Source: Pseudemcibacter aquimaris (GTDB lineage: Bacteria; Pseudomonadota; Alphaproteobacteria; Sphingomonadales; Emcibacteraceae). From it: 64,000 nt of DNA. The notes beneath the pieces were generated by a model. That model ran no database searches. It was not told the DNA's origin and saw nothing but the letters and a program-made list of their open reading frames with translations. Below are positions 1 to 64,000 of this stretch, in pieces. Within the stretch, counting starts at the first letter, position 1. Every line of letters begins with the position of its first letter. The position numbers and the translations under genes are program-made. The stretch is taken from assembly GCF_028869115.1 (NCBI RefSeq), contig NZ_CP079800.1, forward strand, positions 1,426,001-1,490,000, in the 5' to 3' direction.

Positions 1-1
1 A

Positions 2-931
2 GGCGGAAGCTATGCTGATGTTGAAATTATTAAAGACATCCATTCCGAAGGAAAACTTGGTACACGTATGTATTATGCGATGTGGATGGGTGAAGAAGGT
101 AATCGCCTGATCCGTGAGGGTCGTCAGATTTCAGAAGATAACATGATCGACATCGCAGGTATTAAATATATGGCTGATGGCGCGCTCGGATCACGTGGTG
201 CGGCGATGCTTGAACCATATAGTGATGATCCGCATAACCATGGTCTTGTGCTCATGAAACGCGAAACATCTGTACCAGTACTTATTGAGGCGTTGAAAAA
301 GGGTATTCAAATTGAAACACACGCCATTGGTGACGCCGCGAACCGTGACGTACTTAACTTTTATGAAGAAGCCTTTAATGCCGTACCACCAGAAGAGCGT
401 CATTTCGCAGACCCACGCTGGCGTATTGAACATGCACAGATCATTCATCCGGATGATCAGCAGCGTTTCATCGACCTTGGTGTGATTATGGCGATTGAAC
501 CATCAACGGTGAAGGGTGATCTTTATTTCGCGATTGACCGTATTCAGTCAAACCGTCTTAATTACGCTTATCTTTGGAAATCAATGATGGAAAAAGGTGC
601 GGTTGTTGCTGCGGGAACAGATGCACCGGTTGAAATTGGTGATCCACGTATTGAATTTTATTCACTTATCCAACGTACGGATTGGAACGGTTACCATAAC
701 AAAGATTGGCATGTGGAAGAACGCATTACACGCGAAGCAGCGCTTGAGATGTTAACATTAACCAATGCATATGCCGCCCGTCAGGAAGATATCCGTGGAT
801 CAATCGAGGTAGGGAAGTTAGCTGACTTTACCATTTTTGACCGTGATATTATGGAAGGCGCGCCGATTAAAGTGATGGACGCAACCAATGTTATGACAGT
901 TGTTGGCGGTAAAATTACTTATCAAAAATAA
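2..931 (+). CDS. Amidohydrolase family protein (YtcJ-like), 5' end outside window
   Basis: The reading frame is open from base 2, so the gene starts before the window and only about the last 309 codons are present. The visible part matches the C-terminal half of the amidohydrolase-3 (YtcJ) family. It has the metal-site segments HAIGDAA and RIEHAQ, the late aspartate segment GTDAPVE and a closing small beta-domain (ADFTIFDRDI). Members are metal-dependent hydrolases of C-N bonds and are often exported, but the signal region and the first HxH metal motif lie outside the window. The substrate cannot be told. A strong hairpin terminator follows at 972-1003, so this is the last gene of its transcript. 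Confidence 0.88.
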   Translation, partial: GGSYADVEIIKDIHSEGKLGTRMYYAMWMGEEGNRLIREGRQISEDNMIDIAGIKYMADGALGSRGAAMLEPYSDDPHNHGLVLMKRETSVPVLIEALKKGIQIETHAIGDAANRDVLNFYEEAFNAVPPEERHFADPRWRIEHAQIIHPDDQQRFIDLGVIMAIEPSTVKGDLYFAIDRIQSNRLNYAYLWKSMMEKGAVVAAGTDAPVEIGDPRIEFYSLIQRTDWNGYHNKDWHVEERITREAALEMLTLTNAYAARQEDIRGSIEVGKLADFTIFDRDIMEGAPIKVMDATNVMTVVGGKITYQK

Positions 932-971
932 TGTAGCTGATTTTACATTATTCAATAAACATATTATGATG

Positions 972-1003
972 ATCCTGGCGGAGTATTTCGCCGGGATTTT
1001 TTT
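972..1003 (+). terminator. Rho-independent terminator after the amidohydrolase gene
   Basis: A nine-base-pair stem (ATCCTGGCG with CGCCGGGAT, one G-T pair) encloses an eight-base loop and runs straight into seven T residues. It lies 41 bases after the amidohydrolase stop codon. Confidence 0.85.
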
Positions 1004-1068
1004 GTATATGTTTGTAAGTGTTCTGTTGCGTACTGTGTTGATGGAAAGCAATGATATTGGAGGCATAT

Positions 1069-1221
1069 ATGCAATCGCCATGGAAACCGGTCCTGTTGGT
1101 ATTGGTTATTATCGCACCGGTTGTTTACTATTTCGAGGTTGAGAGACAGGGCAGGTGGGATGTCACTCACATTCAGGATTGGGTCGTTGAAAACTTTTCA
1201 GGGACAACGGGATATAGGTAA
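1069..1221 (+). CDS. Small single-pass membrane protein, 50 aa, unknown
   Basis: This short frame begins at an ATG seven to ten bases after a good Shine-Dalgarno sequence (GGAGG at 1059-1063). It encodes 50 residues: a short N-terminus with one Lys, a hydrophobic helix (about residues 7-22, PVLLVLVIIAPVVYYF) and a polar C-terminal part of about 28 residues. It sits alone between two terminators, so it would need its own promoter. I recognise no family. The ribosome site plus the clear membrane segment make it more likely real than chance, but it is short enough for doubt. Confidence 0.5.
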   Translation: MQSPWKPVLLVLVIIAPVVYYFEVERQGRWDVTHIQDWVVENFSGTTGYR

Positions 1222-1228
1222 TTTTCTT

Positions 1229-1266
1229 AAAAAAATAAGTGCTATTCCAGTTTCCTAGAATAGCAC
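1229..1266 (-). terminator. Terminator of the glyoxalase-related gene (minus strand)
   Basis: GTGCTATTC at 1239-1247 pairs perfectly with GAATAGCAC at 1258-1266. Read on the minus strand the stem is followed by a T-rich run (the A run at 1229-1236). It lies just after the stop of the gene at 1273-1683. Confidence 0.75.
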
Positions 1267-1272
1267 GAAAAT

Positions 1273-1683
1273 TCACTGTATATTCAGAATGTTATCCGGA
1301 TTACCTTTGTAATCGACGCTTCTAAGATCACCATTAATTGTTGATGAAATACGTTGGCGGAAGTTGCTGAATAATTCGGATTTTACCACATCAATCGCTT
1401 CGTCCATCATCACGGTATATCGGCGGTTTTCACTGTTTGAAATGACCGATGAATTCAAAATAGTGCCGCGAAAATTATGACCAAGATAAGTGCCCATCAC
1501 ACGGTCACCGACCGCAGGCCATTTAACGTTACTTTTTATTGATGCGGATAAAGTATTCCAATCGCGGTAGCCATGTTGTTTGGCTATCGCCTCAAGCGCT
1601 GCACTATGGCTTAATTTAATATTCTGATCGGATAGATATTCACGCAGGCGTTTAGCTTGCGATTTTAAATTTTCAATATTCAT
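1273..1683 (-). CDS. Glyoxalase-related domain protein, 136 aa
   Basis: The N-terminal 60 residues carry the pattern LSHSAALEAIAKQHGYRDW, typical of the glyoxalase-related C-terminal domain found in many alphaproteobacterial 'glyoxalase superfamily' proteins, where it stands alone or behind a glyoxalase fold. The rest (about residues 60-136) is a small beta-rich region (GDRVMGTYLGHNFRGTI) that I cannot place. There is no signal peptide, so it is likely cytoplasmic. I chose the ATG at 1683 rather than the one four codons upstream because GGAG lies seven bases before it. The gene is monocistronic with its own terminator. Its biochemical role is unknown. Confidence 0.75.
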   Translation of the reverse strand: MNIENLKSQAKRLREYLSDQNIKLSHSAALEAIAKQHGYRDWNTLSASIKSNVKWPAVGDRVMGTYLGHNFRGTILNSSVISNSENRRYTVMMDEAIDVVKSELFSNFRQRISSTINGDLRSVDYKGNPDNILNIQ

Positions 1684-1934
1684 TGTTATCTCCATTCATA
1701 TGGATGATACCGACAGGGGCCCGCATTGCTGTTTGGTCCATATATGGATAAACAAAATATTTCTTTTCAAGGAATTCACCTTGCTTTCGCTGCGGGCGGC
1801 TGGCTTCCCTAAGGCCGAGAGGTTTAATAAGTGCTAATCACATTTTAGTCAAGTGGTTGTGTTAAGTCTTGCGATGATTATTTATGGTGTTAGTATGCCT
1901 GCGAGAACAGGGAGTTATTAAGGAAAAAATAAAA
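1684..1934. other. Intergenic region with a GC-rich patch and short hairpins
   Basis: This 251-base gap separates two divergent genes. It contains a 12-base palindrome TCCATATATGGA (1737-1748) and a GC-rich patch at about 1768-1825. Small inverted repeats occur there, such as CAAGG(1768-1772)/CCTTG(1779-1783) and GGCTT/AAGGCC near 1802-1815. A 22-codon frame starting at the ATG at 1744 (ending at a TAA at 1810-1812) runs through the patch but has no convincing ribosome site. Promoters for both neighbours must lie here. I cannot name a known RNA element. Confidence 0.3.
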
Positions 1935-2486
1935 ATGATTATTAAATCAATAATCAGGTTCGTGCTCGTACTGCAATTTTTGTTTCCAGTATATGCGAAT
2001 GCGAAATCTGTATTACATGAAAAAATGGGCAAACTTTCAACACTCGTTGGGGACTGGTCGCAAGAACATTATACGTATTCCGAAGAGGGTACATGGGAAA
2101 AAACGGGGACATCAAACCTGAAATTATCAAAATCACTTTCGGATTTGATGATTAGCGGCGAAACACGGGATATGGTTCCTGCGGAAGGAATGAACCTGGA
2201 ATTATCATTCACTTATGATTTATACCGCAAAATATACAGAATGTCCGTTGTTGATAGTATTTATGGGTTAATGGATATTTACGAAGGTGAATTTAATCAA
2301 GATGGCCATTTGATGCTGACAAACATCAATAAGGATACATTTTTCCCTGTTGAAAATGGCGCCATGCATTTCAGGTTTACATTCAAAGATGATGATCCGG
2401 ATAAAATTTCCTGTTTCATTGAACAAACAAGCGATGCAGGTGAGAAATGGTCACCCATGCTTAATTATATCATGACGCGGCAGTAA
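1935..2486 (+). CDS. Exported protein of unknown function, DUF1579-like, 183 aa
   Basis: Starting at the ATG at 1935, which follows AAGGAAAAAATAAAA, the protein opens with a signal peptide (MIIKSIIRFVLVLQFLFPVYANA). The mature part is about 160 residues, rich in beta-strand, and contains GDWSQEHYTYSEEGTWEKTG followed by repeated strand-like stretches. This layout recalls the DUF1579-like exported proteins ('how large is the effect' beta-barrels), but the match is by impression only. An in-frame ATG at 1884 exists, but using it would bury the signal peptide. It converges on the next gene with only four bases between the two stop codons. Confidence 0.65.
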   Translation: MIIKSIIRFVLVLQFLFPVYANAKSVLHEKMGKLSTLVGDWSQEHYTYSEEGTWEKTGTSNLKLSKSLSDLMISGETRDMVPAEGMNLELSFTYDLYRKIYRMSVVDSIYGLMDIYEGEFNQDGHLMLTNINKDTFFPVENGAMHFRFTFKDDDPDKISCFIEQTSDAGEKWSPMLNYIMTRQ

Positions 2487-2490
2487 ATAA

Positions 2491-3393
2491 TTACTGTCCG
2501 CCTCTAATCCTATCGTTAGCACCACCGTCAAATGCCATCGGGATAACCGGGCATTCAGGGTTGGTGGTGTTTTCGCCAGTTGCCTGAATATCCAAAAATG
2601 TTGATGCGGCATAGGTAACGATGATTTCTATGCCTTCGTAAACAGCGGTTTCCATGTTTGAATGTTCAACTTCAAGCATATGACTTTGTCCGGGGTTTAA
2701 TGCGGATGCTGGTATGGTAAAACCGCTTTCACGGTAAGTTAGAGCGCCGGGATCAAATGCATGGCCGCTATGAACTGTTTCTTGGCCCATACAATTGCCA
2801 AACATGGCATAAATCATGTCATCAATGATTTTATCATCGTCCGCTGCGCCCTTTGCAAATGGTGACCATGTCACAAGCAAATCCTGATCCGGATCAATGG
2901 CTTTAGGGTAAGCAATCTGGCCGTTTTGGGTTAATGTTAAACTTATCGGACCGGGATTAAGACTTTCATCACCATCACGGGTGAATGTTGCAGGCATATT
3001 TTCAATGCGCCCGTCAGGGGTATCGAATGAGAAATGGTATGTTGCATCCGGAAAAATGGCATCCAATTGTTCAATGGTTTCTGTGCGTCCGCCTGTCAGG
3101 TATCGTGCTTCTTCATCAGAAAAGCTTAACCCCTTTGCCGCATTTGCGGGGCCAGTCAAAATGCCATTCATTACGGTGCCGCCCGCGGCAACTGCCTCTT
3201 TCGTTTGGAAGATTTCAGCAAAAAATACTGTGTTTAGCATTTTAAGTTCGCCTGACCATTCCTGGCGTGTGTTTACCGATTTTCCGATGACAACATAATC
3301 TGCGTGATCTGATGGTGTGCCTGTGGGTGCCGGATTTTCATCCGCGCATGCAATTAAGGCGAATAGAGGAATGACTGTAAATGCGTTTTTCAT
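2491..3393 (-). CDS. Lipoprotein of unknown function, 300 aa
   Basis: The N-terminus MKNAFTVIPLFALIACADE is a lipoprotein signal with lipobox LIAC and acylated Cys16, so the protein should be membrane-anchored. The mature domain of about 285 residues looks beta-rich (YHFSFDTPDGRIE, GPISLTLTQNGQIAYP, HMLEVEHSN) and has two further cysteines (NCMGQE and ECPVIP) that could pair. I recognise no catalytic motif or family. A ribosome site (GGATGGAAATT) precedes the ATG. The 5' leader (3394-3550) is unusual in carrying a C-rich tract on the transcribed strand (complement of 3467-3480). Convergent with the exported protein at 1935-2486. Confidence 0.7.
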   Translation of the reverse strand: MKNAFTVIPLFALIACADENPAPTGTPSDHADYVVIGKSVNTRQEWSGELKMLNTVFFAEIFQTKEAVAAGGTVMNGILTGPANAAKGLSFSDEEARYLTGGRTETIEQLDAIFPDATYHFSFDTPDGRIENMPATFTRDGDESLNPGPISLTLTQNGQIAYPKAIDPDQDLLVTWSPFAKGAADDDKIIDDMIYAMFGNCMGQETVHSGHAFDPGALTYRESGFTIPASALNPGQSHMLEVEHSNMETAVYEGIEIIVTYAASTFLDIQATGENTTNPECPVIPMAFDGGANDRIRGGQ

Positions 3394-3725
3394 GAATAAT
3401 TTCCATCCATTTATTTTTAAAGGACGTTATCAAGGAAAAAACATTCTCGCAAGGCTTTGCATCCGTGGCGGGGAGGGGAAGCGATAATAAATTGGGCCAT
3501 AATATCGAATTCCCGCCCCACACATGCGGATATAGAGGGAAAGTATAATTTTCCCAAACGCAGTTTTTTCAGTAACCAATAAAATGAGATGACAAATTTT
3601 GGAGAGTAATTTGTCAATGGAGAGTCATTTTAAAACAGAACTTTTGTGTTCCCTTACTGAAGTTAATAACTACAAGAAACAATCTAACGCACTATATATT
3701 AAGGGATATTTAAGAACAAAATCAC

Positions 3726-3752
3726 ATTTACTTAAAATCTGATGTTAATTTT
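3726..3752. repeat. 27-base repeat, copy 1 (downstream of the RTX gene)
   Basis: The sequence matches positions 9791-9817 in the same orientation at 25 of 27 bases; only two C/G differences are seen. Together the copies bracket the RTX gene. The core ATGTTAATTTT is also found in other intergenic regions (about 16711 and 52729), so it may be a regulatory or merely AT-rich motif rather than a boundary repeat. Confidence 0.45.
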
Positions 3753-3782
3753 TTTCAAATTTTCAATGGCTTGGTTATAAAC

Positions 3783-3806
3783 AAAAAAAATGCCTCTCTC
3801 GAGGCA
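3783..3806 (-). terminator. Terminator of the RTX gene (minus strand)
   Basis: On the minus strand a six-pair stem TGCCTC/GAGGCA with loop GAGA is followed by eight T residues (A run at 3783-3790). It lies 30 bases after the stop codon of the large gene. Confidence 0.88.
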
Positions 3807-3835
3807 ATAAAAATTAGGTTTTTTTCTTCTAATGA

Positions 3836-6800
3836 TCAAATAATTGCTATTTCCTGATCAATTAACAGGGTTGCATCACCGGATTGATAAAGATTGTAAT
3901 CATTGCCGTTTTGATTCTGTGTGCCACTTGCAATCCAGCCTTCGCCAGCGATGTTGAGTGTGTCGCCAGTATTGCCCTCAATAACAAGTGAATTATCAGT
4001 GTCTGTCATGTTAATGACATCGTTAATCGATAATGCAATTTCATCATGCTTGTCATTGGTTATGTCAATGGCTTCGATGTTTTTGAGCGCATCCCGTTCA
4101 GTAAATGCGTTTAATGCAATGATATCAGCAATGCCGTCAAGGGCATCAGTATTAATGATAATTGTATCATATCCTTCACTGCCATCAATTTGGTTAAATT
4201 GGTCATGGGTGATTTCAATCATGTCGTCACCAAGGCCAGTATTTAAATGAACGAGTTCAGTGGCCGTTACCGTATCATTTCCATCTGTTGCATGGGTTGT
4301 CGCAAATTTTGCATCACCAGCCGTTAATTCACCGAAAAAGTTCTGAAGTAAAATATCGCTGCCGGTGCTTTCATCATAAATGAACATGCCGTAATTGGTG
4401 TCATAAACATCAAGTTCAGCATATGTTAATCCAGAACCCGTGAAATCAAGCACGTCATCCCCCTGGATGAAATCAAGGATGGTGTCATGTCCCCAGTTTG
4501 CTGCAAATTCAAGGGTATCTTCGCCGTGATGAAGGGTGAATACTTCATCATCAACAGTGCCGACAATTGTATCAATTTCACTTGTTCCTTCAACCGTTGT
4601 GCCAGGCTGTGGGCCATCGCTTAATACACGGAAGCTTAATTCAATCCCAAGTGAGGATATTTCATCTGAATTATACCAGTGGTAATTATCTGCAACATCC
4701 CTGACGTAAACTCTATCAATTTGGTAAATCCCTGCCACAAGATTTTGATCAGAAACTTGTACCACATGGCTATTCCATGAATTCGCGGTTGTTGTATCAA
4801 AATTATTTGTCTCCTTTAAATAAACCGATACATATTCAATCCCGCTGTTATCATCCGTTATATCAAGTGAAAAATATAGCGGGTCGCTCTTGATATTTGC
4901 TGCGTCAAAATAAGGTTGATTAATTGTAATGCCATGAAGTTCAGGTGCAGTTAAATCGGTATTCGCATCAGTTACTTCAAAAGTGGCAGGTAAGCCCATT
5001 TCTTCAAGGTCGGCTTTATAATAAGTCGTTGAATTGCCAGCGATGTCGGTAACCTGTATCTGCAGCATGGAATATGTTCCGACCTCGGACCAATCATCAA
5101 GATATGTACCACCGATATATTGATGATCGGGGGTTATTTGAACATATGATGTTTTAGTTTCACTTGGGTTTCTAAACCAGATTTTAATATCACTAATTTC
5201 TGATGTTGCATCGCTTGCTTGGGCCGTGAAATTAATAACATTTTCAATGCCCACGGGAATACTGCTATGGGAAATGGTTAAATCCGTTAATTCCGGTGCG
5301 TCATAATCCGGTGTATCATTAATGACAGTCAAGGAAGTGTTAATTCCGAGATTGTTTAATTCTTCGGTGTTGTATCTAGTCCATGTTTGATGTGGTTCAT
5401 AAATATTTACCATATAAATGGTATAGTCGCCCGGATGTTGCCATTCATTGAATTCGAGCGTCATTGTGTAATTGGTATCATCATGTAAGGTGTGGTATTT
5501 ATAATTTCCATCAGGATCAATCATTACAATTTGAACATAATGGACATCAAAATCCGGATCTTCTATCTCGACGGTGATGTCAACTGTGCCACCATTGGTG
5601 ATATCGATCGTTTCATTGCTAAATGAAATTGATTTGATCGCTGTTTTGCTATCTCCAACAATATATTTCGTATTAAGCGTTTCAGTTAATCCGTTGATTT
5701 GAATGCTGTCGTCACCAACATTTAAAAGTAATCCTTCAGCATTGATTGTCTGGGTGATGTCTGCATATAGGATATTTGATAAAGATAGATCAATATAATC
5801 TTCGCCAAGAGTAAAGCTTTCAATTGTGTCATGGCCAAAATCATTGCCGAATATAAAATGATCATAACCATCGCCACCAATAAGCAAGTCATTTTCAACA
5901 GTGCCATAAATTTTAAGCGGCGCGACAATTTCAAATGTGAATGATATGCCATTTTCCAGTAAATCATTTGCACTATAATGGTGGATGTTAAATCCTGCAT
6001 CATAGATATATGCACTTGTAAGGGTATATGTTCCTTCTTCCCAAAGGTCTGCATTAATACTGTCTAAAAATGAAATATTATCTATCAATGTTTCATCAGG
6101 ATGTATGTTTTTTATGATGCCGTTTTGATTTTGGAACGTCAGTTGTGAAAAATGATTTCCAGATTGATTTTCATCAGTGGTCATTGTGATTGAAAATTGG
6201 TCTTGGACACCAGTTACATATACGTAATCATCATTTGTCGTAATCGTCTCTATATTTGGTGCTGTAATATCTTCGTTTGGATTTATCAGTTCAAAACTGG
6301 TATCAAGGCCGGCTTCTGTTATGTCCGTTTGATTATAAACTTTATGATGGCCTGCGTTGTCACGTGCTGTAATTTGGATAAGGGAATATTCGCCCGATCC
6401 AAAATGTTCGTTGATGACAAGCTCGGAAATCATGCCATTTTCAGGTGTAAATATAACGGATTGAGTTTGTCCAGCTGGCCCTCTGAAATAAAGTGTCACA
6501 TTATCAATACCGGACATGTCATCGGTAGCATCCAAAGTTATGAAAATTTTGTTATCAGTGCTTAAATCAAGAACCAGATTATCAAGTGTAATGCTATTTA
6601 CCACAGGATCGACAAGATCAGGGTTAGAGTTCGTAATTTCGATGCTGCTGCTTATACCAAGAGCTTCAAGATCTGCTGCCTGATAATCAAATCGATTGTT
6701 TTCATAATCATAACCATAAACATATGTTAATTCATATGTGCCGGGCATAAACCATTCGTTTAATGATTGCCATACTTTGAAGTTGCTTTGGCTAATGCCA

Positions 6801-9700
6801 GCAATCCAGAAATTACTGCCGTCTGCCGCTGTATATTGCAACCTAATTGCCTGCGTGCCTGAAATGTCATCGCTGACATCAATTTCAACATAAAACCTTA
6901 TGTCATCATCAAGGTTAATAACCTCGGGTACACCAATTTCGTTAATGGTTGGTGGGCGAACGTCGCCAACATGATTTGCGTCAAGGCGTGCTTCTTCGCC
7001 CATAACAGTGTAAATAGGGTCATTATAGGTTCCCGTATTAGTCAGAACCCCGTCAAAATTTTCAAGTGTGATTTTATTATCACCATAATGTATTTCCAGG
7101 CTGTTTTCCTGGTAATAGATTTTCAAATTGCCTTCTGTAAGGTCTGTGGCAGTAAAATCGATTTTATCACCAAATTCAAAATCATTTATGGTATCAACGC
7201 CGAATTCATTATCGAAATACATATAAGTGTCATTACCAGCGCCGCCGCTTAAAGTATCATCACCGCCGCGCGGCAAAATAATATCATCGTTATCAGTGCC
7301 GGTAAGGGCATTGGCATCATTATCACCACGTACAATGTTACTTTCATTGGTGGCTGTACTATTAATGACAAGTACTTCCGTATTCGTATTTATTTCAGAT
7401 GCTGGTATTTCGGCGATATTTAAATTGCTATCGGTTAATGTAATATGTGAAAGGGAGTATATGCCTTCTTCATCAAAAATATCATCATTAAACTGAATTA
7501 ATGCGCCATTAAGCGATGTCATTGCCACATCAAGCGTGTCCCCAGATGGCGTATAAAATATCATGATCGCAGTGGTGATATCGCTGTCTGTATCATGTGC
7601 GGATAAAGATATTTGAACAAAGCCGCCATCATCCATATTCGCGCTATTTGATAATGAAAAACTTTCTAAAACAGGTGCTGCGGTATCATGAAGAATGAAA
7701 TAGTCAACACTTAGAATTTCCGTTAGCCCTTCGATTAAGATACTGCCTTGGTCTGTTTCAATCAGCAGTCCTGATTCATTAACTGTTTGTGTGATTTCGT
7801 TGAAATTAATTAAAGTGTCAGAAATATCAATTTTGTCATAGGTGGGTTCGAAATTTTGAACTGTATCATTGCCAAAAGTGTCATTTACAGACGTAAATTT
7901 ATAAATGCTTTCACCATTTTCGCCGACATAAACATCATTTTCAGGGGTTCCTTCAATAATGCTTGTGGGAAGCAGCGCATAAAGATCGTTACCATTTTGA
8001 TCAATCACATTAATGGTAAGATCAACATCATGAATACTGATGATTTCGATGATCTGTTCATCTGTTAAGCCAGTTCTGTCAATTTCAATGGTGCCATGTC
8101 CGATAATTCGTAATGTTCCGACATCAGTCATTGCATTTTCTGCACTGATTTCAATTTTCACATTTTCTTTAAGCTCCAACGTGTCAATAGATGTGAAGTG
8201 CGCCGCCATTTCCGCGCCTGTGATAATGGTTTCACCACCCTCTGGTGCATGAATAGCGACATATAATTTTCCTGTGACAGGTGTAAAGACCGTATCATCA
8301 ATGTCACTTAGCTGATCAAAAGTGATTTTTGTATCGCCATATGTTTTTACCTGATCAACAGCGAAGAGGGGGCTTGATGAAAAGTCATAATGGGCATTCG
8401 GATTTGATGTATTGTCCAAAGACAATGTAATATTTGATGAATTGTTAACGGCAATTGTACCAATACCAAAATAATCATTTGGCTCACTTACGATTAAATT
8501 AAAATCACCATTTAAATCAAGAACAGCAATTCCAGATAGATTAACTGCGCTTAAATCGAATGTGGTAACATCGGTGTCGTCGTTACCGTTTAAAATTAAT
8601 TTTGTGCTGCCGTCACCATTAATGTTCGTGATGCCGGCAAAATCATGCATATCATCAGCAATTAAAGTGATTAGACCTTCTAATGAAAGAACACCAATGT
8701 TGGCCATATAAATATCGGAAATATCCACGATGGTTGGCTCTGCGGTGGTTTCGCCGCCAATCGGTGTGTCATCCCAATCATCATTTGGTCGGCCGCCACC
8801 GTTTTCATCTTCGTCTATGCCGTCTTTATCCTCGAAATTTGGGCCGCCTTTTCCTTTGCCGGGGTTGTCATCATCCTGACCATCGGTATTGTTGCCGTGG
8901 CCTTTGTTACCGCCTTTGTTGTCATCATTTTCTGATGTTACAGGATCCAGATAATCAGCACGCACACGGATAATGGAACTGCCGTCCCCTTTAAATGCGC
9001 CAAATTCCGCAAATTGTTCACCTGTTAAGATCACTTCTGAATTTACCCACATTTCATCAAGGTTCTTAAGTACAGCTCTATTGATATAAGCTGTTCCGTA
9101 AATCACTAGGCTGTCATTACCGCTTCCTCCGTCGATTACTTCGCCTTCACCGACTTCGCTGACGGTATTGTTATTTAAATCTTCTTCAGTAATAACACTT
9201 GATAGGTTTACGCCGCCCGCTGAATTGGTAATTGAACTTGCTGAATATTGGCCGCTTGTTGTTGTGCCCACAAGGACGATTGTGTCGTCGCCTTCGCCGC
9301 CCTTAACGTTATCGCTGCCGTCACCTGCGCGAATTACGTCGTCACCGCTGCCGGTAATAATTGTATCATCACCTGCTGAACTGGTAACGGTTACGGCCTG
9401 TGGGGTTGAACTAACATTAAGGGTTAGATCTCCGTCACTTGTTGCAATGAACACATTATCAGTGGTTTCAACAAAACTGACGCCTTCTGCGGCAGGGGCA
9501 GAGGTTTCAAGCGTGCCGCCGCCACCATTTGATCCGCCACCACATGCGGACGCGAGAAGAGGAAGAGTTAATGCATTAATTTTCTTAAGAACTGATTTGT
9601 TTTTAAGTTTGGGTTTCAACAGATTAGAAATGGAATTATTGATATTTTTTGATGAAGTATGATCAGTTGATACAATATTATTTTCTATAACTTTTACCAT
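3836..9700 (-). CDS. Giant RTX/Ig-like repeat protein, probable type I secreted or surface protein, 1954 aa
   Basis: The start ATG follows a strong ribosome site (AAGGAG). After about 40 basic/polar residues comes a hydrophobic stretch LTLPLLASACGGGS with Cys53, resembling a lipobox set unusually deep. Residues about 109-142 hold RTX-like nonapeptides (GDDTIITGSGDDVI). Residues about 254-315 are a low-complexity Asp/Gly/Asn/Pro/Lys linker. Four further modules of the type GxDxx...FGxDTIxxF follow near residues 580, 790, 1267 and 1704. Between them lie seven repeats of about 115 residues, four between modules two and three and three between modules three and four. Most of these end like LGI-S-FEI-N followed by an Asp/Ala-Pro, and look like Ig/cadherin-type domains. 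The last 150 residues contain GDTLNIAGEGW, a pattern seen near the C-terminus of type I secreted RTX proteins. Calcium binding and a role in adhesion are inferred. No ABC transporter or membrane fusion gene lies in the window. Confidence 0.85.
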   Translation of the reverse strand: MVKVIENNIVSTDHTSSKNINNSISNLLKPKLKNKSVLKKINALTLPLLASACGGGSNGGGGTLETSAPAAEGVSFVETTDNVFIATSDGDLTLNVSSTPQAVTVTSSAGDDTIITGSGDDVIRAGDGSDNVKGGEGDDTIVLVGTTTSGQYSASSITNSAGGVNLSSVITEEDLNNNTVSEVGEGEVIDGGSGNDSLVIYGTAYINRAVLKNLDEMWVNSEVILTGEQFAEFGAFKGDGSSIIRVRADYLDPVTSENDDNKGGNKGHGNNTDGQDDDNPGKGKGGPNFEDKDGIDEDENGGGRPNDDWDDTPIGGETTAEPTIVDISDIYMANIGVLSLEGLITLIADDMHDFAGITNINGDGSTKLILNGNDDTDVTTFDLSAVNLSGIAVLDLNGDFNLIVSEPNDYFGIGTIAVNNSSNITLSLDNTSNPNAHYDFSSSPLFAVDQVKTYGDTKITFDQLSDIDDTVFTPVTGKLYVAIHAPEGGETIITGAEMAAHFTSIDTLELKENVKIEISAENAMTDVGTLRIIGHGTIEIDRTGLTDEQIIEIISIHDVDLTINVIDQNGNDLYALLPTSIIEGTPENDVYVGENGESIYKFTSVNDTFGNDTVQNFEPTYDKIDISDTLINFNEITQTVNESGLLIETDQGSILIEGLTEILSVDYFILHDTAAPVLESFSLSNSANMDDGGFVQISLSAHDTDSDITTAIMIFYTPSGDTLDVAMTSLNGALIQFNDDIFDEEGIYSLSHITLTDSNLNIAEIPASEINTNTEVLVINSTATNESNIVRGDNDANALTGTDNDDIILPRGGDDTLSGGAGNDTYMYFDNEFGVDTINDFEFGDKIDFTATDLTEGNLKIYYQENSLEIHYGDNKITLENFDGVLTNTGTYNDPIYTVMGEEARLDANHVGDVRPPTINEIGVPEVINLDDDIRFYVEIDVSDDISGTQAIRLQYTAADGSNFWIAGISQSNFKVWQSLNEWFMPGTYELTYVYGYDYENNRFDYQAADLEALGISSSIEITNSNPDLVDPVVNSITLDNLVLDLSTDNKIFITLDATDDMSGIDNVTLYFRGPAGQTQSVIFTPENGMISELVINEHFGSGEYSLIQITARDNAGHHKVYNQTDITEAGLDTSFELINPNEDITAPNIETITTNDDYVYVTGVQDQFSITMTTDENQSGNHFSQLTFQNQNGIIKNIHPDETLIDNISFLDSINADLWEEGTYTLTSAYIYDAGFNIHHYSANDLLENGISFTFEIVAPLKIYGTVENDLLIGGDGYDHFIFGNDFGHDTIESFTLGEDYIDLSLSNILYADITQTINAEGLLLNVGDDSIQINGLTETLNTKYIVGDSKTAIKSISFSNETIDITNGGTVDITVEIEDPDFDVHYVQIVMIDPDGNYKYHTLHDDTNYTMTLEFNEWQHPGDYTIYMVNIYEPHQTWTRYNTEELNNLGINTSLTVINDTPDYDAPELTDLTISHSSIPVGIENVINFTAQASDATSEISDIKIWFRNPSETKTSYVQITPDHQYIGGTYLDDWSEVGTYSMLQIQVTDIAGNSTTYYKADLEEMGLPATFEVTDANTDLTAPELHGITINQPYFDAANIKSDPLYFSLDITDDNSGIEYVSVYLKETNNFDTTTANSWNSHVVQVSDQNLVAGIYQIDRVYVRDVADNYHWYNSDEISSLGIELSFRVLSDGPQPGTTVEGTSEIDTIVGTVDDEVFTLHHGEDTLEFAANWGHDTILDFIQGDDVLDFTGSGLTYAELDVYDTNYGMFIYDESTGSDILLQNFFGELTAGDAKFATTHATDGNDTVTATELVHLNTGLGDDMIEITHDQFNQIDGSEGYDTIIINTDALDGIADIIALNAFTERDALKNIEAIDITNDKHDEIALSINDVINMTDTDNSLVIEGNTGDTLNIAGEGWIASGTQNQNGNDYNLYQSGDATLLIDQEIAII

Positions 9701-9980
9701 TTGAAACTCCTTACTTTTACCGTCTACTAAAATTAATTATTTTTTAACTTATCCTTATAAGTTTTAAAAAGTTGTAAATTGCACGTAATAATTTAGTTAA
9801 AATGTGATGTTAATTTTATGATGAATTTCAGTGTGTTGAATTAACGGCGTTTTTGAAGAACATGGAAAATAAAGAATTTTTCTTTTCTTAAAGTAATAAT
9901 CTAAACTTGAACATTTTCCCCAATAGAAGTAAGCTCAGTTGTAATAAATTCAAATTATATACAATATACAAAGGGGAGAA
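9701..9980. other. Divergent promoter region of RTX and metalloprotease genes
   Basis: This 280-base AT-rich gap must hold the promoters of both divergent genes. The only distinct items I see are the second copy of the 27-base repeat (9791-9817) and the ribosome sites AAGGAG (minus strand, RTX) and GGGGAG (plus strand, protease). Confidence 0.5.
9791..9817. repeat. 27-base repeat, copy 2 (upstream of the RTX gene)
   Basis: Same orientation as 3726-3752, with 25 of 27 bases identical. This copy lies about 90 bases upstream of the RTX start codon and 165 bases upstream of the metalloprotease start. Confidence 0.45.
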
Positions 9981-12398
9981 ATGATGCGTAAATTCGCTTC
10001 AATTCTATTATTATTCGTTTTTTCCACTTCTGCTTTTGCGCAGGACATTTCTGATTTCACAAGAGGAATGGAAAAAAAGGAAGGTTTCTTTAACGTTTAT
10101 TCCGATCATGAGAATGGTAAAGTCTATTTGGAAGTAGATCGTGTTCGCGAAGACTTTATTTATAAAGTCAGTCTTCCGGGTGCACTTGGTTCTAATGATA
10201 TCGGACTTGACCGTGGTCAGCTTGGCGGTACAAAACTTGTTTATTTTGACCGTGTTGGAAAACGTGTTTTCCTTCATCAGAAAAATACAAGATATACAGC
10301 AAATAGTGATAATCCACGTGAACGTCTTGCAGCAACCAATGCATTTGCACCAAGTATCGTTTTTGCATTTGATGTTGTTGCCAGTGACGGTGATAGTTCA
10401 CTGATTGAAATCAGTGAAATGATGCTTGATGATCAACATAGAAGTGCTGCGAAAATTAAACGCAATAATCAAGGTGATTTCTCGCTTGATAAGGGTAGAA
10501 GCTTTGTTGATTTCGAATTTGTAAAAACATTCCCAATGAATACGGAACTTCAATCTGTTGTTTCATTTAAAGGTGAAAATCCTGGTGGATACGTTCGTTC
10601 TGTTGCGGCAAATGCAAATATTATCACATTGAAGCAACGTATTTCGTTTGTTGAACTTCCTGATGATAATTATAAGCCGCGCCGTTTCCATCCAGCGATG
10701 AGTTCTTATAAAACAACCGTTGTTGATTATGCGACATCAATTACAGAACCGATTGAACAGAATTATGTTGATCGTCACCGTCTGATCAAGAAAAACCCAG
10801 ACGCAGAGGTTAGCGAAGCGGTTGAGCCAATCGTATATTACATTGATAGCGGTGCACCTGAATTGATCCGCAATGCACTGCGCGATGGCGTACAGTGGTG
10901 GAACGCGGCATTTGAGGCTGCTGGCTTTAAAGATGCATTTCGCGCTGAAATCATGCCAGAAGGCATGGATCCGGATGATGTACGTTACAATGTTGTGAAC
11001 TGGGTTCATCGTTCAACACGTGGCTGGTCATATGGCGGTACCGTGTTTGATCCTCGTACTGGTGAAATTATTAAAGGTCATGTGACACTTGGTTCATTAC
11101 GTTCTCGTCAAGATTTTATGATCGCCAATGCAGTATCCGGCCCATATAAAGAGGGCGGTAGCATTGATGACAGTCTAGAGCTTGTCCTGGCTCGTACACG
11201 CCAACTTGGCGCTCACGAAGTTGGTCATACGCTTGGTTTTGCGCATAATTATATCGCCAGCATGTTTGGTGATGATGATGTGATGGATTATCCACATCCA
11301 CAAATTAAGCTAGATGAAGATGGCAATGTAAGCATCAAAAACGCTTATGATAATAAAATCGGTGAATGGAATAAAATTGCTGTGAACTGGGCGTACCGTG
11401 AATTCGCGAACGAAGAAGAGGAAGCAGCGGGCCTTAAGAAAATCATGGAAGACGCATATGCAAAAGGTCATAAGTTCATTGCTGATGGTCCAGATAGCCG
11501 TGGTGCAGCAAGTTTGCATGCGGATAGCCATCTTTGGGATTTTGGCGATGATGTTCTTCAAAATACACGTGATATGTATGAAGTGCGTCGCGTTGCACTT
11601 TCCAAATTTGGACTTGATAATATTGCCGATGGAACACCACTAGCGCAGCTTGAGGAAACATTGGTGCCGCTTTATTACTTACCACGTTTCCAAATTAATG
11701 CTGCTTCGAAATCAATCGGCGGTATGATTTATGGGTATGAGGTAAAAGGTGAAAATATCGTTCCGCGCCACAGTATCGTTAGCCGCGCCCGTCAAGATGA
11801 AGCAACAGATATCGTTCTTGAAGCGTTAAGTGCCGATTACCTAACGTTACCAAAGCATATTCTTGATCTTATTCCACCAAAGGCATTTGGTTATAGTTTG
11901 ACCAGAGAAAGCTTCCCGCGTGATACTGGTGCAAGTTTTGATGCACTTGGTATGGTTGAAGCACATGCGAACCATACGCTTGGATTGCTGTTCAATAAAG
12001 AACGTCTGGCACGCATTAACGACCATAATGTTCGTGATAATCAATATATCAGTCTTGATCGCTATATCGTGAAGATCGCATCGAAAACGATCCTTGCACC
12101 GCGTCTTGATGATCCGCTTAAGGCGGCCGTTCATCGCCGTGTTGGTTATACTTTCGTTCATTACATGATGATGACCGCAGGTAATAAGGATGCATCACCA
12201 GCGGCGCAGGCGATGACAGCATCACATCTAAATGGTCTTAAAGGTATTTTGGAAGACCGCATTGCCAATGATGAAATGACACGTGAATATAAAGCATTTT
12301 ATCAGCAACAAGCACGTCGTATTGGTGCATTCTTGGCAGGTGATTATATGCCGAAACATTCGGATCTTGCTCCAATACCACCGGGTGAGCCGATTTAA
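9981..12398 (+). CDS. Zinc-dependent metalloprotease (DUF5117/DUF4953 type), 805 aa, exported
   Basis: A signal peptide (MMRKFASILLLFVFSTSAFAQ) opens the protein. Residues about 35-110 show the conserved N-terminal region of this family, including YKVSLPGALGSNDIGLDRG and QLGG. The zinc site is the extended metzincin-like motif HEVGHTLGFAH, with His412, Glu413, His416 and His422. The family is annotated as zinc-dependent metalloproteases of the periplasm or outer surface; natural substrates are unknown. The start is well supported by GGGGAGAA directly before the ATG; the next codon is also ATG. The gene has its own terminator. Divergent from the RTX gene, which may be coincidence or may reflect a shared surface role. 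Confidence 0.9.
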   Translation: MMRKFASILLLFVFSTSAFAQDISDFTRGMEKKEGFFNVYSDHENGKVYLEVDRVREDFIYKVSLPGALGSNDIGLDRGQLGGTKLVYFDRVGKRVFLHQKNTRYTANSDNPRERLAATNAFAPSIVFAFDVVASDGDSSLIEISEMMLDDQHRSAAKIKRNNQGDFSLDKGRSFVDFEFVKTFPMNTELQSVVSFKGENPGGYVRSVAANANIITLKQRISFVELPDDNYKPRRFHPAMSSYKTTVVDYATSITEPIEQNYVDRHRLIKKNPDAEVSEAVEPIVYYIDSGAPELIRNALRDGVQWWNAAFEAAGFKDAFRAEIMPEGMDPDDVRYNVVNWVHRSTRGWSYGGTVFDPRTGEIIKGHVTLGSLRSRQDFMIANAVSGPYKEGGSIDDSLELVLARTRQLGAHEVGHTLGFAHNYIASMFGDDDVMDYPHPQIKLDEDGNVSIKNAYDNKIGEWNKIAVNWAYREFANEEEEAAGLKKIMEDAYAKGHKFIADGPDSRGAASLHADSHLWDFGDDVLQNTRDMYEVRRVALSKFGLDNIADGTPLAQLEETLVPLYYLPRFQINAASKSIGGMIYGYEVKGENIVPRHSIVSRARQDEATDIVLEALSADYLTLPKHILDLIPPKAFGYSLTRESFPRDTGASFDALGMVEAHANHTLGLLFNKERLARINDHNVRDNQYISLDRYIVKIASKTILAPRLDDPLKAAVHRRVGYTFVHYMMMTAGNKDASPAAQAMTASHLNGLKGILEDRIANDEMTREYKAFYQQQARRIGAFLAGDYMPKHSDLAPIPPGEPI

Positions 12399-12408
12399 TT
12401 TTATTATT

Positions 12409-12437
12409 AAGGGATGACCATAGGTCATCCCTTTTTT
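12409..12437 (+). terminator. Rho-independent terminator after the metalloprotease gene
   Basis: AAGGGATGACC pairs with GGTCATCCCTT around a three-base loop (ATA) and is followed by T residues: an eleven-pair perfect stem. It ends 15 bases before the next start codon, so the MBL pair may be read partly by read-through or from a promoter inside the protease gene. Confidence 0.9.
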
Positions 12438-12452
12438 GTTTTTGGAAATGTT

Positions 12453-13265
12453 ATGAGAAATATATTTGGATTATTGACCCTTTTTATGGTCTCAAGCGCC
12501 TACGCACAGGATGCCAAGCTGTGTCATGTTGCTTCGGCCGGGTTTTACGCAACAGATGGCGAAAAAAGTGTGTTGTTGGATGCGCTTTACCGTGATGGCT
12601 TAGATGGTTTTGAACAAGCCAGCGATATCGTGAATGACCAGATGGAAAAGGCCGAAGGTGTATTTTCAAATGTGAAATTAGTGTTTGCCAGCCATTTTCA
12701 CGGTGATCATATGACCGGTAAGGCGATCTTAAGGCACCTGAGGGCCAATAAAGATGCTGTTGCCGTTGTAACAGAACAATCAAGAACCGTGATTGCAGCC
12801 GCAGGTATTCAACCAAGTGATCAGAATCAGGTAAAGAGCTTTAATATTCCAATTGGTGAGAATGAAAAACTAGATGGGTTGGCTTTTCCGGTAACCCTAT
12901 ATGGCATTAGCCACGGGGAAGGGCGGCCAATTGAAAATATCGGGATGGCCGTTATTGTTTCCGGAAAAACCATAATGCATGTTGGTGATATTTTCGCAAA
13001 AGAAGAGGATCTGATACGAGCCGAGGTTGGAGAAGCCAATATTGATTATTTATTGATGCCTTATTGGCATATGCTTGACCCTGAAACGGTTAGTGACATT
13101 AATCGTGTCTTTAAACCAAAACACATTATCCCGATGCATTTCCCTCCAGCCTCTGGTGGAAATGATCATGTCGAAAGATTAGCGGAAATAAAAAATATAG
13201 CATACGGCAGTGCCAGTAATATCGTAAAACTTGAAGAGGAAATGACTTGTATTGCATTAGATTGA
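12453..13265 (+). CDS. Exported MBL-fold metallo-hydrolase, first of tandem pair, 270 aa
   Basis: A signal peptide (MRNIFGLLTLFMVSSAYAQ) precedes a metallo-beta-lactamase fold. The metal motif HFHGDH (after VKLVFAS) is intact, and later ligand-type positions appear in GISHGEG, HVGD and IPMHFPP. Family members hydrolyse ester, amide or phosphodiester bonds using two metal ions; the substrate here is unknown, and the protein is not a typical beta-lactamase. I placed the start at the ATG at 12453 because the in-frame ATG at 12414 lies within the upstream terminator and would add a long tail before the signal peptide. The gene overlaps its paralogue downstream by 19 bases, so the two are co-translated. 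Confidence 0.85.
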   Translation: MRNIFGLLTLFMVSSAYAQDAKLCHVASAGFYATDGEKSVLLDALYRDGLDGFEQASDIVNDQMEKAEGVFSNVKLVFASHFHGDHMTGKAILRHLRANKDAVAVVTEQSRTVIAAAGIQPSDQNQVKSFNIPIGENEKLDGLAFPVTLYGISHGEGRPIENIGMAVIVSGKTIMHVGDIFAKEEDLIRAEVGEANIDYLLMPYWHMLDPETVSDINRVFKPKHIIPMHFPPASGGNDHVERLAEIKNIAYGSASNIVKLEEEMTCIALD

Positions 13266-14059
13266 TTATTCTTTTTCTTTTGAGCGTTTCACTGTCATTT
13301 GCGCAAGATGCACAAATCTGTCATATCGCAAATACAGGTTTTTTTGTAAGTAATGGCGAAAGTAGTGTTCTTATGGATGCTCTTTATGCGGATGGGATGG
13401 ATGGTGATCCGGTGGCAAGTGGTGTCGTAAACAGCAACATGGAAAATGCGAAGGGGCGTTTTTCAAATGTGGATCTAATTTTCGCGAGTCACATTCACGA
13501 AGATCATATGAAAGCAAAGCCAATCCTGCGCCATTTAAGGGCAAATGATAATGCAAAAGCAATTTTACCCGCGCAGGCCGCCATTTTCATGAGAGCGGCC
13601 GGCATAGGTAATGAAAATGAACGTATTCATTATGCGGATTTAAAACCAGGTGAGGTGCGTGCGTTAGACGGATATGATATGCCCGTTACGCTTTATGGTT
13701 TAAGCCATGGCGCTGGCAATGAAGATATCACCAATATTGGCATTAAAATCGAGGTTAACGGGAAAACAATTATGCATGTGGGGGATATGTATGGCCCCCA
13801 AGCGGGGTTTGGTCCGCAAAATAAAATAACAGTTGATTACTTGATGATCCCGTTTTGGTATTTATACCGCCCAGAAAGAGTTGAATATATCCAAAGCATA
13901 TTTAATGTGCAGAACATTATTCCAATGCATTTTGCGCTCGACAGCAGTGAATGGATGCAATCTATGGGCGGTTTAAAGAGCGTCAAGGAAAGAACATATT
14001 CTTCCACGGATAATATCATCACCCTTGATCAAGAAATGATGTGTATCCCAATTAAATAA
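13247..14059 (+). CDS. Exported MBL-fold metallo-hydrolase, second of tandem pair, 270 aa
   Basis: This is a paralogue of the preceding gene with the same length and the same opening after the signal peptide (SFAQDAQICHIANTGFF against YAQDAKLCHVASAGFY). The metal motif HIHEDH is intact, as are HGAG, HVGD and IPMHF. One segment differs: MPYWHML of the first protein is IPFWYLY here, so a histidine is replaced by tyrosine, which may change specificity. The start is a TTG at 13247, inside the end of the upstream gene, with AGAGGAAATGAC before it; this supports translational coupling. The pair looks like a local duplication followed by divergence. Confidence 0.82.
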   Translation: MYCIRLIILFLLSVSLSFAQDAQICHIANTGFFVSNGESSVLMDALYADGMDGDPVASGVVNSNMENAKGRFSNVDLIFASHIHEDHMKAKPILRHLRANDNAKAILPAQAAIFMRAAGIGNENERIHYADLKPGEVRALDGYDMPVTLYGLSHGAGNEDITNIGIKIEVNGKTIMHVGDMYGPQAGFGPQNKITVDYLMIPFWYLYRPERVEYIQSIFNVQNIIPMHFALDSSEWMQSMGGLKSVKERTYSSTDNIITLDQEMMCIPIK

Positions 14060-14061
14060 AT

Positions 14062-14088
14062 AAGAACGGCATGTTTAGTACCGTTCTT
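14062..14088. terminator. Hairpin terminator between convergent genes
   Basis: AAGAACGG (14062-14069) pairs with CCGTTCTT (14081-14088) around an 11-base loop. T-rich flanks occur on both sides, so it can serve both the MBL pair and the small minus-strand gene that ends at 14096. Confidence 0.65.
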
Positions 14089-14095
14089 TATACGC

Positions 14096-14398
14096 TTAGC
14101 AATTTTTGACTTCTGTATTTGCGAAGAATTGTGCCATTTTAAAAGTTCCAATGAGGGGGGTCAGAACCTTTTGTTCGTTAGCTGGAAGATTTTCGATAAA
14201 AACATTAATCTGTTTTTCTAACCTGGCAATTTTGCTGTCGGATATTCCGCTGCATTCTTCAAATGGATAACAGTTGCCCACATATTCAAGTAACATTGAT
14301 CCAAGCGTAAGTTCATTGATGGATTCTGGTGATAAGCGATCCAGTTTCGTCGATAACCTGCTTAACGCCATGTCGTTAGGTTTCAATTTTTGACCCAT
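14096..14398 (-). CDS. Small cytoplasmic protein of unknown function, 100 aa
   Basis: The ATG at 14398 is chosen because GGGAGG lies eight bases upstream; the longer frame would start at a TTG that overlaps this ribosome site. The protein is mostly helical and polar, without a signal peptide or membrane segment. Three cysteines stand out: GNCYPFEECSG in the middle and a C-terminal KNC. Helical stretches such as SKIARLEKQINVFIENLP could form a short coiled coil. I recognise no family. Confidence 0.55.
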   Translation of the reverse strand: MGQKLKPNDMALSRLSTKLDRLSPESINELTLGSMLLEYVGNCYPFEECSGISDSKIARLEKQINVFIENLPANEQKVLTPLIGTFKMAQFFANTEVKNC

Positions 14399-14447
14399 AC
14401 TTGTTCCTCCCAATAATGACGGGCAAGTTAAAATGTGTGGGTGGGCG

Positions 14448-14723
14448 TTATAGCCGGATATTCATTTTCCCCGAACCAGATTTTTTAATATAGCGACTTA
14501 ATCGTATACATAGTCTGCAAAAAAATACTTCCGACTTTGTTATCCAGAATATCAGCAAAGCTTGTACGAGCCCAAATAAGTCGCGCAGTTTCTGGTTTTT
14601 GGGATTGGTGATATCCCCCACGGATTTGCCCGTGAAGAGGATATTATGATGTTTTTGATAATAATTCTCAAGTGTAAAATGTATGTTTTTCTTTTTATTT
14701 TCAAATAGATAGGTAAAATACAT
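14448..14723 (-). pseudogene. Possible remnant of a LuxR-type regulator
   Basis: A 91-codon minus-strand frame has no ribosome site, but one part (GDITNPKNQKLRDLFGL) resembles the linker that enters the LuxR DNA-binding domain (LRxLFGLTPAEA). After that point the match to a helix-turn-helix moves to another frame (about FADILDNKV...TMYTIKSLY), where a stop codon interrupts it. This is what a decayed luxR gene would look like. The evidence is a short pattern resemblance only. Confidence 0.25.
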
Positions 14724-14737
14724 TATTTAATGTATTT
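14716..14737. promoter_or_regulatory. 22-base palindrome, possible operator
   Basis: AAATACATTA (14716-14725) and TAATGTATTT (14728-14737) are perfect inverted repeats around TT. The half site is similar in flavour to NsrR/Rrf2 operators, and an NsrR-like gene starts at 14997, but at 260 bases the distance is large. Confidence 0.35.
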
Positions 14738-14996
14738 AATAATGTAATAAAAATGTCATAAAATCGTACGCTAAATATTTGTTTTAAAAGAGTAATTATT
14801 GAAGTTTATTGTTGGAAAATAATTCTTAAACTATAGGGTGTAGAAGTAGTATATTTAATACATATAATATTTTATTGAAATCCTTCGCTATGTTGCGCAT
14901 ATTTTTGTCATTGATAAACGAGGATCATATAAAAAGCATTTTGAATCATTCAGAATTTTTATAAATAAAAAGAATTAAGAAGGGGTATAAGTTAGT
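14738..14996. other. AT-rich leader region upstream of the Rrf2 regulator
   Basis: Very AT-rich, without a credible gene. A TATAAT hexamer lies at 14863-14868, about 130 bases before the regulator start, but no good -35 partner is visible. Confidence 0.4.
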
Positions 14997-15425
14997 ATGA
15001 GAATAACTTCTTTTACGCGTTATACAGTAATAGTATTGCTCCATGCAGCATTAAAAAGGGGGGAATTGACAACGATCAGTGATATTTCCGAAATTTATGG
15101 AATATCGGCCAACCATTTAATGAAAGTCGTTCATTTATTAAGCGCCAATGGGTACCTTGAAACTGTTAAAGGGCGTGGTGGTGGATTACGGCTTAATCTT
15201 GAATTGCAAGATATCAAACTGATTGATGTACTAAAGCTTTCGGAACCTGATTTTAATATTGTTGAATGTTTCGGCGATAAACGCGGTAAATGTCAGGAAA
15301 TTGATAGCTGTAAATTCAGTGGTGTTGTTGACGAAGCATTGCAAAATTTCTTCGGCGTGATTGAAAAATACACGTTTGCCGATATTGAAAAAACCAATCT
15401 TTTCGATTTGCGCCAGAGTATGTAA
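14997..15425 (+). CDS. Rrf2-family transcriptional regulator, NsrR-like, 142 aa
   Basis: The winged-helix domain covers residues about 1-80, with the family marks SFTRYTVIVLLHAAL at the start and a GRGGGLRL wing. Three cysteines (Cys91, Cys99 and Cys105 in ECFGDKRGKC..DSC) lie where NsrR/IscR proteins bind an iron-sulphur cluster. NsrR senses nitric oxide and represses NO-detoxification genes. The spacing (seven then five residues) is closer to NsrR than to IscR. No NO-detoxification gene or iron-sulphur operon lies nearby, so its targets are elsewhere. Convergent with the outer-membrane protein gene. Confidence 0.85.
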   Translation: MRITSFTRYTVIVLLHAALKRGELTTISDISEIYGISANHLMKVVHLLSANGYLETVKGRGGGLRLNLELQDIKLIDVLKLSEPDFNIVECFGDKRGKCQEIDSCKFSGVVDEALQNFFGVIEKYTFADIEKTNLFDLRQSM

Positions 15426-15430
15426 AGAAA

Positions 15431-16315
15431 TTAAAACTTATACCTGATTTGGGTACCTAAACCGTAATCGGTCGTAACATTATTCAATCCAACAACACCA
15501 TATACATTGAACCCCCAGTGGTCATCCAATTGCACATCCACATATGAAAAAATCTCTTTCGGGCTGTTAAAGCCTGGTGTGGCACTTTCACGGTAATCAT
15601 AACTAACGCCGATACTGGTATCATATGTTAGATAATAAGCAGCACCAATAGAGGCAAAGAAACTGTTCTGAAGATCAAACCTGTCTGTTTCACCAACAAA
15701 TCGGTACCCGATCGTACCAAACGGCATAAAGTTACCAAATAAATATGCGGCATCAAGTTTGATCGTATAATCAATCTTACCGGTACCAAGACCTTTTCGT
15801 TCATCGGCTGTTGGCAGCTTGATCTGTCCCGTAAGATCAATAAAGAAATCGTCCATATAGGGGTTTTCGAATGAATAAGAGGCACTTAAATATACATCGC
15901 CAAAACCGCTTTTTCTGCGGCTGATGTTTGGGTCGATAGTGCCCAAATCAATATCAGTGACAAGAGGTGCGCCGTTTTCATCGGTAATAATGTTATCGGG
16001 GGCAGCAAAACTGATGTAACCGCTGCTTGCGCGGAATGTCCAGTTCTCCTTTTCCATTTTTATGGAATAGGGGACATAACTGATGTTCGTGCTGCTGGGT
16101 AAATTAAACCGTCCACTGGAATAATCATAACCGGTGGTAAACGTAAGCGAACTTTCCTCTATTAAAGGAATAGAGACATAATCATCTTCAATTGATTGTG
16201 CATCAAAGCCATCATTTGTATCCGTTTCCATTTCTTGTGAAAAAGCAGCAGTGCTTGTAAGCAGAGAAAATGCTATGCCAAGTGTTGTTGTTATATGCAT
16301 TTTATTTAATGCCAT
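15431..16315 (-). CDS. Outer-membrane beta-barrel protein, 294 aa
   Basis: A signal peptide ending near AAFSQ is followed by alternating strand-like segments rich in aromatic residues (SLTFTTGYDYSSGRF, NWTFRASSGYISF, VYLSASYSF, DYTIKLDAAYLFG, SIGVSYDYRES). The chain ends in RYKF, the usual terminal phenylalanine of outer-membrane barrels. The layout fits the transporter-like or DUF3187-like barrel families; no substrate can be named. A good ribosome site (AGGGTAAAA) precedes the ATG. Its leader also contains TTGGGGGAAAAA (complement of 16329-16341), which could pair with the candidate small RNA at 16453-16530. Confidence 0.78.
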   Translation of the reverse strand: MALNKMHITTTLGIAFSLLTSTAAFSQEMETDTNDGFDAQSIEDDYVSIPLIEESSLTFTTGYDYSSGRFNLPSSTNISYVPYSIKMEKENWTFRASSGYISFAAPDNIITDENGAPLVTDIDLGTIDPNISRRKSGFGDVYLSASYSFENPYMDDFFIDLTGQIKLPTADERKGLGTGKIDYTIKLDAAYLFGNFMPFGTIGYRFVGETDRFDLQNSFFASIGAAYYLTYDTSIGVSYDYRESATPGFNSPKEIFSYVDVQLDDHWGFNVYGVVGLNNVTTDYGLGTQIRYKF

Positions 16316-16452
16316 TTTTACCCTATTTTTCCCCCAAGTTTATTTGTTGTATTTTACAAAACTTTCTAATTGATATTGGTAATATATTTACCTAGTCAAT
16401 TTCAAGTCATAAACTCGTTTAACGGGTTACATCTGTCGCATCTAATTTTGAC

Positions 16453-16485
16453 AAAAAAAAGGCGACCCTTCAATTTTAGGTCGCC
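16453..16485 (-). terminator. Orphan rho-independent terminator (minus strand)
   Basis: GGCGACC (16461-16467) and GGTCGCC (16479-16485) form a perfect stem around an 11-base loop, followed on the minus strand by eight T residues. Confidence 0.85.
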
Positions 16486-16530
16486 CAAGTTTGGGGGAGG
16501 AAATAATCACTTACTAAATTAGGCCTTATT
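16453..16530 (-). ncRNA. Candidate small RNA with C-rich anti-Shine-Dalgarno stretch
   Basis: On the minus strand TTTCCTCCCCCAAACTTGGG runs into a seven-pair hairpin (GGCGACC/GGTCGCC, 16461-16485) and then eight T residues (16453-16460). No protein gene on that strand ends here, so the terminator has no obvious owner. A CCUCCCCC stretch just before a terminator is typical of alphaproteobacterial trans-acting small RNAs that block ribosome sites. The 5' end is not defined; I gave a minimal extent. The neighbouring outer-membrane gene leader has a short complementary stretch. Confidence 0.4.
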
Positions 16531-16900
16531 AATTTATAAAAGGTTAATAAGGGTAAATTTTGAATTACTAAAGGTTGTGTAATAAAGTTTGTTAATAAAC
16601 GAAAATGTGAAATATTTAATGGATTCAAGGGGGTACATTTGCTTCCTAAAGTAGAAAATTTAATATATTAAATTCTTCGTTTCCTTATGGTTTCGAAGAA
16701 ACAAGTCATTAAATGTTAATTTTTTAACGAATCGCTATCTACGGCGTATCTTTTTAGGATGACAAACTTCCAATAAAATTCTCTTTGTATACAATATAAC
16801 AAAATTATATTCGATTTATTTTTATTATTTGAAATATTTTGCTGGAAATGCAATTTTTACTGTGTTATCTGCTGTGCACTTTTAATTCTGGAAATGATAA

Positions 16901-17386
16901 ATGTGCAATATTGAAATACAAAATAGGTCTGATGATATGGTCGTGGAAAAATTGCTTGATAAGGCATTTGGACGTGACCGATTTAAAAAGGCTGCATATG
17001 CATTACGTGATGGCATTGATCCTATTGCTGCATTATCATTTGTTGTGCGTAAAAATGATGGAATTGTTGCTACCTTAAGATTTTGGCCTGTGAAAATCAG
17101 TGGGCATGATGCATTACTTCTTGGTCCGATTGCTGTGTTGCCGGAATTACAAGGACAGGGATACGGTATCAATCTTATGAAATATGGCCTTAATAAAGCC
17201 AAAGTGCTTGGACACACACGAGTGGTTTTAGTGGGCGATGAACCTTACTATAAAAAGGTTGGTTTTTCACGTGATCTTGCAAGGTCGTTACATATGCCAG
17301 GACAGGATGATGAAAGCAGATTACTCGCTTCTGAATTAATTCCCGGTGCTTTTCAAGGCATTAGTGGAAATATTACGTCCATTTGA
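16901..17386 (+). CDS. GNAT-family N-acetyltransferase (YhbS-like), 161 aa
   Basis: The acetyl-CoA binding signature is visible as PIAVLPELQGQGYGINLM (around residue 85-105), followed by the family segment VLVGDEPYYKKVGF and a C-terminal ELIPGAF typical of the YhbS group. Such enzymes transfer acetyl groups to small molecules or protein amines; the substrate is unknown. It lies 62 bases upstream of the DUF1285 gene on the same strand and may be part of that transcript. Confidence 0.85.
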   Translation: MCNIEIQNRSDDMVVEKLLDKAFGRDRFKKAAYALRDGIDPIAALSFVVRKNDGIVATLRFWPVKISGHDALLLGPIAVLPELQGQGYGINLMKYGLNKAKVLGHTRVVLVGDEPYYKKVGFSRDLARSLHMPGQDDESRLLASELIPGAFQGISGNITSI

Positions 17387-17448
17387 CCTTCAAAAAAACG
17401 TCTTTAAAGTGTAATATGCATTTCATAGTCCTTTTATAGGTTTATGAT

Positions 17449-18036
17449 ATGACAAGAGAAAGTGACCATAGCGTACCAAACGCAGGATTTCGTCCTGAAC
17501 TTTTTGCATTAAAGGCAAAAGAGGCGATGGAAAACAGTAGTCTTCCGCCAGTTCATAAATGGAACCCAGAATTCTGTGGCGATATCGATATGCGTATCCG
17601 TCGTGACGGCAGTTGGGATTATATGGGAACACCGATCACCCGTGAACGAATGGTGAAATTATTTTCAACCATTTTGCGCCGGGATGATGATGAGTATTTT
17701 TTAGTTACACCAGTTGAAAAGGTCGGCATTCGTGTGGATGATGCCCCGTTTGTTGCCGTTGAGCTATCCTTTGAAAAGGAAAATGGTGATGACTATATAT
17801 ATTTTAGAACTAATCTTGATGATTATGTTCGCTTGGATGAAGAACATCCAATTAAGATAATAGAAAACCCGGAAACTGGTGAGCCATCACCTTATATCCG
17901 TGTGCGTGATGATTTGGATGCATTGCTAAGTCGCAGTGCATTTTATGAACTGGCGGATCACGCCATAGAACAAAATGGTAGTTACGCCGTAAAGTCCGGA
18001 AATAAATATTTTAAGATCGGTAAAATAGAAGAATAA
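17449..18036 (+). CDS. DUF1285 family protein, 195 aa
   Basis: The family signature is clear: LPPVHKWNPEFCGDIDMRI, then WDYMGTPITRERMVKLFST and YFLVTPVEKVGIRVDDAPF. Structures of the family show two domains, but no activity is established. In alphaproteobacteria it is commonly found next to a NUDIX CoA pyrophosphatase gene and a tRNA nucleotidyltransferase gene, exactly as here (four bases to the next gene). The conserved neighbourhood suggests a nucleotide- or RNA-linked role, which is inference. Confidence 0.9.
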   Translation: MTRESDHSVPNAGFRPELFALKAKEAMENSSLPPVHKWNPEFCGDIDMRIRRDGSWDYMGTPITRERMVKLFSTILRRDDDEYFLVTPVEKVGIRVDDAPFVAVELSFEKENGDDYIYFRTNLDDYVRLDEEHPIKIIENPETGEPSPYIRVRDDLDALLSRSAFYELADHAIEQNGSYAVKSGNKYFKIGKIEE

Positions 18037-18040
18037 GAAT

Positions 18041-18715
18041 ATGAGACGCTTTATTACCAGAATTTTTGAAAAACATGACCCCATAATGAAAAGGGCCTTA
18101 ATGCCAGCGGAGGCAAGGGCGTGGTTACGACCTGATCAAGGGGATGCATCGTTATACCGCCCTGATCCAAAGGTGCGTGACGAATTTGAACCAAATCAAT
18201 TGCCGCTTAAAGTATCCGCGGTATTGATGCCAATTGTGGAAAGAAATAATCAGTATTCCGTTATTCTTACAAAACGTGCAGAACATTTAAGTAGCCATAG
18301 CGGGCAAGTAAGCTTCCCTGGCGGCAAAAGTGACGAAGAAGATGAACACGCCATGGCAACAGCACTGCGTGAAGCAAAAGAAGAAATAAACTTGCCTTAT
18401 GAAAATGTCGACGTGATCGGCGCGATGGAAGATTATGAAACCGTAACCGGCTATAATGTGTCGCCAGTGGTTGGCTTTGTTGATCCGGATTTTAAGGTTA
18501 TCCCCGAGAAAAACGAAGTCGATGACGTTTTTGAAGTGCCGCTTGATTTTATTCTTGATCCGGCAAATCACAAAATTGAAAGTCTTCATTGGAAGGGGGC
18601 AGAACGTCATTATTATGTTTTCCCCCATGATAAATATAAAATTTGGGGCGCCACGGCGGCAATGCTCGTAAGATTTGCGAACTTGGTGAATGATCATGCA
18701 AAATGCGCCGCTTAA
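18041..18715 (+). CDS. NUDIX hydrolase, CoA pyrophosphatase (NudL-type), 224 aa
   Basis: The NudL/UPF0035 mark LTKRAEHLSSHSGQVSFPGG (residues about 77-96) leads directly into the NUDIX box, with GG at its start and REAKEEINL at its end. These enzymes split coenzyme A and its derivatives into 3',5'-ADP and phosphopantetheine, using the glutamates of the NUDIX box to bind metal. An N-terminal extension of about 50 residues is normal for alphaproteobacterial members. The stop codon lies inside the start of the tRNA nucleotidyltransferase gene (26-base overlap), so the two are co-translated. Confidence 0.9.
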   Translation: MRRFITRIFEKHDPIMKRALMPAEARAWLRPDQGDASLYRPDPKVRDEFEPNQLPLKVSAVLMPIVERNNQYSVILTKRAEHLSSHSGQVSFPGGKSDEEDEHAMATALREAKEEINLPYENVDVIGAMEDYETVTGYNVSPVVGFVDPDFKVIPEKNEVDDVFEVPLDFILDPANHKIESLHWKGAERHYYVFPHDKYKIWGATAAMLVRFANLVNDHAKCAA

Positions 18716-19880
18716 TATCGGAACGGAAAAATGGCTTAAAATGAAAGAGCTACGCCAAGTGATGAACGCACTTGGTTCTGATGATGGCCATGCGAAAATT
18801 GTTGGTGGTGCCGTTAGGGACGCCTTGTTTAATATTTTCTGGAAAAAGAAACGGGCAATAGGTGATATTGATATCGCCAGCAGATTAACGCCCGATGTTA
18901 ATATGGAGAGGCTTGAAAAAGCAGGAATTAAAGTCATCCCTACGGGCATTGATCATGGAACGGTGACGGCCGTTATCAACAAAAAGCATTTTGAAATTAC
19001 GACCTTAAGATCGGATGTTAGTACCGATGGCCGCCATGCAGAGGTTGAATTTACCGATGACTGGATAGAAGACGCCAAAAGGCGGGATTTCACCATCAAT
19101 GCATTCTATCTAGACCTAGACGGGACGGTTTATGACCCGCTCGGTGGATTTGATGATCTTAAACGAGCAAAGATTAGATTTATTGGTGATGCTAAAAAAC
19201 GTATTGAGGAAGATGCGCTTCGTATATTAAGGCTTTTTCGTTTTTCATCAGAATTTGATGTTGGCGGTGTTGATGAAGAAGGGTTACTTGCCAGTGTTGA
19301 ATTAAAATCAATGATCCGTGAATTATCCGGTGAACGGATTTGGCAAGAATTATCGAAAATACTGCTATCCAAAAGGGTGATGCAATCCATTCCTGTTTTG
19401 GCAGTGGTCGGCCTTCTTGATGAAATATTACCGGGCCATGTTGGATATGATAAATTTTTGAAGTATGTAAAACGAGCTAAAAAGCTCGATATTCATGATG
19501 CGATTGGTCGTTTAAGCCTGTTATTGGCGGATAGTCATGATGATATCAAAGATGCAGTTTCGCATTTAAGGTTATCTAATAAGGACCGTGATAGATTGCT
19601 TTCATTCATTGCGGATTACCCAAAGCATGATTTGAATGCCGTGACGCTACGCAGAATGATGTATTCATTCGGAAAAGATGTTGTTATTCAAAACTTGCTG
19701 AAACGTGGGTCTATGGATGAAAAAACGCTTTATTACATCAATGAATATCATATTCCTGAATTACCATATTCCGGTAAGGATTTGATTGCAGAAGGATGGA
19801 ATGCTGGTCCCGAACTGGGTATGGAGCTTAAACGCCGTGAGCAGTTATGGATTGATGCCGATTTTGTGGTGACGCATTAA
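18690..19880 (+). CDS. CCA tRNA nucleotidyltransferase / poly(A) polymerase family, 396 aa
   Basis: The nucleotidyltransferase head is clear: KIVGGAVRDAL (near residue 38), then GDIDIA with the two catalytic aspartates, the RRDFTINA motif and a DPLGGFDDLKRAKIRFIGDA segment. The C-terminal half is the helical RNA-binding part (EEDALRILRLFRFSSEF). The protein adds or repairs the CCA end of tRNA. Two candidate ATG starts lie six bases apart (18690 and 18696), both inside the end of the NUDIX gene. It closes the conserved DUF1285-NUDIX-cca row. Confidence 0.9.
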   Translation: MIMQNAPLNIGTEKWLKMKELRQVMNALGSDDGHAKIVGGAVRDALFNIFWKKKRAIGDIDIASRLTPDVNMERLEKAGIKVIPTGIDHGTVTAVINKKHFEITTLRSDVSTDGRHAEVEFTDDWIEDAKRRDFTINAFYLDLDGTVYDPLGGFDDLKRAKIRFIGDAKKRIEEDALRILRLFRFSSEFDVGGVDEEGLLASVELKSMIRELSGERIWQELSKILLSKRVMQSIPVLAVVGLLDEILPGHVGYDKFLKYVKRAKKLDIHDAIGRLSLLLADSHDDIKDAVSHLRLSNKDRDRLLSFIADYPKHDLNAVTLRRMMYSFGKDVVIQNLLKRGSMDEKTLYYINEYHIPELPYSGKDLIAEGWNAGPELGMELKRREQLWIDADFVVTH

Positions 19881-20167
19881 TTGCCATTAATAATCGCTTC
19901 TAATGCTGCGATATGATTTTTATAAGCAGTTTGTCCTTCCTTGGTTAGGTATAGACTTGTTCGTTGTCTGGCGCCGACTTTATGTTTTTTTTGTTTTAAA
20001 TATCCTGCTTGCTCTAGCTTGCTGATATGTTTTGAAAGAACGGAATCGCTTACCCCTAAATGATCACGCAATAATTGAAACTCGGCCATTTCAAGTGGGG
20101 ATAAAAAGGCACAGATTTGCAATCTGTTAGGTGCATGTATAACGGGATCAAGATCGATGTTATTCAT
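19877..20167 (-). CDS. Winged-helix transcriptional regulator (MarR/ArsR-like), 96 aa
   Basis: Residues about 5-85 form a winged helix: NRLQICAFLSPLEMAEFQLL, then the recognition region VSDSVLSKHISKLEQAGYL and a wing ending in RTSLYLTKEG. This small single-domain type often regulates its own operon. The ATG at 20167 overlaps the end of the membrane-protein gene by eight bases (ATGAATAA), so the pair is translationally coupled. Twin near-palindromes in the operon promoter (20612-20626 and 20643-20659) are its most likely operators. The signal it senses is unknown. Confidence 0.85.
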   Translation of the reverse strand: MNNIDLDPVIHAPNRLQICAFLSPLEMAEFQLLRDHLGVSDSVLSKHISKLEQAGYLKQKKHKVGARQRTSLYLTKEGQTAYKNHIAALEAIINGN

Positions 20168-20603
20168 TATGATCTGCCTCGTTAATTCTGTCTTGATATT
20201 CTTTGCGTTCTGATACCGAAAGATAAAATGTGATGCATGCGACAAACAAACCACTTGCGTAAGGTGTCCATGAAAGTTCCATGACGGATGTGGTGTAACG
20301 GGTTAGGGCGGTGATCACTAAAATAAACGCAATAAATCCAATTAACGGAAAATATCCATATTTATTTGCGGGAGCCATTTTGGGCATTGCTTTTGATTTA
20401 TTATATTGAACGGCAATGATTAATGCGATTGCAATTATCCCAAGCGAGCTTAATTCAGCATTTCCCGCGCCATTGGCGCAGACAATTATTCCTACTGCAA
20501 CTGAAATGGCGAACCCAAACCATTTGGGTGGCATTGCTGCTTTAAGTGCTTCTGTTTCAGCAGTTTTTGCTGCTTTTAATATTTCTTTTGCTTCAGTATT
20601 CAT
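20160..20603 (-). CDS. Integral membrane protein, co-transcribed with winged-helix regulator, 147 aa
   Basis: Starting at the ATG at 20603 (GGAAAGAG upstream), the protein has a short soluble N-terminus (about 27 residues, with EAKEILKAAKTAETEALKAA) and four hydrophobic helices: two close together (residues about 28-68), then about residues 85-105 and 110-130. No catalytic motif is seen. The genetic setting (membrane protein followed by a small overlapping regulator) is common for self-regulated membrane functions of unknown role. In-frame ATGs further up (20618 and 20639) would place the start inside the operator region and are less likely. Confidence 0.7.
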   Translation of the reverse strand: MNTEAKEILKAAKTAETEALKAAMPPKWFGFAISVAVGIIVCANGAGNAELSSLGIIAIALIIAVQYNKSKAMPKMAPANKYGYFPLIGFIAFILVITALTRYTTSVMELSWTPYASGLFVACITFYLSVSERKEYQDRINEADHNE

Positions 20604-20611
20604 AATATCTC

Positions 20612-20626
20612 TTTCCATATTGGAAA
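20612..20626. promoter_or_regulatory. Operator-like palindrome 1 of the regulator operon
   Basis: TTTCCATATTGGAAA consists of TTTCCA and TGGAAA around three bases. It lies just before the start codon of the membrane-protein gene. A second copy in opposite orientation is centred 32 bases away, about three helical turns. Confidence 0.6.
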
Positions 20627-20642
20627 CAAACATTATCATTAA

Positions 20643-20659
20643 CTTTCCAATATGGAAAG
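20643..20659. promoter_or_regulatory. Operator-like palindrome 2 of the regulator operon
   Basis: CTTTCCAATATGGAAAG has perfect CTTTCCA/TGGAAAG arms. On the minus strand a TATAAT hexamer (complement of 20666-20671) sits just upstream, so this site would cover the transcription start, a good position for repression. Confidence 0.6.
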
Positions 20660-20731
20660 TAATAAATTATATAGCCATACAAAAATTTATAAGATATCAA
20701 TTCTTCAATAAAAGTTTTTAAAGGATACTTT

Positions 20732-21913
20732 ATGTCCAGAAATGATTTATCAACATTAACAAATCGGATATCCGGACCGGCATCTCGTGCCTGGGATGTG
20801 GGGGACGAGGCCGCAAGGCGAATATTAAAAGGGGAAGATATCATCCACCTTGGGGTTGGTGATCCTGACCTTGATACACCGAAAGATGTTAGAGTTGCTC
20901 TTGAACAAGCGGTTGAGGCAGGAAAAACACATTATGCACCCATTCCCGGTGAATATGCCCTTCGTGAAGCGATCGCAGAACACGCAACATGGCTCTATGG
21001 GAATAAAGTAAATGCGGAAAGCGTTATTGTAGCAAATGGCGCGCAGGGGGCACTATTTGCCACTTTCCAATGCATCGTGGAAAAAGGCGATGAGGTCATA
21101 GTCCTAGAACCTTATTATGCAACATATCCAGCTGTTGTGACCGCTGGTGGCGCAACAATGGTAAGTGTTCAGCTTGATCTGGAAGAAGATTACAAGCTTG
21201 ATATTGAAAAGATTAAAGCGGCGGTCACAAAAAACACCAAAGCCATTATCGTTAATTCACCAAGCAATCCGGCAGGGGCCGTGATCGACAGGGACGCCGT
21301 ACTTGATATCGCAAAATATTGCCATGAAAATAATATTTGGTTGATCAGTGATGAGGTTTATTGGTCCCATTGTTATGAAGATGATCATATTTCCGCGTAT
21401 GCCCATGAGGAATATCGTGACCGTATTATCGTGATTAATAGTCTTTCTAAATCCCATGCGATGACGGGGTGGCGTATGGGTTGGGCAATTGGTCCTGATC
21501 ATTTCATTGACGCCATGACGAATTATTCACAAGCAGCACAGTTCGGCATTAATCAATTTGTTCAAAACGCTGCAATTACTGCTCTTAAGGATAAAAGCAC
21601 CACTGAAACTTTTAGGGCGCTTTTTAAATCAAGGCGTGATGCTTTCTGTGACGGTTTAAGGGCGAGCAATCACCTTAAATTTTCCAAGGCACGGGGCGGT
21701 ATGTTTGTACTGCTTGATATTTCCGCGACGGGCCTTTCTGGTAAGGAATTCGCAGAAAAGCTTCTTGATGATGAAAATGTTGCCGTTGTACCGGGTTTTG
21801 GGTTTGGTGAAAATATGGCCCATACCGTACGCATTGGATATCTTTGTGATGAAGAAAATCTTCGCGAAGCAGCAAAACGTATCGTGCGGTTTACAGAAAA
21901 ATTTATTCGCTAG
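20732..21913 (+). CDS. PLP-dependent aminotransferase, class I/II, 393 aa
   Basis: Fold-type I aminotransferase throughout: HLGVGDPDLDTP at the N-terminus, YAPIPGEYALREAIA, NGAQGALFATFQ, the cofactor-contact region NSPSNPAGAV, SDEVYW, and the PLP lysine Lys240 in SLSKSHAMTGWRMGW. It belongs to the aspartate/arginine:pyruvate type group; the exact amino acid is not readable. Length is normal. A ribosome site (AAAGGA) precedes the ATG. It diverges from the small membrane-protein/regulator operon, and the shared region may let that regulator affect it, but no operator copy lies close to this start. Confidence 0.88.
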   Translation: MSRNDLSTLTNRISGPASRAWDVGDEAARRILKGEDIIHLGVGDPDLDTPKDVRVALEQAVEAGKTHYAPIPGEYALREAIAEHATWLYGNKVNAESVIVANGAQGALFATFQCIVEKGDEVIVLEPYYATYPAVVTAGGATMVSVQLDLEEDYKLDIEKIKAAVTKNTKAIIVNSPSNPAGAVIDRDAVLDIAKYCHENNIWLISDEVYWSHCYEDDHISAYAHEEYRDRIIVINSLSKSHAMTGWRMGWAIGPDHFIDAMTNYSQAAQFGINQFVQNAAITALKDKSTTETFRALFKSRRDAFCDGLRASNHLKFSKARGGMFVLLDISATGLSGKEFAEKLLDDENVAVVPGFGFGENMAHTVRIGYLCDEENLREAAKRIVRFTEKFIR

Positions 21914-22404
21914 GCGATATTTTTTAGTATTTCATCAATGATTTTATATCCGGATCCCCATCCACCGTCCATTTTAGACATCATTGCAGAAAACCCTGCG
22001 ATTTCGTCATTGGATGCATTCATTGGTGTTTGGGTTAGAATGACATTTGTTTGATCCCCTTGATCAATGAATGTCACCGTTGTTAGTAATAACGCAGGCC
22101 AATTTGGCATCATTGGGCTTGGGATATCATTCCAATTTTCATCGGTTGAAGAATGGTGGTGCCAAATAATTTTTTCTGGCTCATTAACCTCTTTGAAGAT
22201 TACCTTTTGAAAAAATGAATTTTCGCCGTACTTCATTTCATTTAACCATTGCCCTTCGGGTGATAGGTCAAATTCATGGATAATTGTATCTGCGCCTGGT
22301 CCATACCATTGATTTAATAATTCAGGATCGGTCCAAGTTCGCCACACAAGTTCACGAGGGGCATCAAAAATACGTTTTAATTTATATGTTGGTAAATCAC
22401 TCAT
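21910..22404 (-). CDS. SRPBCC/AHSA1-type protein, 164 aa
   Basis: The opening YKLKRIFDAPRELVWRTWTDP and the following WYGPG segment are characteristic of the AHSA1/START-like (SRPBCC) family, which forms a cup for hydrophobic ligands. The C-terminal GWGSGYKIIDEIL helix fits. It overlaps the ArsR-type regulator gene upstream by eight bases (ATGAGTGA), the classic ArsR-SRPBCC two-gene unit. The function of such pairs is generally unknown. The stop overlaps the end of the convergent aminotransferase gene by four bases. Confidence 0.9.
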   Translation of the reverse strand: MSDLPTYKLKRIFDAPRELVWRTWTDPELLNQWYGPGADTIIHEFDLSPEGQWLNEMKYGENSFFQKVIFKEVNEPEKIIWHHHSSTDENWNDIPSPMMPNWPALLLTTVTFIDQGDQTNVILTQTPMNASNDEIAGFSAMMSKMDGGWGSGYKIIDEILKNIA

Positions 22405-22759
22405 TTTTATTTTCCTCGAGTTTTAGTTTTGTCAATAAAGTATCAAGTTCATTAAAGCGTGTGCCCCAGAAGTGTTTGAATTCTTCAAGCCATCCAACCG
22501 CAATTGCCATGTTGTCAGCTTTTAAACGGGCAGGGCGTTTTTGCTTATCAATGTTGCGTTCAACCAGACCTGCGTTCTCTAACACCTTTAAATGTTTCGA
22601 AATTGCGGGTTGGCTCATCGCAAAAGGGGACGCGAGCTCCCCGACTGAAGCTTCACCATCAGAAAGTCGTTTTAAAATTGCGCGACGTGTTGGATCTGCT
22701 AATGCTGCGAAAATTGCATCAAGATCATTATCGTCATTTATATAACCAATTTGTTTCAT
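22397..22759 (-). CDS. ArsR-family transcriptional regulator, 120 aa
   Basis: A winged helix spans residues about 10-95: IFAALADPTRRAILKRLSDG, then the recognition helix MSQPAISKHLKVLENAGLV. Metal-binding cysteines of classical ArsR are absent, as usual for the subgroup paired with SRPBCC proteins. I chose the ATG at 22759; it has no clear ribosome site and a TTGACT hexamer lies about 40 bases upstream on the same strand, so the message may have almost no leader. An inverted repeat overlaps the start codon and is a likely self-operator. Confidence 0.87.
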   Translation of the reverse strand: MKQIGYINDDNDLDAIFAALADPTRRAILKRLSDGEASVGELASPFAMSQPAISKHLKVLENAGLVERNIDKQKRPARLKADNMAIAVGWLEEFKHFWGTRFNELDTLLTKLKLEENKNE

Positions 22760-22773
22760 AACTAAATGGTTAT
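22758..22773. promoter_or_regulatory. Inverted repeat at the ArsR start, likely operator
   Basis: ATAAC (22758-22762) and GTTAT (22769-22773) are inverted arms around six bases. The site overlaps the start codon and the probable -10 region (TATAAC on the minus strand), a position suited to self-repression. Confidence 0.45.
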
Positions 22774-22843
22774 ATAAAAATTTTAATTGAGTCAATATGG
22801 AAATTAAATAAACTTGGGATAAATAATCGGATGAGAGGGAAAA

Positions 22844-23713
22844 ATGGCGGACGTAACATTTATTGGATTGGGGTTGATGGGGGCGGCACTAGCCGAAGTT
22901 TCTATTAAAGCAGGATTTGAAACGGTTGTATGGAACCGCACGCCGTCAAAGGCTGATGCCTTGGTTAAATTGGGGGCCGAATATACTGAAAATGTTGCTG
23001 ACGCAGTATCGGAAAGCCCCGTCACAATTATTTGCGTTGGTGATTATGATATTGCAGACACCATTTTAAATAATGACGATGTTACCGCTGTGCTTAAGGG
23101 GAAAACGCTTGTCCAGCTAACGAGCGGCTCATCTGGTGATGCGATTAAAATGAATGAATGGATATCAACTGCTGGTGCAAAATATGTGGATGGGGGGATC
23201 GAGGGTTACCCGAGCGATATTGGCACTGATGAAAGTATGTTTTTTATTTCTGGTAATCAGGACGGCGTAAGGGAGGCAGAACCCATTTTAAAAACACTTG
23301 CGCCTGTTCTTCATAATCTTGGGGATGATCCGGCACGGGCATCGGCGATGTATTCAGCGATGTTAAGTGGTTCATTTGGCATGATATTCGGGATGATGCA
23401 AGCCGTTGCCATATGCGAAGCAACCGGCATCGATATCAAGCAATATTTAAAAATCGTAAGCCCCGTTTATGATACGGATAAAGAGCTGGTGATGGAAATG
23501 GCAGAGAAGTGCGCGGATGACAGGCTTGATGAACGAGAAGCAACGCTTAGCGTCTGGAACGAGACATTAAATCCAATTATTGAAACTTTATCGGAAAACG
23601 GTCTTAATGCCGATATGGCAAGATTAATGAGAAATATGTTGGAAAAATCAGAACGTGACGGTTTTGCCGATCATGACTTGGCGGCGTTGATTAATGTGAT
23701 CAGGAATAAATAA
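22844..23713 (+). CDS. NAD(P)-dependent oxidoreductase, imine-reductase-like, 289 aa
   Basis: The N-terminal Rossmann fold starts VTFIGLGLMGAALAE and continues with VVWNRTPSKA, pointing to NADP use. The C-terminal helical domain is that of the beta-hydroxyacid dehydrogenase/imine reductase group. The catalytic lysine of true hydroxyacid dehydrogenases (GxxxKxxNN) is missing; instead the segment reads LGDDPARASAMYSAMLSGS, as in imine reductases. So reduction of a C=N bond is more likely than oxidation of a hydroxyacid, but the natural substrate is unknown. The ribosome site GAGGGAAAA lies before the ATG. Confidence 0.82.
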   Translation: MADVTFIGLGLMGAALAEVSIKAGFETVVWNRTPSKADALVKLGAEYTENVADAVSESPVTIICVGDYDIADTILNNDDVTAVLKGKTLVQLTSGSSGDAIKMNEWISTAGAKYVDGGIEGYPSDIGTDESMFFISGNQDGVREAEPILKTLAPVLHNLGDDPARASAMYSAMLSGSFGMIFGMMQAVAICEATGIDIKQYLKIVSPVYDTDKELVMEMAEKCADDRLDEREATLSVWNETLNPIIETLSENGLNADMARLMRNMLEKSERDGFADHDLAALINVIRNK

Positions 23714-23725
23714 TTATTCCTGATC
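23698..23725. terminator. 12-base-pair hairpin overlapping the stop codon
   Basis: GATCAGGAATAA (23698-23709) pairs perfectly with TTATTCCTGATC (23714-23725) around four bases. The stop codon of the oxidoreductase gene is in the loop. No long T run follows on either strand, so it may act as a two-way weak terminator or as an mRNA end protector. Confidence 0.5.
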
Positions 23726-23739
23726 ACGATTAGATACTA

Positions 23740-24288
23740 TTAGAATTTAAAAATCGCTGCAGCCGAAATTTCATTACCGCTATATGCAGTAATATCATCA
23801 GCAGAAATTCTTGCGTCATCATATGAGAAGTTTTGATATTCCAAACGGATATTAACATTTTCGCTTAAGATGTGTTCATAACCGACACCGAATAAAAGAC
23901 CGCTAAGGTTGTCTGCGCCACCTGATCTTTGAAGTGAGGTATATCCGATGCGGCCAAATAGAAGGTCAGTGTCTCTAAATTCAAAACCGGCAATTACTGA
24001 TGCCCCCAAACGGAAATCGTTTACTGAACTATAGTAGTTTGCATCAAGTTCCGCGCCAACAATCACTGTGTTTGAAAAACGCATTCTTGAGCCAACAAGT
24101 ACACCAGCAACACCATATTCGTCTGAATTATCAAACAGTCTGTTATTCAGCGTGCCTGAATCGTTGATTTTACCAATACCAGCTCGGATACCGCCGTATA
24201 GGCCTTCGTAATCGCTATTTTGTGCAAGAGCAGGTAATGTCACCCCAAGTGCTAAAAATAAACCAATTATATAAGTACGTAATTTCAT
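23740..24288 (-). CDS. Small outer-membrane beta-barrel protein, 182 aa
   Basis: A signal peptide (ending PALAQ) leads to about 160 residues with eight or so amphipathic strands: GLYGGIRAGIGKI, YGVAGVLVGSRMRF, VIVGAELDANYYS, FRLGASVIAGFEF, DLLFGRIGYTSLQ, LSGLLFGVGYEHI, VNIRLEYQNFSY, and the terminal strand AAAIFKF. This is the OmpA/OmpW-like eight-strand porin-family layout, with a terminal phenylalanine. Transport through such small barrels is unlikely; stability or adhesion roles are common. Confidence 0.82.
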   Translation of the reverse strand: MKLRTYIIGLFLALGVTLPALAQNSDYEGLYGGIRAGIGKINDSGTLNNRLFDNSDEYGVAGVLVGSRMRFSNTVIVGAELDANYYSSVNDFRLGASVIAGFEFRDTDLLFGRIGYTSLQRSGGADNLSGLLFGVGYEHILSENVNIRLEYQNFSYDDARISADDITAYSGNEISAAAIFKF

Positions 24289-24372
24289 CTAAAATTCCTT
24301 TAATATGTTTTCGTCGGTGAAAATAAGAAGGAATATATAAAAATCAAGATGAATTGAAAGTTAACCGGATGT

Positions 24373-26139
24373 TTATTGTTCCTTAATCCAGTTATCGATC
24401 CTTTCTTCCAGCAAATACATGGGAAGCCCCCCTTGTGACATATATTGATCATGTAATGTACGAAGATCAAACTTATTACCAAGTTCAGCTTTCGCACGTT
24501 CCCTTAATTCGATGAATTTAAGCTCGCCCATTTTATAAGCAAGGGCCTGACCGGGCCATGAAATATATCTATCGACTTCTGTACGGATATTAAGTGACGA
24601 AAGGGCGCTGTTTTCTTCGAAGAGAGCAATGGCTTGTTCGCGGGTCCACCCTTTTGCGTGAATGCCCGTATCAATCACGAGTCGGCCTGCGCGCCACATT
24701 TCGTATGTTAGTCTACCGAACTGTTCATAGGGTGTTTGATATATGTCGATATCTAATCCTAATTTTTCTGAATATAGTCCCCATCCTTCGCCGTAAGCAT
24801 GTGGGTAAAGGCCAAGTCTAAATTCCGGAACGTTTTCTAACTCTTTGGATAGTGCCGATTGTAAGTGATGGCCTGGTACGGCCTCATGCAAGGTTAATGA
24901 CGGCAGATTATAGAGCGGTCTTTGATCAAGTGCATATGTATTGACCCAATATTCCCCACCACGTAATGCAGTAAGCGGTGCACCGGAATAGCGCCCGGTA
25001 GTATAATTAGGGGCGAGGGTGGCTGGTACTGGCACCACTGTATAAGGTTGGCGTGGCAGTTTTTTAAACAACATCGGAAGCTTGCCATCAATTCGTTTGG
25101 CAATATCACGGGCGATCATAATCAGTTCTTCCGGCGTTTTTGCGTAAAACTGTTCATCGGTACGCATGAATTCAAAGAATTCCTGTAACGTACCATCAAA
25201 TTCGACCTCATTTAGAATATCTTCCATCTCGGCGCGGATGCGTGCGACCTCACGTTTACCAAGTTCATGTACCTCATCCGCGGAAATATCAATTGTGGTG
25301 TAATAACGGACCATGTCTTCGTAATATGGCATACCAAGACTTGTTTCTGACGCACCAAGTGTATCGCGAGCAGCCGGGTAATATTCATTCAGCATAAAAT
25401 CATAAAGTCGTGCGTATGCAGGAACGACAATATCATCAATAATGGCAATAGCACGTTTTTGAAGGTCTTCGCGTTCATCGTCTTGAATATCCGCAATCAT
25501 ATTTTTATATGGATAATAAAAATCGCTTGTTTCACCACGCTTTTCAGAAAGAGCCTTGAACGAAGGCATAAGGCCATCAAGAACCACTTTGGGCATCGTG
25601 AAGCCTTCGGCAATTCCAGTGCGCATATTTTCGATGTTTTCGTCGATATATCGTGGAATGTCATTCAGTGCCAAAAAGTATGTCTGATAATCACCTGTAT
25701 TAAAAAAGGCAATTGAACGATTTGAAATTGCCGGGCGTGTGTGAAATCCGCTGTCGGATAAAATCGGCATGCGCCATGTGCGGTGCTTTGCCATCGTTAA
25801 CCGTGAATTTAACATAAAGCGAAACATGTCATGGTTTAACTGATCATCATCAGAAAGTTCTGATTTACTTATAGCATCCAGTTCAGCGAGAAAGGCAAGA
25901 TTTGCATCCATTCTTCTTTTTTGGTCGGTGGGGCTGACTGCTCGCATGCGGTCGGGAACCGGGCGTGGTTCTGTACTTGGGCCGGTGCCCGGGTATTCCG
26001 CGTAATACCACTGACGTTCGCGGTCAAATAAATCATGAAGTAATTCAGTCGCATTTGGCTTTTGTGGTTCTGTTTGTTCTTGTACGCATGCGGAAATCAG
26101 GCACAATAAAACAATCCCAATAATTGACTTAAACTTCAT
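24373..26139 (-). CDS. DUF885 family peptidase-like lipoprotein, 588 aa
   Basis: Lipobox LISAC with Cys18 marks a membrane lipoprotein. The DUF885 domain fills the rest, with the metal motif HEAVPGHH (His418, Glu419, His424) and the downstream conserved YGEGWGLYSE, and a YISWPGQALAYKMG segment near the end. Members are predicted zinc-dependent carboxypeptidase-like enzymes. With the S9 peptidases and the DUF5117 protease in this window it adds to a set of exported peptide-degrading enzymes. Length is normal. Confidence 0.9.
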   Translation of the reverse strand: MKFKSIIGIVLLCLISACVQEQTEPQKPNATELLHDLFDRERQWYYAEYPGTGPSTEPRPVPDRMRAVSPTDQKRRMDANLAFLAELDAISKSELSDDDQLNHDMFRFMLNSRLTMAKHRTWRMPILSDSGFHTRPAISNRSIAFFNTGDYQTYFLALNDIPRYIDENIENMRTGIAEGFTMPKVVLDGLMPSFKALSEKRGETSDFYYPYKNMIADIQDDEREDLQKRAIAIIDDIVVPAYARLYDFMLNEYYPAARDTLGASETSLGMPYYEDMVRYYTTIDISADEVHELGKREVARIRAEMEDILNEVEFDGTLQEFFEFMRTDEQFYAKTPEELIMIARDIAKRIDGKLPMLFKKLPRQPYTVVPVPATLAPNYTTGRYSGAPLTALRGGEYWVNTYALDQRPLYNLPSLTLHEAVPGHHLQSALSKELENVPEFRLGLYPHAYGEGWGLYSEKLGLDIDIYQTPYEQFGRLTYEMWRAGRLVIDTGIHAKGWTREQAIALFEENSALSSLNIRTEVDRYISWPGQALAYKMGELKFIELRERAKAELGNKFDLRTLHDQYMSQGGLPMYLLEERIDNWIKEQ

Positions 26140-26160
26140 ATGATCTTCCCCTTGATATTT

Positions 26161-26655
26161 TTATATATGATCGTGGGATCTTTTTCCCCATTCTTCCCAT
26201 GAAATTTCCCGACCCGGATAAGCAATGCTGTTAAACGGCCACTCTTTAGCGAGCCAGCTTTTAATCGTGATTTCAAACTCGCTCATCAATTCAAGGCTAT
26301 CATCACGTAACCAATAATAAACTTCGGCGTCCACTCCATCTCGGTTCGATGGTTCAATATAAAGACAGCCAATACATTTTGTTTTATCGGTGGTGAGAAC
26401 GGTGAAGGCAAAAGCCTCGCGTGCTTTGAATTCTTTTTCATGAGTGATTAGATCACTCATATTTTTTTCTAAGGACATGTCATCGGCTGGCCAGTCGTCA
26501 TTTTCCGCAAAAATAGTCCTTAAATTTTCTTTACTAGACATTACGGCGTCATAATCAATTTCGACAACACTGGGTTCTAATACCTCGATACGGAAATGTT
26601 CGTGGCTATGGGTAAGCGGAATTTCAAAATCCGCAGGAACAAAATCTTTTTTCAT
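26161..26655 (-). CDS. GNAT-type acetyltransferase-like protein, 164 aa
   Basis: The protein has the opening and middle of a GNAT fold: LTHSHEHFRIEVLEP and then FAFTVLTTDKTKCIGCLYIEPS with DAEVYYWLRDD. The usual Q/RxxGxG acetyl-CoA loop is not obvious, so the cofactor site is divergent. It has no signal peptide. Ribosome site GAGAGA precedes the ATG. It lies just upstream of the DUF885 gene on the same strand with a 21-base gap, so the two may be co-transcribed, although one product is exported and the other is not. Confidence 0.65.
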   Translation of the reverse strand: MKKDFVPADFEIPLTHSHEHFRIEVLEPSVVEIDYDAVMSSKENLRTIFAENDDWPADDMSLEKNMSDLITHEKEFKAREAFAFTVLTTDKTKCIGCLYIEPSNRDGVDAEVYYWLRDDSLELMSEFEITIKSWLAKEWPFNSIAYPGREISWEEWGKRSHDHI

Positions 26656-26730
26656 TTCTCTCTCATTTTTTTTGGTGAGTTTACAAATAAGAAATGGGCC
26701 TGTCTAGCCATAGGTAAAAACAACCATAGA

Positions 26731-27051
26731 TTATAGCTGAGGGGGTTGGTTATTTTCCTTTACTTGCTCTTTTAGGAATTCGTGTTCTTCTTCTTCGATT
26801 TCTTTTAGAAGTTCTTTTTCTTCTTCAAAGTTTCTCTCACGCAGATTTTGATCAATTTCGTCAATATCTCGGTCGCGGTCAAACATGTATCGATCCTGAT
26901 CGATGTTTCTTAATCTTTCTCGTTCTGCTTCTCTGGCTTCTCTGGCTTTAATGATGTCTTCTGCACTTGGTTGCTGTGCAAATAAGACGCTAATGCTGAC
27001 AATGAATGATCCAATCATCACAAACAGTAATCTTAAACCAAGTTGTATCAT
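26731..27051 (-). CDS. Exported charged coiled-coil protein, 106 aa
   Basis: A signal peptide or membrane anchor (LLFVMIGSFIVSISVLFAQ) is followed by about 80 residues of almost unbroken charged helix: KAREAREAERERLR, then a DRDRDIDEID repeat and a Glu-rich tail (EEEKELLKEIEEEEHEFLKE). This should form a coiled coil in the periplasm. The ribosome site AGGAGAACATA is strong. I recognise no family. Confidence 0.6.
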   Translation of the reverse strand: MIQLGLRLLFVMIGSFIVSISVLFAQQPSAEDIIKAREAREAERERLRNIDQDRYMFDRDRDIDEIDQNLRERNFEEEKELLKEIEEEEHEFLKEQVKENNQPPQL

Positions 27052-27168
27052 TATGTTCTCCTATAACGAAAACACTATATCATCATTAAAGAAATCATGA
27101 AAACTTTTCCAAATGCGACGAAGTGAATTTAATCTGCGATGAGTGGTCACAAGGTGTTCTTGAAGATG

Positions 27169-27187
27169 CACGTATCATGCTTACGTG
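27169..27187. promoter_or_regulatory. Inverted repeat upstream of the 77-aa gene
   Basis: CACGTA (27169-27174) and TACGTG (27182-27187) are perfect arms around seven bases, 54 bases before the start codon. It could be an operator. Six-base arms can occur by chance. Confidence 0.3.
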
Positions 27188-27240
27188 AAAGTTATGACAG
27201 CAATAATGCGGTCATATGAAAATTAAAAAGGACCAAAAAA

Positions 27241-27474
27241 ATGAGCACTTATGACTTTATGGATTTATTAAAAGACAAAGGTCATGTACCGGAAATTATC
27301 GAACAAGAATTAGATATCATTGAAGAGTTTGAACAAAGCGTCAATGAAGTGATTGAGTTCTTCGAAGAGGCAACGATGGATTATGACTTTATCGATTTAT
27401 TGCAGGATAAAGGATACGCGATGGTGTCGCTTGCGAGCAACGATAATGAGCCAATCTACAGTGTCGCTGGCTAA
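27241..27474 (+). CDS. Small acidic protein with internal duplication, 77 aa, unknown
   Basis: A ribosome site (AAAAAGGACC) stands before the ATG. The protein contains two copies of a motif: YDFMDLLKDKGHV near residue 4 and YDFIDLLQDKGYA near residue 48, joined by a Glu-rich helix (EQELDIIEEFEQSVNEVIEF). It is strongly acidic, with no membrane segment. The duplication suggests a small two-fold unit or a binding module. No family recognised. Confidence 0.6.
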   Translation: MSTYDFMDLLKDKGHVPEIIEQELDIIEEFEQSVNEVIEFFEEATMDYDFIDLLQDKGYAMVSLASNDNEPIYSVAG

Positions 27475-27897
27475 TTAATCAGAGAAACTTTCTTTAATTG
27501 TTTCCTGAAAAGCCTTTAATGCAGGGCCAGACCATTTCAAATGATGGATGATTGACTGTAACCTGATTTCAGTATCAAATTTTTCCGTCACATAAATGGG
27601 TTTTAATTTGCTGGCCCTTATGTCTTCAATGACTGCCATTTTGGGAAGGTATGATATTCCCATGCCGCTTTTGACGCATTCTTTGATCGCTTCGGCGTTA
27701 TCAAACCACATCACTGGGTTTAATTTGTGTCCGTGATTAAGGAGTTGTCTTGATAAAATGGCGCGGTATCCGCAATCTGGCTCGGTCGTGATGAAATTTT
27801 CTAATTTCAAATCATCAAATGTTACTGTTTTTTCAGCGAGTGGGTGATTATTTTCACAGATAAATACAATATCTTCTGCGCGGTGGTTGGTGATTAA
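27475..27897 (-). pseudogene. lysR remnant: C-terminal part of a LysR-type regulator
   Basis: The minus-strand frame encodes only the second half of a LysR substrate-binding domain: VFICENNHPLAE, ITTEPDCGYR, MWFDNAEAIKECVKSGMGIS and YLPKMAV. The frame continues without an ATG up to about 27897, where the LysR likeness ends; a stop codon follows upstream. The DNA-binding N-terminus (about 150 residues) is gone. At the same place a plus-strand phzF remnant begins, so one deletion appears to have removed both 5' ends and the promoter region between them. The product cannot bind DNA. Confidence 0.8.
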
Positions 27898-28573
27898 ACA
27901 AATCGCACATTGCGGTCATGCAACTGTGGCAAGTTTTTCTTATTTAAATCAAATTGGTGAAATCACGAACCGACATTCATCAAAAGAAACCATTGATGGA
28001 AATAGGGATATTATCCTTGAAAATGGAATGGCGTATATGGAACAAAAGCCACAGTTTTTTAAAGAAATTGATGATCAAGTAATTACCGACGTCATGACGT
28101 CAATTGGACTTGAAGTATCTGATTTAAAAGATGAATTTAAACCGGTTATTACTAACACAGGCGTTAGTTTTATGATCATTCCATTAAAAGATAAATCTAA
28201 ACTAGCGAGTATCAAAACAGACCTTGATGCTATTAACGCGATCAGTGAAAAATATGATTTGATCGGATTTTATGCCTTTAGCGATGATGCATTTGACCAA
28301 GGGCATGATTACACAACCCGTATGTTTGCCCCGCGATACGCCATTCCGGAAGAGCCAGCAACAGGAATGGCAGCTGGTAATCTAAGTTATTATCTGTTTG
28401 ATAAAATGGATGTTAAGGCGGATGAAATCGTGATTGAACAAGGTTATTTTATGAGCCCAAAATCAAAAAGCGAGATCATTGTTAAACTAAACCATAACGG
28501 CAAAGAACTAACCAATATTATGGCGGGCGGTCGTGCCAAGGTTATGAAAGAAATGGAAGTTGTGCTTGATTAA
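27887..28573 (+). pseudogene. phzF remnant: PhzF-family isomerase lacking its N-terminus
   Basis: The frame is a PhzF-family protein from the conserved HCGHATVAS segment onward, through FMIIPLKDK, GFYAFSDDA, TRMFAPRYAIPEEPATG and the EQGYFMSPKS end. Full proteins have about 70 more residues before HCGHAT, including the catalytic glutamate near position 45 and the first beta-strands. Here only ten residues precede it, from a TTG/GTG pair without a ribosome site. PhzF proteins isomerise dihydroxyanthranilate or related compounds. This copy is most likely dead. See the adjoining lysR remnant. Confidence 0.82.
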
Positions 28574-30576
28574 GCGCGGTTTGCTTTAACACGGTACGCG
28601 GGGAAATTAATTTCCACATCGGCGCCAATATCCTCACGATTTGATATATTCACATTGGCAGAATGCAGGTCCGCGTACCTTTTGGTAAGATATAGACCAA
28701 GACCTGCACCTTTATGCTTTGTGGTTTTATAAGCATCATCGGAACGGAATGGCTGATGTAAGTTTTTCAGGGATTGGGCAGTAAAGCCTGGTCCCTGATC
28801 TGATATTTTAATAGCCAGGTCGCCTTCTTCTGATGAATTGAAGGATATATCAATGATACTGCCAATAGGGGTGTGGTTTATGGCATTACCCACGATGTTT
28901 TTAAAAATTGATCCGATTACCTTTTTATCGGCCTTAAGATAAAAAACATCATTGGTTGGATGATACATCAATCTAATATTTTTTTGTGAAGCAAGCTGCA
29001 TTAAACCATTGGTGAGATGTGAGAAAAACAAATTAACGTTAAATTCTTCCTCATCCAGGTGGATGCGTCCGGTTTCAACGCGGGTAAGATCAAGAATTTC
29101 ATCAACCAGTTTTAACATATCCTGGCCACTTTCGATAATATAATCGATATATTCTTCGTTCTTACCACCAATCCTGTCACCGAAATATTTCATTTTCAGA
29201 AATTCACTAAAGCCGATAATAGCATTCAGTGGGGTTCTTAATTCATGGCTCATGGCAGCAAGGAAGTTGCTTTTTGCGGTATTGGCTTCTTCCGCGATCA
29301 TTGCCTTTTCACGCAAAAGCTTTTCATTTTGTTTGCGGATGGTGATGTCTTCTGAAATACCAAGAATACGGTAAACGTTATCGTTGCTGTCTTTAAGTGG
29401 GGCAAAGCACATCCAATAATGATGTTCAATGCCATTGATGTCTGACCTAAATTCATATTCGCATGGAATACCGACAAGCGCATTTTGGAATAAACGATTT
29501 ACCTCGTCACGTTCCGGTTGGTTATTGGGGATATCAGGGAAAAAGCGACCGATAACAGTGTCATCTTTTTCAAGCCCCAGCATTGCCAATCCAGATTTGT
29601 TGATGGATCTGACATTTCCATTTAAATTCATTTCAAAAATACAATGTGGCGAAGATTGAATAATATTATTCATCTTGGTGTTTTGTACTTTAAAACGGTT
29701 ACGGTCTTTATAAAACAGGAATAAAACAGCCAATACGGTCGATGTTTTTTTCATCATATAGGCTTCTAGTTCAGATGGCATGCGTTTATCCGCAGGATAA
29801 ATTGCAAATGTGCCATAAAGGTTATTGTCTTCATCCAAAACAGGATGGGACCAGCATGCCACTAAATTAGCGGAATGCGTCACAACCCTAAAATTCGCCC
29901 AATAGGGATGTGTATCAACATCATCAACATATACCGGCTTTTTTGAGCAGGCAGCTGCGCTGCATGATCCCGTTTCCGCCATTATTTCGATTTTATTAAT
30001 CGCATTGGTATAGAATTCGGGTAATCCTATGCTCGATAAGTGGTTTAAATGGTTCGGGGGCAGGGCCTCTAATATTGAAAGCTTGTTTTTATAATCAAAG
30101 TTATGGAGCTTTTCTAATACTTTATTCATTGCAACAGAAAGGCTATCACCGACCATGATTGAATGCATGGCTTCCTGTTCGGCATCAAGTAAAACTGAAT
30201 CCATTTTGGTTTTTGTGATTTCTGTGCGAATTGAAATGTAACCGATAATATCGCCTTTTCTATCGCGTTCCGGATAAATTGTTGTACTGACCCAGTATAA
30301 AGAGCCGTCCTTGGCGCGGTTACATACTTCTCCTTGCCATGTTTCGCCAGCTTTGATCGTTCGCCACATATCGGCGAAAAAGCTGCTTTCATGGTGTCCT
30401 GAATTAACAACAGAATGGGTTTTGCCAATTAATTCAGGGTAAGTATAACCGGAAACTTCACAGAATTTTTCATTAACGAACGTAATCACACCATTGATAT
30501 CCGTTTGCGCAACGATGGCATGGCTATTTATGGCATTTGACAGAATATTGTGGTCAATGTTGATGCTATTCATCAA
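28570..30576 (-). CDS. Sensor histidine kinase, PAS-GAF-PAS-HisKA-HATPase, 668 aa, soluble
   Basis: Domain order: PAS at about 15-125 (VAQTDINGVITFVNEKFCEVSGY, with PAC end YISIRTEITK), GAF-like region about 140-290 (containing SAAACSKKPVYVDDV), second PAS about 300-415, then HisKA with phospho-accepting His444 in MSHELRTPLNAIIGFSEF, and HATPase with NIVGNAINHTP, DQGPGF and GAGLGLYL. There is no membrane segment, so it senses an internal signal. The first PAS resembles energy/redox-type (Aer-like) sensors. No receiver or response regulator gene is adjacent, so its partner is elsewhere. Its stop overlaps the end of the phzF remnant by four bases. Confidence 0.92.
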   Translation of the reverse strand: MMNSINIDHNILSNAINSHAIVAQTDINGVITFVNEKFCEVSGYTYPELIGKTHSVVNSGHHESSFFADMWRTIKAGETWQGEVCNRAKDGSLYWVSTTIYPERDRKGDIIGYISIRTEITKTKMDSVLLDAEQEAMHSIMVGDSLSVAMNKVLEKLHNFDYKNKLSILEALPPNHLNHLSSIGLPEFYTNAINKIEIMAETGSCSAAACSKKPVYVDDVDTHPYWANFRVVTHSANLVACWSHPVLDEDNNLYGTFAIYPADKRMPSELEAYMMKKTSTVLAVLFLFYKDRNRFKVQNTKMNNIIQSSPHCIFEMNLNGNVRSINKSGLAMLGLEKDDTVIGRFFPDIPNNQPERDEVNRLFQNALVGIPCEYEFRSDINGIEHHYWMCFAPLKDSNDNVYRILGISEDITIRKQNEKLLREKAMIAEEANTAKSNFLAAMSHELRTPLNAIIGFSEFLKMKYFGDRIGGKNEEYIDYIIESGQDMLKLVDEILDLTRVETGRIHLDEEEFNVNLFFSHLTNGLMQLASQKNIRLMYHPTNDVFYLKADKKVIGSIFKNIVGNAINHTPIGSIIDISFNSSEEGDLAIKISDQGPGFTAQSLKNLHQPFRSDDAYKTTKHKGAGLGLYLTKRYADLHSANVNISNREDIGADVEINFPAYRVKANRA

Positions 30577-30899
30577 AACCGTGATTACTTTCTATTTAAT
30601 TATCCTGTCGATTGAGGCAGGGTAATTATTTGTTGCAACAATTAGTTTAGTAAAATCAAAGATATAATCGCATTCTAAACTCGTTAAATATATAGAAATC
30701 AAAGGTTAACGAAACATTAACAGATAGGTCTATGGGGTATGATATTGCGAGTGATTATAAGTAAAAAATATATATCTTTTGATGGCTAAATTCTTTTATT
30801 TATAATGGTTTATTTTATTTTCTTAATTTATTTTCTTGATTTAGGTTCGTGAACAAGGTTATGGTTAACGCAACAGCAATTAAGAAAAAGGGTATATAG
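30577..30899. other. 323-base divergent intergenic region
   Basis: The AT-rich gap lies between the kinase and the SPOR lipoprotein gene and must hold both promoters. It contains a CtrA-type box at 30706-30720. No gene is seen. Confidence 0.5.
30706..30720. promoter_or_regulatory. Possible CtrA-binding site (TTAA-N7-TTAA)
   Basis: TTAACGAAACATTAA is an exact TTAA, seven bases, TTAA, followed by C, as in the alphaproteobacterial CtrA box. It lies 130 bases upstream of the kinase start and 180 bases upstream of the SPOR-protein start. In AT-rich DNA this pattern can occur by chance. Confidence 0.35.
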
Positions 30900-31634
30900 A
30901 TGAATATGTTACAATATTGCATAAAATATACATTTTTAAAAAACGCATTTTTAAGTATTTTGTTGGTTTTTTCTTTAAGCGCATGCAGCACGATCGATAA
31001 TTTTCTTGGTGGTGGTTTAAATGATCCATCGAATCTTGAGGGGGAAACGGCGTCAGATATGGGCGAAGGGCAATCAAATACTATGTTGATTGCGGACGAA
31101 ACAATGCCAGCAACGGCCGAAAATGAACAATCCGTTGAAGAAATGCTTCAGGAAAAAGATAATGCCTTAATCGAGCAGGGAATGCGCATCGCGGCGGCGG
31201 AACGTGAACTCGCAAACCTTAAGGAACAGAATAGTTCATTACAGCAGGAATTGAACCGTGCTCTTGATGATGCAGCGCAGAAACAACGTATGCTTGATCA
31301 GCAAGCGGAAAGACAAGTGAATACTTCTGCGGCCACGCAAAGCTCAAGAATGCAGAACATTACTGCACCCAATGGTGGTTTCGGATTGCATGTGGCGTCA
31401 TATAGCCGCAGGGACAGTATTTCATCAGGACTGGCGGCAATTAACAGACAAGTTCCAGTTCTTACCGAAGGTCGTCCCTTGAAAATTGCTACCGCAACAG
31501 TGCGCGGCAGGACCTATTACCGCCTTATTATCGGCCAATTTAACCTTCAGAGTGAAGCACTTGCAGAATGTAATCAGGCAAAACTGCTTATCGATTTTTG
31601 CGATGTAGTTGCATTTGAAGGCGAAGATTTTTAA
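30900..31634 (+). CDS. SPOR-domain lipoprotein, 244 aa
   Basis: A hydrophobic signal ends in the lipobox LSAC with Cys29. After an acidic linker comes a coiled coil (residues about 80-140: AAAERELANLKEQNSSLQQE). The C-terminal 75 residues are a SPOR-like domain (FGLHVASYSRRDSISSGLAA, then ATVRGRTYYRLIIGQF). SPOR domains bind denuded glycan strands of septal peptidoglycan, so a role at the division site is likely. The possible CtrA site upstream would suit cell-cycle control, as inference. A perfect 16-base palindrome (31635-31650) follows the stop. Confidence 0.82.
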   Translation: MNMLQYCIKYTFLKNAFLSILLVFSLSACSTIDNFLGGGLNDPSNLEGETASDMGEGQSNTMLIADETMPATAENEQSVEEMLQEKDNALIEQGMRIAAAERELANLKEQNSSLQQELNRALDDAAQKQRMLDQQAERQVNTSAATQSSRMQNITAPNGGFGLHVASYSRRDSISSGLAAINRQVPVLTEGRPLKIATATVRGRTYYRLIIGQFNLQSEALAECNQAKLLIDFCDVVAFEGEDF

Positions 31635-31668
31635 AAGTCTTTAAAGACTTGGTAATAAGGAATTTGTT

Positions 31669-32148
31669 TTGAAAAATATATTTATATCCGCCGTTTCAAT
31701 GATTGGCGCGATGACAATGGCTGCGAACGCACAACAATCATGTACGGGGCCGGATCTGCATGCGTTATTGGAAACTGATCTTTCATCACTGAATAAAGTG
31801 AAACAGGAAGCCGCATTCGCCCGTGCAATGGGCGGCGCAGATGTTCACGCATATTATCAAGGTGATGACATCAAGGCTGTTACCGCACGTTTTGAAAGCG
31901 ATGCTGCGGTGGCGGATATGAATTTTTATATAAAAAACAAAACAGATTATCTAATGGAATATCATATTGTCCAAAACAGTAATTTTTATGCTGAAGCAGA
32001 CAGTGTGGTACTAACGGATGAAAAATCATACTACCATGTTTGTGATGGAAAACTGCTTGCGCCTGCTATTGGCGGCATCATTAAAGACGATGTTTATGAG
32101 AATATGAAACTTGTGTTGGATGTTATCCTTACCGAAGCCAGTAAATAA
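31669..32148 (+). CDS. Exported protein of unknown function, 159 aa
   Basis: The start is a TTG at 31669 after AAGGAATTTG. A signal peptide (ending MAANAQ) leads to a mature protein of about 138 residues with two cysteines (QQSCTGPD and YHVCDGK) that may form a disulphide in the periplasm. Middle segments look like alternating helix and strand (NFYIKNKTDYLMEYHIV). No family recognised. It lies between the SPOR lipoprotein and a serine hydrolase, all on one strand with gaps of 34 and 18 bases, so the three may be co-transcribed. Confidence 0.65.
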   Translation: MKNIFISAVSMIGAMTMAANAQQSCTGPDLHALLETDLSSLNKVKQEAAFARAMGGADVHAYYQGDDIKAVTARFESDAAVADMNFYIKNKTDYLMEYHIVQNSNFYAEADSVVLTDEKSYYHVCDGKLLAPAIGGIIKDDVYENMKLVLDVILTEASK

Positions 32149-32166
32149 TGAAATAGAAGTGGGGCT

Positions 32167-33273
32167 ATGAATAAACGTTATCGATTATATGGCTTGGTAT
32201 TAGGCATTGTAACGTTAAGCGTTTATCTTTTTTCAAACACTTCAAAAGATATTGATCCCGACGAAATATCGAAAGCATTAGAGTATAGAATAAATCAACA
32301 AAAAGCCGTAGGCTATTATGTTGGTGTTATTGATGGGGCTCAAGAATATGAACTTTTCCTAGGCAGAACATCAAACGAAAATATTGAGGCTATTACTAAA
32401 AAACATATTTTCGAAATTGGATCAATAACCAAGACAATGACAGGGATATTGCTCGCTAATATGGTGGAAAGTGGTGCGATTTCCTATAATGATAAAGTTT
32501 CTGATTATCTGCCGATTGATTTTAAAGGGCAGGTCGGTGACATTACATTACTTGAGCTTGCAACTCACTCATCAGGGCTTGCAAGAATGCCGGATAATTT
32601 CTTTCCCAACAATCCATTGAACCCATATGTGGATTATTATGATCAAGATTTAAAAGCATATTTAGAAAACTTAAGTGTTCTTAATGATGGTACTGAATAT
32701 TCAAATCTTGGTTTTGGCTTATTGGGGTATATTTTATCTGTTCATGCAGAAATGCCATTCGAAGATTTGTTAATCGATAAGGTCATTAAGCCAATTGGTA
32801 TGACCGATACAACAATCACAGTTTCAAGCGAATTGGAAAATAGATTTGTTAATGGCCATAATGAAGACGGCAAAATAACTGATAGGTGGGATTTCAATGT
32901 ACTTGCAGGTGCAGGTGGGGTTAGATCAACTGGGGTTGATATGCTTAAATATCTAAAAGCGAATATGGGCTTGGTTGATACTGGAAATTCACCAGCATTA
33001 ATAGAAAGCCATAAGCCACGTCGTGATTTTATTGATGAAAACATGAACATGGGACCTGATAAAGAGGTTCAAATCGGACTGGGCTGGTTCGTACAGACGG
33101 ATGATAACAATGATATCACATGGAGCTTCGGTAGAACCGGTGGTTTTAGGTCATTTATCGGCTGGGATAAGAATAATAATCGCGGTATTGTGATACTTAC
33201 AAATTCAATGGACAGTCCGCATCATATTGGAATGTCAATATTGCTCGGTCATACAGATCGTCTTTATCAATAA
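32167..33273 (+). CDS. Beta-lactamase-family serine hydrolase, 368 aa
   Basis: An N-terminal hydrophobic segment (LYGLVLGIVTLSVYLF) is a signal or anchor. The class C beta-lactamase/PBP-like fold shows SITK (in FEIGSITKTMTG) with the catalytic serine and lysine, YSN in EYSNLGFGLLGY, and a third element in FGRTGGFRSF. Members include esterases, D-aminopeptidases and carboxypeptidases, so the substrate is open. The gene abuts the next, oppositely directed serine hydrolase with no spacer between the stop codons. Confidence 0.88.
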   Translation: MNKRYRLYGLVLGIVTLSVYLFSNTSKDIDPDEISKALEYRINQQKAVGYYVGVIDGAQEYELFLGRTSNENIEAITKKHIFEIGSITKTMTGILLANMVESGAISYNDKVSDYLPIDFKGQVGDITLLELATHSSGLARMPDNFFPNNPLNPYVDYYDQDLKAYLENLSVLNDGTEYSNLGFGLLGYILSVHAEMPFEDLLIDKVIKPIGMTDTTITVSSELENRFVNGHNEDGKITDRWDFNVLAGAGGVRSTGVDMLKYLKANMGLVDTGNSPALIESHKPRRDFIDENMNMGPDKEVQIGLGWFVQTDDNNDITWSFGRTGGFRSFIGWDKNNNRGIVILTNSMDSPHHIGMSILLGHTDRLYQ

Positions 33274-34389
33274 TTATTCATCATCATTATGAAAAATATC
33301 GAGCGTCCTTAACGCCAATTCAAAATGGTTGGCATCCGGTCCATTACCGACGTTTTTGGTAAGGGCCACAGAATGCTTATGATCAAGGCATAAAATCATC
33401 ATTGTCAGGGCTCCGGTGCTGCCGCCGGAATGCATGACGGCGCTTGGGTGTTCTGACATAATCCGCATCATTTCATCACGCGTTGCCGGATTGCCGCTAA
33501 AATTATTAATATAACGCTGAAAGCCAACGACCCAGCCAATACCATGGGGGGATATATTTGATCTTTGAAACATCTGATCAAGTGTTTCTTGTGTCAGAAA
33601 ACCCGAATTCACATGGGCCATGGTAAATGTGACAACATCCGCGGGTGTCGCGAGGAAGCCACCACCAGCATATTTGTAACTTACATTTACCTCGGGCGAG
33701 TTTTTAAGTTCTCCATCCAGAAAATCATAGGCACTTTGGCGGTTTTCAATCATGATATTGGCATCATCAAATGTGGTGTCATTAAGCCCCAATGGAATGA
33801 TAACTTCGTCGCGAATGATATCCTTAAAAGATTTGCGGCTGACTGCTTCCATCGCCGCGGAAACAAGGGTCCATCCGTATGTGGTATAGCTGTAACTGCG
33901 ACCTGGGGGAAATTTAAGGTCGCTATCACTGAATATTTCAAGGGCGCTTAAGGAATTATCATATTGTACATTGGATAAGAATTCATTGCCTTCGTAATGG
34001 CGTATGCCGGATGTGTGATTGGCAAGCTGTCTTAAGGTTATCATCGGATGTTTTTCCGGCCATTCCGGTACATAAACACGAATATCGGCATCAAGGCTTA
34101 ATTCACCGCGTTCAACCATTTTCATCATTGCGGCTGTGGTTATTACCTTTGCCACGCTGCCGATCCGCATTTTTGTAGCGGGTGTCATGGGCACACGGTG
34201 TTCGATATCGGCATATCCAAATCCCTTGGCCCATAAAAGTCCGTTTTCATCAGCAACAGCAACATTAATGCCAGGAACGGAAGGAAGTGCAGCCATGTCG
34301 GTAAATAATCTGTCTGCGCGCTCAATTGGTGTTTGCGCACTTGCAAACGATATAAAGCAAAAAATGAAGACAAAAATTCTATTAATCAT
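33274..34389 (-). CDS. Beta-lactamase-family serine hydrolase (LACTB-like), 371 aa, exported
   Basis: A signal peptide (MINRIFVFIFCFISFASAQ) begins at the ATG at 34389, chosen because AAGGA lies ten bases before it. The catalytic SxxK is in RIGSVAKVITT, the tyrosine region in RSYSYTTYGWTLV, and the third element is HSGGS. The segment LRQLANHTSGIRHYEG is characteristic of the LACTB-like/class C group. LACTB-like proteins act as peptidases or esterases. It is only distantly related to its tail-to-tail neighbour, so the pair is not a recent duplication. Confidence 0.88.
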   Translation of the reverse strand: MINRIFVFIFCFISFASAQTPIERADRLFTDMAALPSVPGINVAVADENGLLWAKGFGYADIEHRVPMTPATKMRIGSVAKVITTAAMMKMVERGELSLDADIRVYVPEWPEKHPMITLRQLANHTSGIRHYEGNEFLSNVQYDNSLSALEIFSDSDLKFPPGRSYSYTTYGWTLVSAAMEAVSRKSFKDIIRDEVIIPLGLNDTTFDDANIMIENRQSAYDFLDGELKNSPEVNVSYKYAGGGFLATPADVVTFTMAHVNSGFLTQETLDQMFQRSNISPHGIGWVVGFQRYINNFSGNPATRDEMMRIMSEHPSAVMHSGGSTGALTMMILCLDHKHSVALTKNVGNGPDANHFELALRTLDIFHNDDE

Positions 34390-34503
34390 ACTTTGATCCT
34401 TGTTATGCACCAGAGACCAATATTGATGGTAATTTTTTAAATATAATATAAGATTAGATAAAATGCTGCATAAAAAGTTTATTGTTAATCGTCAGGGGAA
34501 AAT

Positions 34504-36498
34504 ATGAAAAAGCTTGTTTTTTTATTATTCATTTTGCCAACTGTTTCTTTTGCGGAACAAAAGCCGTTTGATTACATGGATGTATTTGAACTTGAATGGG
34601 CAACCGACCCCCAAATTCGCGGTGATAATGTGATTTATGTCCGAAATTTTATGGATATTATGAAGGACCGCCGCAGAAGCAATATCTGGCAAATCGACAG
34701 TGATGGCAATAATCATCGTCCCATGACAACGGGATTAAATAATATGCGCAGCCCGCGTTTGTCACCGGATGGGTCATTGCTCGCGTATCTTTCTAATGAA
34801 AGTGGCAAGACGCAGATTATGATGCGCTTTATGGATAGTGGTGAAACATTTGAACTGGCGCAACTTCAAAATGGCGCCAGCAATATAAGCTGGTCGCCAG
34901 ATGGTAGTTATATTGCCTTCACTGCATTTGCGCCAAAAGAACCGGAAACATATGCACCGCTTCCAAGCGCACCAAAGGGGGCGGAATGGGCGAAAAAGCC
35001 CGTTGTTTATGATAAAACCTTATTCACACGAAATGGCAGTGGTTATGGCAGTCTCGGTAATGATCATATTTTTGTTGTACCTGCGCTTGGTGGTACGGCA
35101 CGCCAGATAACAAGCGGGGAATTTAATCATAGTTCATCATTAAGCTGGGCCAAGGATGGCTCAAAAATATATTTTTCAGCAAACCGTCATGACGACCATA
35201 TTGACGAACCACAAAATAGTGAAATTTATAGTGTTGATGTGAATAGTGGGGAAATCGTCGCATTAACGGATAGGTTTGGCGCAGATAGAAGCCCAGCGGT
35301 ATCGCCAGATGGTGAAATGATCGCATACCTTGGATTTGATGATGTGCGTAGTGAATATCATAATAGCCATCTTTACGTCATGAATATTGACGGCAGTAAT
35401 AAACGCATGATCACGGATGGCATGGATATCAATGTTGAAAGCATAAAATGGACATCCAGAAATAATGAAATCTATATTGCTTATTCGGAACAGTCACTTG
35501 GGAAGGTCGCCAAATTATCATTTAACGGTAGAATTTCCGATGTAACTGATAAAGTTGGCGGTACGTCAGTAGGTCGCCCATATGGCGGCGGTGATTTTGA
35601 TGTGGATGAACGTGGCAATGTAGCCTTTACAATCGGTTCCGTTCACGATCAATCTAATATTGCTGTTGCTGGCGAGGGGCAAATCACAGATTTAAACGCA
35701 GATTTGTTGCCGCACCGCAAATTGGCATCAGTAGAAGAAATTAATTATAAATCCAGTCATGATAATATCGATATCCAAGGCTGGCTTATGAAACCAGCAG
35801 ATTTTGATGCGAGTAAAAAATATCCTTTAATCCTTGAAATTCACGGTGGCCCCATAAGCCATTATGGCCCGTATTTCGCCGCAGAAATGCAATTAATGGC
35901 AAGTGCAGGTTATATGGTGCTTTATGTCAATCAACGCGGCAGTACCAGTTATGGTGAGGACTTCGCAAACCTTCTGCATCATAATTATCCAAACTATGAT
36001 TATGATGATGTGATGAGCGGTGTTGACCACGTAATTGGCATGGGCAATGTTGATGAAGACCGCCTTTATATCGCAGGTGGTAGTAACGGTGGTATTCTAT
36101 CGTCATGGGCCATCGGTAAAACAGACAGGTTTAAGGCAGCAGCCGTAATCAAGCCGCTTACCAATTGGGTGACGGGGGTGTTAAACTCTGCACTTGCCAG
36201 ATTTAGTTTCAGATATGAATTTGCCGATGCGCTTTGGGATAATCCGGAAGAATATTGGAAACGTTCACCATTATCGCTTGTTGGTAATGTAACAACGCCA
36301 ACAATGCTAATGACCGGTGAAGAAGACGTCACGACACCAATTGGGGAAAGTGAACAATATTATCAAGCCCTAAAAATGAAAGGCGTAGAAACCATATTAG
36401 TCAGAATTCCCGGGGCTGGACACGGTATTGCCAATCGTCCAAGTCAGCTGATTACCAAAACACAGCATACGATTAAATGGTTTGATGACCACAAATAA
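34504..36498 (+). CDS. S9-family prolyl oligopeptidase-like peptidase, 664 aa, exported (copy A)
   Basis: A signal peptide (ending VSFAEQ) is followed by a beta-propeller with TolB-like repeats (SPRLSPDGSLLAYLSNES, ISWSPDGSYIAF) and a C-terminal alpha/beta hydrolase domain. The catalytic triad is readable: Ser527 in GGSNGG, Asp608 in GEEDVTTP and His640 in GAGHGI; the oxyanion segment is HGGPISHYGP. Such enzymes release di- or tripeptides or short peptides in the periplasm. It is clearly paralogous to the gene at 42734-44752 (for example FDYMDVFELEWATDPQ against FDWMDVFEIEYANDPQ). Confidence 0.93.
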   Translation: MKKLVFLLFILPTVSFAEQKPFDYMDVFELEWATDPQIRGDNVIYVRNFMDIMKDRRRSNIWQIDSDGNNHRPMTTGLNNMRSPRLSPDGSLLAYLSNESGKTQIMMRFMDSGETFELAQLQNGASNISWSPDGSYIAFTAFAPKEPETYAPLPSAPKGAEWAKKPVVYDKTLFTRNGSGYGSLGNDHIFVVPALGGTARQITSGEFNHSSSLSWAKDGSKIYFSANRHDDHIDEPQNSEIYSVDVNSGEIVALTDRFGADRSPAVSPDGEMIAYLGFDDVRSEYHNSHLYVMNIDGSNKRMITDGMDINVESIKWTSRNNEIYIAYSEQSLGKVAKLSFNGRISDVTDKVGGTSVGRPYGGGDFDVDERGNVAFTIGSVHDQSNIAVAGEGQITDLNADLLPHRKLASVEEINYKSSHDNIDIQGWLMKPADFDASKKYPLILEIHGGPISHYGPYFAAEMQLMASAGYMVLYVNQRGSTSYGEDFANLLHHNYPNYDYDDVMSGVDHVIGMGNVDEDRLYIAGGSNGGILSSWAIGKTDRFKAAAVIKPLTNWVTGVLNSALARFSFRYEFADALWDNPEEYWKRSPLSLVGNVTTPTMLMTGEEDVTTPIGESEQYYQALKMKGVETILVRIPGAGHGIANRPSQLITKTQHTIKWFDDHK

Positions 36499-36505
36499 CG
36501 AATGT

Positions 36506-37795
36506 TTATTTTTTAAACCGTGATTTGAATGATTTTAGGGTGATGATGAATTCATCAGCCTTATTGAATTCTTCATCAGTCATGTCGGGCTGTTCATATT
36601 TTTTGTACCAACTGGCGTATTCGTCAATTTCGGTAGAGTATTTCTTGAAATATGTGGAATAGGTACGTACGTGAACCTTAACGTCGTTTTCGCTCGTATC
36701 AAATTCTAAAAGCCTTAACCAACCGTCACTAATCATTTCCGGAAGGTCGCCGTCATTTTTAACCGCAGATTGTCCACGGTCCTGATAATCGGAAAGCATT
36801 TGATGGACTTCATTTCCGTAATCATTTTTATCGACGCGGTATGATTGACCACGATTATGGCCAGATAATACCATGATGATCTGATCATTTGTTGCAATGA
36901 AATCATCCCACAATTCTTCTGGATAAATATGATCCGTCGGATCAACCAATGGGAAATCAACAACACTGCGAATGGCGCGTTCACCGCTTGCGGTTAAATA
37001 TTCGTGGGTAGATATGATAGTGGGTAGCCCCTGATTTTCATTAATCATTTTCTGCGCCCACTTAATTACTTCGGGGCCTGCCTGCATTTCTAGTGCAATA
37101 TGCAGGAATTCAAATTCGCCCGCCTTAAATTTCTGTGCGCTATTAGCGCCTTGCCTGATACTGCCAAGATACCAGTCTTTATCATTAAAATAATGGCTTT
37201 CGGGGCTAAAAACACTTTCGAAATTATCAAAACCACCAATATGGATAATACCAAGTATTTCCGGGTCAAATCTGACGATTGCACCGCGCTCGTCCCTTAA
37301 TTCGTCATATCTGTCCCGTTGGCGCGGGTATCTGCTATCGCGCCATTGATAATCATAATCGTGATTGCCGGGTGCAACGGAAAATGGAAGGCCGCTTTTT
37401 GCAAGAATATCATATCCTTCACGGGCGAGGGGCAGTTCATATTGTAAAATACCCTTATCTTCTATAGGGTTTCTTGCAAGAGTTGGGCTTAACCGTTTTA
37501 AACCACGTCTCAAATGTGCGAGGTCAATACCATTATGTACATGTTGCCAGACATCACCGACTGAAGTGGCAAATACAATATCACCACCATTACTTACTGC
37601 GTTATCAGCGATATATTGCATGTGTTCAAGGAACATGGACTTGGTATCAACCGGAAAATCAAAATCAGGTGTTTTTCTAAAATTGACCATATTTTGCGTA
37701 TCGGGAATTACAGCAATTGTGAATTTATCATTCGCGAGTAGAGGAACTGTAGATGTTAAATATACTAATACAAATATTAATGGTTTCAATTTCAT
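36506..37795 (-). CDS. Exported metallophosphoesterase, 429 aa
   Basis: A signal peptide (ending VPLLAN) is followed by a calcineurin-like phosphoesterase: IAVIPDTQN with the first metal aspartate, SVGDVWQ with the second, GNHDYDY, STHEYL and SGHNRG with the later histidines. The layout fits secreted phosphoesterases that act on phosphodiesters or phosphomonoesters, but the substrate is unknown. Convergent with the S9 peptidase gene; the spacer is seven bases. Confidence 0.9.
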   Translation of the reverse strand: MKLKPLIFVLVYLTSTVPLLANDKFTIAVIPDTQNMVNFRKTPDFDFPVDTKSMFLEHMQYIADNAVSNGGDIVFATSVGDVWQHVHNGIDLAHLRRGLKRLSPTLARNPIEDKGILQYELPLAREGYDILAKSGLPFSVAPGNHDYDYQWRDSRYPRQRDRYDELRDERGAIVRFDPEILGIIHIGGFDNFESVFSPESHYFNDKDWYLGSIRQGANSAQKFKAGEFEFLHIALEMQAGPEVIKWAQKMINENQGLPTIISTHEYLTASGERAIRSVVDFPLVDPTDHIYPEELWDDFIATNDQIIMVLSGHNRGQSYRVDKNDYGNEVHQMLSDYQDRGQSAVKNDGDLPEMISDGWLRLLEFDTSENDVKVHVRTYSTYFKKYSTEIDEYASWYKKYEQPDMTDEEFNKADEFIITLKSFKSRFKK

Positions 37796-37822
37796 AATCG
37801 CTGCCTGTAATCGTTATATATT

Positions 37823-38320
37823 TTAAAACTCAAATGTTATGCTTTTACCAATAGCAAGCTCTTGCCATTTGGAATATAAATTTTTCAGAATATGATTTAT
37901 TTCGTCTATGTCGTTTGTTGAAATTGCTGGCATAGCAATGTTAGATGCTTCGCAAGCTGAATTATAGACGGCAATGAAATCGGCCGCTTTTGTTGATGTG
38001 TTCCACATATTTGCTTCAAAACATTCAACCAGCCTTTCTGCTTGTAATAATTCGATAATTTCAGCAGAGGGTGTACTTGCGCGGCTTGAGCTAGCATGCC
38101 CGCCTTCTTTTGCTAATTTTCCAACTTCTTCAGGTGAGTATGAATTGTTAATCATACCCCAGAAAGCATTTTTAAACCCCATTTTCTTTTCGACAATGAT
38201 GTGAACGGCGTCATGTGGGAATGGTCCTTTTTTAGGGAAATTGAAATCCACAGTGCTACCGTCATCGCGTTTTGCGTTGATGCGATCAAAATCTTTTTCT
38301 TTTGTAAATTGGATTATCAT
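37823..38320 (-). CDS. Conserved protein of unknown function, 165 aa
   Basis: The opening half is distinctive: FTKEKDFDRINAKRDDGST, then FPKKGPFPHDAVHIIVEKK and NAFWGMI. I recognise this pattern (DDGS...PHDxVHxxVE...FWG) as a widespread uncharacterised proteobacterial family. The HDxxH arrangement could bind a metal. It is cytoplasmic, with a helical second half. It lies 27 bases upstream of the phosphoesterase gene on the same strand and may be co-transcribed. Confidence 0.65.
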   Translation of the reverse strand: MIIQFTKEKDFDRINAKRDDGSTVDFNFPKKGPFPHDAVHIIVEKKMGFKNAFWGMINNSYSPEEVGKLAKEGGHASSSRASTPSAEIIELLQAERLVECFEANMWNTSTKAADFIAVYNSACEASNIAMPAISTNDIDEINHILKNLYSKWQELAIGKSITFEF

Positions 38321-38499
38321 GATCCCCGTCCAATTGTTTTTTCGATAATGAATTTTTCAAAAATAACAATCAAGGTAATAATTTTTCAAGTTTGAATATC
38401 AATGCTTTTCAGAAATTTTAATCATATATTAAGAATAATTCTTTTATTTTATTAACAAATATATTATATACATCTTTCTGGTTGTAAGAATAAATAATA

Positions 38500-40083
38500 A
38501 TGAAAGCATCGATATTTAATACAATACTCCCCGCGTTTGTGCTTTCCCTGCTGTTTTTGGTGGGGGGGTATTATATTAATGATTCAAATCACGACCGTAT
38601 GTTGATGCAATCTAGAAACGCTGTGTTTCAGGAATTGGTTGCTTTAAAAAGCGAACTTGAATCAGAAATTCTATCTAATACGCATTTGATTAACGGCCTT
38701 GCGGCTGTGGTTAAATCAAACCCGGATATTGACCAAGAAACATATAGCTTTTATGGCAGTGAACTTATTAAGCTGGAGCCAAGCATCAAAAACCTTGCTC
38801 TGGCGCAGGATTACATCGTGCGTCAAACATACCCGTTAGCGGGCAATGAAAATGTCATCGGTGTAGATTACCGTGAAATGCCAACCCAGAAAATCGAGGC
38901 AGAACGCGTTCAAGAATTACAGGAAATTGTCATTTCCGGGCCACATAATTTGGTGCAGGGCTGGAAAGGTGTACTTGGCCGCGTGCCTATTTTTGATAAG
39001 GATAATAACTTCTGGGGTTTTATCACAGCAGTAATCAAGTTAGATGAATTATTAGAAGAAGTAGGGCTTAGGGAATACACAAGCCGCATCAATATGGCCA
39101 TTGAAACAAGTTCAGGTACCAGTGGCGGCACAGAAGTTTTTTATGGTGATGCGTCACTATTTTCCGGTGACAGTGTCATTGTTGATGTTAATCTTTCAAA
39201 TGGTTTATGGCGCATTGCCGCACAGCCCAATGGTGGATGGCCGAGGTTTGCGCCGAACCGCGCCCTTGTTATGATTAGTGCGATACTTGCAGCGATTACG
39301 ACTATGGTTCTGGGGGTATTGATATTTAAATATTTCAAATATACCGAGGAAACAACAAAACGTTTAACCACCGCATATCATCAAGCGGAATATTCAAGCC
39401 GTGCTAAAAATACGTTCCTCGCCAGCGTCAGCCATGAACTTAGAACGCCACTTAATAATATCGTTGGTTTTACGGATGTTATGCAGCAAGGGGTTCATGG
39501 GGATTTAAATAACAATAAATATAAAGAATATGTCAGCCATATCGGCAATAGCGGCAGGCATTTAACAGCCATCATTGATAATATTCTTGATCTGGCAAGG
39601 ATAGAGGCCGGTGAATATACCCTTAAAATGGAACAGGTTGGTATTCTCAAGGAATTAAAAGAGGTTATTGACAAGGCAAGCCCTCGCGTTGAAAAGAAAT
39701 CCATTTGCATTAATCAAAAAGTACCAGAGAGGGAAATATATATTCTGGCTGATCAGGGGCGCTTCAGGCAAATTTTAACCACCATTTTAGTCAATGCCAT
39801 AAAAGAAACACCCACAGGTAGTGAGGTATCCATTGATGTTATTAATGGCGGCAAAAACGCTTACATCAGTATTAAGGATCATGGTCCCGGTTTAGATGAG
39901 CAGGAAATAAGCAAAATCTTAAGACCATTTGGAACACCATCCAACCCGGATGAAGAAGGGGACAGTAGTGGCCTTGGACTTTCGGTATCGGTTGAATTTG
40001 CAAAATTAATGAATGGAAGCATTGAAATCGAAAGCGAAAAGGGTCAGGGGACTAAAATGACCTTCAAAATTCCATTGGCTTAA
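38500..40083 (+). CDS. CHASE-domain sensor histidine kinase, 527 aa, membrane-bound
   Basis: Two membrane helices (residues about 8-26 and about 253-275) enclose a periplasmic CHASE-type sensor domain (ALAQDYIVRQTYPLAGNE, FWGFITAVIKLDELL). The cytoplasmic part has HisKA with His312 in SVSHELRTPLNNIVGF, and an HATPase domain with NAIKETP, KDHGPG and SSGLGLSV. CHASE domains sense small ligands. No response regulator is adjacent. The upstream 179-base gap is AT-rich, without visible control motifs. Confidence 0.9.
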   Translation: MKASIFNTILPAFVLSLLFLVGGYYINDSNHDRMLMQSRNAVFQELVALKSELESEILSNTHLINGLAAVVKSNPDIDQETYSFYGSELIKLEPSIKNLALAQDYIVRQTYPLAGNENVIGVDYREMPTQKIEAERVQELQEIVISGPHNLVQGWKGVLGRVPIFDKDNNFWGFITAVIKLDELLEEVGLREYTSRINMAIETSSGTSGGTEVFYGDASLFSGDSVIVDVNLSNGLWRIAAQPNGGWPRFAPNRALVMISAILAAITTMVLGVLIFKYFKYTEETTKRLTTAYHQAEYSSRAKNTFLASVSHELRTPLNNIVGFTDVMQQGVHGDLNNNKYKEYVSHIGNSGRHLTAIIDNILDLARIEAGEYTLKMEQVGILKELKEVIDKASPRVEKKSICINQKVPEREIYILADQGRFRQILTTILVNAIKETPTGSEVSIDVINGGKNAYISIKDHGPGLDEQEISKILRPFGTPSNPDEEGDSSGLGLSVSVEFAKLMNGSIEIESEKGQGTKMTFKIPLA

Positions 40084-40087
40084 TGCC

Positions 40088-40621
40088 CTATAGTTCTTTT
40101 ATCCAAACAGTAAAATCACATTCGGTTGCAAATTCATCCATGCGGTGTGGCGAAATTTCTTCAAATGGTCTGGACTTTGTTGGGATATAACCAATGCGGC
40201 CATACCATTCTTTTAAAAATTCTTTGGATGGGTTTTCCCAGTGTCGTGGCGTTAATAATTCAAGTTGCATATTGGTATAACCATTTTCACGGGCATGATT
40301 TTCACATGTAGCAACAAGCTCGCGACCAATTCCTTCGCTGCGCCTATCCGGGTCCGCCACTAGCATGCCAAAGGCTAGCGTCTGGTCATCAATATGTTCA
40401 ATTCTGACGGATCCAACGATTTCATCGTCAATGCGGGCAATGAATATTTCACCGTTCTTAACAAACTTTTCAACCTCTGCATCATATGTGCGGCCAGAAT
40501 TATCAGGTTTCCACATATCACCTTCAACCGATGCATATACTTCATTTATTAAATTTACCAGTGAACGGATCGTCTCTGGACTTGTATCATTTGAATTGGA
40601 TTGTGTTATTCTCAATGACAT
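40088..40621 (-). CDS. GNAT-family N-acetyltransferase, 177 aa
   Basis: The acetyl-CoA loop is readable as MLVADPDRRSEGIGRELVATC (about residues 88-108, given here only for the motif RRSEGIG), followed by NMQLELLTPRHW and a C-terminal YGRIGYIPTKSRPF. It is the third gene of an HxlR-SDR-GNAT operon (three bases from the SDR stop). The substrate is not readable. It converges on the CHASE kinase gene with four bases between stops. Confidence 0.88.
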   Translation of the reverse strand: MSLRITQSNSNDTSPETIRSLVNLINEVYASVEGDMWKPDNSGRTYDAEVEKFVKNGEIFIARIDDEIVGSVRIEHIDDQTLAFGMLVADPDRRSEGIGRELVATCENHARENGYTNMQLELLTPRHWENPSKEFLKEWYGRIGYIPTKSRPFEEISPHRMDEFATECDFTVWIKEL

Positions 40622-40624
40622 AAG

Positions 40625-41305
40625 TTACCACGCAATAGGTTTTAATTGATTAAAGAAACCACCATTGGGGCCATCATCCGGTAGTGTCGCCAACCATTTA
40701 ATGGTTTCTACGCCTTCTTCTACGGCAAGTGGTGCGGAAGGGCCACCCATATCTGTTCTAAGCCATCCTGGGTTCACCGAGTTCACCTTTACATTATTTG
40801 GAAGGTCAGATGACATATTCAGTGTTAAGGCATTCAGCGCTGCTTTGCTGACGCTATAGGATAGGGGGCCATCCAAACCATCGGCAAATGATCCCCAATC
40901 CGATGTAACATTGACGATGCGGCCGTATCCTCTTTTAATCATATGGGGAAGAATAACCTGAATTAAATCAAACGGGGCGAGCAAGTTAACCTGCATTGAT
41001 TGATAGAAATCTTCTGGTGATGCCGTTGAAATGGTTCCGTTCGTTAAAATTGCACCATTATTGATCAGCACATCGATACCGCCATGAACGGTTAATATAT
41101 CTTGGGCCTGTTTTCTTAATTCCCCACTATCAGATAAATCAATCTTGACCGCAAATATATCACCTTGCTGCTGGCTCGCGATTTCTTTTCCTGTTTCAAG
41201 GTCGCGACAGCCCAAAAGAACTTTATACCCGTCTTTTGCCATTGCTTTAACGGTTTCAAGCCCAAGCCCACGATTGCCGCCTGTTATCAATACTGTTTTG
41301 GTCAT
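40625..41305 (-). CDS. SDR-family oxidoreductase, 226 aa
   Basis: A classical short-chain dehydrogenase: cofactor loop TGGNRGLGLE at residues about 8-17, the NNG variant of the NNAG motif (INNGAI), the catalytic serine in VNVTSDWG and the pair Tyr-x-x-x-Lys in YSVSKAAL. Arg34 in GCRDLE suggests NADP preference. The length is slightly short (226 aa) but complete. The start overlaps the regulator stop by four bases (ATGA), so this operon is tightly coupled and its reaction is probably the function controlled by the HxlR regulator. Confidence 0.9.
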   Translation of the reverse strand: MTKTVLITGGNRGLGLETVKAMAKDGYKVLLGCRDLETGKEIASQQQGDIFAVKIDLSDSGELRKQAQDILTVHGGIDVLINNGAILTNGTISTASPEDFYQSMQVNLLAPFDLIQVILPHMIKRGYGRIVNVTSDWGSFADGLDGPLSYSVSKAALNALTLNMSSDLPNNVKVNSVNPGWLRTDMGGPSAPLAVEEGVETIKWLATLPDDGPNGGFFNQLKPIAW

Positions 41306-41709
41306 AAGTTTTCCATTATTTCATTACTTAAAACTTCAGGGTCATTTCGTAATTTTTCAATAAAATCCTTGGGGACTTCTGTCACAGGATCATATATCTC
41401 TGCCCAGTTTATCATCGCAAACATTACAGGTAAGAGATCTTTTCCTTTTTGGGTTAAAGAATATATATACCTCGATTTCTTTTCTGGGTCGGTGACTTTT
41501 CTGATGACGCCATTATTTTCCAGTTCAACTAATCGGCTTGCAAGGATATTCGTCGATATACCTTCGCCAGCATCAAGAAAATCCTGATAATATTTTTTGT
41601 TCTTGAACATTAAATCACGAACAATCAGAAAGCTCCATTTATCGCCAAAATTTTTCATGGCGAAGCGAATAGGGCATCCTGCCCATGTTTGTTTATTTTT
41701 ATCTACCAT
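41302..41709 (-). CDS. HxlR-family transcriptional regulator, 135 aa
   Basis: The HxlR winged helix is clear: CPIRFAMKNFGDKWSFLIV at residues 12-30, then FLDAGEGISTNILASRLVEL and a YSLTQKGKDLLP wing end. The N-terminal Cys12 is at the family's conserved redox/electrophile-sensing position. HxlR regulators often sense reactive carbonyls or quinones and control adjacent SDR or detoxification genes. Here the operon encodes an SDR, and a glutathione transferase gene diverges, which suits such a role (inference). Confidence 0.9.
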   Translation of the reverse strand: MVDKNKQTWAGCPIRFAMKNFGDKWSFLIVRDLMFKNKKYYQDFLDAGEGISTNILASRLVELENNGVIRKVTDPEKKSRYIYSLTQKGKDLLPVMFAMINWAEIYDPVTEVPKDFIEKLRNDPEVLSNEIMENL

Positions 41710-41770
41710 GCCTTCAGTATAGAGGAAAGAATTCCACTTGTAAAAAGAAAGTAAAAATTATATCGTGTGA

Positions 41771-41793
41771 TTCACTTGCAAAAAACAAGTGAA
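41771..41793. promoter_or_regulatory. Palindromic operator between HxlR and GST genes
   Basis: TTCACTTG (41771-41778) and CAAGTGAA (41786-41793) are perfect arms around seven bases. Half-site ACTTGTAAAA recurs at 41736-41745. The palindrome is 29 bases before the GST start and about 60 before the HxlR start, so it could control both. Confidence 0.6.
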
Positions 41794-41821
41794 ATTAATT
41801 TACAAAACCCAGGAGAAGAAA

Positions 41822-42472
41822 ATGAAATTATACGCTGTCGTAGGATCCCCAAATGCGCGGAAAACAATGGCCGTCATTAACCACTTAGATGATTTGGATA
41901 TTGAAATAGAATATTTGGATTTTTTTGCTGGCGATACGCAAAAACCAGAATTTAAGAATATAAACCCAAATGCAATGGTGCCAACATTGGTAGATGGTGA
42001 TTTTACGTTATGGGAATCAAATGCAATAAATCAATATCTGGCTGATAAATCTGAAAATGATGAATTATATCCATATGATTTAACGGTAAGGGCAGATATA
42101 AATCGTTGGTTATTCTGGGAAGTGAGCCATTTTAACAATGCCCTTGGAAATATTTCTTTTGAGAGTATCGCAAAAAAGAAATTTATGGGGCTAGATAGTA
42201 ATGAAGCCGTCATAAGCTGGGCTCAAGATAAATTAAATAGATTTGCAGCGATTTTAAATGACCATATGAATGGCCGTGAATATATCGTAGGGCACAATGT
42301 CACGCTCGCCGATTATGCCATGATCCATGTTGAATTTTTCAAAGACATGATACCGTTTGATTGGGATCCATACCCACATGTAAATCAATATTTTGATAGA
42401 ATGAGACAGAATGTACATTGGCATAAAACGGCGCCAAATAGTCCAGAAGAGATTGGTAGAATTCCAAGTTAA
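41822..42472 (+). CDS. Glutathione S-transferase family protein, 216 aa
   Basis: The N-terminal thioredoxin-like domain reads KLYAVVGSPNARKTMAV, with the substrate region NPNAMVPTLVDGDFTLWES and INQYLAD, all typical of theta/beta-like transferases. The C-terminal helical domain has the VGHNVTLADYAMIH motif. The start is the ATG at 41822 after AGGAGAAGA; the longer frame upstream would run through the operator. Glutathione transferases conjugate electrophiles to glutathione. Divergent from the HxlR operon, with a palindrome between. Confidence 0.92.
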   Translation: MKLYAVVGSPNARKTMAVINHLDDLDIEIEYLDFFAGDTQKPEFKNINPNAMVPTLVDGDFTLWESNAINQYLADKSENDELYPYDLTVRADINRWLFWEVSHFNNALGNISFESIAKKKFMGLDSNEAVISWAQDKLNRFAAILNDHMNGREYIVGHNVTLADYAMIHVEFFKDMIPFDWDPYPHVNQYFDRMRQNVHWHKTAPNSPEEIGRIPS

Positions 42473-42733
42473 TCATTCTTCAGCACTTTAAAAAAAGCGC
42501 ATTGATAAAACATATCCGTTAATCAATGCGCCATCACAAGGAAGATATTAAGCTTTAAATAACAATCTTATATAGAGAAAAGTGAGAACCCTTTTTAATG
42601 ATTGTTATTATAGTAGATGTCTGTAAATGAATATTTGGATGCACGGAATTTATATTTAAATATATTCGAACCCTTGCCAAATCCGTGACATTACGTTTAA
42701 TCTCTTTTCATCAATTATAAAAGAGGGCGAAAA
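42473..42733. other. Intergenic region with a minus-strand orphan terminator
   Basis: Between the GST gene and the second S9 peptidase gene, both on the plus strand. It holds the hairpin at 42490-42531 and a second imperfect inverted repeat, CACGGAATTT (42642-42651) with AAATCCGTG (42679-42687). No gene is seen. Confidence 0.5.
42490..42531 (-). terminator. Hairpin with T run on the minus strand, no obvious gene
   Basis: GCGCATTGAT (42497-42506) pairs perfectly with ATCAATGCGC (42522-42531). The T run is on the minus strand (A run at 42490-42496), though both flanking genes are on the plus strand. It may end an unannotated minus-strand RNA, or act as a stem at the 3' end of the GST message. 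Confidence 0.6.
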
Positions 42734-44752
42734 ATGAAACGGTTATTTATTCTTATCTCTATGATCATGATGATGCCTTTTGCGGCAAATGCGCAAAAGA
42801 AAAATTTTGACTGGATGGATGTGTTTGAAATTGAGTATGCAAATGATCCACAGTTCACCGCTGACGGTGAAAGCATCATATATGTACGCACATTTATGGA
42901 TGTGATGAAAGATCGCAAGCGCAGCAATCTGTGGATCGTTGATACGGATGGGGATAATCACCGTCCGCTTACCATGGGATTAAATAACAATTCAAACCCG
43001 CGTATTTCACCGGATGGTACCATGCTTGCCTATACATCCAATGAAAGCGGTAAGTCACAAATTATGGTTCGTTTCATGGATACGGGGAAAACTCATCAGG
43101 TGGCGCAGCTTCAAAACGGTGCATCACGACTAAGTTGGTCACCAGACAGCAGCATGATCGCCTTTAGCGCCCATGTGGATGGTAAACCGAAATCATATGC
43201 ATCATTGCCCAAGGCGCCAAAGGGCGCAGAATGGGCGAAACCAGCAATTTATATTGATGAATTACAATTCCGCCGTGATGGCAGCGGATATGTAAAACCG
43301 GGCAACAGCCATATTTTCGTTGTTCCGGCACTTGGTGGTACTCCGCATCAGGTAACAAGCGGTGAATTTAATCATTCATCTGATATTGCCTGGGCGCAGG
43401 ACGGTGAAACACTTTATTTTTCAGCAAACCGTCACGATAATCATAAATCAGAAACGCGGGATAGTGAAATTTATTCCGTGAATATCGCAAGCGGTGAAAT
43501 CGCACAAATGACCGGACGATTTGGCCCAGATTCAAATCCGAAAATTTCACCGGATGGCAGACGTATTGCATATGTTGGCTATGATGATAACCGTATGGGG
43601 TATCATAATTCGCATGTTTATGTGATGGATGTTGATGGCACAAATATTCGTGACCTGACGCCGGAATTTGATCGTAGTGTTGGTACGTTCCATTGGGTGA
43701 ATAATGCTATTTATTTCCAGTATACCGATAAAGGGATCAATAAAATCAGTCGTGTGAATATGTCCGGTGATATTTATGATGTTACAGAAGGCGTAAGCGG
43801 TACATCATTTGGTCGTCCTTATGCAGGCGGCACATTTAATGTCAGTAAAAACGGTGAAATCGCCATGACATATGCGACCGCACTGGATCAGGCCAATATT
43901 GGGCATGTTGATCGTCGTGGTGGGGATGTTACCCAAATAACCGATATTAATGCTGATCTGTTAAATCATCGTAAATTAGGGCGCGTTGAAGAAGTTTGGT
44001 ATAAATCAAGCCATGATGGCCTTGATATTCAAGGATGGCTTGTATACCCAACCGATTTTGACGCGAGCAAGAAATATCCATTGATCCTTGAAATTCATGG
44101 TGGCCCTTTTGCGGCTTATGGCCCACATTTTGCGGCGGAATTACAGTTAATGGCCAATAAGGGCTACATGGTTCTTTACACAAACCCCCGTGGATCAACC
44201 AGTTATGGATATGATTTTGCCAATGAAATTCACCATAACTATCCAAGTAATGATTATGACGATCTGATCAGTGGTGTTGATCATGTTATATCAATGGGTA
44301 ATGTTGATCCTGACAAATTATATGTCACCGGCGGCTCCGGCGGTGGTGTGCTTAGTTCATGGATCATTGGTAAAACCGACCGCTTTAAAGCGGCGGTTGT
44401 TGCAAAGCCTGTTATTAACTGGACCAGCTTTACACTTTATTCCGATATGTCGTTATCGTCTGCAAAATATTGGTTCGGTGCAATGCCGTGGGATGATCAG
44501 GAACAATATTGGCGCCGTTCACCATTATCACTTGTGGGTAATGTTTCAACACCGACAATGTTGCTTACGGGTGAGGCGGATTTAAGAACGCCAATGCCGG
44601 AAAGTGAACAATATTATCAGGCCCTTAAAATGCGTGAAGTGGAAGCTTCACTGGTACGCATACCTGGTGCATTTCATGGTATTACAGCACGTCCGTCAAA
44701 CTTGATTACCAAAATACAACATGTTGTGAAATGGTTCGACGAACATCCGTAA
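42734..44752 (+). CDS. S9-family prolyl oligopeptidase-like peptidase, 672 aa, exported (copy B)
   Basis: A signal peptide (ending FAANAQ) leads to a TolB-like beta-propeller (NPRISPDGTMLAYTSNES, LSWSPDSSMIAF) and an alpha/beta hydrolase domain. Catalytic Ser535 lies in GGSGGG, the aspartate in TGEADLRTP and the histidine in GAFHGI; HGGPFAAYGP is the oxyanion segment. It is a close paralogue of copy A at 34504-36498, clearly more than half identical by eye along the whole length. The nucleophile elbow GGSGGG differs from GGSNGG in copy A, and the spacing is about 6 kb with unrelated genes between. A ribosome site (GAGGGCG) precedes the ATG. Confidence 0.93.
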   Translation: MKRLFILISMIMMMPFAANAQKKNFDWMDVFEIEYANDPQFTADGESIIYVRTFMDVMKDRKRSNLWIVDTDGDNHRPLTMGLNNNSNPRISPDGTMLAYTSNESGKSQIMVRFMDTGKTHQVAQLQNGASRLSWSPDSSMIAFSAHVDGKPKSYASLPKAPKGAEWAKPAIYIDELQFRRDGSGYVKPGNSHIFVVPALGGTPHQVTSGEFNHSSDIAWAQDGETLYFSANRHDNHKSETRDSEIYSVNIASGEIAQMTGRFGPDSNPKISPDGRRIAYVGYDDNRMGYHNSHVYVMDVDGTNIRDLTPEFDRSVGTFHWVNNAIYFQYTDKGINKISRVNMSGDIYDVTEGVSGTSFGRPYAGGTFNVSKNGEIAMTYATALDQANIGHVDRRGGDVTQITDINADLLNHRKLGRVEEVWYKSSHDGLDIQGWLVYPTDFDASKKYPLILEIHGGPFAAYGPHFAAELQLMANKGYMVLYTNPRGSTSYGYDFANEIHHNYPSNDYDDLISGVDHVISMGNVDPDKLYVTGGSGGGVLSSWIIGKTDRFKAAVVAKPVINWTSFTLYSDMSLSSAKYWFGAMPWDDQEQYWRRSPLSLVGNVSTPTMLLTGEADLRTPMPESEQYYQALKMREVEASLVRIPGAFHGITARPSNLITKIQHVVKWFDEHP

Positions 44753-44842
44753 AAGATAAAAAAATATATAATCACAACATTCGGACGGAAATATATTTTG
44801 ATCTTTTTAAAATGCCCTTATGATTAATTACGGAGCATAAAA

Positions 44843-45880
44843 ATGTCAGAAGAATATTTCAAAGCCATAGAAAAACGTGATCCATCCTATGATGGGAAAT
44901 TTTATTACGGCGTCATTACGACGGGTGTGTATTGCAAACCATCATGCCCGTCACGTGCGGCGTTACGTGAAAATATGCGGTTATTCGATACATGTGAGGA
45001 TGCAGAAAAACAAGATTTGCGCCCTTGTAAAAAATGTAATCCACGCGACGATAATGCGCTGGATGTTGTTATCAAATATATCGAGGATAATTCAGCTGAA
45101 ACCATAAAACTTGAGGAATTAGCCGATTTAAGCGGTCTTAGCCGACATCACCTGCAACGAAAGTTTAAAAATGCATATGGCGTAAGTCCCAAAGAATATC
45201 AAAACGGATTAAGGCTTAAACAATTTAAATCAGCTTTAAAAGATGGTGATGATATTTCGGGCGCGCTTTACGATGCGGGCTATGGTTCCAGCAGCCGGAT
45301 TTATGAACAAATTGATGGCCGAATTGGGATGACACCAAAAGCATACCGCGATGGCGGGAAGGGTGAAGAAATTTCATATGCCATTCGTCCATGTTCGCTA
45401 GGGTTAATCATAATGGCCGCGACAGACCGCGGTGTCTGTATGATCCATTTTGGCGACAACGAAAATGAACTTATTTCACAATTACGCACTGAATATCCAA
45501 ATGCAGAACTGATCGGGACGCCAAATTCCAGTGATATTGCTTTAAATGATTGGATTGAAGCATTCGAAAGACACATAAGCCACGGTGCAAAACGCCCTGA
45601 TATTCCATTACATTTAAATGGAACGGCTTTTCAAATAAAAGTCTGGCGCTTTTTAATGAGCGTCAAACCCGGTGAGGTCATTAGTTATAAAGAACAAGCC
45701 GAAAGAATGGGAATGCCAAAAGCGGTAAGGGCCGTTGCATCCGCCAATGCCAGAAACAATATTGGTGTGCTAATTCCATGCCATAGAGTACTGCGTGGTG
45801 ATGGATCACTCGGCGGCTTCAGATGGGGGCTTGACCGTAAACGTGCGCTTATTGATCAAGAAAGAAGAAAAGGGAATTGA
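44843..45880 (+). CDS. ada: Ada: bifunctional DNA repair methyltransferase and transcription activator, 345 aa
   Basis: Three parts are readable. Zinc-binding/methyl-phosphotriester domain: Cys31, Cys35, Cys62 and Cys65 in GVYCKPSCPSR and RPCKKC, the same spacing as in E. coli Ada. AraC-type helix-turn-helix: LEELADLSGLSRHHLQRKF. O6-methylguanine methyltransferase: acceptor Cys313 in IPCHRVLRGDG. Methylation of the first domain turns Ada into an activator of its own gene and other repair genes. The length is close to E. coli Ada (354 aa). The ribosome site ACGGAGC lies before the ATG. No alkB or alkA gene is adjacent. Confidence 0.95.
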   Translation: MSEEYFKAIEKRDPSYDGKFYYGVITTGVYCKPSCPSRAALRENMRLFDTCEDAEKQDLRPCKKCNPRDDNALDVVIKYIEDNSAETIKLEELADLSGLSRHHLQRKFKNAYGVSPKEYQNGLRLKQFKSALKDGDDISGALYDAGYGSSSRIYEQIDGRIGMTPKAYRDGGKGEEISYAIRPCSLGLIIMAATDRGVCMIHFGDNENELISQLRTEYPNAELIGTPNSSDIALNDWIEAFERHISHGAKRPDIPLHLNGTAFQIKVWRFLMSVKPGEVISYKEQAERMGMPKAVRAVASANARNNIGVLIPCHRVLRGDGSLGGFRWGLDRKRALIDQERRKGN

Positions 45881-45936
45881 CGTTTAAATAGAATGTGGTA
45901 GGGTTCTCTTTTAAATTGTTGTTGGGGGATTTTACC

Positions 45937-47883
45937 TTGAAAAAAGTATTTCTATCTTTTGTATTTTTATCATTAACGTTAATCAATTCATCACAAGCTC
46001 AGGATGAAATAGCTCAATTAGCACAAGCTTTTGGGAAACTTCCGGAAATAAAAGATATTGATATCTCGCCTGATGGTACCAAATTGTTAATGTTGCAAAA
46101 TTATCAGGGGCGTACAATTCTTGTGACAAGGTCATTGACAGAACCTAATGCACAACCAAATGGAATTCCTCCTTTTGAAAATCAGGAATTTACGTGGACT
46201 CGTTGGGCATCTGATGATCGTATCCTAGCAGGTATTAGATTTCCCTATACAAACAGAAATGTATTTATAGGTAGTTATGGGACCTATGAAACCCGTTTGA
46301 TTTCAATGGATTGGACAGGAGAAAACCCTGTTAATCCCGTTCGGATAAATCCTGATCGAAGCAGACAATCTCAAATTCAAGACAATATTATTGATATTTT
46401 GGAAGATGACCCAGAACACGTATTAATGCAACTTGATTATGATGAACAATATGTGCCGTATGTTTATAAAGTGAACATCATGGATACTAGTAAGCCAACC
46501 CGAGTAGTTAGAGGTCGTGATATTATTGATTTCTGGGAAACTGATAGTAACAATGTCGTGCGATATGGTGAGGGTACTTCTGATAGACAGGGCTCAAGTG
46601 CTATGAGGCATGTTGCGTGGTACCGTAAATCAGAAGATAGCGGTTGGGAAACAGTTTTTGATCTTAATATGATTGAAGAACGTGCTCCTTTCCAATTTGA
46701 GGGTTTTTCACAAGACCCAAGTATTATTTACGTTACGGCAAATGATGAGAATAATCGTTCAGCAGCTTACACCTATAATGTAGATACGAAAGAATTCGTT
46801 GAAAAAATAGCCAGCGTAGAAGGCTATGATATTTCGAGTGTTTACGTGAACGAAAAGGATGAATTAGAGTTTTTTACTTATTACGATATCCAGCCACGAA
46901 TTCATTATTTTGACGAAGAAAAACAGAAACTGCTAGAGTTGTTGAAAAAAACTTTTCCAGGAACATCAATTAATTTTCATGGAGAGTCTAAAGACGAAAA
47001 TATAGTTGTTTTTGAAACTACATCACCAACCGAGCCAGGAACTTTCTATTTATTTAATAAATCTGAAAGAAAAATGGAAATGCTTGGCTATAATTATACA
47101 GAAGTAAATGTTGAACAACTTTCGGAAATGCAGCCGATTACATATCAAGCAAGGGATGGACTAACTATACCGGGTTATCTTTCTCTTCCAAAAGGAGGGG
47201 AGAGCAAGAATCTTCCTACAGTAATTATGCCACATGGTGGTCCACTTGCGCGAGACAACTGGGGCTTTGATTATTGGGTCCAATTCTTGACTGCACAAGG
47301 TTATGCAGTTCTTCAAATGAATTTCCGAGGATCGACTGGTTACGGTGATGATTATAGAGAGATGGGACGTCATCAGTGGGCTGGTAAAATGATTCATGAT
47401 ATTAACGATGGCGCAAAATGGATGGTAGAGCAAGGGTATGCTAACCCAGACAGAATGTGTATTGTGGGTGGAAGTTACGGTGGATATGCTGCACTACAGG
47501 CTATCGTTGATGATCAATCAATATATAAATGTTCAGTTGCATTTGCGCCAGTTACCAACCTTGAAAACCGCGTTAGATATTACAATGATTTTGGTGATAC
47601 TAATGATTACATCGATTATATGAGAAGTAATGATTATACACTAGATGAAGCATCACCATCTAAGAATGTTGACAAAATTAATGTGCCAGTATTGCTTGTT
47701 CATGGTGTTGATGATCGTAGTGTTCGTGTCTCTCAAAGCCAGTTTTTCTATGAAAACATGAAAAGTCGCGATAAAGACATTAAATATATTGAATGGGAAG
47801 ATGGAGATCATTTTCTTTCCCAACAAAAGCATAGAGTGGAATTTCTCGAGGAAATGGGAAGATTTCTAAAAGAGCACTTGTAA
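45937..47883 (+). CDS. S9-family prolyl oligopeptidase-like peptidase, 648 aa, exported (copy C)
   Basis: The start is a TTG at 45937 after GGGGGATTTTACC, giving a clean signal peptide (LKKVFLSFVFLSLTLINSSQA); the longer ATG frame upstream (45895) would bury it. A propeller region (residues about 30-390) is followed by the catalytic domain: HGGPLARDNWG, Ser513 in GGSYGG, the aspartate in HGVDDRSV and the histidine in DGDHFLSQQ. This is the acylaminoacyl/dipeptidyl peptidase type and is only distantly related to copies A and B. Its codon use looks somewhat more A/T-rich than copy B, which may indicate separate origin. A dyad terminator follows. Confidence 0.92.
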   Translation: MKKVFLSFVFLSLTLINSSQAQDEIAQLAQAFGKLPEIKDIDISPDGTKLLMLQNYQGRTILVTRSLTEPNAQPNGIPPFENQEFTWTRWASDDRILAGIRFPYTNRNVFIGSYGTYETRLISMDWTGENPVNPVRINPDRSRQSQIQDNIIDILEDDPEHVLMQLDYDEQYVPYVYKVNIMDTSKPTRVVRGRDIIDFWETDSNNVVRYGEGTSDRQGSSAMRHVAWYRKSEDSGWETVFDLNMIEERAPFQFEGFSQDPSIIYVTANDENNRSAAYTYNVDTKEFVEKIASVEGYDISSVYVNEKDELEFFTYYDIQPRIHYFDEEKQKLLELLKKTFPGTSINFHGESKDENIVVFETTSPTEPGTFYLFNKSERKMEMLGYNYTEVNVEQLSEMQPITYQARDGLTIPGYLSLPKGGESKNLPTVIMPHGGPLARDNWGFDYWVQFLTAQGYAVLQMNFRGSTGYGDDYREMGRHQWAGKMIHDINDGAKWMVEQGYANPDRMCIVGGSYGGYAALQAIVDDQSIYKCSVAFAPVTNLENRVRYYNDFGDTNDYIDYMRSNDYTLDEASPSKNVDKINVPVLLVHGVDDRSVRVSQSQFFYENMKSRDKDIKYIEWEDGDHFLSQQKHRVEFLEEMGRFLKEHL

Positions 47884-47897
47884 TAAAGAATATAATG

Positions 47898-47930
47898 CCC
47901 TTATGATCCATTAATAATAAATCATAAGGG
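47898..47930 (+). terminator. Hairpin after S9 peptidase copy C
   Basis: CCCTTATGAT (47898-47907) pairs with ATCATAAGGG (47921-47930), ten perfect pairs around 13 bases. No T run follows, and the right arm serves as the ribosome-site region of the next gene, so it may instead modulate translation of that gene. Confidence 0.5.
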
Positions 47931-47939
47931 TGTTAATCC

Positions 47940-48380
47940 ATGCGTGGGAAGTTTGCTCATCAGTTAGCTTATATTGGCTCAGTGTTATTCATTGCAGGGG
48001 CATTTATGCCGCTTGCGAGCCTGCCGGTCATTGGTGATATCAGTTATTATAGGGCGGATAATACGTTGGCGATCATTGCTGTTGCCTTTGCGGCGTCAGT
48101 TCCATTAATGCTTATGATGAAACTTGATAAATTATCTATTTTGGGTGCCATTGGCGCATGGCTGACATTGTTTTGGCCGGTTATTAAAAATATGGGTGGC
48201 GGCAATGATAATAACTTCCTTGATAATATCGTTGAGCAGGCATCAGACCCATTGCAGCGTTTCGCCAGTGAGCTTTTTTCAAATATCGACAGTTTTAGTT
48301 GGGGTGGATATGTATTCTTAGGCGGTTTACTTATCCTAACTCTAGGCAGTTTACTTTCCACAATTTCAGGGAGAAAATAA
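47940..48380 (+). CDS. Integral membrane protein of unknown function, 146 aa
   Basis: Four hydrophobic helices can be read: residues about 8-28 (YIGSVLFIAGAFMPLASL), 42-60 (TLAIIAVAFAASVPLMLMM), 67-83 (ILGAIGAWLTLFWPVI) and 122-142 (GGYVFLGGLLILTLGSLL). A soluble loop of about 35 residues lies between helices three and four. No motif suggests a function. The stop is directly followed by the GNAT gene, so the two are co-transcribed. Confidence 0.68.
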   Translation: MRGKFAHQLAYIGSVLFIAGAFMPLASLPVIGDISYYRADNTLAIIAVAFAASVPLMLMMKLDKLSILGAIGAWLTLFWPVIKNMGGGNDNNFLDNIVEQASDPLQRFASELFSNIDSFSWGGYVFLGGLLILTLGSLLSTISGRK

Positions 48381-48381
48381 T

Positions 48382-48822
48382 ATGGTTGAAATTAAACCAC
48401 TTTCACAAGATCAATATGATGATTGGTATCCACTATGGCAGGGGTATCTTACATTTTATGAAACAAGCCTTCCTGATGAAATTGCGGAGAATAACTTTAA
48501 GCGTTTCTTTGATGATAATGAACCAATTGGCGCATTTGGTGCTTATAAAGATGGCAAGCTTATTGGCTTTGTACATTATATATTTCACCGTACAAATTGG
48601 TCTCTAGTGAATACCTGTTATTTACAGGATTTATTTGCTGATCCAAACGTTCGTGGGGAAGGGATCGGACGCGCTCTTATTGAGGCCGTTTATGAAAAAG
48701 CAAAAGAAGAAGGGTGTGCACAAGTTTACTGGATGACCCAAAATCACAATAAAACTGCAAGACGTCTTTATGACCGTATTGCCGATGATCACGGGTTCAT
48801 GGTTTACGAAAAAGATTTATAA
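48382..48822 (+). CDS. GNAT-family N-acetyltransferase, 146 aa
   Basis: The fold is clear: LQDLFADPNVRGEGIGRALIE (motif VRGEGIGRAL), then QVYWMTQNHNKTARRLYDR. The last segment (TARRLYDRIADDHGFMVYEK) is typical of the PA2578/YhcW-like small GNATs. It follows the membrane protein gene by one base. The stop overlaps the convergent kinase gene by six bases. The substrate is unknown. Confidence 0.9.
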   Translation: MVEIKPLSQDQYDDWYPLWQGYLTFYETSLPDEIAENNFKRFFDDNEPIGAFGAYKDGKLIGFVHYIFHRTNWSLVNTCYLQDLFADPNVRGEGIGRALIEAVYEKAKEEGCAQVYWMTQNHNKTARRLYDRIADDHGFMVYEKDL

Positions 48823-49881
48823 TTTCATCAATCGTTTTTCAGGAAGAATGACAGTTGCGGTGGTACCTATTCCGTATTCACTGGTAAGTGTAAATGTACC
48901 ATTATGTGCCTTGATCAAGTGATCAACGATCGCAAGACCAAGGCCGGTGCCTTCTTCATCCAGCTCGTGGCTGTCATTTGTTTGTTCAAATGGCTTTAAC
49001 ACTTCCTCGATACGTTCTTCAGGGATGCCGATACCATTATCAGTAATTTCGACTTTTACCCCTTCGCCAGGTGCCAGTGTGATTGTGCAAATAACGGTGC
49101 CGCCTTCAGGTGTATATTTTACCGCATTGGATATCAGATTGATAAAAATCCGTTTTATGCTGTGCAGGTCGCCGTAAACTTCATATTCACGGTCAGTGTT
49201 ATAACCAATGGTGATGTTCTTATCATCGGCCTTGGATTGGATCATTTTAAGGGCTTCGCTTAAACAATCATTCAGACGGAAATAATCTTCGCGTAACTGC
49301 CATTTGCCGGATTCAATTTTGGAAAGATCCAGTATGTCATTAATAACGGTTGCCAAGTGATCGCCACTATTTTTAATATCGCGAAGATATTCTTTATGTT
49401 GCGGGCTTTTAATCTCACCACCAAGGCCGTTCAGCATAGCGTCAGAAAAACCCATAATCGCATTTAACGGCGTTCTGATTTCATGGGACATGTTGGCAAG
49501 GAAAGCCGATTTTGCCTCATTGGCTGCTTCTGCTCTTGCTTGTGCTTCTTTCAGTTTTGTGTTCCAAATGGCAAAGAAAATAATGATAACACTAGCGAAA
49601 ATAATAACCTGCCACAGAAGGTCATAATCAATTTGTGGTTCTGCTTGTAAGCCAACCCAATTTCTTGAAATGATGCCTTTTTGTTCTGTCGTAATTGATG
49701 AAAGTGCTTTTTGCATTGCGCTTGCAAGCAGGGGTAAATCTTTTCTGACACCAATGGCGTTTTCACTGCCGTATTCTGTTTCACCGACTGTTGAGATATT
49801 TGAAAGCGATCTTTCTGCAGAATGATATGTTGCGAGCGGTAAGCTGCCAACTGTGGCGTCTACTTCGCCACTTGAAACCAT
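48817..49881 (-). CDS. C-terminal part of a split BvgS-like kinase: end of fourth sensor domain, TM, HisKA, HATPase
   Basis: This 354-codon frame is in phase with the gene at 49885-52677 and separated from it by a single TAA and one codon. It starts in the middle of a solute-binding domain (SSGEVDATVGSLPLATYH, RNWVGLQAE), then has one membrane helix (residues about 88-106), HisKA with His133 in NMSHEIRTPLNAIMGFSD, and HATPase with NLISNAVKYTP, DNGIGIP and GTGLGLAIV. The ATG at 49881 has no ribosome site and no signal peptide follows, so the fragment is unlikely to be made as a working sensor unless the stop is read through. No receiver domain follows. Confidence 0.85.
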   Translation of the reverse strand: MVSSGEVDATVGSLPLATYHSAERSLSNISTVGETEYGSENAIGVRKDLPLLASAMQKALSSITTEQKGIISRNWVGLQAEPQIDYDLLWQVIIFASVIIIFFAIWNTKLKEAQARAEAANEAKSAFLANMSHEIRTPLNAIMGFSDAMLNGLGGEIKSPQHKEYLRDIKNSGDHLATVINDILDLSKIESGKWQLREDYFRLNDCLSEALKMIQSKADDKNITIGYNTDREYEVYGDLHSIKRIFINLISNAVKYTPEGGTVICTITLAPGEGVKVEITDNGIGIPEERIEEVLKPFEQTNDSHELDEEGTGLGLAIVDHLIKAHNGTFTLTSEYGIGTTATVILPEKRLMKL

Positions 49882-49884
49882 GGT

Positions 49885-49887
49885 TTA
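49885..49887 (-). other. In-frame TAA splitting the four-domain sensor kinase
   Basis: The codon order is Val-Asp-Ala-TAA-Thr-Met-Val-Ser-Ser. The equivalent segments in the three upstream repeats read EALFALSYGDID, EALRAVSSNQAD and DALRALSASEVD, so the stop stands exactly where leucine is expected. A TTA leucine codon differs from TAA by one base. Confidence 0.85.
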
Positions 49888-52677
49888 GGCGTCAACGATA
49901 GAATCTACCTCGATTACATTGATATTCGGGTAATCACGCTTAATCATGTCTGTAATATCAAAATCTTTTACTTGAGCAATGGTTTTTCCGCTAAGGGCGG
50001 CCATGTTGCTATAAATTTCGCCGCCTTGACGGCTGAAAATCATATGAGAAACACTGTTGATGCTACTGGTAAAAGTTAGATATTCATTTCTGGCTGCAGT
50101 TTCTGCCAAGATAGGTACGGCATCGGCGGAACCAGACCTGATCATATTTAAGCCTTCTTCCAGTGTTTGATTGCCGACCCATTGAAAATCAATGCCAAGT
50201 CTTTGTTCCATGATTTCGAGGTAATCAGCGCCCATACCGTCAATTTCACCGTTGTCATTGATGAAAATTAATGGTGGAAGATTGGGTTCAAAAGCAAGAC
50301 GGACGACAGGGTTGTCGGCAAGCCACTCTTTTTCTGCATTCGTTAATCCGATATCTACGCGGCTTTCATTTTCAATCGTTGTGCGCCATTTAGAAGAAAT
50401 TTGGCGAATTTCATTATCAGTTAAATGATTTAGCGCTTTATTTATGATGCTCGATAGGATTTTCTTTTCTTTAAGCGTGCCAAAGTGATGATTGATGGTT
50501 GGGTTGCCCATAATCATATCCTTACCGATAACACGTAATCCAGGGATAAAGTTTTTCTCAATAATGTAATTTAAGAATACCAAGTTACCAGGGACAACGT
50601 CGACTTCGGATGCAGATAGGGCGCGTAATGCATCAAGAATATTATCAAATTCAATGAATTCGTTGTCCGGCAATTTTTCGACGTATGCTTCAGATAGAAT
50701 ATAGCCTTTTACAAGACCTATCGTCTTGCCTTCTAGTTCTTCTGGCGTATCAATATCTAAACTATTTGTTCTACCCATAATGACATTCTGCATTTGCAGA
50801 TATGAATCCGTGAATTCAATATATTTTTGGCGTTCGTCATTTTTATTCGCACTATGGATTAAATCAATTTCGCCTGAACGAAAACGTTGAAACATCTCGT
50901 TCCATGGAATTTCTTCTGCGTATTGGAATTCAAGTCCAGTGCTTTGTGAGATCAGATCAAGATAATCAATGGCAATGCCCATCATATTACCGTTTTCCGT
51001 ATAACTGAACGGGGCGGAACCAGAAGGGTTAGTCACAGTCACAATCGGATTATTTTTAATCCATTCAATTTCTTCAAAAGTCAGATCAATGATGGATAAG
51101 TTGGTATTTAACCCCATTTCTTGCCAACGTTGCGATATTTCAAGAAATTCTGAAGTCGGCACTGTATCCATTGATTTTTGCAAAATATCAATCAAGATAC
51201 TGTTTTCATGAAGAGCCGCGAACCTGTGATCAACGATTTTAATGTTTAAAAATTTATTCTCACCAATAATTTGAAGATTAGGGATAAAGGATTGTAAAAT
51301 CGTAAAGTTAATGGTGATCATATTGCCAGTGTAAATATCGGCTTGATTGCTTGATACAGCACGTAAGGCTTCTTGAATTGTTCCGTATTCAATTAAGTCA
51401 AGTTCAGGATATAAGTTTTTATAATCTGATGTCGTTGAATAACCGGAAACTAGGGCAATTCTTTTGCCTTTTAGGTCTGCGATGCTATTTATTGGCTTTT
51501 CGCCAATTCGTCCGACATTGACCAATGGAATTTCAAGGTAAGGTTCTGTGAAGGACGCATATTCTTGACGTTCTTCACTAAGTGCTGCACTGTGTATTAA
51601 GTCCAGTTCACCGTTTCTGAACCCTTCCATCATTGGATTCCAGTGTTCTTGCTCGACAAATTCAACCTTAAGACCAGCCCGCGCGGTAATTAATCTTAAA
51701 TAATCAGCTGCGAACCCACGCACCTCACCATTTTCAACAAAATTAAACGGGGCAATTGAAAAGGGGTTAGCAACACGGATTGTAGGGTTTTCTTTAATCC
51801 AGTTTTGTTCCTGGGTTGTTAAACCTAAACTGTCATTGGTAGCAAGTGACATATCAACTTGCCATTTTCTTGATATTTCCAGGAAATCTTGATTTGAAGT
51901 CGCCTGCATGGCTTTATCAAATATATCGATGATGATTTGATTTTCCTTTAATGCCGCAAAATGCTGGATGACGGATGGGTCATCCAATAACTTGTTTACA
52001 TTTTTAAATTCAACATTTGGGATCAAGTTTTGAATGACAGTATGGTTTATGGTAACCAGATTACCTGTGAAAATATCAATATCCCCGTAAGAAAGTGCAA
52101 ATAATGCCTCTCTAACCGTATCATATTGAATGAATTTTCCATTTGGAAATTTATTCATATAATCATCTGATGTCGCAAAACCAGCAATAACACCAATCGT
52201 TAATTCATTCATCTGTTCAGGTGAATTTAATTCCGGACCGCCAATTCTGCCATAATCAACCATTGGGATATCAATGTATGGAGCCGAAAAAGACATATAC
52301 TCAAGCCTGTCCGCGCTCTTAATCACTGTATGCATAAGGTCAATTTCACCATTACGCAGCATTTCCATCATCACATTCCATGGTTTTGCTTCTGGTATTT
52401 CAATTTGCAAACCAACTTTTGATGAAAGTAAACGGATATAATCGATGGCGAGCCCCTCAACACCATTTTCATTGGTGAATATAAAAGGGGCAATTGTAGA
52501 TGGATTTGCAATACGGATAACCGGATTTTCTTCTATCCAACGCTTTTCTTCTTCGGTTAAGGGGACGTTTGTGTCCTGCGCTAATGCATTGCCCATCATC
52601 ACGCTTGAAAACGTGATGAATGACATGATGATATATGTGAATATATTTTGTGTAAAAGTATGCTTCTTAACGTGCAC
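49885..52677 (-). CDS. N-terminal part of a split BvgS-like kinase: four tandem solute-binding domains, 930 aa
   Basis: The start is a GTG (52677) before a signal region (IIMSFITFSSVMMGNALAQ). Three complete SBP_bac_3/Venus-flytrap domains follow at about 38-283, 285-533 and 536-783, each opening with a copy of EEENPVIRIANP-like sequence (IEENPVIRIANPS, IKENPTIRVANPF, IKNNPIVTVTNPS). A fourth (ADNPVVRLAFEP) starts near 785 and is cut by the stop. BvgS has two such domains; four is unusual. The ligand is likely a small metabolite (amino acid or organic acid). Without the kinase half the protein would be a periplasmic binding protein. Read with the next frame it would be a sensor kinase of about 1286 residues. 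Confidence 0.88.
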   Translation of the reverse strand: MHVKKHTFTQNIFTYIIMSFITFSSVMMGNALAQDTNVPLTEEEKRWIEENPVIRIANPSTIAPFIFTNENGVEGLAIDYIRLLSSKVGLQIEIPEAKPWNVMMEMLRNGEIDLMHTVIKSADRLEYMSFSAPYIDIPMVDYGRIGGPELNSPEQMNELTIGVIAGFATSDDYMNKFPNGKFIQYDTVREALFALSYGDIDIFTGNLVTINHTVIQNLIPNVEFKNVNKLLDDPSVIQHFAALKENQIIIDIFDKAMQATSNQDFLEISRKWQVDMSLATNDSLGLTTQEQNWIKENPTIRVANPFSIAPFNFVENGEVRGFAADYLRLITARAGLKVEFVEQEHWNPMMEGFRNGELDLIHSAALSEERQEYASFTEPYLEIPLVNVGRIGEKPINSIADLKGKRIALVSGYSTTSDYKNLYPELDLIEYGTIQEALRAVSSNQADIYTGNMITINFTILQSFIPNLQIIGENKFLNIKIVDHRFAALHENSILIDILQKSMDTVPTSEFLEISQRWQEMGLNTNLSIIDLTFEEIEWIKNNPIVTVTNPSGSAPFSYTENGNMMGIAIDYLDLISQSTGLEFQYAEEIPWNEMFQRFRSGEIDLIHSANKNDERQKYIEFTDSYLQMQNVIMGRTNSLDIDTPEELEGKTIGLVKGYILSEAYVEKLPDNEFIEFDNILDALRALSASEVDVVPGNLVFLNYIIEKNFIPGLRVIGKDMIMGNPTINHHFGTLKEKKILSSIINKALNHLTDNEIRQISSKWRTTIENESRVDIGLTNAEKEWLADNPVVRLAFEPNLPPLIFINDNGEIDGMGADYLEIMEQRLGIDFQWVGNQTLEEGLNMIRSGSADAVPILAETAARNEYLTFTSSINSVSHMIFSRQGGEIYSNMAALSGKTIAQVKDFDITDMIKRDYPNINVIEVDSIVDA

Positions 52678-52771
52678 TTGAATTAACCACCAATAATTGT
52701 ATTCCCTGTATGAGCGTTTATAATTGAAAAATGTTAATTTTCGATTAGCAAAAGCTTATTAAATGAATGTT

Positions 52772-53731
52772 TTATTGAAGGTTGTTTTTCAAAAACTCTC
52801 TAATGGTTGAAATGACCATGTCCTTGGCTTCACTTAAAATCGCGTGACCGGCGTTTGGAACGACAACGTTGGTTGCATTTGGCACCATATCTGCGAATTT
52901 TTTACATGATTTTGGTGCTGCTTCATCAAATTCGCCGCAAATCATTAACACCGGTACTTTCACTGTGTGGAGTTGAGGGCTGATGTCATAATCTTGAAGG
53001 GTACCGTTGGCTGTAAATTCGCTTGGCCCCCACATGGTGCGGTACATCGTTCTGTTGCCACGTTTTGCGTTATCACGAAAACCATAATCAACGCATTCGC
53101 CGTGGCACATATGCTGGTCATAAAATGCATCTTCTGCGGTACGGTATTCCGGATCATCAAATGTTCCGGCGGCCTCGTGTTTGTTAATCGCATCTTGGAA
53201 ATGTTGTGGCATCATGGAAATCCATTCGCGATTATCAGCAACCCATTGTGGCGTTGAAATAAGCGGGCTTCCGAAAATCGCGGCTTTTAATCCCTTTTCA
53301 TTTTTGACCGCATATTCAGCGGATAATGTACCACCCCAACTGTGGCCCGCGATAATGACTTCCTCTAGATTAAGAGCTTCTCGTATCTGGCTGATTTCCT
53401 TGACGAAATGTTCAACGGTCCATGTTGATTGATCATTAATGTTATCGATAAATTTTGTGGACATACCATTGCCAAGTTGATCATAAAGGATCACCGGATA
53501 TTCATCCGCAAGTTCGACATACCCCATTAAACCACGGTGTGTTCCGCCCGGACCACCGTGCATGACAATGATGGCAGGTTTTTTACCAAGGTGTTCCATG
53601 CCATTCATTCGGTACCAAAGTTTGCCTCCATCAACCTGAATATATCCTGCTTGATCAGGGTCTTCATGGGCGAATGCAGTGATGCTGCATAGTGAAATTG
53701 CAACAATGGTCAGTAGGCGAAAAAATGTCAT
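52772..53731 (-). CDS. Proline-iminopeptidase-type alpha/beta hydrolase, 319 aa, exported
   Basis: A signal peptide (ending SITAFAHE) precedes an alpha/beta hydrolase of the proline-specific peptidase family: HGGPGG as oxyanion segment, the nucleophile Ser in GHSWGG, an aspartate near CGEFDEAAP and the histidine in NAGHAI. These enzymes release N-terminal proline or hydrolyse related amides. Two cysteine pairs (HMCHGEC and ICGEF..SCKKF) are present, which suits a periplasmic protein. Stands alone on the minus strand. Confidence 0.88.
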   Translation of the reverse strand: MTFFRLLTIVAISLCSITAFAHEDPDQAGYIQVDGGKLWYRMNGMEHLGKKPAIIVMHGGPGGTHRGLMGYVELADEYPVILYDQLGNGMSTKFIDNINDQSTWTVEHFVKEISQIREALNLEEVIIAGHSWGGTLSAEYAVKNEKGLKAAIFGSPLISTPQWVADNREWISMMPQHFQDAINKHEAAGTFDDPEYRTAEDAFYDQHMCHGECVDYGFRDNAKRGNRTMYRTMWGPSEFTANGTLQDYDISPQLHTVKVPVLMICGEFDEAAPKSCKKFADMVPNATNVVVPNAGHAILSEAKDMVISTIREFLKNNLQ

Positions 53732-53814
53732 GACAAAAGCCTTTATATTTGTTTAAGTAACCTTATATCCAATTAAGACTATATTTTATTTTATTGCAAT
53801 AGCAGGTGTTAAGA

Positions 53815-54366
53815 ATGACAAAAAAATTTACCCCACGTGTCGCAACAATGGATGACGTTCCAGCAATTCGTGAACTCATGGATCTTGCGATTTATGAACT
53901 TCAGAAAGATTTCCTTGATGAAAAGCAGCTTGCTGCTGCTCACGAACATATGGGTATTGATTATACTTTGATCGAGGATGGAACTTATTTTGTCATTTTA
54001 CATGCTGAAGGAACACCGGAAGAAACCATTGTTGGCTGTGGCGGTTGGGGTAAGCGCGCCACCCTTTATGGCGGTAGCCATTCAACGGGAAGAAGTGCTG
54101 AATTGTTGGATCCAAAAACTGACAGAGCACGCATTCGCGCGATGTATTGCCACCCTGAATGGGCGCGAAACGGTATCGGCAGTCTGATTATGGAAACGGC
54201 TGAAAATGCTGCCAAAGAAGCAGGCTTTACAAAGATGACGATGGGGTCAACGCTTGCTGGACGCCCGTTATACGAATATTTCGGTTATAAAGTCGTCAAA
54301 GAAGATGTCGATGTCTGTGAAAACGGTGCAGAGGTTCCAATTTTAACCATGGAAAAGGATTTTTAA
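53815..54366 (+). CDS. GNAT-family N-acetyltransferase, 183 aa
   Basis: The acetyl-CoA segment is MYCHPEWARNGIGSLIME, followed by KMTMGSTLAGRPLYEYFGYK. The N-terminus PRVATMDDVPAIRELMDLA is typical. The ATG at 53815 is preferred over the GTG at 53806 because AGGTG lies before it. The stop is directly followed by the thioesterase gene (no spacer), so they are co-transcribed; a shared role in acyl or acetyl metabolism is a guess. Confidence 0.9.
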   Translation: MTKKFTPRVATMDDVPAIRELMDLAIYELQKDFLDEKQLAAAHEHMGIDYTLIEDGTYFVILHAEGTPEETIVGCGGWGKRATLYGGSHSTGRSAELLDPKTDRARIRAMYCHPEWARNGIGSLIMETAENAAKEAGFTKMTMGSTLAGRPLYEYFGYKVVKEDVDVCENGAEVPILTMEKDF

Positions 54367-55146
54367 TTGATCCATCATACTGACCGTACCATACATTTAA
54401 CGGATATTGTTTTCCCAAAAAACATCAACCATCATGAAACCTTGTTTGGTGGTGCGGCATTAAGTTACATGGACAAGGTGGCCTTTATCGCCGCGACCCG
54501 TTACGGGCGATGCCACTTTGTGACCGCGTCCTGTGATAATATTGATTTTGATAAGCCGGCCTTAAAAGGAAATATCGTTGATTTTGCCGCCACAGTGATT
54601 GAAGCAGGCAGAAGATCGCTTAAGGTTGAAGTCGTGATGAATGCCGAAGATATGGTTACCGGTGAACGGGTTACCTGCACACGCGGTATTTTTAACATGG
54701 TTGCGGTCGCGAAAGACGGCGGGGAAATTGCAAACTTGCCGCTTTCCGGATTAACAATGTCACCACATTCAAATGCTGATCCTGATGCCGACGAACGGAT
54801 TGTCGAGCTTGTCTTTGCGGATGATACAAACCATCACGGCAGTCTTTTTGGCGGGCATGGTTTATCTTTAATGGCGAAAGCGGGATTTATTGCAGCAACA
54901 AGAAAGTGTCGCGAAGTGATGGTACTGGCATCCCTTGATAAAACAAATTTTAAAGCCCCCATACAAATTGGTGAAATCGTTGATTTAAGTGCCAAGGTCG
55001 TTCGGATTGGCAATAAATCCATGACGGTCAATGTCAAAATGTGGGGCGAGGGACTATTGACCGGCAAAAGAAGCTTTTGCGCGGATAGTGATTTCATAAT
55101 GGTTGCAGTTGATGAAAATGGAAAATCAAAACCAATAAACCTTTAA
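54367..55146 (+). CDS. Acyl-CoA thioesterase with two hotdog domains, 259 aa
   Basis: The protein is two fused copies of the YciA/BFIT-type hotdog domain. The first has FPKNINHHETLFGGAALSYM, the second has VFADDTNHHGSLFGGHGLSL: the same N-x-x-G/E-x-LFGG active-site region twice, with ASCDNIDFDKPALKG and ASLDKTNFKAPIQIG following in each. Such proteins hydrolyse acyl-CoA to free acid and CoA. The start is a TTG immediately after the GNAT stop codon, with AAGGAT in the end of that gene as ribosome site. Confidence 0.9.
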   Translation: MIHHTDRTIHLTDIVFPKNINHHETLFGGAALSYMDKVAFIAATRYGRCHFVTASCDNIDFDKPALKGNIVDFAATVIEAGRRSLKVEVVMNAEDMVTGERVTCTRGIFNMVAVAKDGGEIANLPLSGLTMSPHSNADPDADERIVELVFADDTNHHGSLFGGHGLSLMAKAGFIAATRKCREVMVLASLDKTNFKAPIQIGEIVDLSAKVVRIGNKSMTVNVKMWGEGLLTGKRSFCADSDFIMVAVDENGKSKPINL

Positions 55147-55225
55147 AAATTAAAGCCACTAATGGCACAGTTGTTGCATATTTACCTATTGAAAAGAATG
55201 GATTTTTTTGATCATAGGGTAAGAC

Positions 55226-55699
55226 ATGAGCATTTCTGCCATAAACAATTATTTGTTGCAAATCACATCATCAAAATTAGAAGCGGATGGGGACAAATAT
55301 GCCCATCAAAAATTGCCTGCGGAATTGGCCGTTGAGCGGTCAGGGGAAAATTTCGATGTTGTTAATGTAACAAAAATTGGTGATGGGCCGGGGCAAGTTG
55401 GCAATTATGATCTTCGCAATATGTCTTATAATGATATGGGAAAACTTGCGGATGATCTTCGTGATGCGGGTCAAATTGATGATCAAATTTGGCTTCATAT
55501 GAAATTTGTGCCTGATTTATCAAGTGTCACTGGCGCGGAACCGATCGACCGAAACGCGCCGCGCGATTTTCTTACGGAATATGAACAACAATTGGAGGCA
55601 GCAGAATATTTCGGTGCGGATCAAAAAACCATTGATTTTAAACAAAAAATGTTAAATGTATTATATGCCTATAACCATCAAAAGAATATGGCAGTTTAA
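55226..55699 (+). CDS. Conserved-looking small protein of unknown function, 157 aa
   Basis: No signal peptide or membrane helix. It contains NMSYNDMGKLADDLRDAGQI, an Asp-rich loop pattern that recalls proteins associated with surface or flagellar genes, but I cannot name a family. A polar helix near the end (DFLTEYEQQLEAAEYFG) is present. The ribosome site AGGGTAAGA precedes the ATG. It lies 18 bases upstream of the HxlR regulator gene and may be in the same transcript. Confidence 0.6.
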   Translation: MSISAINNYLLQITSSKLEADGDKYAHQKLPAELAVERSGENFDVVNVTKIGDGPGQVGNYDLRNMSYNDMGKLADDLRDAGQIDDQIWLHMKFVPDLSSVTGAEPIDRNAPRDFLTEYEQQLEAAEYFGADQKTIDFKQKMLNVLYAYNHQKNMAV

Positions 55700-55717
55700 G
55701 AGTAAAGAGTAATAAGT

Positions 55718-56071
55718 ATGAGTAATAATAAAAAAAGATCAAATTGTGCCGTTTCTAGCGGCCTTGATATATTCGGGGATAAATGGACCTTACTAATCAT
55801 CAGGGATATGATGAATGGAAAATCCAAATTTAATGAATTTGAAGGTAGCCCTGAAAAAATTCCGAGTAATATTCTTTCCAGTAGATTAAAAATGCTTCAG
55901 GAAAATGGAATTATTGATAAACAAATCTATCAGGAAAAACCTGTTAGATATCAATATTTATTGCTTGGAAAAGGATATGATTTAATGCCGATCCTTAAGT
56001 CCATTTCAAAATGGTCAATGGATTGGGGTGCCGATGTATTCGATCCGGTCACAAACCCTTCTGAAATTTAA
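55718..56071 (+). CDS. HxlR-family transcriptional regulator, 117 aa
   Basis: Family marks: CAVSSGLDIFGDKWTLLIIRD at the start, with the conserved cysteine (Cys10), then PSNILSSRLKMLQENGII and the wing ending in LLGKGYDLMP. It is paralogous to the regulator at 41302-41709. The regulated gene is not obvious: no divergent gene is present, only the protein of unknown function upstream. Convergent with the DUF2461 gene. Confidence 0.9.
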   Translation: MSNNKKRSNCAVSSGLDIFGDKWTLLIIRDMMNGKSKFNEFEGSPEKIPSNILSSRLKMLQENGIIDKQIYQEKPVRYQYLLLGKGYDLMPILKSISKWSMDWGADVFDPVTNPSEI

Positions 56072-56073
56072 CA

Positions 56074-56769
56074 TTAAAATTCAATGCCCTTGGCATCGCA
56101 AATAAAGGCAAGCAACGGGGATGCTGCTTCAAATGTTTTTGTGACTTCTTCAAGAAAATCTGCCGTCATGGTGTTTTTGTAATCAGGTTCGTTTTTCATG
56201 GCAAAGAAACTTTTACGTTTGATGTCTTCGATATGTTGATGATCGGCATCATAACCACGTGGGGGGCGTTTTAAACCTTCGCCGCGAATTTCACCGAATG
56301 TTTCAACGATATCTTCGTGTTCGATAACCGACGACCATTTTTTCGGGTAATAACAAATGCGGTCGCGTATTTCACCCAGTGTCTTACTTTCTGGCAGCCA
56401 AATACCACCACCATAAAAAATACTGTCTTTTTTAAGATTGATGTAAAAACCTGGTGCGTGCGCATTTTTGCCAAGCTTATGACGGAATTGAATGCCAGCA
56501 TTTTCTTTATATGGGCGTTTATCTTTGGAAAAGCGTGCATCACGGTAAATGCGAAACATTGATCCGCCTGACTTCTTTGGGATCGCGGTATAATGTGGGG
56601 TTATTTCCTTTAACCGTTCCCCCATGTCGACAATAAAATCCATACATGGCGTGACGACATCGGCTTCGTAGCGGGGTTTGTTTTCCGTGAACCATTCGCG
56701 ATTATTGTTTTCACTTAATTCATCAAAAAATTGCCAGAACTCTTCTTTAAAGCCTTTAAAATATGCCAT
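56074..56769 (-). CDS. DUF2461 (TIGR02453) family protein, 231 aa
   Basis: The family signature is plain: FFDELSENNNREWFTENKPRY at the N-terminus, then MFRIYRDARFSKDKRPYKEN, GFYINLKKDSIFYGGGIW and the closing PLLAFICDAKGIEF. The function of the family is not established. It is the last gene of a four-gene minus-strand row headed by an MBL protein at 59099; the gap to the preceding gene is eight bases, and a ribosome site (AAGGAAAC) is present. Confidence 0.92.
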   Translation of the reverse strand: MAYFKGFKEEFWQFFDELSENNNREWFTENKPRYEADVVTPCMDFIVDMGERLKEITPHYTAIPKKSGGSMFRIYRDARFSKDKRPYKENAGIQFRHKLGKNAHAPGFYINLKKDSIFYGGGIWLPESKTLGEIRDRICYYPKKWSSVIEHEDIVETFGEIRGEGLKRPPRGYDADHQHIEDIKRKSFFAMKNEPDYKNTMTADFLEEVTKTFEAASPLLAFICDAKGIEF

Positions 56770-56777
56770 GTGTTTCC

Positions 56778-57728
56778 TTAATCAATGCCGAAATCAAGTG
56801 GGTCTTTTACGATAATACTAAAATCACCAAAATCATAGCTTCTTACATCTTGTCCCTGCGCGAATGGGGTTGTCGGGTTCAAAATATCCATTGTTGCCTG
56901 ACGCAGTCTATTTAAATAACTGGCTGGCTGCATGGTTTCATTATGACCGGGAAGCAAATAATCAACATCATTTTGATAACCAAACATAATTTGTGAAGCC
57001 ATGAAATAATCTTCAAAACTTGATGTTTCAGAATAAACATAAATTGGCGCAGGATAAAAACTGTCGCCGGTTAACATCATACGATTTTGTTTATCGACAA
57101 GAATAATACTGTCCGGTGAATGGCCGGGAATATATGCGATTTCAATCTCACGTCCACCAAGATCGATGATTTCACCATCAGCAACAAAATGGTCAATTTC
57201 AAATGGTTTACTTTCATAATTTGAAATATTGAAACCATCGGGCAAATTTTTCCAGATGGTATTCATAGTCATGCTGCTGCCGATTTCGGAATTTTTATGG
57301 CCTTTTGCATTTTCGGCAGTATATGGGTTATCAAGTCCGTAAATGGTTTCAAATTGATGATTACCACTTGTATGGTCGTAATGTGTATGGGTGTTTATAA
57401 CAATAACAGGCAGACTTGTTAATTGATCAACCACGGCTTTTAAGTCGCTGATACCTTGAAGAGTATCAACAAGCAATGCTTTTTCACCACCGATTAATAG
57501 ATAGCTTATCGCTTCCTGCCATTGATAAGGTTCATAAATTGCATATGTATTGTCGGTTAATTTATAAACTTCAAACCAGTTATCACCAACATCGATTTTT
57601 TCAAACCTCGACCAGCTTTCGCGGGGAAGAGCATCATACCAATTGTTGCCGGTCTCAGCTTCCTGTGTTTGTTCACAGGCCGTCAGTAATAGTATCGTTG
57701 ATAAGGCTATTATTATTTTTTTGATCAT
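56778..57728 (-). CDS. MBL-fold metallo-hydrolase lipoprotein, 316 aa
   Basis: Lipobox LLTAC with Cys18 anchors the protein. The metallo-beta-lactamase motif is THTHYDHTSGN, with further metal-site positions in GHSPDS, TGDSFYP and PGHNE. It shares much of its layout with the MBL gene two positions upstream (58185-59099; both have a DNTYAI / HWQET-type segment and GDTFYP-like ends), so they are paralogues. Its ATG overlaps the ArsC-like gene by four bases. Substrate unknown; the family includes lactonases and other ester or phosphodiester hydrolases. Confidence 0.88.
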   Translation of the reverse strand: MIKKIIIALSTILLLTACEQTQEAETGNNWYDALPRESWSRFEKIDVGDNWFEVYKLTDNTYAIYEPYQWQEAISYLLIGGEKALLVDTLQGISDLKAVVDQLTSLPVIVINTHTHYDHTSGNHQFETIYGLDNPYTAENAKGHKNSEIGSSMTMNTIWKNLPDGFNISNYESKPFEIDHFVADGEIIDLGGREIEIAYIPGHSPDSIILVDKQNRMMLTGDSFYPAPIYVYSETSSFEDYFMASQIMFGYQNDVDYLLPGHNETMQPASYLNRLRQATMDILNPTTPFAQGQDVRSYDFGDFSIIVKDPLDFGID

Positions 57729-58183
57729 AATGCGGCTTTCTTAAGGTGTGCTCTTAGTGTTTCTTTATCCATGTTAGTGATATCAGCATCCATAACTTTT
57801 TTTATTCTTTCATCAAGAATGTTAAATGTGGCTTTTATATTTTCTTCCATGTTTCCAAATTTTTTGGTTGGATCATCGAGCCCCCAATGAACATGAACAG
57901 CTTGCCCGACATAAGTGGGGCATTTTCTTTTCAAGACTTGATTACAAAGCGTAATAACAATATTCGGTTCCCATCCATAATGAACGTCCCATGATTTACT
58001 GACCAGATTATTGCAGCTGTATCGCTTATCTTTTAAGACACGATACGCGACAGGATGGATGTCATCGCCAGGATCGCTTCCGCCGCTGGCTGCTTTAATA
58101 TCCATATACATATATTTGCGTGTAATCGATTCCGCCAATATGCTGCGAACCATATTGTTGGTGCTTAAATATAATATTTTCAT
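57725..58183 (-). CDS. ArsC/LMW-protein-tyrosine-phosphatase-like protein with Cys-to-Ser at the active site, 152 aa
   Basis: The fold is that of thioredoxin-type arsenate reductases and low-molecular-weight phosphatases: LYLSTNNMVRSILAE, DPGDDIHPVAYRVL, IVITLCNQ..KRKCP and VHWGLDDPTK. In the active-site loop, usually C-x5-R, the nucleophilic cysteine is Ser7 while Arg13 is kept (STNNMVR). Two later cysteines (LCNQ and RKCP) match the resolving pair of arsenate reductases. Without the nucleophile neither reaction should work, so a binding or regulatory role, or an altered chemistry, is likely. The ATG at 58183 follows GGAAGA and starts one base after the upstream stop; its own stop overlaps the next gene. 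Confidence 0.82.
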   Translation of the reverse strand: MKILYLSTNNMVRSILAESITRKYMYMDIKAASGGSDPGDDIHPVAYRVLKDKRYSCNNLVSKSWDVHYGWEPNIVITLCNQVLKRKCPTYVGQAVHVHWGLDDPTKKFGNMEENIKATFNILDERIKKVMDADITNMDKETLRAHLKKAAL

Positions 58184-58184
58184 T

Positions 58185-59099
58185 TTAATCTTCCGGCGGT
58201 TCTGCAACAAGGGCAGCGAAGCCGTCAAATTCATATCTGCGATGATTTTCTCGTGCTTCAAAATCTGTTTCAGGTTTTCTCATATCGAGAAAGGCTTGGT
58301 ATAGTTTTCCTAAAAAATTTGGGTTTGCAACGATTTCACCATGCCCAGGCAGGATGTATTTTACCTGGCTTTCCATTTCGGCCATTTTTTTGGCTGACGC
58401 AAGATAATCCTTAAAGTTTGCGTCTGCCCTATGTGCCCATAATGTGGATGGATAAAATGTATCACCAGTTGCAAGAAGGCCTGCTTCACGGTCAAAGAAA
58501 AGCATACTGTCCGGTGTATGACCGGGGGTAAAGATAACCTCAATATTTCTGTTACCAAGTTCGATGATTTCACCATCCATAAGGTATTTTGAAATTTTAA
58601 ATGGCTTGCTCTCATATGCACCAAATGAAAATCCGGCGGGCAGGGGGCCATTTACTGCTGACGGTTGAAGGGCATTTGTCCACGTGGTTTTCGGATGCCC
58701 GCTTGAATTTTTTCGGGTGTAATCTAATTGGCGGCCATAAACTGTATCAAAATGATGATTGTTTGAAACATGGTCATAATGGCTATGTGTGTTAACAACA
58801 ATAACAGGCAGATCGGTTATCGCATCCACTGTATGCTTTATGTTGCCAAAACCCATTCCTGTGTCGATCAATAACGCTTTTTCTGAACCAACCATAAGGA
58901 ATGATACGGTTTCCTGCCAATGATGCGGCGCAAGGATTGCATAGGTGTTATCATTAATTTGATATGTGACGTACCAACCCTGATTGGTTGCAAGATCATT
59001 AAGTTCAAGAATTTTAAAATTGCTTTTGTTATAGTCATCGGCGATGGCTGTTTGAAAAATGACTGTGCTTAGAAACAGCATTATAATTTTTTTCATCAT
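58185..59099 (-). CDS. Exported MBL-fold metallo-hydrolase, 304 aa
   Basis: From the ATG at 59099 a signal peptide (MMKKIIMLFLSTVIFQTAIAD) leads to a metallo-beta-lactamase fold with THSHYDHVSNN, then GHTPDS, ATGDTFYP and PGHGE. Upstream in-frame starts exist (59114, 59141, 59162), but none has a well-placed ribosome site and they would lengthen the N-terminus before the signal. It heads an operon with the ArsC-like protein and the MBL lipoprotein, to which it is paralogous. The substrate is unknown. Confidence 0.85.
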   Translation of the reverse strand: MMKKIIMLFLSTVIFQTAIADDYNKSNFKILELNDLATNQGWYVTYQINDNTYAILAPHHWQETVSFLMVGSEKALLIDTGMGFGNIKHTVDAITDLPVIVVNTHSHYDHVSNNHHFDTVYGRQLDYTRKNSSGHPKTTWTNALQPSAVNGPLPAGFSFGAYESKPFKISKYLMDGEIIELGNRNIEVIFTPGHTPDSMLFFDREAGLLATGDTFYPSTLWAHRADANFKDYLASAKKMAEMESQVKYILPGHGEIVANPNFLGKLYQAFLDMRKPETDFEARENHRRYEFDGFAALVAEPPED

Positions 59100-59304
59100 G
59101 AATATGGCTTTCATTATATTTTTTGGTGCTCTCCCAAGCATTTTGTGTGTTTCATATAACAATTTTTTAATTGATCACTCAAGTATATTGCTTGAATAAA
59201 TGCTTACTTAATAATTTAATGATGTTTTTCATTGGTTTAACGAAAAAATTGTGTCATAAATATCATATAAAATTTTGGAGAGAATAATTTAAAAGGGGCC
59301 TATT

Positions 59305-60293
59305 ATGCGCACGTTACTTGTTCCGTTTATTTGTAGCAGTATTTTCGCGTTAACTTCACCAGCAGTATCTCAGGATATTCTTGATCGTCAATCTGACGAT
59401 CCGCTTGTTACGGCGGCATATGCCAAGACGGCTACACCATCTGGTGTTCCTTACCGTGAAAAGGATATGGGGCCAAACAGTCAGGATTGGTTTGAAGGTG
59501 ATCTGGAAACTGCAAATATTGTTTTTGCATCTTCTCCACTTGAAGAAAGTTCATATAGCTGGCGTGGACGCCGTGAAGGATTTATGGGCAATTATGCCAA
59601 AGCGGTTGATATCTTTACGCAAGGGCTGGAACTATACCCGGAAAGCTATGCACTATACCGTTACCGCGGTTATCACCTTGTTAGAAACTATCAGTTTGAA
59701 GAAGGCTTAATCGACCTTCGCCGTGCAGAAGAACTAATCGATGGTGTTGATGTGACACCTGAACAAGAAGGCATTCCAGGAAAATCAAATTATAGCCCAA
59801 GCACATTCAAGCGAAATATCTATTTCTATATCGCACAAAGCAGCATGGCGACGGGTGATTATGCGACCGTTATCGATTATATGGACAAATCATATGAAGC
59901 GAACATGCTTAGAGATAAGGATGATTTCCTTGTGTCGACTGTGTTCTTTAATATATGGCCATGCGCAAAATGGGTCGCCATGAAGAAGCGATCGAAATGG
60001 TAAAAGCTGTTCCAAACGGCCTCGATATCATTGATAACCATTCATATTATGATGCTGTGATGTTCCTAAAAGGGCGTTATAGCCGCGAAAGATTTGAAGG
60101 GCGCGCAGATAGCCTTGGTCGTTATGCAATGGCAATGGTTGATATGTTTGAATCACAAGAGCCAGCAGAAAATGACCGTGAACGCGCAGACCGTACAGCA
60201 AAAGCAGAAAGTGCAAAATCATTGTTTACCGAAGTGACAAACAATAATCCGAAAGGATATTGGCTCGCGGAAGTAGAGCTAGCGGCGCTTTAA
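59305..60293 (+). pseudogene. TPR-type exported protein, interrupted by a one-base frameshift
   Basis: The first part (59305-60003) has a signal peptide (ending SPAVSQ) and a TPR-like region (YSWRGRREGFMGNYAKAVDI, YPESYALYRYRGYHLVRNY). Near 59951 the frame changes: AATATATGG should probably be AATTATATGG, since the intact paralogue downstream reads TLWKYMALRKMGKHAE where this gene gives FFN, then (in the next frame) YMAMRKMGRHEE. The other frame continues to 60293. With one T restored, a protein of about 329 residues results. It is either a fresh pseudogene or a sequencing error. The ribosome site AAGGGGCC is intact. Confidence 0.85.
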
Positions 60294-60319
60294 TAAAAAA
60301 TAACCCTAGGGGAGTATCT

Positions 60320-61252
60320 ATGAATAAATTACTGCTAATGATTGCGGTGATGGGCATGAGTATGCCTGTTTACAGTCACGCGCAAAGTCATGATGACATC
60401 GTGAAAGAGGCATACGCCAAAACACATACACCGACAGGACGCGAATTCCGCGAAACAAATTATGGTGGTGATTTTCAAGCAATGCTGGAAAAAGATCTTG
60501 AAATCGCAAAGGCAGTAATGGAAGTAGCGCCAGACCGTGCATCAAGTTATGAATGGCTTGGCCGTAGGTATGGTTATCTTGGCCGATTACCAGAAGCGAT
60601 CGAAGTTTTTTCAGAAGGACTTAAAAAATTCCCTGAAAATTATAAGCTATACCGTTACCGTGGAAGGCATCTGGCGAGAAATTATCAATGGGATCAGGCA
60701 ATTAGCGATTACAGAAAAGCTGCGGAGCTTTTAAAAGAGCATGATGATAGCTATGAACCAAATGGTATTGCCAATGCATTGGGGCTTACTATTTCGACAT
60801 TCAAACAGAACATCCCATATTATATGGCGCAAACCAGTATGGCGATCGGTGATTATGAAACCGTTTTTGCCGGAATGGATGAAGCGATCAATGTACCTGT
60901 TAAATTTGCCCATATGGAACAACTGGTTCCGGTGACATTATGGAAATATATGGCGCTTAGAAAAATGGGTAAACATGCTGAGGCAGAAGCAGAACTTAAA
61001 AAAGTACCGGATGAATATGATTTGATTGAAAATGATCAGTATCACCGTGCGGTTAATTATTTAAAGGGCAATTACACCCGTGATGAGTTTTTAGCGATTG
61101 CAGATGTAATTGGGAAATACACAGTCGCCATGAAGGATTTATTTGACGGCGATGTCGAAAATGCGAAAAAGCTGTTTAATGAAACAACAGACAGCGGTCC
61201 ACGCGGCTTTTGGCCATCAGAAGCAGAACTTCTAATGCTAGAAGGTAAATAA
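60320..61252 (+). CDS. TPR-repeat exported protein, 310 aa
   Basis: The ATG at 60320 follows AGGGGAG; a signal peptide (MNKLLLMIAVMGMSMPVYSHAQ) begins the protein. Two TPR-type helical pairs are visible near residues 75-140 (YEWLGRRYGYLGRLPEAIEVF, NYKLYRYRGRHLARNYQWDQAI), and more irregular helices follow. TPR proteins bind partners. The tandem copy upstream (59305-60293) is a paralogue with a frameshift. It lies 19 bases upstream of the FGE-like gene and the two are probably one transcript. Confidence 0.82.
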   Translation: MNKLLLMIAVMGMSMPVYSHAQSHDDIVKEAYAKTHTPTGREFRETNYGGDFQAMLEKDLEIAKAVMEVAPDRASSYEWLGRRYGYLGRLPEAIEVFSEGLKKFPENYKLYRYRGRHLARNYQWDQAISDYRKAAELLKEHDDSYEPNGIANALGLTISTFKQNIPYYMAQTSMAIGDYETVFAGMDEAINVPVKFAHMEQLVPVTLWKYMALRKMGKHAEAEAELKKVPDEYDLIENDQYHRAVNYLKGNYTRDEFLAIADVIGKYTVAMKDLFDGDVENAKKLFNETTDSGPRGFWPSEAELLMLEGK

Positions 61253-61271
61253 GTTCGTTAGGAGCAATCAA

Positions 61272-62195
61272 TTGAACAAGAATATTTTAGGAATAATTTT
61301 TCTGGGATTATGTTTAATTGTTGCTCTTAATTATTTGATTTTACCTGTAAAAACAATAACACCCCAGTCTTGTTTGGTCACTAACCAGCAAGTATCGTTA
61401 AATGGTGGAACATTCATGATGGGGTCGAATGATTTCTATCCTGATGAGGCACCGACAGAAGAGGTCACCGTCAAAGCATTTGAAATTGATGAACATGAAG
61501 TTACCAATAGAGAATTTCGTAAGTTCATTGAAGCCACAAATTATGTAACAAGCGCCGAACGTTCAAAAGAGTTGGGCTTTCCGGAAAATGGTTCTGCGGT
61601 TTTTGACGCAGCAAGTTGGAAATTTGTTGCTGGTGCAAATTGGAAACACCCAGAAGGGCCGGGAAGTTCGATAGAAGGACGTGATTTTGACCCTGTTGTT
61701 CAAATCTCACTCGAAGATGCACTGGCCTATGCGAAATGGGTCGGCAGACGATTACCAACAGAAAAAGAGTGGGAATTTGCAGCGCGTAGCGGAATGGACG
61801 GTAAAGCATACGCATGGGGTGATGAATTTAACCCCGATGGCGAACATATGGCAAATACCTGGCAAGGGCACTTCCCAAGCAATAACACGGCAGATGATGG
61901 TTATATGGGGCGCGCACCCGTTGGGTGCTTTCCGGCGAACGAATATGGATTATATGATATCATCGGCAATGTATGGGAATGGACCCAAGATCCGTATTAC
62001 CCAGACCGCCGTAACGCAGACGGTGAAGGGTATGACCCACGCCAACCGGACATTCCAGTAGGGGTGATTAAAGGGGGATCATATTTATGTGCGGCAAACT
62101 TTTGCGCAAGATATAGACCTGCAGCGCGCCATGCACAGGACACCGGGTTAGGTACAAATCACATTGGTTTTAGGACGGCTGCCGATATTCTTTAA
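61272..62195 (+). CDS. Formylglycine-generating-enzyme (SUMF1) family protein, 307 aa, membrane-anchored
   Basis: A TTG start follows AGGAGCAATCAA. An N-terminal helix (residues about 4-22) anchors or exports the protein. The SUMF1/FGE fold is clear: GGTFMMGSNDFYPDEAP, RRLPTEKEWEFAAR, GNVWEW and GGSYLCAANFCARYR. The two cysteines Cys273 and Cys278 lie five residues apart, as the copper-binding catalytic pair of true formylglycine-generating enzymes, which convert a sulphatase cysteine to formylglycine. Many FGE-fold proteins lack them, so activity is plausible. No sulphatase gene is in the window. The two TPR genes upstream are probably on the same transcript. Confidence 0.87.
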   Translation: MNKNILGIIFLGLCLIVALNYLILPVKTITPQSCLVTNQQVSLNGGTFMMGSNDFYPDEAPTEEVTVKAFEIDEHEVTNREFRKFIEATNYVTSAERSKELGFPENGSAVFDAASWKFVAGANWKHPEGPGSSIEGRDFDPVVQISLEDALAYAKWVGRRLPTEKEWEFAARSGMDGKAYAWGDEFNPDGEHMANTWQGHFPSNNTADDGYMGRAPVGCFPANEYGLYDIIGNVWEWTQDPYYPDRRNADGEGYDPRQPDIPVGVIKGGSYLCAANFCARYRPAARHAQDTGLGTNHIGFRTAADIL

Positions 62196-62199
62196 ATTT

Positions 62200-62472
62200 C
62201 TACATCTCATCTTTACCGTCATATGTGCAAATTGCCATAATTAATTGAAGGCATAACACTCCTACCACAGTTACTATAAAGGTTAAAATCATACCTTCGT
62301 TTTCAATGATTTCTTTCAAAAATTTGATATCAAAGATGTAAATCAATACAAAGTTAAGAGTTGCTACAATGAAGCTAGTGATTTCTGGGTTTGAACCTCT
62401 CATATTAAGTATAATTATTGGTAATATAACAAAACCTATAAAGTAAATTACCTGAATATAAGTAGGATCCAT
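62200..62472 (-). CDS. Small membrane protein of unknown function, 90 aa
   Basis: Three hydrophobic segments are visible (residues about 4-22, 31-49 and 60-82: VIYFIGFVILPIIILN, FIVATLNFVLIYIF, ILTFIVTVVGVLCLQLIM). It starts at an ATG whose last base overlaps the stop of the diaminopropionate lyase gene (TAATG), so translation is coupled. No family recognised; with a lyase upstream, an accessory transport or membrane role is only a guess. Confidence 0.6.
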   Translation of the reverse strand: MDPTYIQVIYFIGFVILPIIILNMRGSNPEITSFIVATLNFVLIYIFDIKFLKEIIENEGMILTFIVTVVGVLCLQLIMAICTYDGKDEM

Positions 62473-63632
62473 TAGCTTCCAACGATATCCTTATAAAGTT
62501 CCGGGTCGGTTGCCCCTTCGGTGCCGAATAAAAGAATACGGCTATCTGTGTTAATGCCAAGGGCAGCTCGCATTTCATCATTATCTTTGATTTCCATGAG
62601 TGCCGCAATACCTGCAACACCACTTTCTCCGGCTTCGACACCATGATCACCGCCGACACCCATGGCTATAAGACGCATTGCCGATTTAATGTTATCATCT
62701 GAAATGGTGATGAAATCGTCCGTGTTATCTTTCAAAATATTCCAACCGATTGTGGATGGTTCGCCGCACGATAACCCGCCCATAAGCGTTTCTACCTTGA
62801 TATCCACCATGGTTGGTTTACCTGCTTTTGCACTTTGGTAAAGGCAATCTGCGGTTTCCGGCTCGACAATAACAAAACGCGGACGATGTTCTTTCCAAAT
62901 AGCGGCCATATGGGCGCAAACAGCACCGGCAAGCCCACCAACACCACCTTGAACGATGATGTGGGTCGGGATTTGTTCTTCTTCCATTTGTTTGGCGATT
63001 TCATATGTCATGACCGTATATCCCGCCATAACAAATTTCGGTACATAGGTATAACCGTCATATGATGTATCGGAAATGATGTACCATTCATTTTCAATCG
63101 CGTCGTGCTTAACCCGAACGAGGCTGTCATCATAATTACCATCAACCCAAACGACCTCTGCACCCAGTAATTCTACGGCTATACCGCGGCTTTTGCTGAC
63201 GCCTTTATGCATGTAAATTTTACAATTAATGCCGCATTCATGGGCACCCCATGCAACGGATCTGCCGTGATTGCCATCGGTTGCGGTGACAACAGTGAAA
63301 TTTTTAAGTTCTTCTGCATATTTGCCTGACTTTAAATCTTCGTCTGTGATTTCCTGGCCTTGGTGCTTGGTTTGAAGATGTTCTTTAAGAACGCGAACAA
63401 CTGCGTATGCACCACCAAGTGATTTAAAACTTTTAAGCCCGAAACGTTCGCTTTCGTCCTTGAAATAAATCTTATTAACACCCAGCTCATTTGCCATGCC
63501 GTTTAAATCCTGCAGTGGGGAAGGCTGATACCCGGACCAGTTTTTTATGCTCTCGTATGCTTCTTCGAAAAGTTTTGGATTTAAGACGTGATCGGTATTT
63601 GAATACTCAGGATTATTTTTAAAATGTTGCAT
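62472..63632 (-). CDS. dpaL: Diaminopropionate ammonia-lyase, 386 aa
   Basis: A fold-type II PLP enzyme. The lysine that binds PLP is Lys70 in FGLKSFKSLGGAYA, as in E. coli YgeX/DpaL (Lys77). Asp119 in TATDGNHGRS and the DTSYDGYTYVP region match the two catalytic aspartates of the family, and VQGGVGGLAGAV and GGLSCGEPS are further marks. The enzyme splits 2,3-diaminopropionate to pyruvate and two ammonia, acting on both D and L forms. Length is normal. It lies 12 bases downstream of the DUF924 gene, so they may be co-transcribed. Confidence 0.93.
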   Translation of the reverse strand: MQHFKNNPEYSNTDHVLNPKLFEEAYESIKNWSGYQPSPLQDLNGMANELGVNKIYFKDESERFGLKSFKSLGGAYAVVRVLKEHLQTKHQGQEITDEDLKSGKYAEELKNFTVVTATDGNHGRSVAWGAHECGINCKIYMHKGVSKSRGIAVELLGAEVVWVDGNYDDSLVRVKHDAIENEWYIISDTSYDGYTYVPKFVMAGYTVMTYEIAKQMEEEQIPTHIIVQGGVGGLAGAVCAHMAAIWKEHRPRFVIVEPETADCLYQSAKAGKPTMVDIKVETLMGGLSCGEPSTIGWNILKDNTDDFITISDDNIKSAMRLIAMGVGGDHGVEAGESGVAGIAALMEIKDNDEMRAALGINTDSRILLFGTEGATDPELYKDIVGS

Positions 63633-63644
63633 CGATACTACCCA

Positions 63645-64000
63645 TTAAAATGATGAACCGGGTTCTTTCAGGAACTCTATTTCTTCTTTACGGGAACGTC
63701 TACCTAAAATTTTATTTCTGTGTGGATATCTGCCAAAACGGTCAATGATTGCTTTATGTTTTAATTCAAAATCATAATTATGCTCTAATCCCGGTGCGCT
63801 GAATAATAGCTCTGCCGCGCGGTGAATTTCCGCTGATTCACTATGCATAAAGGGCATATAAAGAAAGGATTTTTGATCATTGTTTAATTTTTGGTCGTAT
63901 CCTTTATCAACAGCCGATTGCGCCAACACAAGCGCAAGCGGGTCGGTCGCAAAAGATTGTTTTTTATCGCGAAACATGTTGCGTGGGAATTGATCAAGAA
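63645..64000 (-). CDS. DUF924 family protein, 5' end outside window
   Basis: Only the C-terminal 117 codons are present; the frame is open to the window edge. The segment LDQFPRNMFR at the edge and FLYMPFMHSE inside are hallmarks of DUF924, a helical TPR-like family without established function. The stop codon is 12 bases before the diaminopropionate lyase start. Confidence 0.88.
   Translation of the reverse strand, partial: LDQFPRNMFRDKKQSFATDPLALVLAQSAVDKGYDQKLNNDQKSFLYMPFMHSESAEIHRAAELLFSAPGLEHNYDFELKHKAIIDRFGRYPHRNKILGRRSRKEEIEFLKEPGSSF

Follow-up and report, generated by a model that had tools for sequence, protein, structure and literature searches.

A probable recent loss within a genus-specific expansion of periplasmic Venus flytrap sensor histidine kinases

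Two adjacent reading frames on the minus strand of a 64,000-nucleotide stretch of the Pseudemcibacter aquimaris genome (here, the window) together resemble one sensor histidine kinase, and a single stop codon lies between them. The locus raises the question of whether these frames are two genes, one gene that has been broken, or one gene that has been misread. We conclude that the window gene was probably inactivated not long ago, as one of a family of periplasmic Venus flytrap (VFT) sensor histidine kinases that has expanded specifically in this genus.

One reading frame and its internal stop

A preliminary description of the locus had reported two in-phase frames parted by one TAA. This is confirmed in the minus-strand frame 52677-48817, which runs for 1286 codons and has the TAA at codon 931 (49887-49885) as its sole internal stop. 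Over 52677-48817, the remaining two frames of the minus strand contain 72 and 135 stops and the plus-strand frames contain 43 to 97, so the joined frame is not a product of chance. Leucine had been predicted at the stop site, and the column does favor it: the repeat alignment places Leu in this column in all three of V1, V2, and V3. Among the 157 other VFTs of the genus, 128 have Leu there (64 of the 76 membrane-proximal domains and 64 of the 81 distal ones), and nearly all the others have a hydrophobic residue. In the family HMM, the stop maps to about position 155 of the 238 in the fourth VFT, a site that homology to the second VFT of BvgS places in lobe 2. The features of the locus are collected in Table 1.

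Table 1. Coordinates of the interrupted kinase gene, its predicted domains, and its neighbors in the window
Feature	Position	Strand	Remarks
Upstream ORF, 930 aa, GTG start; signal peptide, V1-V3, and first two thirds of V4	49885..52677	-	Ends at TAA
In-frame TAA, codon 931	49885..49887	-	Column is Leu in 128/157 genus VFTs
Downstream ORF, 354 aa; end of V4, transmembrane helix, kinase	48817..49881	-	First ATG 3 nt past TAA
V1, distal-class VFT (SBP_bac_3)	51832..52569	-	Pfam, family HMM, tree
V2, distal-class VFT	51094..51831	-	Pfam, family HMM, tree
V3, distal-class VFT	50356..51093	-	Pfam, family HMM, tree
V4, membrane-proximal-class VFT, cut by stop	49636..50355	-	First part matches BvgS VFT2
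Single transmembrane helix, LLWQVIIFASVIIIFFAIW	49564..49620	-	Sequence inspection
HisKA, phospho-acceptor His in SHEIRTPLN	49306..49515	-	Pfam
HATPase_c; complete set of N, G1, F, and G2 motifs	48835..49170	-	Pfam and motif check
Proline-iminopeptidase-like hydrolase, syntenic neighbor	52772..53731	-	87% aa identity in G001
GNAT acetyltransferase, syntenic neighbor on other side	48382..48822	+	82% in G001, 55% in G010

Sensor domains and relation to BvgS and EvgS

An SBP_bac_3 profile search along the frame, which had been proposed as a check, recovers four stretches (Pfam, E = 2e-71), all in the upstream ORF. The stop parts the sensor from the kinase, as had been claimed, since HisKA (1.6e-21) and HATPase_c (5.3e-28) match the downstream ORF. 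The limits of the VFTs were taken from the family HMM (V1, q37-282; V2, q283-528; V3, q529-774; V4, q775-1014). Pfam finds no PAS, receiver, or Hpt domain, and the frame stops directly after HATPase_c; the joined gene would thus encode a PAS-less, nonhybrid kinase. Inspection recognized no response regulator gene adjoining the kinase, which therefore looks like an orphan, and a scan for promoters and terminators gave counts equal to those of shuffled sequences.

The four VFTs fall into two classes. Pairwise identity is 35 to 46% among V1, V2, and V3 versus 22 to 28% between V4 and these three. A tree built on 64 VFTs of the genus parts the last (membrane-proximal) domain of each array from all other VFTs (SH-aLRT 100), and V4 is found among the membrane-proximal domains. 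V1, V2, and V3 cluster with the distal VFTs of same-locus genes in four other species (SH-aLRT 98), and V1 and V2 fall in a subgroup inside this locus clade (SH-aLRT 96). On the evidence of these comparisons, V4 belongs to an ancient second, membrane-proximal class, and V1 to V3 belong to the distal class. The earlier picture of four tandem sensor repeats is thus right in number, but the four are not equals. The tree fits a stepwise duplication of distal VFTs at the locus atop one conserved proximal VFT; we can only infer the order of the steps, since the branching inside the locus clade is only partly resolved.

In the PDB, the sensor is most similar to BvgS (4q0c; E = 1.4e-41) and next to EvgS (9ilw; E = 1.4e-39, spanning two VFTs), and the V4 fragment preceding the stop matches VFT2 of BvgS, the membrane-proximal domain. 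The window gene shares with BvgS of Bordetella (PDB 4q0c and 3mpk) tandem periplasmic VFTs, a membrane-proximal class, one transmembrane helix, and a HisKA-HATPase kinase. However, BvgS has two VFTs together with PAS, receiver, and Hpt domains, whereas the window gene has four VFTs and none of these three. EvgS of E. coli is a hybrid kinase that differs from the window gene in the same three domains, and the NCBIfam EvgS model scores 202 bits on the window gene against a cutoff of 1995. BvgS and EvgS proper are marked by exactly two VFTs, a PAS between the transmembrane helix and the kinase, and the receiver and Hpt domains, and the joined frame departs from them on every count. It does carry SBP_bac_3 and HisKA in one polypeptide, as the BvgS family does in the broad sense, and neither half alone does so. 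By domain content, the window gene is a member of the BvgS family in this broad sense, outside the PAS-receiver-Hpt layout of BvgS; the label BvgS-like suits the sensor and not the rest.

The published BvgS homologs carry from one to five VFTs (PMC4352136), so four VFTs are at the high end of the known range and not new, and the preliminary description's view of them as unusual is not borne out in the sense of novelty. PAS is absent in about 30% of BvgS homologs (PMC5829827). In those PAS-less kinases, as in the window gene, the VFT array is linked via the transmembrane helix directly to the kinase; the proteins analyzed there have two VFTs, whereas the window gene has four and is interrupted. 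On VFT-number variation among orthologs, or on the kinases of this lineage, the literature yielded nothing closer than PMC4352136 and PMC5829827.

The family and the locus within the genus

Among the 40 related genomes searched, strong relatives of the query are confined to the genus, where 11 of 12 genomes contain matches (one weak); the rest of the order has none or weak ones. Judged from these homology searches, the genus alone in its order has an expanded VFT kinase family. The window genome (G000) encodes 16 VFT kinases, of which 12 are intact (11 having two VFTs and one a single VFT) and four, the window gene among them, are broken. Sensor kinases rather than transporters account for 34 of its 36 SBP_bac_3 places; those outside kinases are a 506-aa frame and a transporter-sized frame with an internal stop. 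Further three-VFT kinases occur in the genus (L069, L102, L098, L117, and L138), and no second four-VFT gene was found there.

In two of the other broken kinases of the window genome (L078:4136-5756 and L080:5603-7118), a deletion reaches from midway through the proximal VFT to the ATPase domain, and in the third (L079:1581-5173) the reading frame changes within the proximal VFT. By comparison, about 1 to 2 of the approximately 42 other kinases of this genome are interrupted or short (a stop in the ATPase region; a short frame). The difference gives a Fisher p of 0.02 to 0.04, or 0.05 without the window gene, with the other kinases checked less thoroughly, and the higher breakage of VFT kinases is suggestive. 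Five of the seven localizable breaks lie in the membrane-proximal VFT, whereas a share of 0.29 would be expected (p = 0.025, a post hoc value that includes the prompting gene). Frameshifts in two-component genes amount to less than 1% within a genus in myxobacteria (PMC4603909); four broken sensors of 16 in one genome looks far above this figure, the two counts being made differently. Broken VFT kinases are also seen in sister species, with a frame change in G011 (L102:11782-14234), a TAG in G001 (L093:3922-6300), and a stop in the kinase in G005 (L120:7103-8389). L070 of G011, a different family member, is split by a frameshift near the window stop point, at model position about 184.

At the locus itself, the kinase of G001 lies between the same hydrolase and GNAT genes, has three VFTs, and carries five lesions. 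Two of these are in-frame stops and the other three change the frame; they leave frames of 250, 189, 86, 69, 85, and 433 aa, none is at the position of the window stop, and the breakage is independent of that in the window gene. The G010 ortholog (L067:6771-9158) is intact, with 807 codons and SBP_bac_3 and HisKA in one ORF. It shares the locus and 54% identity across V3, V4, and the kinase but differs from the window gene in having only two VFTs. The same-locus genes of G011 and G008, both cut by contig ends, hold two and at least three VFTs, respectively. The kinase and the hydrolase are not adjacent in G008, G010, and G011, where a molybdopterin-oxidoreductase-like gene and others intervene.

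The genes of G008, G010, and G011 are open straight through the position of the window stop, so the split is not a conserved gene boundary, and the possibility that homologs are always divided at this point is rejected. Relative to intact orthologs the window frame is interrupted, as would be expected of a pseudogene. The intact 1286-codon homolog that had been anticipated was not found: orthologs hold two, three, or at least three VFTs, and no intact four-VFT version is present in the 12 same-genus and 28 other genomes or in the contig scans.

Further observations concern other genes of the window. The TPR-protein gene at 59305-60290 (+) consists of two overlapping frames (59305-60000 and 59955-60290); its counterpart is a single 318-aa ORF in G008 (L068:3159-4112) and is split at another point in G001. 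From these alignments, it is likely a second pseudogene, and an intact paralog adjoins it (60260-61249). Two S9-peptidase-like paralogs (34504-36495 and 42734-44752, +) both match one G006 gene (63% and 75%). At 1276-1827 (-), a 188-aa gene of G010 aligns at 46% with one internal stop, and the window ORF there is only 140 aa, so its start may be lost.

Explanations for the interruption

The downstream ORF retains all kinase motifs. Branch lengths for the kinase part are 0.46 for the window gene, 0.46 for the intact G010 ortholog, and 0.49 for the G001 pseudogene. The retained motifs and a kinase part evolving no faster than that of the intact ortholog suggest a recent loss. Differences between the window and G010 genes are 0.19 at second and 0.58 at third codon positions, with dS saturated; because second-position changes are three times rarer, long purifying selection must have preceded the stop.

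One lesion in 1286 codons indicates a recent loss, a polymorphism, or an error. If the stop were a sequencing or assembly error, the organism's gene would be intact and encode a 1286-aa four-VFT kinase. The single lesion agrees with an error, and also with a tolerated polymorphism; the complete kinase motifs, the unaccelerated kinase branch, and the nearest locus relatives, open through the stop site, all point the same way. However, the assembly is a single 3.37-Mb contig, the lesion is a substitution-type stop and not a homopolymer indel, and most syntenic genes at 42.7 to 61.2 kb are full length compared with their relatives, the TPR gene being the one other split. Moreover, two of the three further broken family members in this genome arose through deletions, which are not read errors. 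We regard an error as unlikely.

Alternatively, the two frames could form a functional pair, in which a secreted multi-VFT protein is made alongside a kinase translated separately via termination-reinitiation at the ATG. The 3-nt spacing of stop and ATG gives a context that permits reinitiation, and intact motifs are kept in both halves, but the cut lies inside one globular domain, a signal peptide is missing from the downstream frame, and inspection places the nearest Shine-Dalgarno-like sequence, GAGG, about 26 nt upstream of the ATG. The nearby split in L070 affects another member of the family and is due to a frameshift, and since no relative shares the split of the window gene, a functional division is very improbable. 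Read-through or recoding of the stop, yielding some full-length protein, is scarcely credible: the frame does stay open for 354 codons beyond the TAA, but TAA is the least leaky stop codon and also serves as the terminal stop of the window gene.

The more probable reading is a recent nonsense mutation in a sensor family with rapid gain and loss of members. Such an inactivation would be ordinary turnover within a family that has expanded recently, as the gene is one of 16 sensors of which four are broken. The intact ancestor, as domain searches show, combined a signal peptide with tandem periplasmic VFTs, one transmembrane helix, a short helical linker, and a plain HisKA-HATPase kinase. By analogy and homology with BvgS, for which this route has been shown, binding of ligand to the distal VFTs would have made the domains open and close, and this movement would have been relayed through the membrane-proximal VFT and the transmembrane helix to the kinase. 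Distal VFTs were probably gained by internal duplication, from two VFTs (G010 and G011) through three (G001) or at least three (G008) to four (window), a direction that is drawn from the tree, in which the branches of the locus clade are weakly resolved. Because the stop lies in the second lobe of V4, translation would end ahead of the transmembrane helix, and the product would be a periplasmic protein of three and two-thirds VFTs without a kinase. The kinase remnant, if made from the ATG, would lack a signal peptide and contain only the last third of the sensor domain.

More speculatively, the genus may maintain a fast-turnover sensor repertoire in which VFT kinases multiply, gain distal VFTs singly at fixed loci, and die mainly by breaks in the membrane-proximal VFT that sever sensor from kinase, and in which secreted VFT-only proteins left behind may keep a residual binding role; we consider this broader picture doubtful. 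A nonsense mutation in one sensor kinase is by itself ordinary. The part worth following is the variation in VFT number among orthologs at one locus: a single syntenic locus with two, three, at least three, and four VFTs is a natural series for the role of extra VFTs in a BvgS-family kinase.
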